A stretch of DNA of 64,000 nucleotides, from contig OY735203.1 of NCBI GenBank assembly GCA_963457665.1, positions 23,052,906 to 23,116,905 on the forward strand, given 5' to 3'. The notes under the pieces were generated by a model, which worked only from the letters and a program-made list of their open reading frames with translations, was not told the DNA's origin and ran no database searches. Positions within the stretch are counted from its first letter, which is position 1. Each line of letters begins with the position of its first letter. Below are positions 1-64,000 of this stretch, piece after piece. The position numbers and the translations under genes are program-made. This stretch comes from Thysanoteuthis rhombus (taxonomy: Eukaryota > Mollusca > Cephalopoda > Oegopsida > Thysanoteuthidae).

Positions 1-218
1 GATATTTGGTTCAATTTTTTTGTTGCTTTTTCTCCTTTTTTTTCTTGTTGCCTGCTAGTCCTGAGACCAAATTGATATTCAGTACCAATACGCTCTAGTG
101 ACATGCATTCGATGGAGAGAAAAAATACCAGAACATTCATTGAACATGGGACGGACCAAGTTATTCTTTTAAGATCCATACAGATTTTATCTAAATCAGT
201 CAGGAGGTGGTGCTGTTC

Positions 219-254
219 TCTCTCTCTCTTTCTCCCACTCCTTCTCTGTCTCTG

Positions 255-346
<92 letters not shown>
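219..346. repeat. Compound (CT)n/(CTGT)n/(TA)n microsatellite
   Basis: CT and CTGT repeats pass directly into a (TA)n run. The 3' flank (TTCAGAAC, a T-run, then AATTGATGTGTTTGT) recurs after the TA tract near 19234, so tract and flank may belong to one dispersed element. Open frames across it are low-complexity translations. Confidence 0.95.
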
Positions 347-348
<2 letters not shown>

Positions 349-400
349 GAACCTTTTTTTAATTGATGTGTTTGTATATATACATATATATATATGTATA

Positions 401-462
401 TTGGAAATATCAAAAAAGCAATGGGCAGCAAATTGTGCTGCTGTCCTAGACGACCTATCCCT

Positions 463-560
<98 letters not shown>

Positions 561-716
561 GACAGACAGACAGAGACAGACAGACAGACAGACGGACAGA
601 CAGACGGACAGACAGACAAACAGACTGACAGACAGACAGAGAGGGAGAAAGGAAGGGGATAGGTCGTCTAGGACAGCAGCACGATTTGCTGCACATTGCT
701 TTCTTGATATTTCCAA
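401..716. repeat. 61-bp inverted repeat enclosing a compound microsatellite
   Basis: The left arm (401-461) and right arm (656-716) are near-perfect reverse complements. I count about three mismatches over 61 bases. Between them lie (TA)n at 462-514, (GA)n at 514-551 and (GACA)n/(GGAC)n at about 552-640. The arms could fold into a long hairpin with the microsatellite as the loop. No terminal target-site duplication or transposase was seen. It could be a foldback or MITE-like element, or a local inverted duplication. Confidence 0.9.
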
Positions 717-1433
717 AATATAGCATTCCTAAAATCTTGCTCCTACCACTAGCCATCAGGCTGATGATTTCGTAGGCTAACCAGAAAGTTACCTCATCAA
801 AGGTTTTCGGCAGTCTCATGACTGTATGGGAAAGGACCTTGTCCCCAATGCCAGAGCCAACTTAATAGTCTCACTGACTTAAGTTTTGCTCTTCATCTGA
901 CTAACTTTTTTGTTAACTATGCGTATTCATACTACACCGGAGTAATTTTTGTCATTCTGTTGTTCGTAAGTTTATCCTAACTAGAAAATATAAATCTGGA
1001 CTTGCCCTGATGTAAACAAAAACTTCGGATAATATACTTCAACCTATTCTGTTTAGTTCCAATTGAACCAATCAAAATTCAAACATTGAATGTTCAAAAT
1101 CGAAAACTAATTCCGTATCAATTGCAAATTAATGAATTCAAACTATTTACCCGACCAAGGGAAATGTAATCAGCGAACCATTATCGAACTGAAACGGTAT
1201 AAAACAGCTCACTCCTTTCTTTTTTTACGTTTTCAAATCTATTTGACTTTCTTTTTTTTTAAAAGTTTGAATTTTTTTTTTAGATCGGCTTTTAAGCAAG
1301 GGGGTTCCATTCATAATTTAGTTATAATTTTATGATGGATCCCACTTTCATTTACCATAAGGAAGTTGCAAGTGTGGATCTCTGTTTCAGTGCAAGTGGA
1401 ATCTTGATGATGTTTATGCCATAAAGTAGTACA

Positions 1434-1434
<1 letters not shown>
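717..1434. other. Unannotated AT-rich stretch
   Basis: Several T-runs and short chance frames only. No splice-flanked open frame, RNA gene or mobile element was recognised. Confidence 0.6.
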
Positions 1435-1513
<79 letters not shown>

Positions 1514-1515
1514 TC
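1435..1515. repeat. (TA)n followed by (GATA)n microsatellite
   Basis: An uninterrupted TA run (about 1435-1479) is followed by about nine GATA units. A second GATA tract lies at 6339-6414. Confidence 0.95.
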
Positions 1516-2125
1516 AGCTATATAGATATGCATATATAGATATATAGATATATTGTGCGTGTAGTCTATGGTGCTTAGTGATAACTTTGCATCGCTGAAT
1601 AGAAATCAGGACATATTTGAGATAAACACGTCTCACATCTCCCTAAAACAACATTTCCTATCGGAAAATTTTCGATTTGAAATTTTTTATTTTTTTAACT
1701 TGGATTTTCCCAATAGCTATCAGTATTTAATCCATAAAACTGTATAAGTATACATTTATAATCAGTATCATATGGGGAAGTTTTCATATCGCTATCCTAC
1801 TGAACCTTTCCGCGTATGAGTGGGGGTAATTTTTCTTTCACGTTAATCCATCAAAACTATGACTTCCCTATAGGTGAGTAAATAAAAGCAAGGAAAATGT
1901 CATTTGCTCAAGGATCTACAAGTTTGTTTGTCCCCCACCCCCAATTTTATATACTTTCAATTCATTACAATCTTTCGGCAATTTTTCTGTTTTTATTTCG
2001 GAGAAATTCTACTGAGCCAAGTTCCTTCGCAGTGAAGACACAATGCTCCACTGGACCCCAACGTTGCATCTGCCATCGGACAACTGCCAATATGAATATT
2101 TCCTTTCTTTCAGTGCTAATTTAAG

Positions 2126-4790
<2,665 letters not shown>

Positions 4791-4799
4791 GTGGAGAAT

Positions 4800-5080
4800 C
4801 TCTAAAAACAGAGGGCTAATGTTAAAAAAGTGAAAGATTCATAGAGGGATATAATGTTAGAAAAAGGTTTATGGGGACGCGTTTATTGTTAAAGAGACTG
4901 AGCTTAAAAAGTAGAAGTTTTGTTACGTTCAAAAATGGGACTAATAATAAAATGAAGGGGCGTTTGCAGGAAGGGTATAATGTTAGAAAAAAGGTTCTAA
5001 CGTCAGCCAATAGGGGGTTATATGTTTGAAAAAGTGTGGTTTATTTCTGAATAACAGGGCTTTAATGATGGGAAAAAGTT
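4800..5080. repeat. Degenerate minisatellite, period roughly 33-43 bp
   Basis: A motif resembling GGGRTATAATGTTAGAAAAA recurs near 4811, 4844, 4878, 4936, 4971, 5014 and 5057 with substitutions. Spacing is irregular (about 33-43 bp), which indicates an old decayed tandem array. The flanks (4610-4800) may hold further eroded units. Confidence 0.6.
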
Positions 5081-5099
5081 ATCCTCACTTTCAACCCTA

Positions 5100-6330
5100 A
5101 AAGCGATGAAATTCACCTGTCAGTTATTTTAAAAAACATTTTCCAATTAATACTGACCTCTGAAAGTAAGTTTTGAGGCCTATTTGGAAGAAAAGTCACT
5201 TTTGAAATTTAAAAGCTGAAAGTGAAAATGGATGATTCCTTTTGATTTTGCCTTTTGTCCAGTTTGTCTTACCATTTTATATTCTGAAATCCACAGCTTT
5301 GCATGTTATCTCTGGAAATCAACATAGATTGTTGTGTTGCTAAGCGATTGTCTGAAAACATTTGCAACATGAACATAGCATCGACAGCTTCTTCTGAGTA
5401 TGCAGAACTGGTTGCTTGTGTTCTGCACACACTGTGTTCTTTGAGTAGAGTTTTTGGTAGAATACTTGAATTTGAATCCTGATATGTTTGAGACTCGTTT
5501 TGGTGATTGCTCTCATATATTTTTATTGTCTTCTCTTTGTTCCTTCCACATGTTTTTGTTTTTTTTTAGTCTGGTTGCTTGAATTTTCTCTTCTGTCGTT
5601 GTCAGTGGTTTTTTCATGGGTATCTTGGTTTCAAATGAGATGTTACCGATGGTTCATGTGCTTATGTTTAAACATATCAGCGATTTCGATTAGAGGAGCG
5701 GTTATTTTTTTTGCTGAATTCATTCATCTAGGTCATGTTCTCTTCTGGTTCGGTCAGAAGTTAATATCTGTTTTTCTCTTACTAAATTGAATGACATGAG
5801 CAATATTGAAAGTATACAACTGCGTCCAAGAGAGAAAAAAAGATAGTCATAGATTAGAATCCATGACAGCCAAATATATAGCTGATGATGCACACTGTAT
5901 TCAATAAATTATCATGAAATTATATATCTACACACAGAGAAAAAGGTAAGGATAGAGAGGAACAGTAGAAATATATAAATTTCAAGCATGTCTCGGGAAT
6001 TCATTTGATTAATTCATGTAGGTACATACATGAACAATTAAGATCAATTGAAAATATGATTTCATTCCATAGTGTGGCTGGTGTCTATATAGCAAAGAAT
6101 ATTTCATCTGAGTGCTTGAACCGACCAGAACATAATATTATTTATTTAACCAGATACATCTCGATATTGCCTTATTTCCAGCATCAGCAAATTTTCTACA
6201 TACTTACTCCCGTGACACTCCAAAACGCACACTTTGACGCAGAATCTACAACCTATACAGATAAGCAACGTACATATTCGCACATTAGAATTTTAACTAG
6301 ATTTTCAATTGATATTAACATATACATTCT
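5100..6330. other. AT-rich DNA without a recognised gene
   Basis: Two plus-strand frames of about 100 codons (5488-5790 and 6005-6355) are hydrophobic or low-complexity and lack matching acceptor and donor sites. The second runs into a GATA tract. Neither is supported as a gene. Confidence 0.5.
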
Positions 6331-6338
6331 GAACATTC

Positions 6339-6343
6339 GATAT

Positions 6344-6396
<53 letters not shown>

Positions 6397-6414
6397 CAGA
6401 TAGACAGATAGATC
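6339..6414. repeat. (GATA)n microsatellite
   Basis: About 17 tandem GATA units with GACA variants at the 3' end. Confidence 0.95.
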
Positions 6415-7680
6415 GTATCTTTTAAAGTTTAGCCCGTTTTCCCTATAGTAGATTCATCATTTTTATTTTATTTGATTCTGGATTCCTTTATTCGTTTATT
6501 TGTTGTTTTTTTAGTTCTTGATTAGCGTCATGGATGGTTATTTATAAGTGTCTGCTAATACTCCATTTATATTCAGAGTATTGCCGAACACCTTCCGGTT
6601 GATGGCATGGTATCCGCTTCCAGAGCGCCAACGTGATTTACTTTCCAACGTCAGTTAACACCGTATTTCAATTTCCTCGCTAATAGATTTAAATGGTCGT
6701 TAAATTATGGCTGCCACTAGAACAGCATTAGTCTCCGTGACAGTCAGCCATTTTCTGATTTTATTTCTTAGTTTGGATGGCTTTCTTATATTATTTTTTC
6801 TCTCTTAGTTTCAGGTTTTCCACTTTATTTATATGCGCTCTTATCTCATCAAACTTTCTGAACACTATATTTCTTTTTAAAAAAAATTGTATGGTTGAAG
6901 TTTAGATGTTTTTTTTTTTCACTTTTAGTTTCTTTATTTCTTTTCTAAAATATTCGGGAATCTTCTTTCTCTTTTTCATCATTAAATTATTGTTGATATT
7001 TGCATTGGCTATTAAAGTTGGAATATTTCAATTTTGTTTTATTTTTACAGATTTAAATTATTTGGTGGATTTAAACTCAGAAGCCAATAAATCGTGACAA
7101 AAACCGACAGTTGTAATCACAATTTCCTTACTGTTGTTGCGACTGCATTCTACTTCGACGATATTGGTTTTGACTACTTCTACTGCAAGTATTAATCCAG
7201 CTATTTGCTGCTTTCAATACTGTATCTACTAAAGGTACGACAGTAATACTGGTAGTAATATTAATACAAATAATTGATTAATTAATTATATGCTTAGTCA
7301 CAATAAATACTCAAGAGGTATATGATTTGGGACACGCACTATTATCTCTCAGTGCTTTATTAACGAATCTCCGATTTTGGCCCTTTTTTGCTCTTTGGCG
7401 ATTTCCCTGTTCTTCATGTGTTCTGTCATCAACATGGATATTATGAGCATTCGTTCAGTCCATAACGATTATCCCTGATAATCATATTTAGTATTTTTAC
7501 TTAAATTGAAATGTTTTCTCTTTTCCCCTACCATAAGCACGCAGAATGTAAGTAAATACATCTGAAGAAATTTTTGAAAGACAGTGAATGTGAATAGAAT
7601 AGTTACTATATTCATACAAATTTTACTACCCAATAATTCCAGGGAGACGTTCCTCAATTGAAGTCTGCGTGCCTAGTGCT
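6415..7680. other. T-rich stretch without a recognised gene
   Basis: Many T-runs (for example 6900-7000). A strong acceptor-like site and a GTAAGT donor sit only about ten bases apart near 7540-7550, which is too short to call as an exon. Nothing else was recognised. Confidence 0.5.
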
Positions 7681-7684
7681 CAGC

Positions 7685-7800
7685 AGAGAGGTATTGTGTA
7701 CCATTCACAAAGTTGCTGGTATGACTCAACGATTGATTCAGAACCTACCGAACAAAATGTGGGCACACTGCCACTGGGCCTCGTTGATTGGGTCATTTTA
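7685..7800. repeat. Dispersed repeat fragment, related to 32885-33010
   Basis: Phrases shared with 32885-33010 in the same order include CTCAACAG or CTCAGCAG, TTGTRTACCATT, a TGAYTCAAC block and CACTGGGCC...TGATTGG. The copies are diverged and the family was not identified. No open frame supports a coding role. Confidence 0.5.
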
Positions 7801-8330
7801 TGATGACATTATTAGCATTAGCAGTGAGAGGTGTTGAATGAGAATTGGTATAGTGTCTTTATATGCTCATACGAGATATAAGGTGGCCGTTGATGGGGAT
7901 CGACAGAGACCATAACCCCCAATTCCTCTCGCTATCCCTCTCGACCCAGTACTGCCATGGTTTGGTCAGACTAATACATTTTCCGAATATCATAATTCTT
8001 CAATCTTTTGATAAATGTTTAGGAAATCCTTTCCAATGCCAAGTTATGCTTACAGTGTTGACATACATATTTCACAGCATCTTCATTTGTCAGAAAAAGA
8101 AAGTATTGCTCTATTTCATTTCGCCCTCGAGATTTGCTTGGAAAGCCAAATCCACGATTCTTTTCTTTACTCTTGACCAGGCCCATTTTTTTTAATTTCA
8201 TCTCTATGGTGCCGTCCATCAATTCACAATCTCAAGTTATGTACATTTTTTCGCAAGAACAGCCTCAGTTTTTGTCCATAGTATATGTTGACATGATTGT
8301 TTTTCCGGTATATTATCATTCCTTGACCGC

Positions 8331-8368
8331 ATCATCATCATCATCATCATCACCACCACCACCACCAC

Positions 8369-8432
<64 letters not shown>

Positions 8433-8439
8433 TTTTTAA

Positions 8440-8504
<65 letters not shown>

Positions 8505-8505
8505 G
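8331..8505. repeat. (CAT)n(CAC)n(ATT)n trinucleotide tract
   Basis: Seven or more CAT units, then CAC, then a very long ATT run interrupted by a short T-run near 8430. It reads as serine/proline/leucine homopolymers in translation and is not a gene. Confidence 0.95.
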
Positions 8506-8639
8506 AAATTTGTTAGACAGTTTTGGATTTGTTTCTATTCCATTAGTTTCTCTAATTAGTTTCCTATAGTTTCACTATTCCCAGTCAAATTTCAATTGTC
8601 TGCAGTTGTATCTATGCACTCTCTACCCGCCTCTCTCTC

Positions 8640-8651
8640 TCCATTTATCAA

Positions 8652-8682
<31 letters not shown>

Positions 8683-8960
8683 CTAATCTACATTCAATGG
8701 ATATATCGATTAAAAAAGAAATCCAATGAATTTATAAAAACTACTTTAAGGTGCTTATATCTATTCTTTTGGACAAAATATACATGCATATAAATATATA
8801 AATGTGTAGATCCTGATTAAAAGTGTGAACAACTATCCTAAATTTGGATATTGAAATCGAGGATAGAGTGTTTGTCTATGAACGAGATTCATCTCTGTTC
8901 AATATTGTATGTATGCCCTTTAGAACAAATGATAATCAATTTTACATGTTTTATGGAACT
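8640..8960. other. (CT)n tract and AT-rich DNA
   Basis: A short (TC)n run at about 8652-8675 is followed by AT-rich sequence with no recognised feature. Confidence 0.6.
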
Positions 8961-8975
8961 TTATCATGATCTTGC

Positions 8976-9300
8976 TTAAGGATAACACGGATTATACAAG
9001 GATTTATTGAATTTATATCGAAAATTGCTTCTTTGATTATAAGATTGGTCAATCAAGGTAGCAACATTGATAAGATCTTTAAACAATTCAATAATACCAT
9101 GCAAAAACATCCTGATCTCTTCAGAACCTATCAGTTGGACCACAACGAAATGATAACACAATTTACAGAACGTATTAATGAGAATATGAAATTTGAATAA
9201 ATGAGTAATGTTGTATTCTTGTTTGGAATATAGGTAAACAAATAGATGGGTTCCGCCCTTGTCAGTGTGAAAGATCATTGTACAGACTAGAACCTATGAA
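8976..9300 (-). CDS. Possible coding fragment of unknown function
   Basis: An open minus-strand frame of about 100 codons with mixed composition. It includes a segment reading EEIRMFLHGIIELFKDLI, which looks like an amphipathic helix. An acceptor-like AG lies just upstream of the GSEEIRMF segment, but no convincing donor follows. Its 5' end lies in the sequence duplicated at 9566-9650. Function unknown; it may be chance. Confidence 0.2.
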
Positions 9301-9312
9301 AGAGAGAAAATA
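9217..9312. repeat. Direct repeat, copy 1
   Basis: It shares ATATAGGTAAAC, GATAGATGGGTT or AATAGATGGGTT, CGCCCTT and GTGTGAAAGATCATTG with copy 2, in the same order and spacing. A short segment near 9287-9300 is absent from copy 2. Confidence 0.8.
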
Positions 9313-9565
9313 TTTAGCAATATTCAACTGAACAGCTTTGTGAAGACATACTAATGTTTTGAAATACTCAAGCAGGTCTTGGGGCTTTCAAAAAAAACTG
9401 TTGGTTGGAACAGGAAATGTTGTTTGTTGGTACATTTGAGCACATATCGTTATTTTTTGTGGAAATTATTTGTGGGATCAGTTGGCCAATTACCAGGTCC
9501 CTCACAACGTAGTACGGTCTGCTTAGCTAATAAAGGGACGGCTCAAGAGTAGTTCTCCATTCTCA

Positions 9566-9650
9566 TTATTGTTTGAGATATAGGTAAACTGATAGATGGG
9601 TTTCGCCCTTCTTAGTGTGAAAGATCATTGAACAGATAGAGAAAATATTA
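9566..9650. repeat. Direct repeat, copy 2
   Basis: The second copy of the 9217-9312 sequence in the same orientation, about 350 bp away, diverged by substitutions and a small deletion. No LTR-type ends are visible. Confidence 0.8.
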
Positions 9651-9750
9651 ACCTTTGGTCTACTTGCCTGACTGATAGGCAGTTGGATGGAATAGAAGTT
9701 TGAACACGGAATGCAAAGTGATAAATGTTTCAGTATAATAATGGACTTAC

Positions 9751-9789
9751 CCATTCAGACGTTTCTGTCAGCAAGAATATTGTTTGGTT
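9751..9789 (-). CDS. Candidate 39-nt internal exon
   Basis: Acceptor (GTGACAG), then 13 open codons (NQTIFLLTETSEW), then a consensus donor (GG|GTAAGT). It is phase 0 at both ends, so inclusion would keep frame. No family is recognised and the short length leaves a real chance of coincidence. It is on the same strand as the exon candidates at 10770 and 11136, but the phases do not join directly. Confidence 0.3.
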
Positions 9790-9819
9790 CTGTCACAACT
9801 ACATTGATACACAGCTATT

Positions 9820-10030
9820 CTATTCTATTTGATAATTCTGAAGAATCATATAATATAAATGGTTGTGAGATGGTGTAAGAAGTGAAAGATTAGGTTTAAA
9901 GATAGTGATATTGAATTGTGAAATTTGTCCGTTAAATATGTCAAAAGAAATAATCTCGATTTTTTCCTGTTCAAGCAGTATTGTTGAGTGCGGTATCATG
10001 AGTTGATCAACAGTGCAGACCAAGATTGAA
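9820..10030 (-). CDS. Possible terminal coding segment, unknown
   Basis: A pyrimidine-containing acceptor (ATCCACTCAG) opens a frame of about 66 codons beginning SVSILVCTVDQLMIPHS and ending at a stop. There is no donor inside it, so if real it would be a last exon. The amino acid mix is plausible but no domain is recognised. Confidence 0.25.
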
Positions 10031-10099
10031 ACCGACTGAGTGGATTTGATATACACAAAAGTAAACAGTCAATAGAAGTGACACGAAAAACTAGTCACG

Positions 10100-10740
10100 T
10101 CTGCTGTTGTACTTAGTTGGCAAATACATTTCTCGGTAACCTCCGTAAAAAAGCCCATGGGTTCGAAGAAATCAAATGATGTGTAGTATGGAATAACATC
10201 CATATAAAATGCATTGTATTAATGCCCTATATAACAAAAAATATACCTGATATAGTATAGAAGGGCCCCAAAAATAAATGAAACTATCATAAGCATAGCT
10301 AATGTTGAGGTGGTGTTTGATAAACACTGATCAGGCTAGGTTAATATAAGTAATTTGTTTCAAATTTTCGAGACATTTATATGGTTAACAAGTGAATATT
10401 TCAACAAGAAAAATCCGCACCTATTACTATAATATTGGATTCCTTTTTTATATAAACAAACTATGACAGCAGTTACAAAATTATATTAATATATATTAGG
10501 GAAAGTTGTTATTGATATATCAAGTGTCCGAATACGTAAAGCTTTCTAGACTCTCTCTGTATATATGACGGATATTATCCAATACATTTCGATTCATTTA
10601 TTTCAACAGCCTCACAGATTTTTCAGAAATTTGACGAAATATTTTTGATTTTTGGAGTTTAAGTAGTTTCAATATTATCCAATATTATTTTTTTTAAAAT
10701 ATATCTGGTTCGAGGACGGTAATTTTTCAAGCTTCATAGA
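10100..10740. other. AT-rich stretch without a recognised gene
   Basis: Nothing supportable was found. It would be intronic if the flanking minus-strand exon candidates belong to one gene. Confidence 0.5.
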
Positions 10741-10769
10741 AAATATATGAGATATATTTTTGTACTCAC

Positions 10770-10886
10770 TGCATATAATCAAATCTCTCACGTCAGCCTC
10801 GTCACAAAAATATCCATTAACCTGCTGCACTTTCTGTCTCTTAATGTATTTGTGTTCTAGTACATTCCCAATGGTATCAGTTCCAA

Positions 10887-10887
<1 letters not shown>
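10770..10887 (-). CDS. Candidate internal exon, unknown product
   Basis: The minus-strand exon is bounded by an acceptor (TATCAG, at the edge of a TA tract) and a consensus donor (TGCA|GTGAGTA). It encodes 39 codons with a non-repetitive composition, including KYIKRQKVQQVNGYFCDEAD. An alternative acceptor at TACTAG (exon from 10856) would give an 87-nt exon whose phase fits the candidate exon at 11136-11183. No domain family is recognised. Confidence 0.5.
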
Positions 10888-10888
<1 letters not shown>

Positions 10889-10970
<82 letters not shown>

Positions 10971-10986
10971 GTATGTATGTATATAT
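10889..10986. repeat. (TA)n tract
   Basis: A long TA run with TATG interruptions. It lies in the presumed intron between two minus-strand exon candidates. Confidence 0.95.
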
Positions 10987-11135
10987 GAGAGAGATTATTT
11001 GGAGGATTAGTTTAGTGTACTTGCCTCCTTTCACAACTGCATACACTCACGATCAATGTAATAATAGATGAGATGAATAGACATCACATTGCTTAATGAT
11101 ATAGAGAAGATGAAAACATTAACAAGTTGACTCAC

Positions 11136-11183
11136 CAATCTGATGAATTAGATAGATGCTCTCAAATATCAGTGCATAAACAT
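11136..11183 (-). CDS. Candidate 48-nt internal exon
   Basis: A strong acceptor (pyrimidine-rich, then ACTTGCAG) and a perfect donor (TTG|GTGAGT) bound 48 nt. Only one frame is open, reading VYALIFESIYLIHQI, entering and leaving in phase 1. The phase-1 exit matches the alternative start (10856) of the next candidate exon. Function unknown. The splice sites are the best pair seen in the first 20 kb. Confidence 0.5.
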
Positions 11184-11339
11184 CTGCAAGTATATGGGAA
11201 CAAAACCAAAGAAAATAGACTTTGAGAAAAGAGGTTGTGCCCACATTTACGAAGATAACGATACAAGCATTAGTTTTATGAACGTCTCTGGTAATCAAAT
11301 AGCATGAGATTACTTGCATAAAACTTGTCAAAAATGACT

Positions 11340-12005
11340 GATTTTGTCACAGAATAATGATTAGTTAGAATCAAATAATAAACTAGGTTATATGATGTAC
11401 TGAAGTGATGAAATTAAGTATTAAATTTATACATAATCTGTAACTGAAGTGCAGTATATGATTCTAACATATCTGCAATTTGTCTCACAAAGTCATAGTG
11501 ATCTATGATACCAAGTGACTTAAAACGAAAGATCAGTTCTCTTTTCAGATTTTCAACAGAATTGAGCTATAACATGAATAGCTTTACTTTTTAAAAAATG
11601 CCACCGTTCCATTTTTTTTTTCTTTTTTTTTTTTACATCTGATGGTTTCGGATTTCTCTTGCAAGAATTCTTACTTTTTTACATTGGCTGGGTTTGGAGT
11701 TACTATGCTGTGCGCTTGCTGCGTCTAAATTAGATTTTATTGGCTCTGCATCTTTTACATATCCTCCCTCATCCCTGTAACCTACAGACAAATTAGCAAA
11801 GGAAGAAAATTTATGGAGACGACTTTTAAATAGTAAATTTCTATGATCTTTTTTGAGGTGTCACACATTGATTACCGATGTGGGTGGGTTGTACGCATGT
11901 ATTGGAGTATGTGTACGATGGTGGGCGTTTATGTTATACTAAAAATATATGTGTGCATGTCTCTGTGGGAGCGGGTGGAAGGAGATCGAACTTAGTTTTG
12001 ACTAA
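11340..12005. other. AT-rich DNA without a recognised gene
   Basis: T-runs near 11610-11640. No supported gene, RNA or repeat. Confidence 0.5.
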
Positions 12006-12009
12006 CAAA

Positions 12010-12125
12010 AAGAATCATCATAATCGCTGGTCTTTTATCGACCGTCGTTGGGCATAGACTTCACCCAGGATTCGCCACACCTCGTGGGCGTCATTGAACC
12101 AATATTTTCTGGATAAAAACTATTT
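12010..12125 (-). mobile_element. RTE-clade LINE 3' terminus
   Basis: On the minus strand this reads as the extreme 3' end of an RTE-like element. The segment for VWRILG and a short stretch before the trinucleotide tail match the other copies at 12155, 34540 and 47240. It directly abuts a second 3' end, so two insertions or a tandem arrangement are present. Confidence 0.7.
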
Positions 12126-12154
12126 CGAATACAACGTAAGTGCAAACATTGTTC

Positions 12155-12770
12155 AATATCATCATCATCAGTGGCCTTTTATCGTCTATCTTTGGACATG
12201 CACCTTACCGAGGATTTGCCAGACCTCACGATCATTATCAAATCATAGTCTGGATCAGCCCAGTTTATTTAGCTATATCATATTCTGTCAGCCTGAATTC
12301 TGGATTTGATCTCAAGGGATCCATGTTGTGAGTCATGATGATCATCGATGATCTGCCATTCTTGCAACATGACCAGCTATTTGAGTTTCTGAATGCTTCC
12401 TGATGTCTCTGAGTCCTGTTTTCTCCCTCATACACAGCGCTGTCTCATTTTCTCTCCATGTGAGGTTGAGCAAGATTTTCTCATGTGCATATTGCATGTT
12501 TTTCAGTTTTTGTTTCTTGGTTAGGTACCATGTTTCAGCTCCATAGGTGACTGATTTGAGGATGCATTTTGTAGTATACTCCTCCTTCTCTGACTAATGT
12601 AATTTCCTTATTCTTGAAAATTGATCGTGCTCTACAGAAAACTTGCCACCTGCAAGTAATTTTCTGCTTGATTTCTCCTCGTTTTGATGATTCAATGGAG
12701 ATTTGTTCTCCTATGTAGATATAGTAGTCTTCTCTCTCCAGTTTTGCGTATTTGGTTTAGAACGCTTTGT
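12155..12770 (-). mobile_element. 5'-truncated RTE-clade LINE, reverse transcriptase C-terminus
   Basis: Minus-strand translation, with frameshifts and stops, gives VTYGAETW, a MQYAHEKILLNLTW block, AGHVARMADHR and LTTWIP, in the order expected for the region after the RT palm of RTE-type elements. The 3' end at low coordinates carries a (GAT)n-like tail. There is no endonuclease or RT catalytic core, and it is certainly non-functional. The RTE assignment rests on motif order, not a database search. Confidence 0.85.
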
Positions 12771-12780
12771 GTTTGATGGT

Positions 12781-13200
12781 TTACGTAATCAAAATTACAC
12801 AAAAATAAAAAATACATATATAATAAAGGCCTTTGGACTTGTTGGTTTTCTGGTTTAATTCACCCTGAAGAGCTGAAAACAGTGATAAGTAATCAAAACG
12901 TTCGACCTTGTGACATATGCCTAACTTCTCACAATCATCCGAAAAAGTTGGAAATAACTGAAATTGATACTGTTTGTATATGTGTGTATTGGAATCAAAG
13001 ACTAATTCTGACTGGAGACACAGAGAAAGAAAGGAAAACCATACAGCGGGAGCCAAAACATATAACTCAGCAGCAAACACAGTGAGAGTCGAACCCTGGA
13101 TTTGGGTTTGGTCACACGTGTGCGTGCGTGGCAATTGGGCTTCAGATGTGGTTTTATTATCCATGACCAAAGGGAGGCTGGGATGTCGTTGTGTGTAGAT
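12781..13200 (-). other. Open but unsupported frame with a B-box-like site
   Basis: A minus-strand frame of about 129 codons, without recognised domains, overlaps plus-strand frames. A GGTTCGACTC motif near 13085-13096 resembles a pol III B box, but no cloverleaf or A box could be folded. It may be an eroded repeat. Confidence 0.3.
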
Positions 13201-13209
13201 ATAAAAGGT

Positions 13210-14500
13210 AAAAAGTTATCTGTAGATGCTGTTATTACCGTAGATGGAATAGTACGTATTGCAATCCGTTCGGCATAATCCCAAATTAAGGAAAAGCATC
13301 AATAATTTCTTGAAGCTTGAGATAATCAGAATGACTTTTTTGTTTACAAAATGCCCTCAGCTGAATTCTGTTACAAGTGCACGCAAATTGCAGCATAGTT
13401 TTATCTACAACAACACCGTAATCATGGGAGAGGTATGGCAGCAAAAGAGAGAGTGTGCCCCACTATTTCTACTGGCTCTCTCAACTTTAGAAATGTTTTT
13501 CAGATCAATTATGACTGCACTCCACTTCCTGTTCTCGCAAACCGCCTATGTAACCTCATTGCAGTCATCTGGAACATAACGGCTTTTTAAAGTTCGGCAA
13601 CAATGAAACATATTTGTATTATATAGAACTCATTTATCGACTGAAATGTTTCTTGCATATTAGTTACAGAACTCGTGTACAGAGTGTGTCAATGTATCAA
13701 GTTTTATACGTAGATAAATCATAAAGCAGGTAGTTAAAGAGCTTGGAAGGTTTTCGTACGTTATCTAAAAAAAACTAATTGCAGGACGCGCTTACAAACC
13801 AATATAAATTGAGACAATTAAATAATATTCTTAGGATTATATAGTTAAACATAAGTAATGAAACAAAACTCACCAACGTATCATGTTTGTTTATCAATTA
13901 CCATCATGTTTACTTGCGTATTGAATTACTTGCTGGGTATACATTGTACTACAAAATCATGAATAGTTCCAATAGTTATTATTATAGTAGGGAATTAAAA
14001 TCATATATATTTCTGGAGAAACGAATCGGTGACTGTGTGATAAGAAATTGAAAATCGGAGATTCGTAATGGGTACGGCACTGAATAGCTGGGATTGGTCT
14101 TTTTACTAACCGAATTCAGCCATGTAGTAAATATGATTGGAGGAAGCTCGAAAGTTTTTTTTTTCTTCACTAAAACAAGAGTTTAGTCGGTTCCCAAGAG
14201 GAATATGTTGCCAATTGAACCGATGAAAATATCGTACTGTTTGCCAGAAGAGGAACCAACATCATCCGTTCACGTAGGACGTTTCCTTGAGAGGTTGGAT
14301 GAGTTGGAAAAACTCGGGACGGGAAGCAAAAGAGAGAGAAACTCTGAGACGGAGAAAGACAGACAAAGACAGAGAGAGAGACTGTAGGGGTTGGATGGGA
14401 AATATATCCATTGCATAGCAAGATTTTCTTTCTTTTTATTCCTTTGTTTCTCTCAGCTTTTTGACCAAGAAAAAGTGATTTTGATATATTATGAGATTGA
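13210..14500. other. AT-rich DNA without a recognised gene
   Basis: A plus-strand frame at 13259-13579 (about 106 codons) has no splice support. The frames near 14170-14390 include a short (GA/GACA) purine repeat. Confidence 0.5.
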
Positions 14501-14520
14501 AATCTTGCACATATTACTAT

Positions 14521-14628
<108 letters not shown>

Positions 14629-14787
14629 ATGTGTGCATATGAGTGAAATAGTCATTCGTATCTTACGTGAAAGTATGGATGAATTATTGTGTAAGCCTAA
14701 AGATGAATACATTATAGCTATGAAAGTGTAAGATTCAATTTACCCTCAACTTGAGGAGCTGCTATAACTGCAGGACAAATTAAAATA

Positions 14788-14789
<2 letters not shown>

Positions 14790-14862
<73 letters not shown>
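14790..14862. repeat. (TA)n tract
   Basis: About 36 uninterrupted TA units. Confidence 0.95.
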
Positions 14863-14865
<3 letters not shown>

Positions 14866-14869
14866 ATGT

Positions 14870-15580
14870 AAAGATAAGTATTTTTCCCTCACTCCTGATA
14901 TAGGTATAGTTTTGGCTTGCAATGCGTACCTTTTTTCTTTTTATTGTGTTCTGCTATCTTTCTTCACAGCATTGAAAAATTTTTTTTCCCTATCACTCGC
15001 TCTCGGCAAGGACATTTCTCTGTGCCACTGTACATCGAGAGCCAACACTTGTTTCTTGTGTGCCATCTTTCAGCAAATGTTTTGAGTGTCATATCTAGCC
15101 TTGCAGCTTTGTCCATTCTCGTATTTTTTCATGGAATTACCATTCAACAAAACCTTTTTGGTTGCCTGGGACCAAAATTTTCCGAGACACACTTAGTTGG
15201 TTTAATTCTCTACACTGCATCATAGCTCCTATGCACACCCCCATCGCATCTCTTTCCATTTGTATCTAGTTACAATTTACGTAACCACTTTGTCAATATA
15301 GTTATTGATATTGGAAACCTCGTAAGTTCAATGGCGTCTTACTGTATCTGCCCACTAATAGCCTCCTAAGCTCTTATTTATTAACCTTACCCCACTCACC
15401 ATGACACTGCATGGTTATTCCATGACACCTTTATTGAATACACGTATATTCTTAAGTTGAATGGATTCGAAAGATCAAATATAATTTTCATTTCTTTCGA
15501 AATGAATTCTTTGTACCAAATCACCTCTGTACTATAACACAGGTTAAACTCAATTACTTATAATCATTCGTTCTTTTTCT
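14870..15580. other. AT-rich DNA without a recognised gene
   Basis: The plus-strand frame at 14917-15225 (about 102 codons, Phe/Leu/Ser-rich) lacks an acceptor/donor pair. It is left as unassigned sequence. Confidence 0.45.
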
Positions 15581-15582
15581 GG

Positions 15583-15584
<2 letters not shown>

Positions 15585-15664
<80 letters not shown>

Positions 15665-15692
15665 CATACATATATATATATATATATATATT
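15585..15692. repeat. Interrupted (TA)n/(CA)n tract
   Basis: Three TA blocks are separated by CACACA and AAGCATAC interruptions. Confidence 0.95.
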
Positions 15693-15929
15693 GTTTGTTT
15701 GTTTTTTAATCAATTTCATGTTTGTTCTATTGTGTGTCTAAATCTCCAGACACACTACACGTCGACATCATTTTTATTCCTGGGAACTTTTGCATTCAGT
15801 TGGATTGGAATTCCTTTTATTGTATTCCTTTCTTATGTTTGGGCCTCATGTTTTCCAAAAAGCTATTTTCATCTGAATTAAAAAACAGCGCAGCACACAA
15901 GAGAGAAAATAAAACAGGAGACAGATATA

Positions 15930-16161
15930 TGAAAATCATTTGGAAACTCAAAATGATAATGGGCTGGTCATGTTGCAAACATATCAGACAACTGCTCGCC
16001 ATGATAAATTGCAATGTAAATCCACAAGCACCGTATGCAGAACTTTGTGTGGCGAAAATTAAATTGCGTTACATGTTGAATAATTTGGAGAATCTTAGGA
16101 ATGGTCTATATCCAATAATAGACGTTCAAATGGTGATGATAGTGATGGTGATGATGATGAT
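15930..16161 (+). mobile_element. 5'-truncated RTE-clade LINE 3' end, plus strand
   Basis: Frames around 15950-16160 give a GHVA-like segment, then C-terminal pieces VWRKL and WRILG.VYIQ, and the sequence ends in (GATGAT)n. It is the same family as the minus-strand copies but inserted in the opposite orientation. It is heavily frameshifted. Confidence 0.7.
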
Positions 16162-16169
16162 TTGAAGCC

Positions 16170-16830
16170 AAGAACGGTTCAATAAGAAGAAACAGTATAG
16201 AATGCACTTTACAATGTATCAACTACTTTCTACACTCACTATACATCAAAATGGACATGATAAGGTTACAGCAGAATAATTAATTTTGCTTGTTCAGATA
16301 TAGAAGTAACACCGGTAGTCATATACTACACTAATGCAGCATATAAGTTCAGGAATAGTACAAATGAAGCTGTGAATAGGGATATGGACGATCCACTGGG
16401 AATAGCGCAAATCCCTTGAATGTTAACCTAATGTATACAATGAAATCAAAATCCATGCTGTAGCTGATTGGGACTTCAACATTACAAGTATCCAGTGTAA
16501 TGAGACTAGATCTAGATATCTTGAACATGGAGGGTACTTAATGTTGCTGATCCAGACGGCAAAGTATCAAAATTGGAATTAATTGAATACCTGCAAAAAA
16601 AACCTGAATCCCTCAAAAGAACTGAAAGACTATGTAACATGTTATGTAACAGTTGCATCTATCAAATAGGACCGCTTGAGACGGACTGAACAATCTGCCA
16701 AAAAGACTAGATTTGTTTAACGTCCCTCGAATAATCAAAACCACTTAGACGACAAAAAATAGGAATGATGTGCAACTATAATTTTTTTTTAAAATAAGCT
16801 AGAAGAGTGGCCACCAAAGTGGGTGTTATG
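16170..16830. other. Unassigned AT-rich DNA
   Basis: Short translated phrases such as AVADWDFNITSIQ occur but no splice sites or domain support them. Confidence 0.45.
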
Positions 16831-16849
16831 TAGAATCCTGTCATTGTTC

Positions 16850-17240
16850 AACACCAGTTCATGCATGTGCGCGAATAAATGAAGGAGTTTAGGCAGGTAT
16901 CTTTGAATGAGTGCTCAGGTGTGTGTGCGTATTTTGGATCGTGGAATTTGCTGGTATTTGACCTTACTGACGTAGTGTGTATGTCTCTCTGTTTGTGGCC
17001 GTTCTGGAGTTGAATTTGGCAGATATCTGACCATTCGCTGAGCGCTGGGCTAACGGCTCTCGAACATAGAATTGGCACCGCGTTAGCACGCAAGGGCTGA
17101 TATAGACCTCAATGCTTGCAGACCTGTTGAAATGTGCAACGGCTGCTCGTTGAAGCTGAGCGTCATTGGCACCAATGACAGGGTTTGTACTGTCTTGGAT
17201 GGCATCGTTGGCACTAGATAATATTTTAGACTGCAATTAA
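16850..17240 (-). other. GC-richer unassigned segment, possibly an old repeat
   Basis: Base composition is higher in G+C than the neighbourhood, and two overlapping minus-strand frames (about 81 and 90 codons) are open. Neither has matching splice sites or recognised domains. An old repetitive element is the simpler reading, but no second copy is present in this window. Confidence 0.3.
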
Positions 17241-18300
17241 CGCTTCTGAAAAGACAGAATTATGGAGATTCCATTAACAAAAGGTTTTTCGGATGGGTCA
17301 TTCGGGTAGTGATTGAAAGACAGGATCCAAGCTACGTATTGATACCCTTTTTGACCCAGGCGGAGGGGTGAACCCATCCAACTTCTTCCTTCCGCAGTGG
17401 TCAGTGAATTCGGAGAACTTCGTCCAATCCCATTTACCATAATAGGCTTTGCTTTACTCGATAAATATCAAGTCATCCAGCTAGTTAAGCAGAAATCTTG
17501 CTCGGATACCATTCAGAAAAGAAAAAATTGACCTTTTTCTGCGTTCATGAAGAAAAGCATTCTCCATATCATTGCTTGCCCTGGAACACCAACGTGACAA
17601 TCCTGAAACTGGGTCTGATTTGCTTAGTGTGAGAAGAAAAATAAACAGAAGAATTATAATTTCCACTTAGTGTTTATTGCTATTTTGGCGCCAAGGAAAC
17701 TCCACAACCAGTTCCCAATTCGATCACTACCGAAGTGATTAGTATGATAAAACAAGGTGTAACAACCGTTAAAGAGCTAGGAGGCTTGAAAGGGGTGATA
17801 GGAGTTAAAGGGATATTGGGTTAGTAATACTGAGACAGATGCAGGAAAGTCTTATCACATCGAGTAAATCTTTTACATTAATTTTAGAGATTATTGGACA
17901 TTATGTTTTTTCTGCTCACAGGTTTAAATGCTTTGGGATATGATATATGAATATGATTATCAAATATCGACTTCACTTGGGGGCTGATGAAATATATACT
18001 GTGTGTGTGATTGAGTGTGTGTGTGCACGCACACGTATATGTTGGATGCTTCAATCTTTAAGATTACAGACGAAAAGGTTTTTATGATGTGTCTCTATTC
18101 GTGAAAAATAATGTTTCAAGGAGAAAAGACATCAGACGGAGTAAAAAATTACTGTTAAATCGAAGTGAACGTAGTAGCAGAATACCTGAACCAAGAAAAA
18201 GAGATGATAATCACTGGTAAAACATGGCAGAATGTATCGTAATTGGAATCATTATAGAAAGAGATGGGGAAGTGTATGCACTGTGGAGGACCTATGAGGG
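17240..18300. other. Unassigned DNA
   Basis: Short minus-strand frames (17237-17440 and 17481-17666) have no splice or motif support. Short GT/AC repeats lie near 18001-18034. Confidence 0.4.
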
Positions 18301-18306
18301 TGATGA

Positions 18307-18308
<2 letters not shown>

Positions 18309-18354
<46 letters not shown>
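18309..18354. repeat. (TA)n tract
   Basis: About 23 TA units. Confidence 0.95.
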
Positions 18355-18356
<2 letters not shown>

Positions 18357-18359
18357 CTT

Positions 18360-19085
18360 TTCTTTAAAGTTATGTACATAGGTATACTCTTTTATAACCT
18401 TGCATAATATAAGGATATATAATTGAATCTTTTAAACATTTTTCAATTCGGTTTCCTTACCGTAAACATAAATGCAAATATCATATATCTTTGAAAGAAG
18501 CAACAATATATTTAAATATGAATACACGATTGTTACACGATTTTTGACAAGCATTTACGCCATGTTCCGGAGTATCAATTCCCGTGGAAAATGTGTACAT
18601 TGTTGGTCCATTGAAAGTTCGATAATTCCCCAAAGTCCTCCACAATACATCGACAAGAGTCATCACACGGAAGTATTCTTCTTGAATAATGGTGTCTGGC
18701 TATATGCCATTGCACGCTCACGCCTCCCGCCATGTATTCTCTTCCTGTGACATTAATCTAATATGATTTTGTAAAGATTCCTGCCCCTTGAACAGTTTTC
18801 CCACTGCGATGGCTGCTGCGAAAATTTAGAATTTTCTAGCTTCTCTGCTATTTTTCAAAGGAAACTTCAGGTCAAACAAAAGTAACGACAAAAGAATCTG
18901 GTTGATTGCTGATATTGCAAACAAGTCAGCATGTTGTAGTGTAATCGTTGTCATTGTCACTTTTTTTTTTGCTTTTATTGAGCTCGTTTTTCGTTTGCTT
19001 TTTTTGTTAATGATGGTGGAGCATCTATGTGTACGATACTATCACAATACGAGAGTTTGTGTTTCTATGGCTGATGCACACAGAT
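18360..19085. other. Unassigned AT-rich DNA
   Basis: Overlapping frames on both strands at 18472-18750 are open for about 60-90 codons without domain or splice support. Confidence 0.45.
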
Positions 19086-19089
19086 GTCT

Positions 19090-19263
<174 letters not shown>

Positions 19264-19269
19264 TGTTCC

Positions 19270-20330
19270 AAAACAAATTGCAAAAATACAATACAGCTTT
19301 AATGTAAGCCTGGGAACAGTTTATTGTGACAGTCAAGCAAATTCTCAAAGGCAAATTTGCAAAAGAAAAATCAAAGAAATACCAAATGAGGAAATATAGG
19401 CTGAGGTATTTACGATGAAAAAAGTTTGCATATTGTTAGTTCAAAAGTATCAGTAAAACAACGTTTTTTGAAAGACATACACACATTCATTCACTCATAC
19501 ATGAGTACAGAGATGTAGTCACAGTCATGGCAAAGTAGAGTCTGATTAGAAACTGCTGATACCATGGTGAACGTGGAGGTTTTGTCAGACATTAACAGGG
19601 TGATTAGTGGAATGGGGAGTGAGTACAACGCGGGCACGAACCAGTGATATTTTTTCTGATTTTATTTTTAACATGTCAGTAGCAACCAGTGGGAATCGTG
19701 ATGTAAACAAGTTGAAGATGATTTGGTAGACTATGAAGAAAGATCTATAATCTTTTCAACAGTTTATTTTCATTAGATTTTTCGAGAACGTTTGAAAACC
19801 TAAAACTTGGCACTGCACTGCCTTGTATGCTGCCTGTTGTATCCGGCAAATGTCAGCGCCCTAAATTGCTCAGATGCCAAGTAGTCACAGCGTGCATAAA
19901 CACACACACACATGAACACACACACACACACATAGGCATTTGTATACTCCGGAAATGAAAAGCTCACATAGTATGCATTGGATCTGATATCTTAAATTGT
20001 TTTGCTGAACCTATATTCTATTGTTTGTGTCCACAGAAAAGTATTAGACCTATCACCTAGCATACGTGTTAATCTATGGTTACAGCCACAGAAAGGTCAC
20101 ATTGTTCCATATATAAATGGTTGATAACAGTTGTTACCGTCATACTATTGCTATCATCCTGATGTAAATAATTCAACTTTATAGATATTTTTGACTCTAA
20201 TATAAATTTCAATTTTACAATTCTGAGCTGAAGTTATTCCGTTTATGTTTACACACAAAAAGATTTTATGGTATAATCGTTCCACGTATATGTAATTATA
20301 ATTTTCTTTCCCATTCATAAAACCTCGTAC
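19270..20330. other. Unassigned DNA with a short (CA)n
   Basis: An interrupted (CA)n lies at about 19902-19932. No supported gene. Confidence 0.5.
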
Positions 20331-20337
20331 TTCTCCA

Positions 20338-20690
20338 ATTATTATTATTATTATTACTATTATTATTATTCACATCTGTCTGGCGGTCGTCGCTGGAGAC
20401 TGAGTGATAGCAAGTCTCATCCAGTTTTCAAGCAACCGCTCAGCATCCCCACGGTCCAGGGTAATTTTGTGTTTTCACCTTTCTTGTGAGATATCTTCCA
20501 CTTAACAGTGCTGAGGTTTGTGTCGTACCTGCATTTCCTAGCTCCATTCACACATGTTTTCTAGCTGGGAGGCTATTTCTAACGACTGGAGGTCGTAAGG
20601 TTCATATTACCATTCCTCTCTCTCTCTTCGGCATACTCATTTTTCTTTCTTATCTCCAGTACTTCCAGTGCTAGAGCTTAATTTAAAGGG
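20338..20690 (-). mobile_element. Probable retroelement 3' end with (AAT)n tail
   Basis: On the minus strand a GC-richer body ends in (AAT)n. Translation of the body gives NEPYDLQSLEIASQLENM, and near the end DRGDAERLLENWMRLAITQ, both separated by stops, which is the look of a decayed coding 3' end. The family is not identified; a non-LTR element or an associated SINE is possible. Confidence 0.4.
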
Positions 20691-20699
20691 TCCTGTTGC

Positions 20700-21580
20700 A
20701 ATTTAATTCCACGACTTACAGGCAAATAAAATATCGATCAAGGTAACGTTGTACTTTTTAAATAAATGGTAAAATTAACTTAATATTTCTTAATTAGTTT
20801 TTTCTCGTGATTCTAATCTTGGGAGTTAGTAATTCATTTATTTTTTTTTTTTTTTTGCTTCTTGTTGAATAATAATAAAACAGTAAACTCATTAAAAAGA
20901 ACAAGCGCGACATTAATTAGTCCAATTGAATTTCTATAATATTTTTTTCTCCAATTCAGCCGTTTTCGTAAAATTTAATCCCTCACGCTGTTTTACTGAA
21001 TTCTAAAGATAATAGTTAATGTCATTATTATCCAGATACTGAATTCATAGGAAAAAATAGAATTGATCGGGTTGACAGAAAAAAAGTCCTGCCTGGCAGC
21101 GACGTCACTAATCTCTGAAGTCCGCCCATGGAGCATATGTGTGAGAAAACAATGACATACAATATTCAACAGACTTTTTGCCGTGGTGATCAGAAAGACA
21201 ACTGAGACAAAATGATCGAAGCAGATTTGACTTTTCGACAAAATGGAAAAAAATTCCTTTTATGACCAGAGTTCAGTACCCAAATATTTTTCCAGCGATC
21301 AGCCCCCATTGGATCAACCTTTTTCTTCTATTTCATTCCATCTTCATAGTTTTCCTTCATAGTTGACCAATATGCAACTGCATTAATTTAAATGATATTC
21401 CTGACGGGCCATCAATTGAGTTTTTGAATTTTTTTGTGTTAACTGAGTCCGGGCAGAATCAACTTGAGTCATGCTCACTGCCTTTTATAACAAATGTACA
21501 TGATAAAGTTGGCAGTTTGATTCTTTTCAAGTTCCATCCTATACCATATCCATTATAATCTCAATCAAATTTGTACATAT
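20700..21580. other. Unassigned AT-rich DNA
   Basis: A T-run lies at 20838-20856. The minus-strand frame at 20993-21241 has no splice support. Confidence 0.5.
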
Positions 21581-21589
21581 CATGGTCCA

Positions 21590-22010
21590 GTTCGTCTCTC
21601 TGCCGGCCTGAATCCAGCATTTGATCTCTGGAGACCCATGCTGTGAGTTGAGATGCCCATTAGTTTTGTTCCATTCATGCAACATGACCAGCCCATTGCC
21701 ATTTGAGTTTCTTAATGGATTCCATTACATTTCCAACTCCTATTTCCCCCCAATACAATGTGTTCTGCTTTGGATTTCACCATGTGATGTTCATCATGAT
21801 TATTCAATGTGAACGTTGCATGTCTGACGGTTCGGGTCTCGATTATATTTCATGTTTCAACTCCCTAGGTGACTATCAAGAGGACGCATTGGTTATATAC
21901 CCTTCTTTTTTATAACGAATGGGATTTCACTTTTCCTCAAGGTTAGGCTGGTTGAAGTTATTCTTGGCTTGATTTCTTCTTCTTTCAGGGATTCCATGAA
22001 CTATCCCAAG
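21590..22010 (-). mobile_element. 5'-truncated RTE-clade LINE fragment
   Basis: Minus-strand frames give QCVLLIVT.GVET, then GVGNVMESIKK followed by KLKWQWAGHVA, and downstream QLTAW. KLKWQWAGHVA is the clearest copy of this family signature in the window. Stops and frame changes show it is inactive. The trinucleotide tail is not present. Confidence 0.85.
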
Positions 22011-22019
22011 AATACTCAT

Positions 22020-22640
22020 TTGATGATATACGATAGCATGGAGGAAGCTTATACACCAAAACGTGTGATATTTGAAAATGAAACCTCCCATCGATCAGAA
22101 GCTTCTACTTCTACTATAAATTTGTAAAATGCTCATATTATCAATGATTGTTGCACCTTAGGCATTTGTTGCCCGGCTCGTGGAGATTATGGAAAGTAAA
22201 GCCAATTTTTAATATCCGTGAGATTAGAAAAGAGTTAAGAAATAACGGAAGCATTAAGGAAAATCGACAAACTGCATTCTCGGCTTGTCACGGTAACTAT
22301 GTACTTTTCTTGATGAAGTTCCAAGTCATCAACGGTTTTCAGGGAATATATTACTTTTAATTCAATGATAGACTATTTACCTATTGTCCTGCCTTGTTAT
22401 GCCCCAGACAAAGAAAAAATTGGCATCAAGCCAGGCTCATGGAGAAATCAGTAGAACTGTGGATAAATACAATAACAATATTGGATATGCTTTAAAAAGT
22501 AAGCCAGATCGGGTAGTCGATCTTTATTGTACTTCCAGGCAGCAAAACTCATCGTGAGCTTTTGTAATCATGGTCGTAGTAAGGAAAATAAAAAATGAAC
22601 AAATAAAAAAGTGCGTGTGTACGTTTTTGTTTGTACTACA
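22020..22640. other. Unassigned DNA
   Basis: The plus-strand frame at 22148-22360 (70 codons, basic in the middle) is protein-like but lacks splice sites and domains. Confidence 0.4.
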
Positions 22641-22662
22641 GTGTGCAAAAATAAATTAGTTA

Positions 22663-23005
22663 TTGATTATAAGATACTGCTTTATGCTCATCATTCTCTT
22701 CAGTATGAGATACTTTTTATGTTCATGATTTAATTCAACACAAGTTACTTCTTTATGTCCATGGTTTACTTCAGTATGAAACGCTACTTTATTTTCATGG
22801 TTTACTTCAATATAAAATGTTGCTTTATGTTCTTATTTTATTTCAGAATAAGATTCTTCGTTATATTCATGTTTTACTCCAATATACTGATATACTTTAG
22901 TAGAAGATGCTGCTTTATCCCGAGGATTATTTTGGTATGACACGCTATTTCATGTCTTTGAACTATTTCAGTATAATATAAATACGTCCATGATTCACTA
23001 TACAG
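22663..23005. repeat. 36-bp minisatellite array
   Basis: Units close to TTCAGTATGAGATACTGC plus CTTTATGTTCATGGTTTA begin near 22663, 22699, 22734, 22770, 22806, 22842, 22878, 22896, 22931 and 22967. Spacing is almost exactly 36 bp apart from one half-length step. The plus-strand frame is open for about five units because 36 is a multiple of 3 (12-residue Tyr/Phe-rich repeat), but no start context or splice site supports translation. Confidence 0.85.
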
Positions 23006-23009
23006 AGAA

Positions 23010-24140
23010 ACAAATTCTTTCATGACTCGAACTTCGATATGATAGCACATTATCGATTATTCATCCCAAGCTATAGTGTTCTGAACATGTTTCACTTTAG
23101 TCAACTATTTTTTAAATCATACACACTGTTGGGCTTTTGAAAATCTTTATAGTTAAACCGCTTGAACAACCTTTAAAAGGAAAAAATATATCGAACAATA
23201 TGATCCAATTCATAGATTGACAACAGAAGAAGTAAAAAAGGAAGTTTGTAATTGGTAATATCAGTTGGAAAAAAATGGTCTTTTGATGAGTTTGAGATTA
23301 CTCTATCAAAAAAAAAAGTCGGTAACAAATGTCGATCATCACAAATTTAACTTATAAATACTGTTCTTACTACACGTATTTTCGTAAAACTAATTGACTA
23401 TGAATACGTACTAATTCGTAGCAATGTTCCGCCTTTTTTAGGAAATGTCTACCAAGACTGTCGACATAAGCTTCTCTGATTTTCAGCCTTGCTGTTTCGC
23501 TATGTATGCATGCATCTATATACGTATGTACCACATTGATACCATGTTGGTAACGCGCCAGTTTCTTTCTTATGAGTGGCTAACAAGACCCTCTGCCTTT
23601 TTTATATAGTTACAGTACATTACGAATGTAGAAAAAAAAACTATATACATAGGAAAAATCTCTCGTCAGAAAGGGTTGCGAATGAATAAAGATAGAGAAG
23701 GCCTGACGTAGCTCACAAGAAAGTGAATGCAAAATCAGAGAATAATTGCTGGATCTTAGTTTGGATTGGCGCCAAAATTGACTGCCAGGGCAATTGGTGA
23801 TGACGCGTGTATCACGTGGCTTGCTGACTCACAACCGGGCCGACATTGGTATTAATTAAAGTTGATCGATATCGGCGGGAAATCGTTAGAACCTACAAGC
23901 GACCTAAACATTCCCGGCCAATTCTATCAACAGACTGACCAGTGAAATTAATCCTCTTGCACCAAGAAACCATTGAACACCGATAAGACAAATACTCAGT
24001 GTTGATGCTATTATTCAGCTTGATGCACATTATTTTTGTATTTTTGAATTATGTTTTTGATGTCTCTCTTTCATCGTCTTTTTTCGCTTTTTCATTTTCA
24101 TTCCAATTGATTTTAGTGTATTTTCGAAGGTGATTAATCA
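23010..24140. other. Unassigned DNA
   Basis: The most GC-balanced part is 23690-23960. No gene or repeat was recognised. Confidence 0.45.
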
Positions 24141-24148
24141 ACAGGATA

Positions 24149-24204
<56 letters not shown>

Positions 24205-24262
24205 AACATACATAAATACACACACACACATATTTATATATATATATATATATATATATAAT
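24149..24262. repeat. (TA)n tracts separated by (CA)n-like sequence
   Basis: TA at 24149-24200, interrupted CA/TA, then TA at 24235-24261. Confidence 0.95.
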
Positions 24263-24356
24263 AGAGTGAGGATTTGCTAAACAAACACGTTCAAGTTTCT
24301 GCACTGTTTGGGTTTTTCCATACGAAAAATTCGGTTTATCATAGATCCCTTTTCAG

Positions 24357-24564
24357 GACATTTTGAGGTGGGAGTTTTGGCAATAGGATCTTCCTTTTAT
24401 TCAATTTACATACAATTTTATTTGGTGATTGGTCATTGCTTGTTATGCTTTTTGTTTTTATTCGTGAGGATGCAGTGCTTTTTGATTGTTATAAACTATA
24501 AATTAGGAATATGTGGTGTTAATATTCCTAGTACCAGTATGCAATCAATCCATCAGTTCTGGTG
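24357..24564 (+). CDS. Candidate hydrophobic exon, unknown
   Basis: An acceptor (CCCTTTTCAG) opens a frame rich in Phe, Leu, Ile and Val, including LCFLFLFVRMQCFLIVI, which would be a membrane segment. A usable donor (GGTG|GTATGT) follows about 69 codons later, and the frame stays open to about 24667. Strongly T-rich DNA readily produces such hydrophobic frames, so this may be chance. Confidence 0.25.
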
Positions 24565-24669
24565 GTATGTTTTTTCTCTGAGGATATTTTATTCTCACTT
24601 AAATTTGTCTTTCAATGTTGAATTTTCCTTTTATATTTTATCCCTCATCGATAAAAAACATCTTTAAAG

Positions 24670-25255
24670 TAACCTAAATGAGTAAGCCTTGTTTCGAAAA
24701 ATAGATATGTAGTATACAATAAGACATGGTATCAATATATAATAGTCAGAAAACCTTATATAAGATGATAAACCACAAGTATGGTAAAAACTACGTATTA
24801 AGATGTGGTGTTTGATCAACACTGCTTGGGTCTGTTTTTAAAATCCTCGAGACGGTCAGATGGTAAAAAATGTTCCTATTGTGTTTTGATTGTATTAATT
24901 GTTATTCATTTCATTACATAATAAATATGAATTTCGATAATCCCATTCAAATTTTCTATACAACTATACACTAACTCTTTGCTGTTGATTATAAATATTC
25001 AGTTTAAGTCATTGTTACTTCGGGTAAATAACGGATTGAGTCAGATGTTTCTTTTTTCCTATAGTTTTTGGTAGAAGATTCCTTATCGTTAACCGATAGT
25101 GAGTTTAGCTTGAAACTCTTGTTTTGCGATTTATCAATATACTTTCGCGTCTCCAGAGTTCCCCAGTGTTGAAATCTTTTCCTTGTACAGTATTTCTGTG
25201 ATCAGACATGTTTCCTATAGAACACAATCTAGAAGACACCCTTCAATTTGATTAT
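24670..25255. other. Unassigned AT-rich DNA
   Basis: No gene, RNA or repeat recognised. Confidence 0.5.
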
Positions 25256-25260
25256 CAAGA

Positions 25261-25610
25261 GTGAATGCAAATCTCTTGCATTGGGCCCATGAAGATGCAA
25301 AAAATCTCTCAAATTGGTCTAATAAAAGTGAAGAGAAAAATTCATGTCAGTCCTGACGCCTAAGAGTGAAGAAATTGTCTAGGATCTGAACACCTGAATT
25401 CTAATTGAAAGCCCTCGATTTAAATCTCTATGAGTGAGGAAAATCTCCCTGTTGATGATGAACCCTAAATGTAAAAATAAAAAATTGGATTTAGACCACT
25501 AGAGGTTAAAAAAAATAATTACCCCTACAGTTTGAGCCCGAAAGTGAATACAAGATCTCCCCTAAATAATAAAATCCACCCCACTGCATCAAAACCCATT
25601 AAGTACCAAT
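25261..25610. repeat. Degenerate minisatellite, period about 30-39 bp
   Basis: A GTGAARRNAAATCTC-like head recurs near 25261, 25294, 25328, 25366, 25404, 25434, 25471, 25504 and 25543, each followed by a variable T/C-rich half. Spacing averages about 35 bp. It is more eroded than the array at 22663. Confidence 0.6.
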
Positions 25611-25619
25611 CAAATCGAA

Positions 25620-26300
25620 AACTAACTTACTAAAAACACTTCCCGGGCATTAAATCCTTATCCCCTGGAAATTCCATGGATGTATATTAACTATGAAGAT
25701 TATTGAGTTGATCTGAATACAATCATGGGAATAATTGATAAAAACAATAGGTATTACTGATAATATTGATTTCTAAAAAAAGAGCCCAACGATCTTTTTG
25801 CTATCGTAAAAATGCCTACGGACAAATTTTTTAGATATATAACCTAACAATTTCCCGGGTTATTTACCTACGTCTAACATTCTGTCGGTTGTTGTAGGGA
25901 TTTTTTCCTATTAGAACTAGCCCAGAGTTATAACATGATTCGTAGCTAGTTTTGAAGCCAGATTTTAAAGCCAGATTATTATTTTCAAGAGTAATAAGAA
26001 TATTCAATGAGGATGATTAATAAGGATAATTGTTATAGTAACAATAAATATTCATTTTTTATCATTGACTTAGAAGCAATTTCTGTGAAATCGTATACTA
26101 CCAACTATGGTACGCAGTTTCACAACTATAAGCCAACTCTTCCAAACTAATAGTTTGAATCAGTGTTTTCCCAATATATCTGACCTAACTGTGATTGAGG
26201 TGCAGGTCCTCGAGTTGCCAAGGGGAGTAATCTGTTTTCTTTTTTTTAACTTGAATTTATACTCAGTATAAGTTTTCTCTGTCTATTTTCTATATTTCCC
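25620..26300. other. Unassigned AT-rich DNA
   Basis: Possible further decayed minisatellite units to about 25680. Nothing else recognised. Confidence 0.45.
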
Positions 26301-26303
26301 AAG

Positions 26304-26365
26304 GCGGTTCGTCTTATCTCCACCTGCTTTTACCCCCAATTACTTTCGCGTTTGACAAAGATAAG
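26304..26365 (+). CDS. Candidate 62-nt internal exon
   Basis: A very strong acceptor (pyrimidine-rich tract ending TTTCCCAAG) and a good donor (GATAAG|GTATGA) bound 62 nt. Two frames are open: one entering in phase 1 (GSSYLHLLLPPITFAFDKDK) and one in phase 0. Function unknown, and there is no partner exon nearby with a matching phase. Confidence 0.4.
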
Positions 26366-26379
26366 GTATGAGTAATGTT

Positions 26380-26915
26380 TTTGCCTATTGGTTGGAGTCA
26401 TTTCTACAAGCCTGTTCTATCAGCCAGACCCATTGAAGCCATCCTGTCATTTTGAATCTTTTTTTGATGAGTTTATCTTTTTCTTTCTTATTCCACTAAA
26501 CGTAAAAAATGGAGATATAAAGAAGACATTTCACCTGAGGAGAAAGTTTTTCAGTCAAAAACGTTCATGTCTCATTGCGGTCTTCAATAATGGTCTACGA
26601 AGTTTAAGCAATCAACTCTACCTATAACTTCCCTTACACACGTCTGTGGATTCTATGAGCTGTGTTTTTTCTCTGTGGAATCTTCCGTTGGAGAAAAAAG
26701 TGAAGGATCAAAAATCAAATGTGAAATCAAATTCAAAATTCAAAGGCAGAGTGGAGAAAAGAAGAAAGAAAAACAACTTAACTGGGGTTGGGCAATAGTT
26801 CAGCAAGAAAATACGTATATTTTAGGCCATGATCAAGCAGACACCTTCCCCTTACCTGCAACATGATTTTGTTGGATAGTTCAATAACCACTACACAAAT
26901 AAACTTTATCGTTGA
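26380..26915. other. Unassigned DNA
   Basis: The frames at 26388-26627 and 26675-26866 lack splice support. Confidence 0.45.
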
Positions 26916-26918
26916 TAC

Positions 26919-26919
<1 letters not shown>

Positions 26920-26982
<63 letters not shown>
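26920..26982. repeat. (TA)n tract abutting SINE-like copy A
   Basis: A TA run ends directly at the 3' end of the minus-strand SINE-like element, in the position of a simple-repeat tail. Confidence 0.9.
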
Positions 26983-26983
<1 letters not shown>

Positions 26984-26985
<2 letters not shown>

Positions 26986-27212
26986 GTCATCCACAGACAG
27001 CTGTTCCAATGTATTACATCTCTTCAGTGTGGCTATAGACTTTCCATTATCCCATCCAGTACTGCGAGGTAGAATTGAAACTTTCAGTTCAGATCCGTAG
27101 GCCGATATCCTGCCTCTGGACTACGGAACTGGACAGGCAAAAATGCTGAATTTAAGCAATATATTTGAATTTCACAGAAATCCCTCATCCACCAGAGCGC
27201 TCAATTCCTATA

Positions 27213-27217
<5 letters not shown>
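26984..27217 (-). mobile_element. SINE-like repeat copy A (tRNA-type promoter, hammerhead)
   Basis: The minus strand contains an A-box match (TAGTCCAGAGG, plus 27112-27123) followed at tRNA-like spacing by a B-box-like GTTTCAATTCT (plus 27071-27081). A hammerhead fold follows near the 3' end (26985-27040). It is flanked on both sides by TA tracts. Related copies B, C and D occur at 27692, 27899 and 42788. The composition suggests a tRNA-derived, LINE-mobilised family of about 230 bp; the exact 5' end is uncertain. Confidence 0.75.
26985..27040 (-). ncRNA. Type I hammerhead ribozyme motif, copy A (one core lesion)
   Basis: Minus-strand order: GTC, TATAG, CCACA, core CTGAAGA, stem-loop II GATGTAATACATT, GGAA, CAGCTG, TC, TGTGG, AT, GAC. 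Helix I pairs CCACA with TGTGG, and GTC with GAC beyond an internal loop. Helix II pairs five base pairs around AAT. Helix III is the minimal CAG/CTG without a loop, and the cleavage site would follow TC. CTGAAGA matches the hammerhead consensus CUGANGA exactly. The GAAA box is GGAA (one change), so this copy is probably weak or inactive. Confidence 0.8.

Positions 27218-27300
<83 letters not shown>
27215..27300. repeat. (AT)n(GT)n compound microsatellite
   Basis: About 23 AT units followed by about 18 GT units. Confidence 0.95.
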
Positions 27301-27304
27301 TGTT

Positions 27305-27600
27305 GGGGTGAGTTCGTGCGTGTTTATGTGCTATATATGAAAGACGGTTGCTAATACTATCATCCATACAAATCCCTGATCTGAGCCGATAAATATTTAT
27401 AGAACAATGTATGCACTGGATAGAAACTGATTAAAGATTGATGAAAAAAAAGTTTGGCGTGAAGGCTCCAGAACAAGATGTCATATGAACGTTAACATGT
27501 TGGAGATCAACTGAGAAGAACAGAGAAAACTATACAAGATTTCTGCAAATTTCATGGATCAGTTTGTTCAGGTCTACCTATGAAGGAATTTCATCTCTCC
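27305..27600. other. Unassigned AT-rich DNA
   Basis: Nothing recognised between two microsatellite/SINE clusters. Confidence 0.5.
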
Positions 27601-27604
27601 CCCT

Positions 27605-27611
27605 CTCCCCT

Positions 27612-27692
<81 letters not shown>
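27605..27692. repeat. Palindromic (CT)n(AT)n(AG)n microsatellite
   Basis: CT units, a self-complementary AT core and AG units make a near-perfect palindrome that could extrude as a cruciform. SINE-like copy B starts at its right edge. Confidence 0.95.
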
Positions 27693-27695
<3 letters not shown>

Positions 27696-27826
27696 CATCC
27701 ACAGATGGCTGTATCGTTGTATTACAACTTTGTGCAACTGGACGGTCAGTAAGATTTAACATGAGTGATATATTTAATTAGCATATATTACCCATCCACC
27801 AGAGTGCTCTAATCATATGGAAGAGC
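27692..27826 (-). mobile_element. SINE-like repeat copy B, internally deleted
   Basis: It keeps the hammerhead 3' half (GTTGTAATACAAC, GATA, CAGCCA, TC, TGTGG) and the element's distal part (CTGGACGGTCAGTAAG on the plus strand, and ATCCACCAGAGTGCTCT). The segment with the helix I 5' strand, CTGANGA core and pol III boxes is missing. It is inactive. Confidence 0.7.
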
Positions 27827-27898
27827 GTTGCATAAGCTTTCAATGAACTAGTTACCTTACTAAAAAATTGCTCAACCTTGAATAGGGGAGTGTTAATT

Positions 27899-28038
27899 AT
27901 TGTCATCCACAGACAACTGTTTCGTTGTATTACAACACTTCACTGTGGCTATAGACTACCCATTATCTCATCCAGTACTACGAGGTAGGATTGAAACCTT
28001 TGCTTTAGGCCCGGTATCCTAGTTCTGCACTACTCCCA
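27899..28038 (-). mobile_element. SINE-like repeat copy C, truncated
   Basis: The hammerhead lies at 27901-27956, followed (towards the element's 5' side) by the B-box-like GGTTTCAATCC and a weak A box (TAGTGCAGAAC). The outermost 5' third seen in copy A is absent. Confidence 0.75.
27901..27956 (-). ncRNA. Hammerhead ribozyme motif, copy C (two core lesions)
   Basis: Same layout as copy A: GTC, TATAG, CCACA, core, GTTGTAATACAAC, GAAA, CAGTTG, TC, TGTGG, AT, GAC. Here GAAA is intact and helix II is perfect, but the core reads GTGAAGT instead of CTGAAGA, which changes the invariant first C and last A. It is probably inactive. Copy A has the intact CTGAAGA, so the two copies together reconstruct a canonical motif. 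Confidence 0.8.
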
Positions 28039-28039
28039 A

Positions 28040-28500
28040 CAAAAGGATATTTACACAAAGTACAATAATGACAAAGTAAACGTATAAGAAAATCACTAGA
28101 GAAAATTACATAAATTACCTCAACGGGCAATGGGAAATAAGTGACTGAAATGACACAAAAATATTTTTGAAGAGATTACTCGTTGTATAGTGGTTAAAGC
28201 TGTAATTATTTCTAGACTATATATTAAATGTTCATTTGACAATGAAGAAAAGGAAAATAACATTTTTTTTTTTTGCAACATTTTTTTTACATTATTGAAT
28301 GTGTTTGACAATTTCTTCGGAGAACCTTATCCATACCTCAAACTGTAACTCAGACATGAACGTAACAAAATAACATCGCTTCAGTCCAAATTTGACGGCC
28401 ACCTTTGATGTGGAAATTACTAATGCTGAAGATGAATACATGGATTCACAATTTTCATAACAATATTTTTCAAAGTTGCTTGAAGGACTTCCGTTTAGTA
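28040..28500. other. Unassigned AT-rich DNA
   Basis: No gene or repeat recognised. Confidence 0.5.
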
Positions 28501-28518
28501 TTTAAACTGTAGTGTGTG

Positions 28519-28583
<65 letters not shown>
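28519..28583. repeat. (TA)n tract
   Basis: About 30 TA units. Confidence 0.95.
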
Positions 28584-28587
<4 letters not shown>

Positions 28588-28937
28588 GAATCAAGACAGA
28601 ATTTTGTGTTGTAAATTCTATAATGCATATTAGTGCAAGTAGATTTGAGTTATATTTTTATTCTTATTCTATTTTAGCTCATGAAGACTTCAAATGAATA
28701 AACACTCAAAAAATTCAATACAACTATTTATCAATATTCTCCAACTTCAATGTAAACTTATTTCCTATCTTTAGCCAAATTGTCATTAGATAAACGTTGT
28801 GAAACACATTAAGCAATGATATCAATATTTATTGAACACTTGTATTCACTGTTTTGGCTTCGATGGAATAATTACCGATTCGATTGTGATAGCTGATCGA
28901 TTATTTGAGATGAATGTCTTATTCCTATTTTTTGCAG

Positions 28938-29056
28938 ATCTTATCGGTACACCACTTAATAGACTGTAACTGTTTTGTGTCGAGGATCCAAATAAAACGA
29001 CTCGTCCACCTAATATGTTTATCTACTCCACCGGATTTTGCAAGAAAAAAACGTAG
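28938..29056 (+). CDS. Candidate internal exon, unknown product
   Basis: A strong acceptor (CCTATTTTTTGCAG) opens a single frame of 39 codons, beginning ILSVHHLIDCNCFVSRIQIK, before a donor-like GTAG|GTGATC. The other two frames contain stops. It is basic near the end. No domain is recognised and no partner exon was found. Confidence 0.35.
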
Positions 29057-29059
29057 GTG

Positions 29060-29745
29060 ATCAACATGTTAACGTAAGAGGCAGTGCATCGTAGAACCTA
29101 CTAAATCCGTACAACTCGGCTCTTAACATAAATAAATTCCTGATTCTCAAGTTAATTATAAAAATCAATTTCCAAAGGTACTAATATGTAGGAGCAAAAC
29201 AATATTTACCACTTGTTTACTATACTTCGTTGAATATTTCGTATGTTTGGGGAGTGCCTCACATTTCTAATCAGTCATTATTTTGGTTCACCAGACTTTA
29301 ACACTTTTTGTACTAACGGCACTTTTAAAAACCACTCTTAATGTCGATCTGCATGTCTTTGAAGGTACTTGTAAGACTAATTGCTTTTTCTTCAAAGAAA
29401 CCTGATGAGTAGCTATGTGCTTGCTTGTTTTTGATCATCCAGTATTGATTGTCTTTAAATCAACTTTAAATATAAATGTCCAGAAGATTTTGACAAAAAA
29501 ATCATTTTTGAATCAGGATTTAAACACTCAATCCGCCACACGAGAAAGGGATATTTCTGTATCTTTTTTAGTCAATATTCATAGGTTTTTAACTGGATGT
29601 TATTGTTTACGTAAACTTGAATCAATTTTACCTAATATCCTACTAGTCGTCTCTCACAGAGAGAAAACTTCCATCCGTCACACTCCTTCCGTCCCAAAAG
29701 ACAATGTGTTAATCTATGATTGATTTATGGGTGCATGATGTAACC
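29060..29745. other. Unassigned DNA
   Basis: The plus-strand frame at 29415-29723 (about 102 codons) includes mixed residues but lacks clear splice sites. It is not supported as a gene. Confidence 0.4.
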
Positions 29746-29749
29746 GTGC

Positions 29750-30290
29750 AGCCCGAATCTCTGGCAGTAATCTCTGTTGAGGGTTTTGCACTTTTAGTCT
29801 GCATCCAGCTCAATAAGTAACATATATGCGATTTCTTCTTTATTTCTGCTGGCCATCCACTCACTGGTCTTGATGGCAAGCCTCAATTTGCTTTAGTCTG
29901 TGACAACAGCCCCAATATTGCCGGGTTGATGTTGCTTGTCTTTAGGTTCAGTGTACTAACGTATTTGTAATAGAGAACATACTTTCGGGAGCCAGCGTCA
30001 AGATCACAGTAAAGCATCCTTGGATATCAGGCCATCCTGTGTGAAGCTAACATAGATGACCCATTTCAAGCGCCTGTGGTGCGGAAGTAAAACAGACATC
30101 ATAAAATTCCTGTTTGAGATACAATCATTACAGGTGATCCCCAGAATCCATTTGAAACAGCGTAGATGATAAACGTTGTCTGATTTCTTAGTTTGCGTAA
30201 AGAGACAATGTTCCACTGTCATGATAGTTTTGTGGAGAAGCAAATCATCTTGGATAATCCAAGTTTCCTTTTAGAATAAGCATTTGATAT
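29750..30290 (-). mobile_element. 5'-truncated non-LTR retrotransposon, second family
   Basis: Minus-strand translation gives VYHLRCFKWILGIT, RRLKWVIYVSFTQDG and SKDALL, then after a frame change LLSQTKA and MASRNKEE. This matches the order of the conserved post-RT tail of a common LINE group (HLRCLR..LGI, then RRLRW.GH.., then P..LLY). It differs from the RTE copies here, which carry KLKWQWAGHVA. It is frameshifted and truncated. The clade (CR1 or Jockey group) is a guess. Confidence 0.8.
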
Positions 30291-30299
30291 CCTGACGTT

Positions 30300-30615
30300 T
30301 CATCAGGGCTTGGACGTCAAGAAATATCGACTGTATAAAAAACGTAACCACTTGAATGAGATAGGAGCGTTATTGCTTTTTTGTAAAAGCATCTGATATA
30401 TTCCATGGACGGAATTATATACCCATTCATCTGCCATATTAAGGAATAATTTGTGGGGAAATGTTCAGTAACTGAAACAATCACATGAATCCCTAAATTA
30501 GCATGATATGTATTGACAGACTTTATTATGATCGAATAATTTGCAGATGAGGTTTACATGTGTCTGCTCTAATATATTTGTATTCGTTTGACTTGTGAAT
30601 AACATGAGATTATAT
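30300..30615. other. Unassigned AT-rich DNA
   Basis: Nothing recognised. Confidence 0.5.
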
Positions 30616-30622
30616 ACAATCG

Positions 30623-30682
<60 letters not shown>

Positions 30683-30722
30683 GTGTGTGTGCGTGTGTGT
30701 GTGTGAGTGTGTGTGCGCGTAT
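30623..30722. repeat. (TA)n(GT)n compound microsatellite
   Basis: A TA run at about 30623-30678 is followed by an imperfect GT run. Confidence 0.95.
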
Positions 30723-30855
30723 GTGACTGAATGTGTACGTATGATTATATTATGCTGATGTATATGCTTATACGAACATGATCACATGCACATACATGTA
30801 TATCAATTTATATTTCAAGCGTAAACTTGTTAGAAACTCGAAATATGGATTTAGG

Positions 30856-31104
30856 CTATAGATTCAAATTCCTTGCTCTGTATGCAGATATCATTTCCGC
30901 TAATGCTCTTTGTAAACAAAAGCGCGTAATATGATTCTCTATGTGCACTTTCCCTTCTCTTGTCATCTTGATCATGCTCATTTCAGTGGGAAACAAGTAG
31001 ATTAGATTACGAAGAGAGAGTGACGGACTGATGCATGAATATTCTCCTTCCTCGTGAACTTGACATGCTAATATCGATCTCAACGATATCACAGTAACAT
31101 TCAC
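30856..31104 (-). CDS. Candidate coding segment, unknown
   Basis: The open minus-strand frame ends in a stop and contains a protein-like stretch: LIYLFPTEMSMIKMTREGK followed by an alpha-helical ALAEMISAYRARN. Possible acceptors lie within 31040-31090. It could be a last exon downstream of the 31242-31616 segment, with a gap of roughly 140-200 bp. No domain is recognised. Confidence 0.3.
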   Translation of the reverse strand: MNVTVISLRSILACQVHEEGEYSCISPSLSLRNLIYLFPTEMSMIKMTREGKVHIENHITRFCLQRALAEMISAYRARNLNL

Positions 31105-31241
31105 TCGAATATTGCTATATCAAGGCGCATGTTCACATAAATGCACAATTCCCATATGTATGGTTGTGTATACACGCGTGTTAGATTATAAGCAATGTTT
31201 ATCCTTGATGGCTGCTGCACGTTTTAAAATTGGTGTTCTTT

Positions 31242-31616
31242 TCATTGCGGCATATTTTGAAGTGTTACGTATAGGCAGTTAATTTCCATCGCCGGAAGCA
31301 TCTTCAATAGGCATGTGAGTGTAGGAACTAGATCTTGTATCAATGGAAGAACTTTGCTTGATCCAATGAGTGTCAATTCTCCCTGAATAATATGGACAAC
31401 GAACTGAGTTTGCAGCCTTATGAAGGAAAAGCGATCTCTGTTGGAAAATGAACAGTCGGTTGAGGTAGTATAATAGTTACGAAAAAGTTCTGCTGTGAGG
31501 TATTCGGTCGTATCTTTCACGGGAAATATACCTTTGCACGTATCATCTAACTCAACATCATTAAAAATCTGGTATAGCTCTTCTAAGGCCATGTGCCATG
31601 AAACATTGCCCAAAAT
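31242..31616 (-). CDS. Candidate exon, alpha-helical protein of unknown function
   Basis: An acceptor (CATTCCTTTAG) opens a 124-codon frame in phase 0 that starts ILGNVSWHMALEELYQIFND and includes QTQFVVHIIQGELTLIGSSK and VLPLIQDLVPTLTCLLKML. Composition is balanced and helix-forming, as in HEAT or armadillo-type proteins, but no family is recognised. Possible donors are CAAAG|GTATAT early and CTATAC|GTAACA near the end; otherwise the frame ends at a stop. The entry phase is compatible with the exit phase of the exon at 46984-47117. Confidence 0.45.
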   Translation of the reverse strand: MLGNVSWHMALEELYQIFNDVELDDTCKGIFPVKDTTEYLTAELFRNYYTTSTDCSFSNRDRFSFIRLQTQFVVHIIQGELTLIGSSKVLPLIQDLVPTLTCLLKMLPAMEINCLYVTLQNMPQ

Positions 31617-31624
31617 CTAAAGGA

Positions 31625-32635
31625 ATGACTTTATTGTAATGCATACCTCAGCAAAATCTCAAGAAATCAACCCTATTGTCCATTTAAAGGATGTATGAGA
31701 CCAATAAGTCATATTTACAGATCCTCGAATGAAGAAATACCTTTTCCAGATTTTTGTGTTATTTTTGTTTTTCAATTAGTTCGTTACATTGAAAGTGGTT
31801 ATGTGTTAGTTATATGGGTGATCATCTCTAGAATCGATAGCCGTTCTTGACTGCTGACGAAATGGCTGTCAGGCTGATATATCTAAAAATCCCAACTTGT
31901 TGTTTCCATCCACTCGTTCTATATATGTTTGACGTGAAAGGGAGAGAACTCACACATATCCTTCGTTCGAATCTGCCGCTTGTTTCTTTGTTAGTTTTAC
32001 AGTTTTACTTGGACATGAACTTTTAAAAATAAATCTTTTGAATTTTAGGTATTTTTTTGTTAAATATGCACAAAATCAGTAAACTAATTTTACCAAGATG
32101 ACACGAAACCTTAAAGATTAAAAGAAAATCATATTTCTTCGTCTTCAATAACATCTCCCTTATAACGACTTATTTATTTGATATGAGGAACGAAAAAAAT
32201 CAACAGTGTTTTGGCCATTCGAATAGGTAACATTTGTTTGTTTCCTTCCTTTTTTTTTTTCTTCGAAGAAAGATATTCTGTGGAGATCACAAATGAAAGA
32301 AGAACAAAATGGAGAGAATGAAAAATTGTATTTAGTTAAAAAGCTTACACTCATCACACAATTTACTTTTGGATAGCATTACATTAAAATGAATTTATAT
32401 GAGAGTGGCTGATCTTGAGAGGCATTTATTGCTATTTGCAAGTTCGTTCTTAGTGGAGAGATTTAGTGGACTAGCTGTGCCGAGGAAGCGTCAAATATCA
32501 TGGAACATACAAGGAAAAATGATAATAGTACTAAAACTATTCAGTGAGACCACGACTAAGATTAAACGACATCTTCATGCCATTTGTTCTGGTTGCTTGA
32601 CACTTGTGATGTAATGGCTATTCTTTCCGTATATG
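31625..32635. other. Unassigned AT-rich DNA
   Basis: Frames at 32160-32357 (minus) and 32399-32614 (plus) lack splice or motif support. Confidence 0.45.
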
Positions 32636-32642
32636 TGTGTGC

Positions 32643-32674
<32 letters not shown>

Positions 32675-32676
32675 AC
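32636..32676. repeat. (GT)n microsatellite
   Basis: Imperfect GT run of about 40 bp. Confidence 0.9.
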
Positions 32677-32699
32677 ATTCTTTGTTTAGCACTATAATT

Positions 32700-33030
32700 C
32701 ATTTTCTATGGAGTTGATGTCGATCAGAGTCCGTGTATTCAAGCTCTTATAAACGCATGCACCCTGATCTGCTTGGCCCTCGATGTTTATCCACTGCATT
32801 GTGTTGTTTAGGTTACCATGTCTTCACGGTTGCGTCCTGAGCAAGTCAACCTAACGGAGCTCAGTCCTTTATAGGCGCCCTAAGTACTACTCTTCATAGT
32901 GAATGCTCAACAGGTGCATTGTATACCATTTTTGAAGTATTTGCATGATTCAACCATGACTTACTGGACTGGAGCTGGGCAGATTATCACTGGGCCACGG
33001 TGATTGGCAATTCCTAAATGTACTTGTGCT
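32700..33030. repeat. Dispersed repeat fragment related to 7685-7800
   Basis: It shares ordered blocks with 7685-7800 (see that entry) and extends further 5' than that copy. It contains no open frame of note. The family is unidentified; a SINE or LINE fragment is possible. Confidence 0.5.
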
Positions 33031-33039
33031 CAAATGTGG

Positions 33040-34430
33040 TTATAAACCTTATGTCTAAATGTAAACTGATCGATAAGCATTCTTGTTGATTCGTGGTGGG
33101 GTAAATATAAGATTTCAAACTAGTGTGTATCCTAAAAGGTAAGTAAAAAAAAGTAACTCCAGAATAAACTTAGTATAGAAACATAGAATCCTCTCAAGTG
33201 GCGCCCACAATATAGATCTATTTTTGACTGGTCCTAGAGACATGGTAATGTTTATAATATTTCTATAAAAATACCTACAAACACTGCCAATTCACTTCAC
33301 ACACACTTTGGCTTTAGCCCATATTTTAGTCTTTGTATTAAATAACGTGTTTTTTTTGTTTTTGCTTTGCTTATTCAAACATTTTTTCTCGTTGTTGTCA
33401 TATTCCTTTTTCCTCTCTTGGCTTTGGTTTCTGGCTTTAGTTGGAGTTAGGTTTTCAGGATTTGTTATTTTTAAACCTGCGATTTATTAAGAGACCGAAG
33501 AGACACCTGAATCCATCTAACACTAGAATGTTTACTTTAGTTGGATTGATTTGTCTCTCTATTTTAGCTATGTTAGAAATAATTTCGAGAAAAAATTTCA
33601 TCAAATGAGAGCTCCCACAGTGTCTTTAAATGAATGACGGAATGAATGTGATTCAAATTGGTATGATTTTGTAATTTTATCAGGACTGAAAAAATTGGTT
33701 TCTTTTCATGTAAGTTATAACCAAGCACTTTCACAACTGATTGAATGGTAGCAGGTCTACCAAAACTAACAAAATCCTTATGAATACTTGAGGTTGCTTT
33801 GGTCTGTTCGGTTCCAATTTCTATTCAGATCTTCAATCGTTGCCATTTTCTCATGATGGCTTCTGCCATGGCTCTAGCTGGTTGAAGTGAATTAAAAAAA
33901 GTAAAGTACTGCCGTTAGGCTTGCAACATTATTGGTCTTCTCTGCCCAGGCTCTAGATATCACACATTTCTCTGTCTCATTTAGTGCTATATATATGTTT
34001 GCGTATGTATGTGTATGTCTGTGCGTGTGTGTGAGTTAAAGAGAGAGAGACAGAGCACACGTGTGGAAATGAATAAAAGTATATGTGTATATTAAATTAA
34101 AGGTTTCTCTGTGGTATGTATACATCAAGTTGGAAAGAAAGCCCTTTCGATCTTTTGTAAAGACGAAAACTGATCTTTCAATATCTTTCCTATTCAAGCT
34201 AGTTACTATTACCTTTGATTTTCATTTCACAATCCTATTTAGTGAGTTAGTTATTTAAGTAACTGATATACACTGCTTCTGGTTTCAAAGCAAAGGACAG
34301 CTCTATCTCATGTTTAACACTTTCAAAATCAGTGGACTGTTTCCTCTCCTGTGAATATCAAAGTGTGATAATTACACGACACATGGTTTGCCGATTAGGA
34401 AGCAAAACATTCAGATTTAGAGCCTGATTA
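33040..34430. other. Unassigned DNA
   Basis: A good donor-like site (AAAAG|GTAAGT near 33138) lacks a convincing upstream acceptor. Short GA and GT runs lie near 34010-34055. No supported gene. Confidence 0.45.
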
Positions 34431-34464
34431 TTTTCCCGAGTGCATCTTGATACTCATTATTTTG

Positions 34465-34503
34465 GTATCATCATCATCATCCTCATCATCCTCCTCCTCC
34501 TAC

Positions 34504-34539
<36 letters not shown>

Positions 34540-34630
34540 GTCTTTCAACGTCCATCGTTGGACATAGGCTTTCCCCAGGATTCGCCACACTTCTCTATCG
34601 TGGGCGTCGCAGAGCCAGTAAAGCAAGAGT
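34465..34630 (-). mobile_element. RTE-clade LINE 3' terminus with (GAT)n tail
   Basis: The plus strand shows (ATC)n/(CCT)n then TTTCAACGTCCATCGTTGG and GATTCGCCAC. Read on the minus strand this is VWRILG.AYVQRWTLK followed by a GAT tail. It is the cleanest 3' terminus of the family in the window, with only about the last 100 bp retained. Confidence 0.8.
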
Positions 34631-34639
34631 AAAACACGG

Positions 34640-35460
34640 TTCTGATTGACCATTGAAGCTCATTTTTTATCAATGACAGGTGCAATACTTCTATATTGAC
34701 GGGAATAACACTTCTAGATAAACAGCACGCTTCATATTCGACCAAAGACAAAGCAAGGAACAATTTTCGGTTTTGATAATTGCACGATTAGTTTTCCTGG
34801 AAAAATGAGTATAAATAAGCCATTTATCATCATTAGTAATCAACATTTCAAGAAATGCTTCGGTTGCAAACCTTAATGACGACCAGATTGTGGTTCTCAG
34901 GTGGGGGTTTGAATCGGTCAGGTTATAAGGAAGACCAAGTTTTGACTCTCTACCACGCCCATTGAGATGGTACATGATAGTTGCATCTGTTATATTGAAC
35001 TTATGTCATTCTTCATCCTGTCAACGTTGAATTCTTCAAATTGGTTGCAAGAGCTTGATCGTCGATCGAAGCTGAGAGGCTATTGGATCCTTTTCAGATT
35101 GGCAAGGTATGCAATATCTGTAATACCTCATCTATGCTAGATGATGTTGAAAAAAAATTATTTTTATATTTCAAAATTACTCATGATATATCGATGTAAT
35201 ACTTGCTTGGATTTTTTATTTTATACGAATCAAGAAACTCAACTATTCTGGTATTTGCGTATTTGCCAGTGTATATACAAATGTGTTTTCCTAATCTGGT
35301 TGTTGGGTAGTGATTAAGTAGAATAAGAATATGTCTTTTGACTGTGAATTCATCCAGTCACAGCAACTCAAACTACGTAATCCTCATTGTGCATATGCTC
35401 ACATAAACACACATACACACACACAAGCAGACATCTTTAATAACATAAAAATGTATAACT
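34640..35460. other. Unassigned DNA, one micro-exon-like site
   Basis: Minus-strand frames (34545-34763, 34691-34975) have no splice support. A 9-nt ATTGGCAAG at 35098-35106 lies between CCTTTTCAG and GTATGC. Confidence 0.4.
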
Positions 35461-35463
35461 AAC

Positions 35464-35465
<2 letters not shown>

Positions 35466-35516
<51 letters not shown>
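35466..35516. repeat. (TA)n tract
   Basis: About 25 TA units. Confidence 0.95.
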
Positions 35517-35517
<1 letters not shown>

Positions 35518-35599
35518 CAATTTCAATAATTCGACGTTTAAAATTATGGGAGGCATTTTTTCTTGATTTTCGACATGATTTAAATTATTCAAATGAATA

Positions 35600-36010
35600 A
35601 ATTATACTGAACATCTTGTCTTGTCCTCACCAGTTTGGATAAGAATGGCATCATCACGTGTCAGACTACATTACAGGATCCATTGGTGCGAATGACTCCG
35701 TATTTCCACATGATAATATGGCCGTAACCAAGGTTACCCTGTCAAATCAACGCTTGTCTCGGGCAGAGGCCCATAAAACAGAATCGAGCGCCCAGTGAAG
35801 TTTCTCTGGATACCAATGATGGCCAGTCAGGAAAAATTGATGAGTAGCCATAAATTTTGTTCCAGGTTGGAGGAGGAAGCGGGGGATAACAATTTCATAG
35901 GGATACCAAACATCTTGCTCCCTTTCCACCTCCACTCATCTTTGTCCTGTTAGCTCTTGGCGTGAGATGTGAATGAAGGGAAGAGCGACAGATAGTCGAC
36001 GACTTCTCTG
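35600..36010 (-). other. GC-balanced unassigned segment
   Basis: A minus-strand frame (35747-35935, 62 codons, with many Trp and His) has an unusual composition for chance AT-rich DNA, but no splice sites or domains are recognised. It may be part of an old repeat. Confidence 0.3.
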
Positions 36011-36276
36011 CAAATGTGATCATTGTTGTAATTCTAATTAGCAGTGTCATCATGTTACCTTCACGTGCCAATAATCTGATTGCTCAGCTATTAGCTATCT
36101 TTTTTTTCAATGCCTGTAATACTGGAACCACGTTCTATCTTAGACGACATCCGAAAAAAAACCTTATATTCCTCTTTCATACAAATCTCAATCTTCATTC
36201 GTTCGACCATGTAACTTCTTCCAACAAATATAACGATGTGTATTTAAACAGCAATGGGAGACTTCTGTCTAGATAT

Positions 36277-36387
<111 letters not shown>

Positions 36388-36660
36388 GGAGTGAGAAAGG
36401 GACACAGACAGAAGCAGAGACACCTTAGGGGCTCGGAACACTTCATATTGAATTACTAAGTAAATCATAGAATTTACAAATCAATGTCGGCCTATTGCAT
36501 CTAACCTGAGTTGATACGTTATGCATGAAAAGGTTAAACTTTTTATATATCTAAAGTGAATATCTACGTTCTGTGCAAATACGTGCCTGCAAAACTCGAA
36601 GTAAATTTCCTGTCAAGACAAATTACAGCTATCTTGAAAGGAAGTCATCACTTCCAATAG

Positions 36661-36733
36661 GTGACAACAGCTAACTCGACAATTTACATAATGAAATTTA
36701 TCTCTGAACCTTCAATGCAAAAGTGCATTTCAA
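36661..36733 (+). CDS. Candidate 73-nt internal exon
   Basis: An acceptor (CACTTCCAATAG) and a consensus donor (TTTCAA|GTGAGT) bound 24 open codons, VTTANSTIYIMKFISEPSMQ and onwards, entering in phase 0 and leaving in phase 1. The composition is protein-like but no family is recognised. Confidence 0.4.
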
Positions 36734-36739
36734 GTGAGT

Positions 36740-39240
36740 ACTGTAAGTTCTACCAACCAACAGTTATATGCACCACACTAAAAATTCTTTTGAAAAAGTC
36801 TTTTTTTACATATAGTATCAGAAGGCTGTTTGGAGTCTTCAAACTGTATCACCTGTAGAGCAATGCTCTCTACATCCAGTGAGCGCATAGCACTTATTCT
36901 TCATGGGTCATCGTGGCTTTTAGTTGGCAAAAACTGGACGATTTCTTCTATAAATGCCGTTATCAAAATTATATCAGAAGCAATGATTAGCTTTGGAGTT
37001 TCATTTTTCATGTTGCCATCGAGAAAACTGCATAAGTTGGAATGGATTTCGAACCTGCATGCACTGATTAATAAGATATCCTGCCTTATTTTAAAGCAAC
37101 ACACAACTTATCAAAAATAACATTGAAATTCCATATAAATTTTTTCTCGTGAAAAGGAGATAATTTCTTTTGAGACCGACGTTGGATTCGCATCGTAACA
37201 TCTATTTCAATTTCTTGGTTTGCCAACGTTATAGTCTATATTATTTAGGAGTTTCCTGGCATTCAGTTCAAACTCTTTTATTCCAAGCGATCTTGGAGAT
37301 ATTTCCCGATAATCAATGGATTAAACGCTTCATTTAGGTTGATTCCAACTTCATGGAAAATTTTACTTGTCCTGTTGAAGCGTACAACTAATTCTTTTCA
37401 GTTCTTGGCCATTATAACAGTTTTAAGAATTACGTTTGCCTGTCATTTACTAGGCATTATGTCCAGGCATTTGCATCAGTTCATACTAACGTGTCTGGGA
37501 GCATTTAAAAGGCAGTTTCATATATCTACTAGAGCTTTGAAAGTACCAGCATGATCAGTCTGACAGGGCTTTGAGACTATATGCTATCTTATTACCTTCC
37601 AATGACTTCAAAAGATTTTTTCACGTGTGGTTTTTCGCCGGAAACACGGTGCATAATCTTTCTATGGAGCCAAAAAACTAGCAACAAGGCTGGAGGCAAC
37701 AGCCCTTCCGACAAAATTCAGTGTGTGGGGACCACAGGGAATGAAAACTGCTTCTGAGATCTTATCTTAATGTTTCGTTTGCATTTTTTGGTAGTAATCA
37801 GACATATTGCTGGCAATTTCATAGGACTACCTCGTACAGTCTTCAAGATAGAATAATCAAAAGTTTGTAGTTGAGATGTTGTGAGTATTCCTGTCCCATG
37901 AAATCGTGTCTACGGGAAGGTTAACAAGCTTTCCACTAGCTTCCGGGAAACAACGTATCATTGTGATTGGTATTAAAACATACAACCTTCCAAATAATGT
38001 CTATCAAGTTCATTTCACGATCGCATCGAGATTTTGAGTTGGAGTGGAAGTCATTTTTGCTTTGACATAGCTAATTTTGAACAGAAGGACACACACTTCT
38101 CTCTAAAAGGGAACGATATGTCTACGTCTGGATAAGTTGATGCATTACTTCAATTTCTCGAAATGTTTTGGGGATTTTTTCGGTACTCCCGCTGAAGGGG
38201 ACATCTGGTACTTGCTCTCCATCTTTAGCTTCTAAGTTTTCTATTTTTAAAGTAGCAAAAACCTTTTGTAAGGCTCAGTGTCTTTGCCACTCTTTTCATT
38301 GAGGGTATTTTCTTGAGCACCAGACAGTAGAGTTTTCCTTGGCATATTAAGTATCATGTAAGTTACTATTATCTGAAAATCGGAAAAACATTTTTTTTTT
38401 TTAATTCGGGAACTTTTTCAGAAAGTGTTCAGGGGGAGCACATGTGAATTTGCAAGGTTCATTGTGCCCCCCTTGCATAGTACTCTAACAGCCACAGTGT
38501 GCATACACATCATACTAGTGTACAGTTGGGCCACAAGTCAGATACGAAAACAATACCTAAAAACTTACCCTTATTATTTGTTTCATAACCAAACTAAACA
38601 CCATCCTAACGAATTTTCAAGCTATCTGTAAAAAAAAAACATTTTTTAGTCATCGGTAGTCATCGGTAGCCATCAGGTCTTCCTCTCCGTAGGGATGTAT
38701 TTATTTTAAGATACTTTTCACTGAAATTCTAACCTTAAAATCTCGTGACGACCAACTATTTCAATTGCCAGACTCCGACAATACGTTGAAAATATGACTG
38801 CGTGGTACTTGCTTTCAGTTATGCAAATTGGTATAATATGTAAGCAAAATCAGTTTTACAGTCTCAGTATTGATCACAAGTACAAAAGTTTCAATCTGCT
38901 TCAGCTATGGGTAGAGACTACAATAGCTAGTTTTATCAGAATAACAATGTAAATATTCGGGAAGATGCTTTCGTCTCCATAATGAGAGAAAAATTTGAGG
39001 AACATTTCATGTCAGGATATCCTCATGTTGACCCACCTTTATGACAATACTAGATCTTATTTATTTTAAATGATATAAAAATACATCACACTGTTCCACA
39101 GATTTTGACGATATAAATTGCATTGTGCATACAAAACATTACTGATATCTTGGGGTTCACATTGTTTGCCAAAATAATTTCCATTTTGTTATCTTTTTTA
39201 AAATGTTGCTTATTAATAGCACAGATTATTACAATGAGAT
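36740..39240. other. Unassigned DNA
   Basis: Several open frames of 60-96 codons (for example 36830-37120, 37339-37554 and 38425-38631) have no convincing splice sites or domains. No repeat was recognised. Confidence 0.4.
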
Positions 39241-39253
39241 ATATATGTCACAG

Positions 39254-39395
39254 CCCAGCCGGCAAGTCACTGGTGATCCACAAGCGGTCAACCAAAGGCA
39301 ATTCTACGGGTCCCCAGTGGCCCCGGAGAGCTGGTGGAGTTTTTCACATCTCTTTCCTGGCAGTCTGCCGGTGGCAACCAACCCAGTGGACATCG
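39254..39395 (+). CDS. Candidate exon, Pro/Trp-rich segment of unknown protein
   Basis: GC content is clearly above the surroundings. After an AG (ATGTCACAG) one frame reads PSRQVTGDPQAVNQRQFYGS, then PESWWSFSHLFPGSLP, up to a donor (GACATCG|GTAGAC). It continues open past it into a hydrophobic LITLFFIICGG and a stop at 39493. An overlapping frame is also open, so the reading frame is not certain. No family is recognised. Confidence 0.4.
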
Positions 39396-39399
39396 GTAG

Positions 39400-39780
39400 A
39401 CCGCTTGCAGCTTGTTATTATCTATGGCCTGCAGGGTTGATAACATTGTTTTTCATAATTTGTGGAGGAATATCCAAGGACATTCCAATCTAAAATTATC
39501 AGAAATTTGTCCAAAATGACCATAGAGAGCAAAAAAAAAAGTTTTTAAAAGGTGACTAGTGGTGTAGCATGCAAACTTCCAAAGTTGTAACCCTGAAGAA
39601 GAGACCAGGGACAGGGGTAGATATGCACGCATACAAAAACACAGGTACACACGGATAATCAAAAGGAAGAAGAATCACTTTTTGCTAGCTAACAGGTATA
39701 CTATTTTAGAGGCTGTGATGATAAGATTGTGTTGACAAAACTTCGCCTCTGATGGAAAACGAAATAAAAAATCTCCTAAT
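39400..39780. other. Unassigned DNA between two exon candidates
   Basis: It would be intronic if the candidates at 39254 and 39795 are real. Confidence 0.4.
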
Positions 39781-39794
39781 CTGTCGATTGCAAG

Positions 39795-39880
39795 TTATTT
39801 TGGCATACTTTTTGACGATCCTTACTTTATCAAACCACACAATGAGTCAACATTAATAACATGCTTTCAATACAATGGTG
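39795..39880 (+). CDS. Candidate 86-nt internal exon
   Basis: An acceptor (GTCGATTGCAAG) and a strong donor (ATGGTG|GTAAGT) flank an open frame YFGILFDDPYFIKPHNESTL followed by ITCFQYNG. The frame is also open for about 20 codons upstream. Entry phase fits a possible GAGCTG|GTGGAG donor inside the 39254 candidate, but not its better GTAGAC donor. Function unknown. Confidence 0.4.
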
Positions 39881-39899
39881 GTAAGTTTAAATTTCTGGT

Positions 39900-40590
39900 A
39901 TATATATAGAAGCGCCAGTGTTTTGATAAGATTTGCATAAAAAGTAATAAAATTTGGAACGATTCATTATAAATAATTTTGCATTACTGAAATATTGTGG
40001 TAGAAAAATAACGGCGAGATGTTTCCATTTTTTTCATTTTTAAATCCCTCTTACACTTTGCAAAATCTGTTTGATTTTAGAAAAATTGATTTTTCGAGAT
40101 GATAGGGGTAATCCTTTTATTCTGATATAAATGATTTGAAAATGATCTCTTTTACAACCTTTCTGTCAACAGTGTACAAGACTCATTCTTTTTTCGTATT
40201 TCAGAGATTTCTGGATATATTTCAATAAATAACATCGCATGATTATATCGAACTATATAAAAATAAGACTTTCTCCAAGTAGCAATAGTCAAAAGCTAAC
40301 AGATTCACTATTATGATTTTAGATAAGTATATCTTAGTATCTATTTCTTGTATCGTATGAGTGAAATGTGCTTGATACGTACTAACGACCCGATCTAGCA
40401 AGGATTTACATGTGAAACTTAACCTCATCCCAAAATCTTTGGGGTTAATTTTAGCAAACTAATTCACGAAAAACCTGCCCCAATTCTCCATAAGTGATCA
40501 CGGATATGTTCATTGCTCTGGTCGTTTTAATTTTGCAATCACAGACGCAAGCTTATTTGCTGAATTGTAGTAAAAAAAAAAAATAGTGGT
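39900..40590. other. Unassigned AT-rich DNA
   Basis: Nothing recognised. Confidence 0.5.
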
Positions 40591-40599
40591 CCTCTTTTT

Positions 40600-40700
40600 T
40601 CAGTGACCATGATGGCAATGGGCTGGTCTTGTTGTAAGATTTCAGACAATAGCTGCTCATAATGACTCAACCGTGGATCATTCAAAATGAGATGACGTGA
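40600..40700 (+). mobile_element. Possible RTE-clade LINE remnant
   Basis: A short stretch, ATGGGCTGGTCTTGTTG with its flanks, resembles the WAGHVA segment of the plus-strand copy at 15960. Nothing else of the element is recognisable. Confidence 0.4.
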
Positions 40701-40819
40701 CGGACAACACATTTTCCAGGAAACTCGTCTCGAAATGTCATCAACTCGAACGTTACCGAATAAGTGAATGTCAGATTCACGATCTATTTAAAATTTATAA
40801 AAATCTATAGTATTGCTAC

Positions 40820-41340
40820 AATTACGCTTTAATTCTCGGAGTTGACGTCCGGCGACGGCTGTCGACTGAAAATAAAAATACTAAAAATTTGATATGGTGT
40901 TCAATTGACCTTGTAGAGGGTGAGGGGAGATCAAAATATATTCAAATGAAAAGAAAATAAAAGGTTCTAGTGGGGTCGGGGGTTCTTTTTGAAATCTTAT
41001 ACAAAAAGGTGACAGGAAGTACATTGTCTTTTATTTTGTCAGTTTGTCTGTCACGCTATAAAAACATCTAAACCTGGGTGCAATTTCATCATGCACACTC
41101 AAATGGTATCGAGAAAGGCTTAAAAATAGAAAAATAAGGTTTTGAGGGGAAAATCACTTTGAAAATTTCTTTAAATGGACGGGTGCTTTATTTACAGAGT
41201 AACTTACCTCACTTGACGTCCAAATACAAAATCCTCTTAATTTATATATTTATATATATTCTTTAATGGCTCTGAATAGAAGATAATCCCCGACAAACAG
41301 ACCCCCTAAATCACACTCACACTTCTAGGGTCAGTGAAGG
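40820..41340. other. Unassigned DNA
   Basis: A consensus donor on the minus strand (GTGAG|GTAAGT near 41206) has an upstream acceptor (CTATTCAG), but all three frames between them contain stops, so no coding exon is called. Confidence 0.45.
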
Positions 41341-41344
41341 GAGA

Positions 41345-41660
41345 CTCTTTTCTTCTTTTTGAAGGGTCAAAAGTGGCAACGGACTTTTTCCAGCTTTGAA
41401 AGGTCAAAAGTTGATAGCATACTTTTCTCCTTCAAGAGATAAAAAAAAAAACTACAAAAGTGAACCTTTCCCACCTTTGAGGGGGTGATAGGGAGAGTGT
41501 ACTTACGTCTTTCCTTCAAGCGGTCAAAAATTTGGGACAGTTTCCCAAGTTCCAAGAGGTCAAAAGGATTGAAAATTTTTTCATCCGCCTAAAAGATAAA
41601 TAGTGACAGGAGACCTATTTCCCCACCAAGAAGTCGAATAAGATGAAAACATCTCCCCTT
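41345..41660. repeat. Degenerate minisatellite, period about 36-45 bp
   Basis: A TTYRAGRGGTCAAAAGT-like head recurs near 41359, 41395, 41431, 41476, 41515, 41550, 41587 and 41626, each followed by a purine/pyrimidine half ending in TTTTCC or TTTCCC. The minus-strand frame across part of it is open by virtue of the repeat. Confidence 0.7.
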
Positions 41661-41668
41661 TAGGGGTA

Positions 41669-41815
<147 letters not shown>

Positions 41816-41819
41816 GATA

Positions 41820-42635
41820 AATGCAGGGTTATCTTCTGTGTACAGCTTTGAAATATCGACCTTTGTTGAGCACTAATCAATCAACCATGTCTAAAACAAA
41901 AAACAAGATGATTTACATATCTGAGGTAGGAAGTTATCCAACGAATGAAAATCCATTGATTCAGGTATTTTTTTCAATAGAAGTTCTTCTTCCTGATCAC
42001 ATGCATTGATACTGAGATATATCTGGATGATGCCCTACCCCATATGTGTTTATGACAACCCTGATTGCATCAGTTTTTGCCTTCTCATACCAGGAATCCC
42101 TATATCTTATTCCACCATATTGGCCCTGGTATTTTCTCACCGTGTTTACTGATCAAATTGAACAAAATGATAACTGATTAATGCCTATGGGCACTAATCA
42201 GTCACGCTTTTGTACCATGTGGTGTCATCTTTTTTGAGTGCCCAGCCCATCTCCATTTTGTCCCTTGATTATATGTATATCATTTTCCACATTGGTCTGC
42301 CCCAGAACCCATGTTGATATGAAGTATCACATTCAAAACTCGTAGATTCAAAAAATGTTAAAAACGTAAAAAAAGTGAGCAATTAAAGAAAATTTGGACC
42401 AATGCAAGAATAGAATCTGCAATGATTGGTTTGCCGCTTGAACGTACCGTTGTTTTTACCATTGAGTTAAACAGTCACAAGTAATACGATAGCTTTATCA
42501 CCCTTCATCGTTTATTCTATTTACGTTTTCCTGGCCAAATGATGTATGCAACGTGTTTGACGATTTGAAGAGCCTTTCATAATAATACAACACAATTTAT
42601 AATCATTTCCGTTGGATTATTTTCCAGTTTTATGT
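41820..42635. other. Unassigned DNA
   Basis: The plus-strand frame at 41821-42009 (62 codons) lacks a donor and domains. Confidence 0.4.
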
Positions 42636-42638
42636 GTG

Positions 42639-42642
<4 letters not shown>

Positions 42643-42722
<80 letters not shown>
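42643..42722. repeat. (TA)n(GA)n compound microsatellite
   Basis: TA run to 42684 then GA run to about 42721. Confidence 0.95.
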
Positions 42723-42726
<4 letters not shown>

Positions 42727-42787
42727 TTGATAAAGATATACATATAGATATGGATATATATTCACATAGATCCATATATATATACGA

Positions 42788-42965
42788 TTGTGTCATCCAA
42801 TCACAGCTCTTTTGTTAAATACTCGATATCCCTTCCAGTACCACTCGATGAGATTGGAAGCCTTTGCAGCTGACCAGCCCCTTCCCTGCGCAAAACTGGA
42901 CAGTCAGTAGGACCGAATTAAGTGACATATTTGGTAATGCATAATTACCCTCTAGCAGAGTTAGA
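42788..42965 (-). mobile_element. SINE-like repeat copy D, eroded
   Basis: Plus-strand blocks TGTCATCC, CCAGTACCACTCGATGAGAT, ACTGGACAGTCAGTAGGAC and ACCCTCTAGCAGAG align in order with copies A and C. The hammerhead is almost entirely lost. Only the distal GGATGACA and a GAGCTGTGATT remnant of the cleavage region remain. Confidence 0.65.
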
Positions 42966-42986
42966 AAAGCATTTCATGTAAATTTT

Positions 42987-43097
<111 letters not shown>

Positions 43098-43099
43098 GC

Positions 43100-44930
43100 A
43101 TGTCCAATCGATGATATTCTCTCTCCTCCCTCCAAAATCCATGTTCACTGATAACGTTTTTTTTTCTCATTAGTGTACAATTCAATTGCAACACATCATG
43201 CAATCAGATCAAAACATTCAATTCACATTCAAACTTTTTTTTTTCTTTTCATCAGAAGTCATCACTCAGACACTTCATAAAAGCTGTACGTCCTTCAAGA
43301 TACACCTACGCAATGTTTCCTTTGTAAGCGCTAGAAACGTGGGAGGTGGCTGTTGGCAAGACAATAAGACATGAATCATGAGGATTCCAGGCCAAACTAC
43401 AATCATTCACTGCAAAGCGGAAGTAGATAGGCAGTTAGTTGCTTCATGCTGATAGAATATTTTGAATGAAAAGAAAAGTGCAACCAGATAAAAACGGGTT
43501 GAAGAAAGAAAAACATCCAGGAATAGAAATTTAAAAAAATTAAAAAGATGCAGTTAAAAAGAAAAAAAGTGTAAACATTGAACTAACAATCATTCACTTG
43601 AAGATTAATGAAGAAATCTGTATAAGCAAATGAGAATTAACTCAAAGAAATATGAACAGATGAACTTCTAACGGAAGACAGAATATAGTGAGAACATATC
43701 TTGTACGTATCAAAAGATTTATTTTTAAATACTTATATGACTCAAAACTCGATTGAATTTTTGGCAAAAGATGTATGAATTCGTACAAAACCTTTCAGTC
43801 TTACTCCAACTTATTTGCTTGTTTTAATTTAATTTAATTTAAAATGGCGATGGATCACATTATGGATGCTTGAGAGAAAGCTCAAATGTTACTCAAGGAC
43901 AGGCGCACGAACAGACCCAAGCTAAGTGTTTGATTATCGACAGAATTGGATGCATAAAATCATAGCATTATACTTTTTCTTTAGAAAGTTAAGCTAAGAT
44001 TAAGTCGCACTATGATCTGATCATTTTATCGCCAACTGAACCGTACGTTCAACTCAAGTTTCTACGAAGCTGAAAAAATCCTGACCACAATACGCAAATG
44101 AAGTAGTTATAATTCAATCAACATTCTATCTAATTGAATTTATTTGAGTCATGGATAACAGCATAAACATTTAGTTTAGAAAAAATGGTTAAGAAGTTCG
44201 AATATCAAAAAAAAATGAATCGAGGACTTTTCACGGATATTTTTTGTGATGTGAAACCATACTTTATTTATTTATCTCAAAAAACGAAGTTTCCATCGTA
44301 ATAACAAATACTTTGACTCCCCCCGTACCGGTTCACCAAGCAATATTCTTCATACACCAAACACACAAAAGATAAGACAAAACCACAAAACGACTAATTT
44401 ACGTCTTTATCAAACTGTTTATCAGCAATTTTTCCGGCAAAAATTATTGAAAATGGAGGTTTTACGAAAATAACGGAATGAGGTAGTGGAATGGGAAAAA
44501 CAATTGAGTTTATAAGGGATAGCAGAAACATCTTGAATCTAAGGTCGTATGAATTTTGATTAGGGAAACTGACATTAGTGAGATTGGTTCTAAGAAGTAA
44601 AGAGGAAACTAAAAGTTGTAAGAAAAAAGAAGCATAAACAAACGCTAAGGGAGGGTATGGCAGTATCAAATCTCTTGAAGGGCAGTAAAATGGCAGTTTT
44701 AGAAATGGGTCAAAAAAGAGGGAGAATTGTGAGCGAGAGACTGGGATTTTTAGTGACTGCTGCCAGTCAGGCTAGGACCTCTGGGCAAACGTGACAATTC
44801 AACTTGGAGCCCCACAACAGCCTAAAGGAAGGCTGATTGAGTAGGGTAAATAGTATGGAAATGTCTACGAAAAAAAGAAAACAACATAACGAACTGAGCA
44901 CATCTTTAAAGACAGCTCTTTATCCCGATC
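43100..44930. other. Unassigned DNA, partly purine-rich
   Basis: A-rich purine tract at about 43490-43580. The minus-strand frame at 44394-44669 is hydrophobic at its start but has no splice support. Confidence 0.45.
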
Positions 44931-45027
44931 ATCTCTGTCCGTCTGTCTGTCCGTCTGTCTGTCTGTCCGTCTATCTGTCTGTCTGTCTGTCCGTCTGTCT
45001 GCCTGTCTCTCTGTTTGTCTCTCTGTC

Positions 45028-45102
<75 letters not shown>
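44931..45102. repeat. (GTCT)n/(CCGT)n followed by (CT)n
   Basis: Tetranucleotide GTCT/GTCC units for about 125 bp pass into a pure CT run of about 40 bp. It is the reverse complement type of the GACA tract at 552-640. Confidence 0.95.
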
Positions 45103-45105
<3 letters not shown>

Positions 45106-45463
45106 CGGCACAATATTACTGTCTGACAGGAACAACTGTAACTCATACGAACTTTGCAGAATGGCTTTATCTTGTGGCACGAATATTCTTCATACTTTCT
45201 TTTTCAGCTGTCATCTATATGCATTCGAATGAGAGCGTATTGGTGCAAAACCACCAATGACCATAAAGTGAATATATCGGTCAAAATGATTCTAAAATTA
45301 TGTTTCATGGTTATTTGCAAATATTGAGTGATATGCTTATCTAGAAAAGTTGGGTTAATGTATTGACAAAGAAGAAGATTAGATTGAAAAAATATTTGTT
45401 GTGTAGCAAAAAATGCTTTAATCATTACGTTACTGACTCTACTATACTTCACATCTCTTACAG

Positions 45464-45517
45464 CAGGTTGTGGTGCCTGGCAAAAAGTTTGGATTATCGC
45501 CTTTTAACGTTAATTAA
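45464..45517 (+). CDS. Candidate terminal exon
   Basis: A very strong acceptor (TATACTTCACATCTCTTACAG) opens 17 codons reading QVVVPGKKFGLSPFNVN before a TAA. If real this is the 3' coding end of a plus-strand gene, with the very T-rich 45530-46620 as its 3' UTR. No upstream partner exon is identified and no AATAAA is evident close by. Confidence 0.35.
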   Translation, partial: QVVVPGKKFGLSPFNVN

Positions 45518-45529
45518 GTCTTCTTATCA

Positions 45530-46620
45530 ATGTGATGTGCCAAGTATCGTTCACAGAGCATTTTATCTTTGATTTATTTCCATCTTGGTTCTTTTTTCTT
45601 TGCTATGAGATCCATTGTATTGTGTCCTTACCCTCTCTCTTTCTCTTTTATTGTTATTTGTTTCCTCTTTTCCAATTTTATATTTATTTTTCCCTTGTTA
45701 TTTTCCCTCTCAACACATCCTTTCTTTCCTTCCTTCCTAATTTTATATCTCTCTTTTTTTTTTTCATTCTTGCTTATATGCTATATTAGCTGTCCATCAT
45801 ACGAATCTGCCTTCTTTCCTTCTCACTATCTTGTTTCCTCTTCTTCGTTGTTCTCTTTTCATTTTTGTCATCCATTTTCCTCTTACGTCAATTCCCCTTT
45901 TTTTGTTGATCACCCAAAGTCAATTTCAACTCCCATACTGTTTTTTTTTTACATATCATGTACCCAATTCTTTTATCTCAGTTCAAACTATTTTTCTAGG
46001 CCAATTTATTGTTGTTACTTTTACTTCGTATTCATTCATTGAAAAATTAATCACTTTTAGTTTTCATTATAGTTTAATAGCGCTAACTTTTTCATTTCTT
46101 TTGTTTTTGTTTGCATTTCTCAGTAATTTTCCTGATATTTCGTCGGCAGTTTAATCGCTTATCTGCAGAAGTGCTCTATGAGTATACCTTCTTTGTTGAA
46201 GGTTGTTTTTTTCTGTTACAAATTAAATTTTGATATTTTGGGGGATATCTTATTTCAATTAAGCCTTATCATTGTTCTACCATTTTTCATATTTACTTAA
46301 ATGAAACATTTCTGTTTTTTTTCATTTTATCATTTATTCAATGTATTCCTCATGTTTCATTTTTGTTATTCTCGAATTATTTTGATCTAATTCATTATTT
46401 TTTTTACGACATTTTCGAATTCATTAATCTCCGTTTGTTGTGTTGTTCAATTAATTCTGTTCTCTTATCATTTTTAATTCGATGTTTTTTTGTTTTTTCT
46501 TCCAATTCTTTACTTAAGCTATTCTGAGGCATTATCTATTTCTTTTATAAATTTCTATACAATTTTATAGATTTTCCTTACTCTCATGGTTTTTGATGTC
46601 TTTTTTTAAAGCTTTTGCCA
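45530..46620. other. T-rich asymmetric stretch
   Basis: About 1.1 kb with a pronounced T excess on the plus strand. Frames of 85-157 codons across it are Phe/Leu/Ser-rich and follow from composition. It could be a pyrimidine-rich UTR or intron of a plus-strand transcript. Confidence 0.6.
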
Positions 46621-46983
46621 TTCCACTATAGCCATGTTTAATTTTGCCGATCACCACAGGCTCGATAAGTACAAAGGTACTCTACATCTGTGTGCATTAT
46701 TTGCCGTTCTTCCATTAGTAATTTTACAGATGTGAGGATGCTCAGTCAGAGTCAAGATAATATCTTATTCGTTATATATGATTTCATAGATATTAATCGA
46801 CATAATATCATAACATAGCATATGATGTACCGTACAGTCGATGTATTTGTATTACCTCAATTATAGCTAAAATATATGACATAAAAACCTGTGTGAAATC
46901 TACATGGAATGCTTTATTTCGTCTCTACCAGATTATTCAACTGAAGCATCATCACCAATAACTAACATGACCAAACTTGATAC

Positions 46984-47117
46984 CTTTTTCCCGTTACGGA
47001 GTGGGGGCAACGGATCAATAGAGACGCAGCCTCTGGGCGACCGAGGAACCGTCAATTTAACAACGTCATCTGTTTTTATCTGATCAAGTGACCAGACTAT
47101 AAGATCGGAATGCCAGA
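46984..47117 (-). CDS. Internal coding exon of an unidentified gene
   Basis: The best-supported host exon in the window. A CTAAC-type branch motif lies about 19 bases before the acceptor (GTTAACAG). Then come 134 nt with a single open frame and a strong donor (AAAAAG|GTATCA). It encodes WHSDLIVWSLDQIKTDDVVK followed by LTVPRSPRGCVSIDPLPPLR and NGKK, entering in phase 1 and leaving in phase 0. The DLIVWSL motif recalls a WD-repeat strand, but one exon cannot establish a propeller. The next minus-strand candidate with a compatible phase is at 31616, about 15 kb away. Confidence 0.6.
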
Positions 47118-47216
47118 CTGTTAACATGATTTTAGTTAGAGAGGCTACGAAACATACAAAATCTACTTAGATGTTCCATACTGGTACCAAACTGAAAAAT
47201 ACGGTGAGGGAAACTA

Positions 47217-47795
47217 GATCATCATCATCATCATCATCATTCTTTTAACATTTGTTGTAGGACATTGAACTGTCTCAGGATCGGACACATTCCTCTATCA
47301 TGAGTGTCACGGAGCCAGTATTTCCTGGACTTGTTTAGTTCATCTCTCCATCTTGTATTATGTCCGCCTCGGTTTCGCGTGTGGTCTCTGGGGATCCATA
47401 TTGTGAGTCGTGATGTCTATCGGTTATCTGGTACTCATGCAACATGACCAGTCCACCGTCATTTGAGTTTTTTTAAGGATTCTATGATGTCTCAGATATT
47501 CGTTTTCTTTCTGATATATAGTGCTGTCTTGTGATCTGTCAATGTGAGGTTGAGAATGATTCTCTCCTGTGCATGCTGCATGCTTCTCGGTTTTCGCGTC
47601 TGCCACATGGTTACGTTCAATGGGTCAGCTTCATAATCGGGAGGATGCATTGGTTGTATATTCTCCTTTTCGGGATTATTAGGATCCTCTTGTTTTTGAA
47701 GAATGAGCTTGCTTTGCCAAAAGCTTACCCTCGTAGGGTTATTCTCTGTTTGATTTCTTGATTTCTTCTATTGTGAATTCCATCGAGAGAAACGA
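47217..47795 (-). mobile_element. 5'-truncated RTE-clade LINE with trinucleotide tail
   Basis: (ATC)n on the plus strand at 47217-47240 is the tail. Minus-strand frames give the MQHAQERIILNLTLTD block, TALYIRKKTNI, DIIESLKK and a WTGHVA-like segment. Order and content match the copies at 12155 and 60530. Stops and frameshifts are present. Confidence 0.85.
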
Positions 47796-47799
47796 GAAC

Positions 47800-48225
47800 A
47801 AAGGCTTGCAAATTGAAAACTACTACCACCGGATCAGAAATCACTGTGAAAAAATTAAAAGTCAAGCTAAGTCATTTTTTAGAATACAGCAAACAAATTA
47901 GAAAATACAGCAGGCAGATTTTAAAAAAAGATGCAGTAAGCTAATTTAAAACAACAAGAAGACGGGATTAATGAACATGAATTATTAAATGATTACATTT
48001 ACTGCTGGAAGTGTTTGAAATGTTAATTATTTCGAACTGAATTAGTAGAAACTCGCCCTTTCATAAAATTCCTTGGCCATTTTAGTTACTCCCCACAGAT
48101 TAGTAACGCTCTTAATTTCGACGGGCGACCCTAGCTGAATTTTTTTCGCAAACCTAATTTTCGAGATTCAGTTTTCTTTGTTTTCAGTTTAGTCGCTGTA
48201 TTTTCCATATTGCTCTCCGTAGCAT
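47800..48225. other. Unassigned AT-rich DNA
   Basis: Nothing recognised. Confidence 0.5.
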
Positions 48226-48229
48226 CATA

Positions 48230-49015
48230 TTTTCTCATTGTATTTTTCGATTGTAGTAGACTTCAAATTGAATGTAGAGTTTAGATTTGGTTACGATGAT
48301 AGCGCCCCCGATACTTTTAGTTGAGAATCATACACTAAACCCTTCTTTTTAGCTAGATATCAAAAACGTCACTTCAGACTAATCCGTATAAAAAGCTGTG
48401 AACACACTTGGACAATCATTTCTCGGCGCCGGCACCTCTTGCTGATTACGCCCTTTTATCCATTGTACTTGTTCCTAGTTACTCGTTCCTCCTCTCTAAG
48501 ATCGGTATCATTTTGCCGACCTACAGACCGATCAGAACTTGGCTATTTTTCCACTGTCACCAATTAATCTTCTATCATCACCCATCTCAGATCATCTTGA
48601 TGAGGCATCTCAAATATGTGCAGCTGCACAGCTACTCACCGTGTCCACACCACGTGCTCTAAATGCGTATACATCACATACTCATATGAATGAAATGGCA
48701 ATGTTTTCTATCACATGGTCACGATGATTAGTCTCCTCATTGCCCTTACTTCGGAAAGCACACATAGATTAAACTCCCTGTGTTCTCTGTCTTTTGTGGT
48801 CCGTCCGTCGATTGTCTACCTGCGTCTGAGAATGGCCCACAAGTTGCACACACAACTCTGCAGTTTGTTGTACACACTGAACCTGAGCTCTGTCACCATT
48901 ATTTTGTATGCTCCAAGCCTTATGGATTAAAAACAATTCAGACAACCTTTTTTCGACTCTGACGTCTGTATTATCAAAGCTCCCACCTTTCCCTGTCTCT
49001 TCTATCTTCTCCACA
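48230..49015. other. GC-balanced segment, possible old LTR or repeat
   Basis: A TATAAAAAG box near 48388 lies about 35-45 bp upstream of a GC-rich TCGGCGCCGGCACC. Frames of 60-84 codons on both strands follow. The arrangement could be a promoter or LTR relic, but no matching second LTR, primer-binding site or gag/pol sequence was seen. Confidence 0.25.
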
Positions 49016-49019
49016 CGAT

Positions 49020-52010
49020 CGATGGTATTAATGTTATCATTATATGTATTTCGTTTTCACTTTCCAATTATCATTAATGCCCATATGTTAAATTTACGTT
49101 TCGTCAGTTCATGCAAATACTAGTAAGTGCGTTTTAGTAAATATTTTCTTACTTTGCTTCAACACAATGTTCTTACATGGCGTGCATTCTTTTCCACATC
49201 TCATCTGATTCAGGAGTAACCACCAAAGTACGTGGACTCGAAATCATTTGTTTCTATCATCTTTGCACTACCCTTTCCTCAATCAGAATTATCCAGAACC
49301 ATAATTTCTATAGACCGTTGATCTCCCAATATGAATATCTCTCATAGTTGATATTTTAACTGGCTTGCTTTGATTCTTTACTTGATTTGGAAGGAAAAAG
49401 TCTTGCCTGTACAATCGTTGAATGATGATAATTTTGATTTTTCATTGAAGTAGTCCACAGATTATTTCTTTACAGATTCTATCGGGAACCCGTTTTTTGT
49501 TGATGCAGAAAATATCTCTATTACCTCGGTTTGTCTCATAGTTTAGTTTCTGAAGAATATCAGCAACTAGTGGGGATATGTTTGAGCTCATACTTTTTAA
49601 CATATATTGCAGTTAAAAGATATTATCGACATCAACTATTTGAGCTTGATCGGTGTTGGTATTATCTTGTATACTGTATTTATTGGGAAACTTATTCTTT
49701 CGGGTCATAGTGTTCGATATTGCAACACGTGATTTGTCTTATCATGTTTTCTTGCTTGGAGTATGCACCCTGTTTCAAACGTCAACAGCTGCTGCGAGAC
49801 GCTCGTTCTCCTCAATTTGGCAAATTTCTTCTGTCACTATATTTTATATTCCTTATGGTCTCCTTTGACCACCAACTCTGCAGGCGTTAACCCGCAACGG
49901 ACCGGCCAGCTATCACAGCATTAACCGCTTCCTTCATCCGAAGGGGTGATAATGTATATTCTACAGTATCACTGACATTTTATATCATCCTGGTTACAGT
50001 GAACGGTTTGCTGCTTTTCATATGGGGTCTCTGGAGTTACTCAAAGCTTGGTAGAGTCGTTCCTTACTGAACTTGTACGTCTCAACATATGACCTTGGTG
50101 ATAGTTCTATATCTGATGTCGTGCTATGTAAAGCTGGATTTGTTTAAGGGGTGATTCTGTGTTTATGCATGTGTTTTGTGTGTGTGCGTGACGCTTTGCA
50201 TAAAGTGATGCTCGCATAGAGATTGTATAATAACTACTACTGTTATTTTCATGTCTAGAACGAAGGAATAATTCTTCATTGATTAATTGTTTTTTTATAC
50301 TAATACTTCCAAACAAATATGCAAAACAGATAGTAGCTACTGACGGACAGAGATACTGACTAAAGCGGAAGATCAGAATGAAAAATGAACTGAGAGGATG
50401 TACAATGGAAATACATGCACAACCTCAGAGATCACAAGGTCCGATAGAATATTAATGATATAATAAAGATAATTAATACACCGGAGACAGGTCTTGATTT
50501 ATTGAAAGAAATGTTTTTAGAAGTATTCTCTTCAACAAGACATTCTCTTTGATGATATTTTTTTTGAGTTGATGCAGTCAAATAGATTACTTCACGCTAT
50601 GTCTTTCTCTCTTTCTGATGATTGTTGTTTTCTTTAAGTCTTGTTTTCACAACCTTCTTAATCATGCATCTTTCAAGTCTTGTTCTCACTGAGAATCTTT
50701 GAATTTTTACACACGTGTTCTCTCAATAAGCTCACCGTTGGTCTCATTAGTTATTTTTTGTTCATTTAGTGCGGAAAATAACGAAAGATATTGAGTTGAC
50801 TCACTGCCTGCAGATGACGGAAATTACCGTCATTAAAGATACCTGATTCAATGAAATTTCTATTTAGTTGTGATTAATGGCAACCCAGTCCCATCAGTGA
50901 TCAGTGTGTTATTTTTTCAAAGTATTTATTTCAGTGGATAACTTGCGATTGATTATCTTTGAATGAACAGGGATTTTTATTTTGCAATGGATGACTACTA
51001 TATCTGTCACCTTCTTTAGTTTGGTGAAATCGTGGCTAACTGAATTTTACTGGATATCTTTCATATTGATGTATTGATATTGACAGCTTTGCACGATTGA
51101 AAAAAATCAAAGACAGTCATGGTATGGTTGGTAGGTTTGAATATAAATGCAATTTATCATTGATGCTGTATTATGATTCCGTTAATAGGTAAATTTTCAA
51201 TTTCATTTAAATCTTAGAAACATTCATTTGATAGCAATAATGAAACAGAATCCGTATTCTTCTCAGGTAGATTCAGAATATCTTTGATTCATGATTTTGA
51301 TATGTTTACCATCTAAATATATATATCTCTGTATTTCTGGAGTTGTCTGTATGCTCATTACAGCCATCGTCATCAATATGAATATGATTCGACTCATTAC
51401 AATCTCTGTAATTTCATGGTCAATACACCTGTTATTACACAATGTTACCCACTGTTTACAACGAAGAAACTAAAACGCCATAAGTGAGACCAGCAGTATA
51501 AGTAAGCCGTCTGAATTAAACCGTATGCATAATTCCTCTATTTATTGAAATACAACTCGTGAAACATGATTATTAGATTTCATATACTGTTTCAATTTCA
51601 GCATGTATCACATTTGTGTTCATGAGAGAGGCCCCCAACGTTAGCAGGGCTGGTCCTAGAATCACTTGATCCCCAGGGGAACTGAATCTGACGACCTGAA
51701 GTACAGAATTTTTTGATATCCACGGGCGTCCTCAGACACTTTTCGGGGGGGGGGTTGTAGGGGCCCAATTAACCCATTTTCTGAAAGAGCGCAAGTTCAG
51801 GATTAGGTAGAGTTGATTTTTTTCTTCTAATACCCTGAGAGAACCAAAAGGGAAGTGACAACTGAATCGTAATAATTTGGTTAATATGAGAGGAAAAGTA
51901 GTTACCAATGCGTGGATAAATGTGCAGGCAGTATGTTCGCAGTAAACATAGCTATATTGTTAACAAAGACAACTGCCAGGCCGGAATGTAAAAGTTACAC
52001 AGAAAGTCTG
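49020..52010. other. Unassigned DNA
   Basis: About 3 kb with only short unsupported frames. The short segments at 49870-49960 and 51630-51760 (with a G-run at 51746-51755) are GC-richer and may be repeat fragments, but nothing identifiable was found. Confidence 0.4.
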
Positions 52011-52019
52011 CTGAACCAG

Positions 52020-52820
52020 AAATAAAGGTTGGAATGTTTTGGGGAGGTCAGGTTAAGATCAAGGATTGTAAAGAGTGCTAATTCTTCAACGTGTAAACTG
52101 CCAGTCAATTTTAAATCAGCTAAAGAACAAATGGGAACAATCCGACCGACCAACGGACGGACAGACAAAGCCGCATACAGAGAAAAGAAAACGCCTCTGC
52201 TGATGGTTCTAATATCCTGAAAAATCTACGTATCACAACAAACAAGAATCTTAAAGGAAGTTCCTGCAATTGATAACGAATATATCATGCGCATATTTCT
52301 TTGGACTTAATCAAATTAACATGGAAGACACCTTGCTAATCGAGACTGTCCAAAAAGGCAACGCTGATTAGATCGCTCTGGATTCGAGTCTCGAAAATTA
52401 CAAAGGAAGAGAATTATAAAAGGACACATCATGATTGACTGGCATCATCAGTTTCAAATAACAGCGACTAATCTTTTGGAGGTGAGAAACAGATCTGAAA
52501 TCAGCGTCATATGTTAATGAATCCTACCAACACAGAGTATTAGGTAGTGAAAATGGGACAACTGGTACTACTAGTGTAAAGTATATTGTTTTGTGGAACT
52601 CGTGACTTTGCTCTACGATGAAAGGTGGTGACACTGGAAATTATCAAAATTATCAAAGCACCCAGTGAACTTCAGTCCAAACACAAAATGAGTTGATTAC
52701 GTATTCGACCAAGTAGTCAGAGATAGAATTGTCGCAAGAGCCAACTGTTCTAGATGAATTCCAATAAATGCAGACGAGACTGCGGACGTACCAAGAGCTG
52801 AGCAACTTTATTTTGCTGCT
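52020..52820. other. Unassigned DNA upstream of the hAT fragment
   Basis: It may hold further decayed transposon sequence. No motif could be placed. Confidence 0.35.
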
Positions 52821-52829
52821 CTATGTTGT

Positions 52830-53525
52830 GATAACAGTGTCGAAAAAACAACATTTGTGGAGGGTTGCTTGGGATTGTACCAGTGGAATACATGGGTGCA
52901 GAAGCAATTTCTGGTTGAATGTTAGGAGAGTTTTGATCGAATCTATTTTTAAATATTCAGGAAAATTGGGTTGCAGTTGATAACCCCTCAGCAGTGTACA
53001 TATCAGCGGAAATACCAAAGTTATTTTGAATGTTCTTCACGAGAGAAATATGTCCGGCGAACTACATTCGTCCTCCAACTTTTAAATACGATTCAATCAC
53101 TTCAAGAATTTTATTTAAAAAGAACAGATCTTATTTTTTCAATCAAATTGTTACAAGCATTGACTAAACGTAGAATTGAGAACTTGTGTACTGGAGCTTT
53201 CATGTCGTTGGACTTATGGTCCTCAAAATCATATTGCTTGAAAGATATCATTGATGTAATGGATGACACTTTGTTGTCTCCAGTTTGGAAGGCTTTGTTG
53301 TTGGCTCTGACAGTACCACCAACATTGTGTGATTTTAAACAATCATTTTTTTTTTTGTACTAAGGAGAATTAAAAACTTGGGTAAGATTCATAATGTATG
53401 ATGATCAGTAATCTAAGGTAAAATGTTTGATGTTCATTGAGATAAAAATGCACCAAACTAAAATGCCGTTCATAGAAAAAAAGGCATAGATAAGTTTAGT
53501 GAAAATCCAAGAATATTATTTCAGA
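52830..53525 (+). mobile_element. Decayed hAT-type transposase C-terminus
   Basis: Three frames together give, in order: ESIFKYSGKLGC, TPQQCTYQRK, SSREKYVRRTTFVLQLLNTI, LLSPVWKALLLAL, TVPPTLCDFKQSFF, then after a T-run frameshift LRRIKNLGKIHNV, KVKCLMFIEIKMH and finally IDKFSENPRILF. This follows the C-terminal layout of hAT transposases of the ZMYM1/P52rIPK-like type: an EEYYRR..F motif, then the dimerisation domain P.T....ERSF..LRRIK, then a final NPR-type motif. The catalytic part upstream is not recognised. At least three frame changes make it a pseudogene. Confidence 0.75.
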
Positions 53526-53529
53526 TGAT

Positions 53530-54640
53530 TAATTACTCTTAACTTGTGGTTTATAAATTGTCTGCGAGTGATAATGATTTATTTATTTAATTATCTTAGT
53601 ACAAAAAATGAAACTTATACTCTTCAGATATTTATTTTCGTCTAGATCCCATATGTAACCTCATAAGTTTGAATGCCAAAAGTTAAGAAGTAAATTAGAT
53701 GATTTGTATTCAGAAATCCTTATCATCTCAGACACTTGGTCTTGACCAAAATGATGTAATACTGTGCAAAATTCCAGCTCCCAACGTACTAGACTGTGGC
53801 CTATCGATCTATATAAAGAGAGTTTATAACTGATTTGATGCAATTATATATTTATAAAGCATATTTCATCGTGGACATACCTATAAAAACACATTCACAG
53901 TATTGATTATGAAGTTGGATATCTATAATAATAAACTGATATGTTGAATCTGAACATTTGTTTCATCCTTATCCTACATTTTTTAGGAGAAATATTTTCA
54001 AAATTTGAGACATTTCAAATTTTCACGAAGAAATATCCATCGAAAAAGGGAAACAATTCAACTAAAATCATCATATTTGTTTATTTTCTTCAAAATCCCA
54101 TGCACTTTACTAAGGCAATTTCTATTCTTTTCCTTATTTCAGTGGACGTTATCAAAGTTTACGATGCAGGATATTCATGATGTCACTTCTATTGAACAAA
54201 ATCTATCAGATATAATATGATATTATTATCAAGTATTGATTATTCAACTACAATTGAAGAAATCAGGGTTTGTGTGTATGCAAATCGACTGCAAAGAACT
54301 CGTCAATGTTCAACGTTAATAATTGCTGGATAATCTTTTAACAAACAAGGCAGTGCACTACCAAGTTTGAATATTTTTTTAATCAGTGGCTCATGAAAAA
54401 TCTAATAAAGAATAACATATCGCAAATTATAGATCCCTCTCCAGAGTTTATATAGATTCTCTCCCTTGTCTTCCATTCTTTCGAAAGATCTAAATTGAGC
54501 TAGAACGAATCCAATTTGGCAAAACTGAAGTGGAGCAGGAACATTTCAAAGCAGAACTTCCATAGGATAGACAGGAAATTATTTCACATGACAGACAGCT
54601 CTATACACCATGAAGACCAGCTTCTCCCAAGCATTCATAT
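53530..54640. other. Unassigned AT-rich DNA
   Basis: Short frames near 53940-54220 are low in support. No terminal inverted repeat for the hAT fragment was located. Confidence 0.45.
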
Positions 54641-54649
54641 TCAGAACAG

Positions 54650-55243
54650 ATACTGCCCTTAAGAATAATAAGTTTGAAGGCTAGTTTCACCAAAAAAGTA
54701 TTGCTAGGTACCTTTCCCGATATTTGGATTTTATCAACAATCATTTTTTTTCTTCCTTTTTTTTTCAGTTTATCTCTAACAATGATGATTATTCCAAATC
54801 CAATAGTCAACAATGGAGATGAAACGAGGGAGCTAACCAGAACATTGACTTTCAAGAGAATCATATAACGTGCACAGGGGAGATTCATGCTCACTATCAC
54901 ATGAAGATGTTGCCAGACAGCACAGTGTATTTGAGGGAGAACAGGAGTCATAGGTATCAGAAAATCCATCAGAAAATTTAAATGGCAATTGACCAGTCAT
55001 TTTGCAAGAATGTCAGATAACCGCTTGACATCTCGCAAAGAAGATCCTTAGAAATCAAATGGAATACTATGGCTGAAACAGATAAGATGGTGAAACTGGC
55101 TAAACGAGTTCAGAAAGTTTTGGCTTCGTGAATCCCATGATAGAGAGGTCAAGCAGGCTCAAAGTGAGGTTTATGTCAAATAATAGAGGGTAATAAGTTA
55201 ATGCTGCTGCTGATGATGATGATGACGATGATGATGATGATGA
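54650..55243 (+). mobile_element. 5'-truncated RTE-clade LINE, plus strand, with (GAT)n tail
   Basis: Successive frames give IIPNPIVNNGDETRELTRTL (equivalent to the NQCVLPVLTYGAETW region), RAQGRFMLTIT-like and RTGVIGIRKSIRKFKW, then ARMSDNRLTSRKEDP and LNEFRKFW. These are the conserved post-RT blocks of RTE elements in order. The 3' end is (GCT)n/(GAT)n at 55203-55243. It is the longest plus-strand copy here. The strong acceptor-like polypyrimidine-AG near 54738-54770 lies inside the element and is not taken as a splice site. Confidence 0.85.
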
Positions 55244-55249
55244 ATACTA

Positions 55250-56800
55250 TTGAAAATACCTGATGTAAATGTAAGTTGTATTGTTATATGACTTTGATCC
55301 AGAGTTAATTCAAAAAAAATGATATCATTATTCAAAGATGCCATCAACCTCTTCGTTTAATAATCATTTTTACTGTCAATAAAATCCACACTCTTCTTCT
55401 GCTAGATATAGTTGCAGTTTCAATCTTAATTGATACTTTTAATGATGAAGACCAAATCTCTTTAAATACACTGGAATTTAGTAAAGTCAAGTTGAATGAG
55501 TACATTAGGTATTGTGAACAGCAATGGATCATCTAGGGACTCGAACATGGTCATCCTATGATTTTCCTTTTGAAACGATCTCTATACTTTATAAGGCGAG
55601 CTAAAGCCTACTCTACCCTTCTCAAAGAATCTGACTGGCCTCGCTGCTATTAACAAAAGAATGGGTGACTGAATTACTGCTCATGTTATGTTCATCGATG
55701 TGTCATTTGATCTATCTACTCTAGTGGAATGTAATAAGAATACTGAGAGAATTAACACATCACAACTTTTATTAAAACGTCTTTTAATTTAGGAAAGCGC
55801 TGTTAATAATGTTGATTCGATCAATCATCGTCGACCTCTATAACAATACATAATTTGTCAAAGGTTTCGCAACAAAGATCAATGAACAGGAATAATGAAA
55901 TCCATCATAACACCCACGAAGCTTCTATTAGTTTCATGTTTCCCTTTTGAACAATATTGTTCATATTTCGGCGCCAAACGTTTGCATACATGTCTTGCAA
56001 AATAATTAGCCTATGTAGTGCGTTGTATTTTTATTGAGTGCTCCTCTACTGTCAGCCTAATCCTAATAAGCCTGATGAATAAGGTCTGTCCCATGGCTAA
56101 GGATTTTGCATATTTACCGCTAACTCCAGCAGGTTGTGTTTGACCCGAGAAAAAAAATCAGGACTTCGAATGCTGATCTTCAAGGCAGAAAGGTCTTGCT
56201 GACTAACATGATTGGTCAACAGAAACTGTGATCATTAGTCCTCTATCATACTAGACCAAGTTTTGCCCATACAAAATGTGACCCATGATTTTTAGCATGA
56301 GAGATTTATCCACTACCATTTATAAATGTTATCTTATCTTTCAACGTTCCTTCAATGTCAGCCTGTCACGACTTTATAGAAAACGAATGAATATTATTAC
56401 ATTTTGAAGAACCCATTACAGGGGACTGACAATATATTTCTTTTATTTTTCCCAATTATATTGATATTATATCCCTGCAAAATGATAATGAATAGAACCA
56501 AGTAGTAAAATAAATAGATAAATCAGGCATTCGCTCCAAAAATAACATTGCAATCAACTGACCAATGTCGTATCCATTAACCAGGAATCGATTACCTTGC
56601 AACATTGTAACCATGAGCTTTTCAGTTCCAGTGATTGTGCTTTTTTTTACCTATTTCACCTGGGATTTTTCTAAACATGATATCCTAAATTTCCAATAGC
56701 TATTGGCGTGGGTCACTGGGCAATACTTTCATTTCACCAAATAGGCTCAACGGACTAAACCACTCACATATTATAATCCAGTGTTTCTTGAACTGGTGGA
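55250..56800. other. Unassigned DNA
   Basis: Nothing recognised apart from short unsupported frames. Confidence 0.45.
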
Positions 56801-56803
56801 TAG

Positions 56804-56852
56804 TTTACATAAATGTAAATGAGATTATTCAGGAAATGAAAAAAGCTACAGG
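56804..56852 (+). CDS. Candidate 49-nt internal exon
   Basis: An acceptor (GGTGGATAG) and a consensus donor (CTACAGG|GTGAGT) bound an open frame YINVNEIIQEMKKAT, entering in phase 1. It is short, and the acceptor lacks a strong pyrimidine tract. No family recognised. Confidence 0.3.
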
Positions 56853-56859
56853 GTGAGTA

Positions 56860-57900
56860 GAAACACTTCAGGTTGAAGACTTTACTTTTGTTTATCTATA
56901 CCTGGAAAAGTAATTTTCAGTGGGGAACAAAAGGAAAATATATTTTTTAAATAAGAGTTCTAAGATCGTTGAGTGATAGTCACTGTAAAATAAAGAGAAT
57001 TCTCATGATGTTAGCTTTGAATAATCTGACACTCCTACTCTTCTCGACATATTTTTAAGTCGGTCAAAAGTCAAGGTATTGGATAGACATTGCATCAGCT
57101 TAAGTTCAATGTACGAGATGATATGCACTGATGATAAGAAGAGTTAGAAAATGGGAGAACGACAGAGGACTCCATGAATAATTGTGTTAAGAATGTCCAA
57201 GAGAACTACAAATAACAGCAAATGTACACGTTAATATCTAAATTTTGCATGAGATTATAAAGAATCAGTAACAGACAGGTTTTTCTGGTTTTCTCCTTTA
57301 ATCTTTCCGATGCAAGACCAGTTGATACAGTATCAATTAAAATGAACAATGGTTTACGTTTCAAATTCTCTAATTCAAATTATCTTGATTTTTTTAATTG
57401 CAGCTGGCGAATAAATCATTCTAGCATCCTTATCTAACAAAAAGAATAGATTTTATATGGAAACAGAAAATATTTGGGAAATAAGAAAAGTGAAGAGTCA
57501 AAAAGAGAAAATAAAATAAAGATAGAGCTTGAAAGAAAGAATATGTAGAGAGAGAATGTAATCAGAAAAATGGAAAAATTTTGAAACGATTTACAAGGTT
57601 AAATTAAAATAAAACAGAAAATGTCTGGTTAGTCACTCAATAGAAACCATCTGGTGATCATCAATGCGTGGCTGCATGTTGAGTTATGAATGTTCAATTA
57701 AATCTCATAAAATCGGTTATCAATGAATAAGTTACTTTGAAGCAATTTGCTGGATCACTAAGAATTCAGAAATGAGCATTGCAGATTGGGCTAACAACCA
57801 GTTTAGCATTTTAGAAACGGTAAAATAATTGAATACGTTATAAAGAGTAGATTTGAATTTTTAGCCCTTTATCTCCACTGGTGACTTTCACATAGTTAGC
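56860..57900. other. Unassigned AT-rich, partly purine-rich DNA
   Basis: A/G-rich at about 57460-57620. No gene or repeat recognised. Confidence 0.5.
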
Positions 57901-57932
57901 GAGCTCGATCAAATTGAAAACTGAAAAAAATT

Positions 57933-58397
57933 ATGCAAACGACGGTTCTTAATATGAAACAAGAAAGAGATAAGACATCAAATCGTTGTTTGAAAAGACT
58001 AGTTTATCGTAAGAATACATCGCATGTTGGATTGCTAACGCTAAAAAACTATTCAGTGTTTTTCGTCTCATTTTTGTTTATCTGTTTACATCCTGCCGTA
58101 ATTATATCATCTTGTATTCTTTATAACCACATTCTACTTCATTATGGTTTATTTAATGTCTTCCTCGAGTATTTCCTTGAGTCATTTCTATTAGTCCTTT
58201 TGCCTGGCATTTCTTGTACAAATCTTTTTCCCAGAACGATTAACAAATTATGCATAATGAGTAAAAAAATTATCCGACACATTTCATATCGTTCATTTTA
58301 CCATCTTCATAGGGCTTCAAAATCGAGAGATTTTTACCAAAAGATTATAGAAAATTACACGTTTTATTCAAATGTTGAAACGACCTCTAGCATCTAG
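57933..58397 (+). CDS. Intact 154-codon open frame, two probable membrane segments
   Basis: ATG to stop. A basic N-terminal half precedes a hydrophobic helix (FFVSFLFICLHPAVIISSCI), a loop, then a second hydrophobic segment (FLESFLLVLLPGISCTNLF) and a basic tail. The spacing, the Cys-x-x-Pro in the first helix and the SCTN motif in the second resemble TM6-TM7 of a rhodopsin-class GPCR, but NPxxY is absent. It could be the last exon of a receptor, a decayed receptor, or chance. It is the longest intact non-repeat frame in the window. A weak acceptor (TTTCACATAG) lies just upstream. Confidence 0.35.
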   Translation: MQTTVLNMKQERDKTSNRCLKRLVYRKNTSHVGLLTLKNYSVFFVSFLFICLHPAVIISSCILYNHILLHYGLFNVFLEYFLESFLLVLLPGISCTNLFPRTINKLCIMSKKIIRHISYRSFYHLHRASKSRDFYQKIIENYTFYSNVETTSSI

Positions 58398-58399
58398 GA

Positions 58400-58705
58400 A
58401 TTTTGTACTAAAGTCAGGAAGTTTGGTCCAAATTGTTTCAGTTTTCAGAGTGGATAAGTATCTTGAACTAAATATTCTGAATCGGTCCGGATACTTTTGT
58501 ACTCACTGTATATTTTATTTGTAGAATGTCCTGTAGGGAATATTTGAAATGGTAATTACTTTTTAAAATATGAGTGAAACATTGATTAATGTGTTTCAAA
58601 TATACATTTTACTGCAATTTAAATTTTTCCCTAAAGCAATCTCGATCATCCGTTCGTTCATGAAATGTTCATGTGTGATTCAGTTAGGCCAACATGTAAG
58701 ATACA
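58400..58705. other. Unassigned AT-rich DNA
   Basis: Nothing recognised. Confidence 0.5.
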
Positions 58706-58709
58706 CATT

Positions 58710-58717
58710 ATATATAT

Positions 58718-58811
<94 letters not shown>

Positions 58812-58845
58812 ATGTGTGTGTGTGTATGTGTGTGTGTGTGTGTGT
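58710..58845. repeat. (TA)n(GT)n compound microsatellite
   Basis: About 40 TA units then about 25 GT units with TATG interruptions. It is the left half of an inverted arrangement with 58903-58987. Confidence 0.95.
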
Positions 58846-58902
58846 ACTCACACAATTGAATTCATGCATGTATATTATTTTTTATAGCATACAAAAAAGG
58901 GC

Positions 58903-58904
58903 TT

Positions 58905-58987
<83 letters not shown>
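58903..58987. repeat. (AC)n(AT)n compound microsatellite
   Basis: About 13 AC units then about 29 AT units. It is the reverse complement order of the tract at 58710-58845. Confidence 0.95.
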
Positions 58988-58989
<2 letters not shown>

Positions 58990-59205
58990 GACAATTTTAT
59001 ACCGATCAATATGCTCCTATTTGCATTAATACACATACACGCTAACGGTAATTATACAAGATTTTTATGTAAAGTACTGCACGGACGGAACATACTAGAA
59101 CGATTGATTATATAATCTTAATGTTGACATACATCTCTTCACACATCTTGTATTATTGAACACATAATATACTAGCAACGACAATACTACCTCAATCTAT
59201 CAGAA

Positions 59206-59208
<3 letters not shown>

Positions 59209-59277
<69 letters not shown>
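59209..59277. repeat. (TA)n tract
   Basis: About 33 TA units. Confidence 0.95.
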
Positions 59278-59280
<3 letters not shown>

Positions 59281-59767
59281 ATAGTAACTTCAGTTTTTTT
59301 GCTGTGACTTTGAGTTTCATGCGATTAGTGCAATTGTCATTCCACCAGCAGCATGTTGCTTTTAGAATATATACCTATCTTTGTGTCTGTAAAATCTTAT
59401 TTATCTTTATTCTTTTTATTCACTCGTTGTTTGTAACATCGCATGGGCGAGGGTGTGAAAAGTTACAATTCACAATCGGGTGCACTTTTACTACATTGCA
59501 CAAAAGAGTCTCTCATTTAGTTGGTTTTCACAGACTCTAAAATATTTATGCGTATCTGTAAGACATAGCATACCTCAAGTACAAAACACCATATACAATT
59601 TTATTAATAGAGGAAGAGAAATATGGAAAGAGAGGATGCGAGAGAGAGAAGGGAATGAGAAAAATGAAAATAAGTAACGTTTTTGTGTGTGAATCTTGTT
59701 ATCTTAGTCTCATGTACAATGATTTGAAGGTCTTCTCTACAGTAGGCTTTCAGAGAGCCAGCTATGC

Positions 59768-60146
59768 CTATGCAAGGAAGCCAGATCTCTCAACACCGGT
59801 TGCAAGACAAGCTCTAACAGCCTGTGGAATTCCTACCCCGTGTGCTCCCTGTTTTCTTCTGTTTTCATCCTGCAGTTTGTTCCGGAACGATAGAATACTT
59901 GGGCTAATGTTGGCTGCTTTTGTGATCAAGCGGCCTAGGTTGATATCACAGAAAATGATGGTCCTTTTCAGGTTGGCTTTTTGTGTCTTCCATGGGTCCC
60001 TGCATTGACCATTAACTAACTCTGTGAACAGAAGTATTTTAGTAGTTGATACAATTTTTTCTAAAAGTTTTGAATCACGACATTTAGATGACATACACTC
60101 AGTTCTTCTAGATAAATCCATCAGATGAGGCACAAAACAATCTTTG
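59768..60146 (-). CDS. Candidate exon, basic protein segment of unknown function
   Basis: An acceptor (TTTTTTGATTAG) opens a frame of about 125 codons that begins KDCFVPHLMDLSRRTE and includes STTKILLFTELVNGQCRD and TIIFCDINLGRLITKAANIS. G+C is higher than in the flanks. A donor-like site (CACGGG|GTAGGA) would end the exon at 59837; otherwise a stop occurs at 59768. No domain is recognised. It could be host coding sequence or the decayed coding part of an element. Confidence 0.35.
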
Positions 60147-60256
60147 ACTAATCAAAAAACAGTGCTAATTCATGAAACATACTTCAAACAAATGAGACTG
60201 ATTTATTTTGATTGATGGCATATTTTACCAGAGAAGATGTTCAAAAAACCATGGAA

Positions 60257-60450
60257 TCATTGGATTGAATTTATTGTACATGCTTTAGTAAACCATTTGA
60301 TGTAACTTCTTAAGAATTTGATTTTTGATATACTTGTTTTATGATCCCTTTTGTAATCGTCATTTAGAAACAATTTTATATTGTTCATCATACAAACGTG
60401 CACGCAAGTTTTGGTGTATGAATTATCGGGACATCGCACGTGTGTAACTT
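60257..60450 (-). CDS. Possible coding segment, unknown
   Basis: After an acceptor-like AACAGCAG the frame reads WNYKVTHVRCPDNSYTKTCV and onwards with several cysteines, ending at a stop near 60257. An AATAAA lies just before that stop on the same strand. Low confidence. Confidence 0.2.
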
Positions 60451-60529
60451 TATAATTCCAACTGCTGTTGATTTCAATAACATTTAAATACAATTTGTTT
60501 AGTAATACCGTACCAATTAGAGTTTTCTA

Positions 60530-60790
60530 ATGGTTCCTATATTATGGACTACAGTCTTTTCCTCTGATATACTGTGCTGCCCTATGATTTGCTATGTAAG
60601 GTTGAGCATAATTTCGCCAAGTGCACGTTGTATGATTTCTCTGTTTGAGGCTTATCCCTCTGGTTCTTTTGGTTCCAGGCCATTGCCTCATAGATGACAA
60701 TCGGGGAATACTTTGGTTGTAAACCTTTCTTTTCTTGGTCTAGTGGGATCGTCTTGAAAGCAGAGCCTGTCCTACCGAAACATTGGGCTT
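60530..60790 (-). mobile_element. RTE-clade LINE internal fragment
   Basis: Minus-strand frames give LPIVIYEAMAW (equivalent to PVLTYGAETW), then QRALGEIMLNLT and QHSISEEKT. These match the copy at 12400-12550 in order. Both ends are missing. Confidence 0.7.
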
Positions 60791-60799
60791 ATTCATGAA

Positions 60800-61375
60800 A
60801 TTTGCTTATTCGGATTAGACTGACACAAAACCAGAATCGTGAAGCATTTTATGAGGATTAAAAAACACACTAGAGTAATGGTATGCAAGACTAGCTAATT
60901 AGCTGTTACCAAATAGAATCGATACCATTCCGACGTTGATTGGTACGTCTCATAACGTTAATTTTCGAAAAGTTTCGAGGTTTTAGACAGGGCTTCTACT
61001 GAAATAAAAAAACATAATGCTATAACTGATCTTGTACGATTAGCACAATTGAAAAAAATTCTGTCACTTCATTTTTTAAGGTACTTTTGCGTTTCTATAT
61101 TTTTTCTTCCTCGGGGATTGGTTGCTAGACTACAGCAAAATCCTTCATGGAGACTTTTCAGGAAATACGGGCTCTACTTTCGCTGATTTTTTTCAGTAGT
61201 TGTTAAAATGTAATTGAAATCTTGAAGTCTTCCCAGTCATCGTATAATACAAAGCGATGATGAATGACAACTCAGTATGAGAACTCATGACGTACAGAAT
61301 TGGTAACATGCATGCTAGTCAAAAGTCACGTGTATGCACGTCATTGATGACGCAGCACCTCACTCACTTAGCAGT
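60800..61375. other. Unassigned DNA
   Basis: It would be the 3' flank of the exon candidate at 61386. No polyadenylation signal was picked out. Confidence 0.45.
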
Positions 61376-61385
61376 TGGCAAATGC

Positions 61386-61496
61386 TCAGATGAATACTGT
61401 TATCATTGCCAAGATAAAGATCACGCTCCCCAGCGCCCAACTAAATAGATTGGTCCGGTTGGTCTCATCGATTCGCATAAGTAGTTCACGATCCAG
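61386..61496 (-). CDS. Candidate terminal exon with C-terminal membrane helix
   Basis: After an acceptor (AAGGCTTGCAG) 36 codons read LDRELLMRIDETNRTNLFSW and then ALGSVIFILAMITVFI before TGA, in phase 0. A charged helix running into a membrane segment resembles the juxtamembrane end of p24/TMED cargo receptors (RE...R..ES/TN..R.L.WS), although the usual cytosolic tail after the helix is missing. A tail-anchored protein is another option. Local G+C is raised. The family call is tentative. Confidence 0.4.
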   Translation of the reverse strand: MDRELLMRIDETNRTNLFSWALGSVIFILAMITVFI

Positions 61497-61499
61497 CTG

Positions 61500-62030
61500 C
61501 AAGCCTTGTTTTGGTCAATTTCCAAAAGTAACTGCTTCGATGAAGTGAGAGATTAGCATTGTTAAAATACGTGATGTCAAGGCCAAATGCACATTTCAGT
61601 CATTCCTTTGCGTTATGAAGGCTAACTCTTTCCACTTCATTCAACATATGCAATCCATGCTGCTCTGAAAGTTTGGATTGTGAAATTAGATATGTTGATT
61701 TATTGAGGAGATCCGATAACACCATTCAGCGTAACAACTGATTTCTCAGCTTCAATTCAGGTTCTTGTTATACTATCAAAACATGGTAAATGGGAATTCA
61801 TATGATCAATCAAGTAGCTTATAAGCATGCCTATCATCCATCGAAAAGGATTTTTAAACAGCAGTAAAAGCAAAATCAATGAATCTAACCTAAAGCCAAA
61901 TTTCGGTTCCTTATGAAAATATATCATATACAGGCCTTTTTCAATAGAGTATTTACGGAAACAATAAATGAACACGAACGATCTGATGTCTCAAGGTGAA
62001 TAAGAGGTGCAAAATGAAATATTCTTTCTG
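61500..62030. other. Unassigned DNA, hydrophobic minus-strand frame
   Basis: A minus-strand frame at 61757-61890 (LILLLLLFKNPF and following) follows an acceptor-like GGCTTTAG and ends at a stop. It could be coding but support is weak. Confidence 0.3.
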
Positions 62031-62036
62031 CTGGAT

Positions 62037-62252
62037 TTAACATCCATGAGCGTACTTGATGGTTTTCCAACGGAGTATAGACCTCTTATCTATTGGCAAA
62101 TGGGTGTGCAAGCATCCAAATTGAAGTAAAAGCGTGTATGCAGTTGCAGTCTCCTCCCATTCACCATAACACAGCCCCATCCAACGTCGAGTGTTTAAAT
62201 CTTTGAGATAATCTGCAATTAGTTTTCTTAACCAAAATACTGTTTTGTCTAA
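62037..62252 (-). CDS. Candidate exon, unknown
   Basis: A good acceptor (TTGTTCATAACTATGCAG) opens 71 codons starting LDKTVFWLRKLIADYLKDLN and including RRWMGLCYGEWEETATAYTL, to a stop at 62037. Possible internal donors are TTATG|GTGAAT and AAGAG|GTCTAT. Phase 0 entry matches the exit phase of the exon candidate at 62537-62610, so the two could be consecutive with a short intron of about 285 bp. No family is recognised. Confidence 0.45.
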   Translation of the reverse strand, partial: LDKTVFWLRKLIADYLKDLNTRRWMGLCYGEWEETATAYTLLLQFGCLHTHLPIDKRSILRWKTIKYAHGC

Positions 62253-62536
62253 CTGCATAGTTATGAACAAGACAAAATTTTTCAAAGAGTATTCGTGATA
62301 TTTTTCAAGAATGCAAACAAAAGTATTTGTTTTTAATTTATCGAATGTCGAGGTCGATGTGTATGTTATTGAAATATTGCTGGAACAAAATTCGGGTAAT
62401 TCAAAGAAAAAAAAATAATGGTCAAGCATATAATTCAAATTGATGTGCCTTCAGCATACAGTCCCAAATAAAATAATAACAAAACGACGAGAAGTCATAA
62501 AATAAAGAAGCCATGGAATGGCGAGAAAATAGTTAC

Positions 62537-62610
62537 CATCCGAATCTCCCAAAACGTATTATGATCTTCCAGTAAATGAAATATCATTCTTTGAAAAAAA
62601 GAGCGGACTT
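62537..62610 (-). CDS. Candidate 74-nt internal exon
   Basis: An acceptor (TTGTTTGGCAG) and a donor (CGGATG|GTAACT) bound the frame VRSFFQRMIFHLLEDHNTFW then EIRM, entering in phase 1 and leaving in phase 0. It fits the next candidate exon (62252) in phase. No family is recognised. Confidence 0.45.
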
Positions 62611-62619
62611 CTGCCAAAC

Positions 62620-63480
62620 AATTATTATGGTTATCGGGAGTATAATTATGCATACTGCATATTGGCAGATGGGAGGCAATAAGCATTTAGAATGCAAATA
62701 ACCATCGTTTCATACCGAAGTAAAAAGAAATATAATAGATATGATAATTTCCCTTGGGAGAGAAGAGCACCGAATGTTGCAAATGTCTCCTATACAATAC
62801 TGGAAGATGTCTATGATGCTTTAAAAATTTTTACTTCTGTAGCTGCTGCTACATCAGCAGCTACTTCTATTTCAACAACTGTTCATAATCATATCAACTA
62901 TTGATACTTTTATTAGCATAAATTCTTCTTTAACACAGTGTAGAATATTAACACGCAAATAGCTAATTGAACATAAACACAGCTACGATAAGTAATACTG
63001 TATGAGTAAGACGATAATAAGTATAAGCAAGGGTTGTAGAATACGTATTGGAAATAATAAAATACGTATTGAGGTATGATTCAGATCAGTTTTTTGGTCC
63101 ATCAAGGAGCTTGATTTATAAGAAAGGAATTTGAAGAGAACAAAAATTGTTAACGAAGGTTTGAATCCATGCAAGGATGCTTGAAACTAATAAAGGCCTC
63201 GTGGTTTTTCTCAAAAAAGTTGCAATATAAGAATGGCGTTGCCTGGGAAAAAATAACTTCAATATAACAACGTAGGGAATCAAATCAAATTCGGTACCTA
63301 GACCTGTAAGGTGAAATCGCTTCCCTCAGGTTAGACGATACTGAAATTGTCCAGAATCCAAATTGCAGTTTGGAAAATATTCACAATTACATGACGAATA
63401 TTACCTACTAAGCAAATCAATTATTGCTCGGAAGAATAGTGATAGGATGGATGCTAAATCTATATCAAAGTGATTCAATC
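62620..63480. other. Unassigned DNA
   Basis: A plus-strand frame at 62692-62904 (about 70 codons) ends in an alanine/threonine/serine-rich stretch. No splice support. Confidence 0.4.
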
Positions 63481-63539
63481 GTGAAATTTTTCCAGAGCCT
63501 TCAAGTACGGTTATACAATCATTTTTTTCTTCTGATTAG

Positions 63540-63702
63540 GGGTAAATGCACCACCCAACGTCTACAAGAAGAACAAAAAAGTTGCAAGAAAAAAAACAGA
63601 GGAACTGATAAAATTATGTCCATGGTCGTAATTAAAGAAATAGAAACAAAAAACATACACGTATTGGTTAGTCGGACTGGTAACCAGAAAATACGACAAT
63701 AA
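63540..63702 (+). CDS. Candidate exon, basic segment
   Basis: A strong acceptor (TTTTTTTCTTCTGATTAG) is followed by two open frames. One reads GKCTTQRLQEEQKSCKKKNR and continues to a stop at 63702. The other reads VNAPPNVYKKNKKVARKK. The lysine-rich composition partly reflects A-runs. Frame and function are uncertain. Confidence 0.3.
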
Positions 63703-63955
63703 CCTACATACAAGTATCATGGAATACCTGAAAAGGTTCACAATATACAAAACTGTGGAATTTTCATATCAAACATACCTACGAAAAAAATGCATTGTAG
63801 CAGTAAGGTATCTTATTGGCACCATATTGGAATACATTTCACAGGAATATTCACTCAATGGTAGCAGACTTTTAAACCCCATCGTTGATATTTACCTTCC
63901 CCAAGATTTGCCAGATCATACTATCATGAGTGAAGCGGATCCAATACTATTTTGA
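63696..63955 (+). CDS. Open frame with faint histone-fold-like motif
   Basis: The frame contains VAVRYLIGTILEYISQE, which resembles the central H2A helix (VYLAAVLEYLTAE). Spacing of the following RLLNP relative to the H2A IIPRHL is about ten residues too short. It runs to a stop at 63955 and may extend upstream. It may be an eroded histone-like copy or a coincidence. Confidence 0.25.
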
Positions 63956-64000
63956 CAAGTCTAGCTCATCACATAATCTTATATTCTGTACGCCATAGTT

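What the first reader, a model, noticed from the sequence alone, without database searches (positions are those of the whole stretch)
26985..27956. Type I hammerhead ribozyme embedded in a SINE-like repeat
On the minus strand two copies (26985-27040 and 27901-27956) show the full hammerhead order: helix I (CCACA/TGTGG, extended by GTC/GAC past an internal loop), a CTGANGA core, a 5-bp helix II, a GAAA box, a minimal CAG/CTG helix III and a TC cleavage site. Copy A has a perfect CTGAAGA core but GGAA. Copy C has perfect GAAA but GTGAAGT. Their lesions do not overlap, so the family consensus is a complete canonical motif and the active master element should exist elsewhere in the genome. Hammerheads with a minimal helix III are known from Penelope-like elements and retrozymes, and a SINE hammerhead is known in schistosomes (Sm-alpha). 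The helix II and core here do not look like the Sm-alpha sequence as I remember it.
Basis: partly seen in the sequence, partly recalled or inferred. Interest (0 to 1): 0.88.

Follow-up and report, generated by a model that had tools for sequence, protein, structure and literature searches.

The report
Hammerhead ribozyme in squid SINE-like repeat
Thousands of copies of a short jumping repeat, in what is most likely a squid genome, carry a self-cutting RNA motif at one end; it is a new case of a known kind of ribozyme-bearing mobile element, and the cutting itself has not been tested in the laboratory.

Summary
On the minus strand the window has two near-complete type I hammerhead motifs (26986-27040, 27902-27956) and a damaged third (27694-27743). 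They belong to a ~311-nt dispersed repeat; a strict 32-nt pattern occurs 8,901 times genome-wide, its mirror control 0 times. Both main window copies are broken in the core, but the family consensus is a complete hammerhead and identical copies exist. Between subfamilies defined without the ribozyme, only two ribozyme columns vary, and they are one compensatory pair; the body varies more (p 0.007 at the cut first chosen, 0.02-0.11 at neighbouring cuts). The motif was probably kept by selection. Copies are mostly dispersed monomers with a 3' end about 16-18 nt beyond the cleavage site, usually beside (TA)n (135 of 160); partial dimers occur. Copy ends rarely fall at the cleavage site, so cleaved linear monomers are not the usual template; circles or uncleaved RNA remain. 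A tRNA-Arg-like segment is only suggestive. The host is a cephalopod, most likely a squid. Best filed as a new variant of metazoan retrozyme/SINE-hammerhead elements. Cleavage is untested.

The parts
26983..27214 (-). Copy A of the element, 5'-truncated: unit position 92 through the hammerhead to +13 past the cleavage site; flanked by (AT)n on both sides
   Evidence: alignment to the 311-nt unit, score 389; (AT)n arrays 26921-26982 and 27215-27260
26986..27040 (-). Hammerhead of copy A; core CTGAAGA intact, GAAA box mutated to GGAA
   Evidence: R1 model 84.5 bits (this copy is one of the model's 115 training rows); sequence
27736..28033 (-). Copy C/B: end of one unit (unit pos ~182 on, with the hammerhead of copy C), unit junction, and about the first 165 nt of the next unit
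   Evidence: alignment across the junction, score 296 to subfamily A and 387 (27736-28028) to subfamily T
27902..27956 (-). Hammerhead of copy C; GAAA and GTC intact, core mutated CTGAAGA to GTGAAGT
   Evidence: R1 model 79.3 bits; sequence
27694..27743 (-). Hammerhead remnant of copy B, core partly deleted; end of the second unit of the same element
   Evidence: R1 model 33.3 bits; 27692-27729 aligns to unit pos 285 to 12

Best explanation
This is a non-autonomous, SINE-like retroelement of a squid, ~311 nt per unit, whose RNA carries a type I hammerhead ribozyme at its 3' end. Shown here: the ribozyme is complete in the family consensus; between subfamilies it differs only by one compensatory swap in helix II, while the body differs more. 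Shown here: copies mostly have a 3' end 10-22 nt beyond the cleavage site followed by (TA)n, scattered 5' ends with a drop at one unit length, and a minority run into a second unit. Inferred: the RNA self-cleaves at GTC|TGTGG, probably best when two motifs pair through the palindromic helix III. Inferred: ligation of the cleaved units, or read-through multimers, supplies the template. Inferred: a reverse transcriptase from another element primes that template at a (TA)n tract within ACACAATAATTAATGC and copies it about once around.
For: 8,901 strict hits against 0 mirrored. Body-defined subfamily consensuses, loci chosen by the whole copy left out: ribozyme variable at 2 of 53 columns, body at 35 of 203, Fisher p 0.007 at cut 0.16 (36 of 204 and p 0.006 with those loci). 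The two variable columns are partners: in the 100 listed exact hits, whose pattern left them free, A-T 52, T-A 44, all else 4; 24 of 104 distinct rows show the double change. Divergence in the ribozyme is 0.62-0.65 of that in the body within subfamilies (bootstrap 0.51-0.75). Rfam aligns both motifs of dimer L085 over the full Hammerhead_1 model, though below threshold (17.6 and 17.3 bits). 29 of 32 body-selected copies end at +10 to +22. (TA)5 lies within 40 nt 3' in 135 of 160 loci with such an end, against 66 of 1,999 background windows. Only 6 of 68 copies exceed 325 nt.
Against: No cleavage assay or RNA data. The between-subfamily p-value is 0.02, 0.04 and 0.11 at cuts 0.15, 0.17 and 0.18; 0.16 was my first choice. 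Nearest-neighbour folding prefers another hairpin: -15.8 against -7.0 kcal/mol for the monomer hammerhead and -40.0 against -29.9 for the dimer. Covariation supports helix II only, and the rival hairpin shares helix II. Copy ends do not cluster at the cleavage site (1 of 68 5' ends within 2 nt). Rare variants shared between units of seamless dimers are 16 against 6.4 expected (each counted twice), and gapped pairs show the same excess, 10 against 4.9, so identity at birth is not shown. The palindrome is intact in 64 of 97 copies chosen without the ribozyme. Rfam scores stay below its cut-off.
Confidence: 0.77

Rival explanations
1. A conventional SINE with an inherited hammerhead that no longer matters: linear, uncleaved RNA is copied from its 3' end by target-primed reverse transcription; dimers come from rearrangement or tandem source loci, and the ribozyme looks conserved because source elements are few.
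For: A fixed 3' end, 5' truncation and a drop at one unit length are textbook SINE behaviour. Ends rarely fall at the cleavage site. Most copies are not much longer than one unit: 25 of 183 loci have a contiguous copy of 400 nt or more, and junction-selected loci inflate that. At coarse cuts the between-subfamily conservation is not significant.
Against: In every cut tried the only variable ribozyme columns are one compensatory helix II pair, and divergence within subfamilies is lower in the ribozyme.
Confidence: 0.3
2. A true non-LTR retrozyme replicating through circular RNA: cleavage at both ends of a unit, ligation to a circle, and reverse transcription around the circle starting in the AT-rich stretch annealed to (TA)n.
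For: Unit size (311 nt) and GC (43 percent) fall within the published range for metazoan retrozymes (PMC7229834: abstract, part 1 of section 3 and passages seen). Nearly all 3' ends need an intact or re-ligated cleavage site. 5' and 3' ends can fall in the same AT-rich stretch: 11 of 68 5' ends at unit positions 8-21. Unit junctions without a gap over 4 nt: 11 of 19 adjacent pairs outside the junction-selected loci.
Against: No circRNA evidence. Long tandem arrays, usual for retrozymes, were not seen: 1 of 183 loci has a contiguous copy over 2 units, and that one is cut by the edge of the fetched stretch. Sharing of rare variants within dimers is inconclusive.
Confidence: 0.45
3. Chance resemblance in a repeat: a conserved hairpin of other function, for example the -15.8 kcal/mol alternative fold, that happens to contain CTGANGA and GAAA.
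For: The alternative fold is the predicted minimum and is paired in 93.5 percent of cells, like the hammerhead (92.9 percent).
Against: The full hammerhead core, the GTC cleavage triplet and the three-helix order are present at once in the consensus. Unpaired core columns are at least 90 percent conserved except the G of GAAA (that G follows a C, and CpG decay is my reading), which a plain hairpin does not need.
Confidence: 0.08

Closest known systems
Metazoan non-LTR retrozymes (Cervera and de la Pena 2020, PMC7229834, abstract, part 1 of section 3 and passages seen; review PMC7761336, passages seen)
   Same: Type I hammerhead in a low-GC non-coding repeat of about 150-400 nt, thousands of copies, often a weak helix III suited to dimers, some tandem copies.
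   Different: Mostly dispersed, 5'-truncated monomers with a 3' end in (TA)n rather than tandem arrays; possible tRNA-like segment, whereas the review says retrozymes do not seem to harbour promoters (a search listing, names a plant retrozyme LTR with a promoter); circRNA untested. A term search of the 2020 main text finds no octopus or squid.
Sm-alpha SINE-like elements of schistosomes (Ferbeyre 1998, as cited in PMC8490949, passages seen)
   Same: SINE-like element of about 335 bp with a type I hammerhead.
   Different: Host phylum differs; sequence relationship not tested here; the original paper is not held.
Penelope-like elements with minimal type I hammerheads (as described in PMC7761336 and PMC6155905, passages seen)
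   Same: Short helix III, thought to cleave as dimers; a candidate source of the reverse transcriptase.
   Different: A 311-nt unit has no room for a reverse transcriptase; no autonomous relative could be looked for (the GIY-YIG search did not complete).
Hammerhead_1 loci in the giant squid genome (PMC6962438, passages seen)
   Same: Also a cephalopod; 235 Hammerhead_1 loci listed among non-coding RNAs.
   Different: Given as a count only in the passages seen, no element described; whether they are this family is unknown, and the copies scored here fall below Rfam's cut-off.

Membership tests
Hammerhead ribozyme, type I (RF00163) | Core CUGANGA ... GAAA and a UH cleavage site | tested here: met
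   Consensus of 115 rows, 97 from loci chosen without the ribozyme and 18 by the whole copy; core pattern intact in 14 of 28 body-selected and 30 of 69 junction-selected usable stretches
Hammerhead ribozyme, type I (RF00163) | Three helices with helix I open-ended | tested here: met
   92.9 percent of cells paired; helix II covaries; helices I and III are conserved but almost without double changes
Hammerhead ribozyme, type I (RF00163) | Rfam gathering score (34 bits) | tested here: not met
   17.6 and 17.3 bits in L085, 16.0 in L028; no Hammerhead_1 row for L030
Hammerhead ribozyme, type I (RF00163) | Self-cleavage | not testable with these tools
   needs an assay
Metazoan non-LTR retrozyme | Type I hammerhead in a repeat of about 150-450 bp with GC under 50 percent | tested here: met
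   311-nt unit, GC 43 percent
Metazoan non-LTR retrozyme | Tandem units, dimers to large multimers | tested here: inconclusive
   Adjacent unit pairs without a gap over 4 nt: 25 of 27 in junction-selected loci (biased by the pattern), 11 of 19 elsewhere; only 1 of 183 loci over 2 units
Metazoan non-LTR retrozyme | Expressed as circular RNA | not testable with these tools
   no RNA data
tRNA-derived SINE | tRNA-related region with pol III A and B boxes at the 5' end | tested here: inconclusive
   tRNA-Arg-like segment at unit pos ~181-246, internal not 5'; against a recalled tRNA-Arg 11 of 1,000 shuffles reach the score of subfamily T and 85 of 1,000 that of A; the other tRNA tried, a Thr, gives none. 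Rfam tRNA 19.2 bits in L085 (cut-off 29), no tRNA row in L028 or L030. ARAGORN default 0 of 113 copies; at 80 percent 27 of 113 (17 sense in the segment) against 10 of 113 shuffled; at 70 percent 74 against 61
tRNA-derived SINE | Fixed 3' end with short tandem tail, 5' truncation | tested here: met
tRNA-derived SINE | Target-site duplications | not tested
   (TA)n flanks make them hard to read
Sm-alpha SINE | Sequence homology outside the ribozyme | not tested
   no Sm-alpha sequence was at hand
Penelope-like element | Reverse transcriptase with or without GIY-YIG endonuclease | not tested
   genome search for PF01541 did not complete

The most novel reading that the evidence does not exclude
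A hybrid of tRNA-SINE and retrozyme in squids: a tRNA-derived internal promoter lies between two hammerheads, so that tandem source copies make their own unit-length circular RNAs. A foreign reverse transcriptase then copies these about once around from (TA)n microsatellites, leaving tens of thousands of dispersed copies.
Probability: 0.2. Interest if true: 0.75.

Novelty: new variant of a known kind. Interest (0 to 1): 0.5.

Why it matters
It extends hammerhead-bearing retroelements to a very abundant cephalopod family that Rfam thresholds miss in the loci scored. If the strict-pattern rate in loci chosen without the ribozyme holds (24 of 115 spanned stretches), 8,901 strict hits mean roughly 40,000 ribozyme-bearing copies; this is a rough figure. 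The copies record what happened to the RNA: the ribozyme was kept, yet integrated ends mostly avoid the cleavage site, which makes the role of cleavage and circularisation in transposition directly testable.

Tried and rejected
Cleaved linear monomer as the usual template: rejected, because few copy ends fall at the cleavage site: 1 of 68 5' ends within 2 nt; 3' ends within 3 nt of it 0 of 32 body-selected, 0 of 16 whole-copy and 4 of 69 junction-selected loci. Identity at birth of the two units in dimers as proof of a circle: inconclusive. A cluster of 5' ends at 13-16 in junction-selected loci (17 of 70) is not used, since the search pattern starts at unit position 15. Clear tRNA derivation: not established. 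Covariation to separate the hammerhead from the alternative hairpin: not possible, helix II is common to both. Rfam on 26000-29000 at permissive E-value: 67 matches, many of them miRNA models on simple repeats, no hammerhead. Literature (open-licence PMC only): 'hammerhead ribozyme' with octopus, 1 paper in listing, not read; with squid, 2 papers in listing, not read, neither title relevant (the phrase misses the giant squid paper, which came); the mixed mollusc search shows no hammerhead paper in its first 20 of 5,523. Ceph-SINE: 8 papers in listing, passages of one seen (PMC7708342); the original (Akasaki 2010) was not seen, so identity with a described squid SINE is not excluded.

Mended: my 'body' class of 40 loci held 8 chosen by the whole copy, so counts were redone; the clustering p-value was shown at four cuts, and confidence was lowered from 0.80 to 0.77 for that; the seamless-junction count was split by how loci were chosen; 5' ends at 78-85 are 13, not 12.

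Full report
Observation. The window lies in a 2.73-Gb genome (contig C6 of 514). Reading the minus strand shows the two motifs at the stated places. A covariance model of the family scores them 84.5 and 79.3 bits, with a third copy, its core partly deleted, at 27694-27743 (33.3 bits) and nothing else above 13.6 bits in 64 kb (copy A, as L001, is among the model's 115 rows). Copy A is truncated at unit position 92, with (AT)n on both sides. Copies C and B are one element crossing a unit junction.

Family. A 32-nt pattern with eight free positions has 8,901 exact hits and none for the same pattern read backwards. I fetched 188 loci of the family: 16 found by the whole copy, 32 by the body without the ribozyme, 70 by a pattern at the unit junction and 70 by the ribozyme pattern (classes counted). 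In some searches the class called 'body' also holds 8 of the whole-copy loci. Two subfamilies differ at 27 of 311 consensus positions (grouped there by the helix II pair). Of the ribozyme regions spanned in body- and junction-selected loci, 24 of 115 match the strict pattern (8 of 37 and 16 of 78; stretches of odd length count as not matching), so the true number of ribozyme-bearing copies may be about 40,000. This is rough, since those samples favour certain subfamilies.

Selection on the ribozyme. To avoid circularity I clustered units using body columns only. With 104 units (17 of them from loci found by the whole copy) and a cut of 0.16, four clusters of at least four members resulted (79, 8, 7, 5; five singletons dropped); 2 of 53 ribozyme columns vary among their consensuses against 39 of 237 body columns (p 0.009), or 36 of 204 without the columns fixed by the junction pattern (p 0.006); the three T-like clusters alone give 0 of 53 against 20 of 204 (p 0.008). 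Of 162 55-nt body windows tested (beyond the pattern columns), none has fewer than 5 variable columns. Leaving out the whole-copy loci (87 units): 2 of 53 against 35 of 203, p 0.007. At cuts 0.15, 0.17 and 0.18 p is 0.02, 0.04 and 0.11, so the significance depends on how finely subfamilies are cut. At every cut the only two variable ribozyme columns are the same helix II partners: A-T in one subfamily, T-A in the other or others. In the first 100 listed pattern hits, which left this pair free, it is A-T 52, T-A 44, T-T 1, A-A 1, G-T 1, C-T 1; a pattern for the A-A mismatch has 114 hits genome-wide. Single copies decay: divergence is 4.8 percent in the ribozyme and 7.3 percent in the body (unit position 100 on) for A (79 copies), 7.5 and 12.2 percent for T (25 copies); the ratio is 0.65 and 0.62 with bootstrap limits within 0.51-0.75. 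I read this as selection on source elements.

Structure. Rfam's Hammerhead_1 aligns over its full length in L085 (twice) and L028, but at 16.0-17.6 bits it is below the cut-off of 34; in L030 no hammerhead row appeared. Energy models favour another hairpin. The pair counts support helix II only, and the rival fold shares it. The case for a hammerhead rests on the core nucleotides and the cleavage triplet being conserved together. The palindrome ACAGCUGU is intact in 64 of 97 usable stretches from loci chosen without the ribozyme; it fits cleavage as a dimer, as reported for other weak-helix-III type I motifs (PMC7761336 and PMC7229834, passages seen).

Copy anatomy. 3' ends sit at +10 to +22 past the cleavage site in 29 of 32 body-selected, 16 of 16 whole-copy and 51 of 69 junction-selected loci; 4 of the 69 lie within 3 nt of the cleavage site. 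With a slightly softer alignment 160 of 183 loci have a 3' end at +8 to +24 with flank held, and (TA)5 follows within 40 nt in 135 of these. On the 5' side it is 91 of 174, and in background windows 66 of 1,999. Among 68 distinct ribozyme-selected loci (70 fetched, two duplicates dropped) 52 copies are shorter than 300 nt, 10 are 300-324 and 6 are longer; one 5' end lies within 2 nt of the cleavage site, 11 lie at positions 8-21 and 13 at 78-85, and 3 abut a run of N. Of 46 adjacent unit pairs 36 join without a gap over 4 nt; 25 of 27 are in junction-selected loci, where the pattern favours this, and 11 of 19 elsewhere. One of 183 loci has a contiguous copy over two units. Integration thus mostly uses RNA in which the cleavage site is whole: uncleaved or re-ligated. 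A circle primed in ACACAATAATTAATGC would explain why both ends can fall in the same stretch, but sharing of rare variants between units (16 against 6.4 expected in seamless pairs, 10 against 4.9 in gapped pairs, each counted twice) does not prove it.

tRNA-like part. Unit positions ~181-246 resemble a tRNA-Arg. 11 of 1,000 shuffles reach the better score, but the tRNA was recalled and picked after the fact, and a tRNA-Thr from the genome does not match. ARAGORN at default finds none in 113 copies. I treat it as a lead.

Host. 52 molluscan haemocyanin domain matches were found, and none in 14 control genomes. One exon matches chain 6r83_1a at 492 bits and 4yd9_A at 493 bits in one functional unit, against 314-316 bits for the best unit of 8trz and 3j32. 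That 6r83 and 4yd9 are squid haemocyanins is recalled. With nearly fifty large contigs (C48 is 30.5 Mb) this points to a decapodiform cephalopod; the species is not known.

Known work. Retrozymes and Sm-alpha are the same kind of thing; the squid element differs in copy anatomy and perhaps in its promoter. The giant squid paper lists 235 Hammerhead_1 loci without, in the passages seen, describing an element. My paper searches covered open-licence PMC text only.

Noticed in passing
G000:C25:56607734-56625492 (outside the window): Nine haemocyanin domain matches about 2.18 kb apart with identical score and open-frame length, suggesting a tandem array of near-identical haemocyanin exons, or an assembly artefact.
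   Followed up: no
unit positions 78-85 of the element (many loci): A second cluster of 5' ends at TTATGCAATGCTC, 13 of 68 copies, often directly after (TA)n; microhomology or a reverse-transcriptase stop.
   Followed up: no
L044:1445-1495, L056:1444-1495, L073, L077: Some copies have small deletions at or spanning the cleavage site (for example GAAA joined to TGACAC), seen by eye; possibly imprecise ligation, but the pooled deletion profile shows no clear peak there.
   Followed up: partly
window 42827-42961: Weak match (score 52) to the body of the element, subfamily T, minus strand; perhaps an old fragment without the ribozyme.
   Followed up: no
L003:2581-2663 (-): A genuine-looking tRNA-Thr gene with extra sequence between its anticodon and T arms or an intron.
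   Followed up: no
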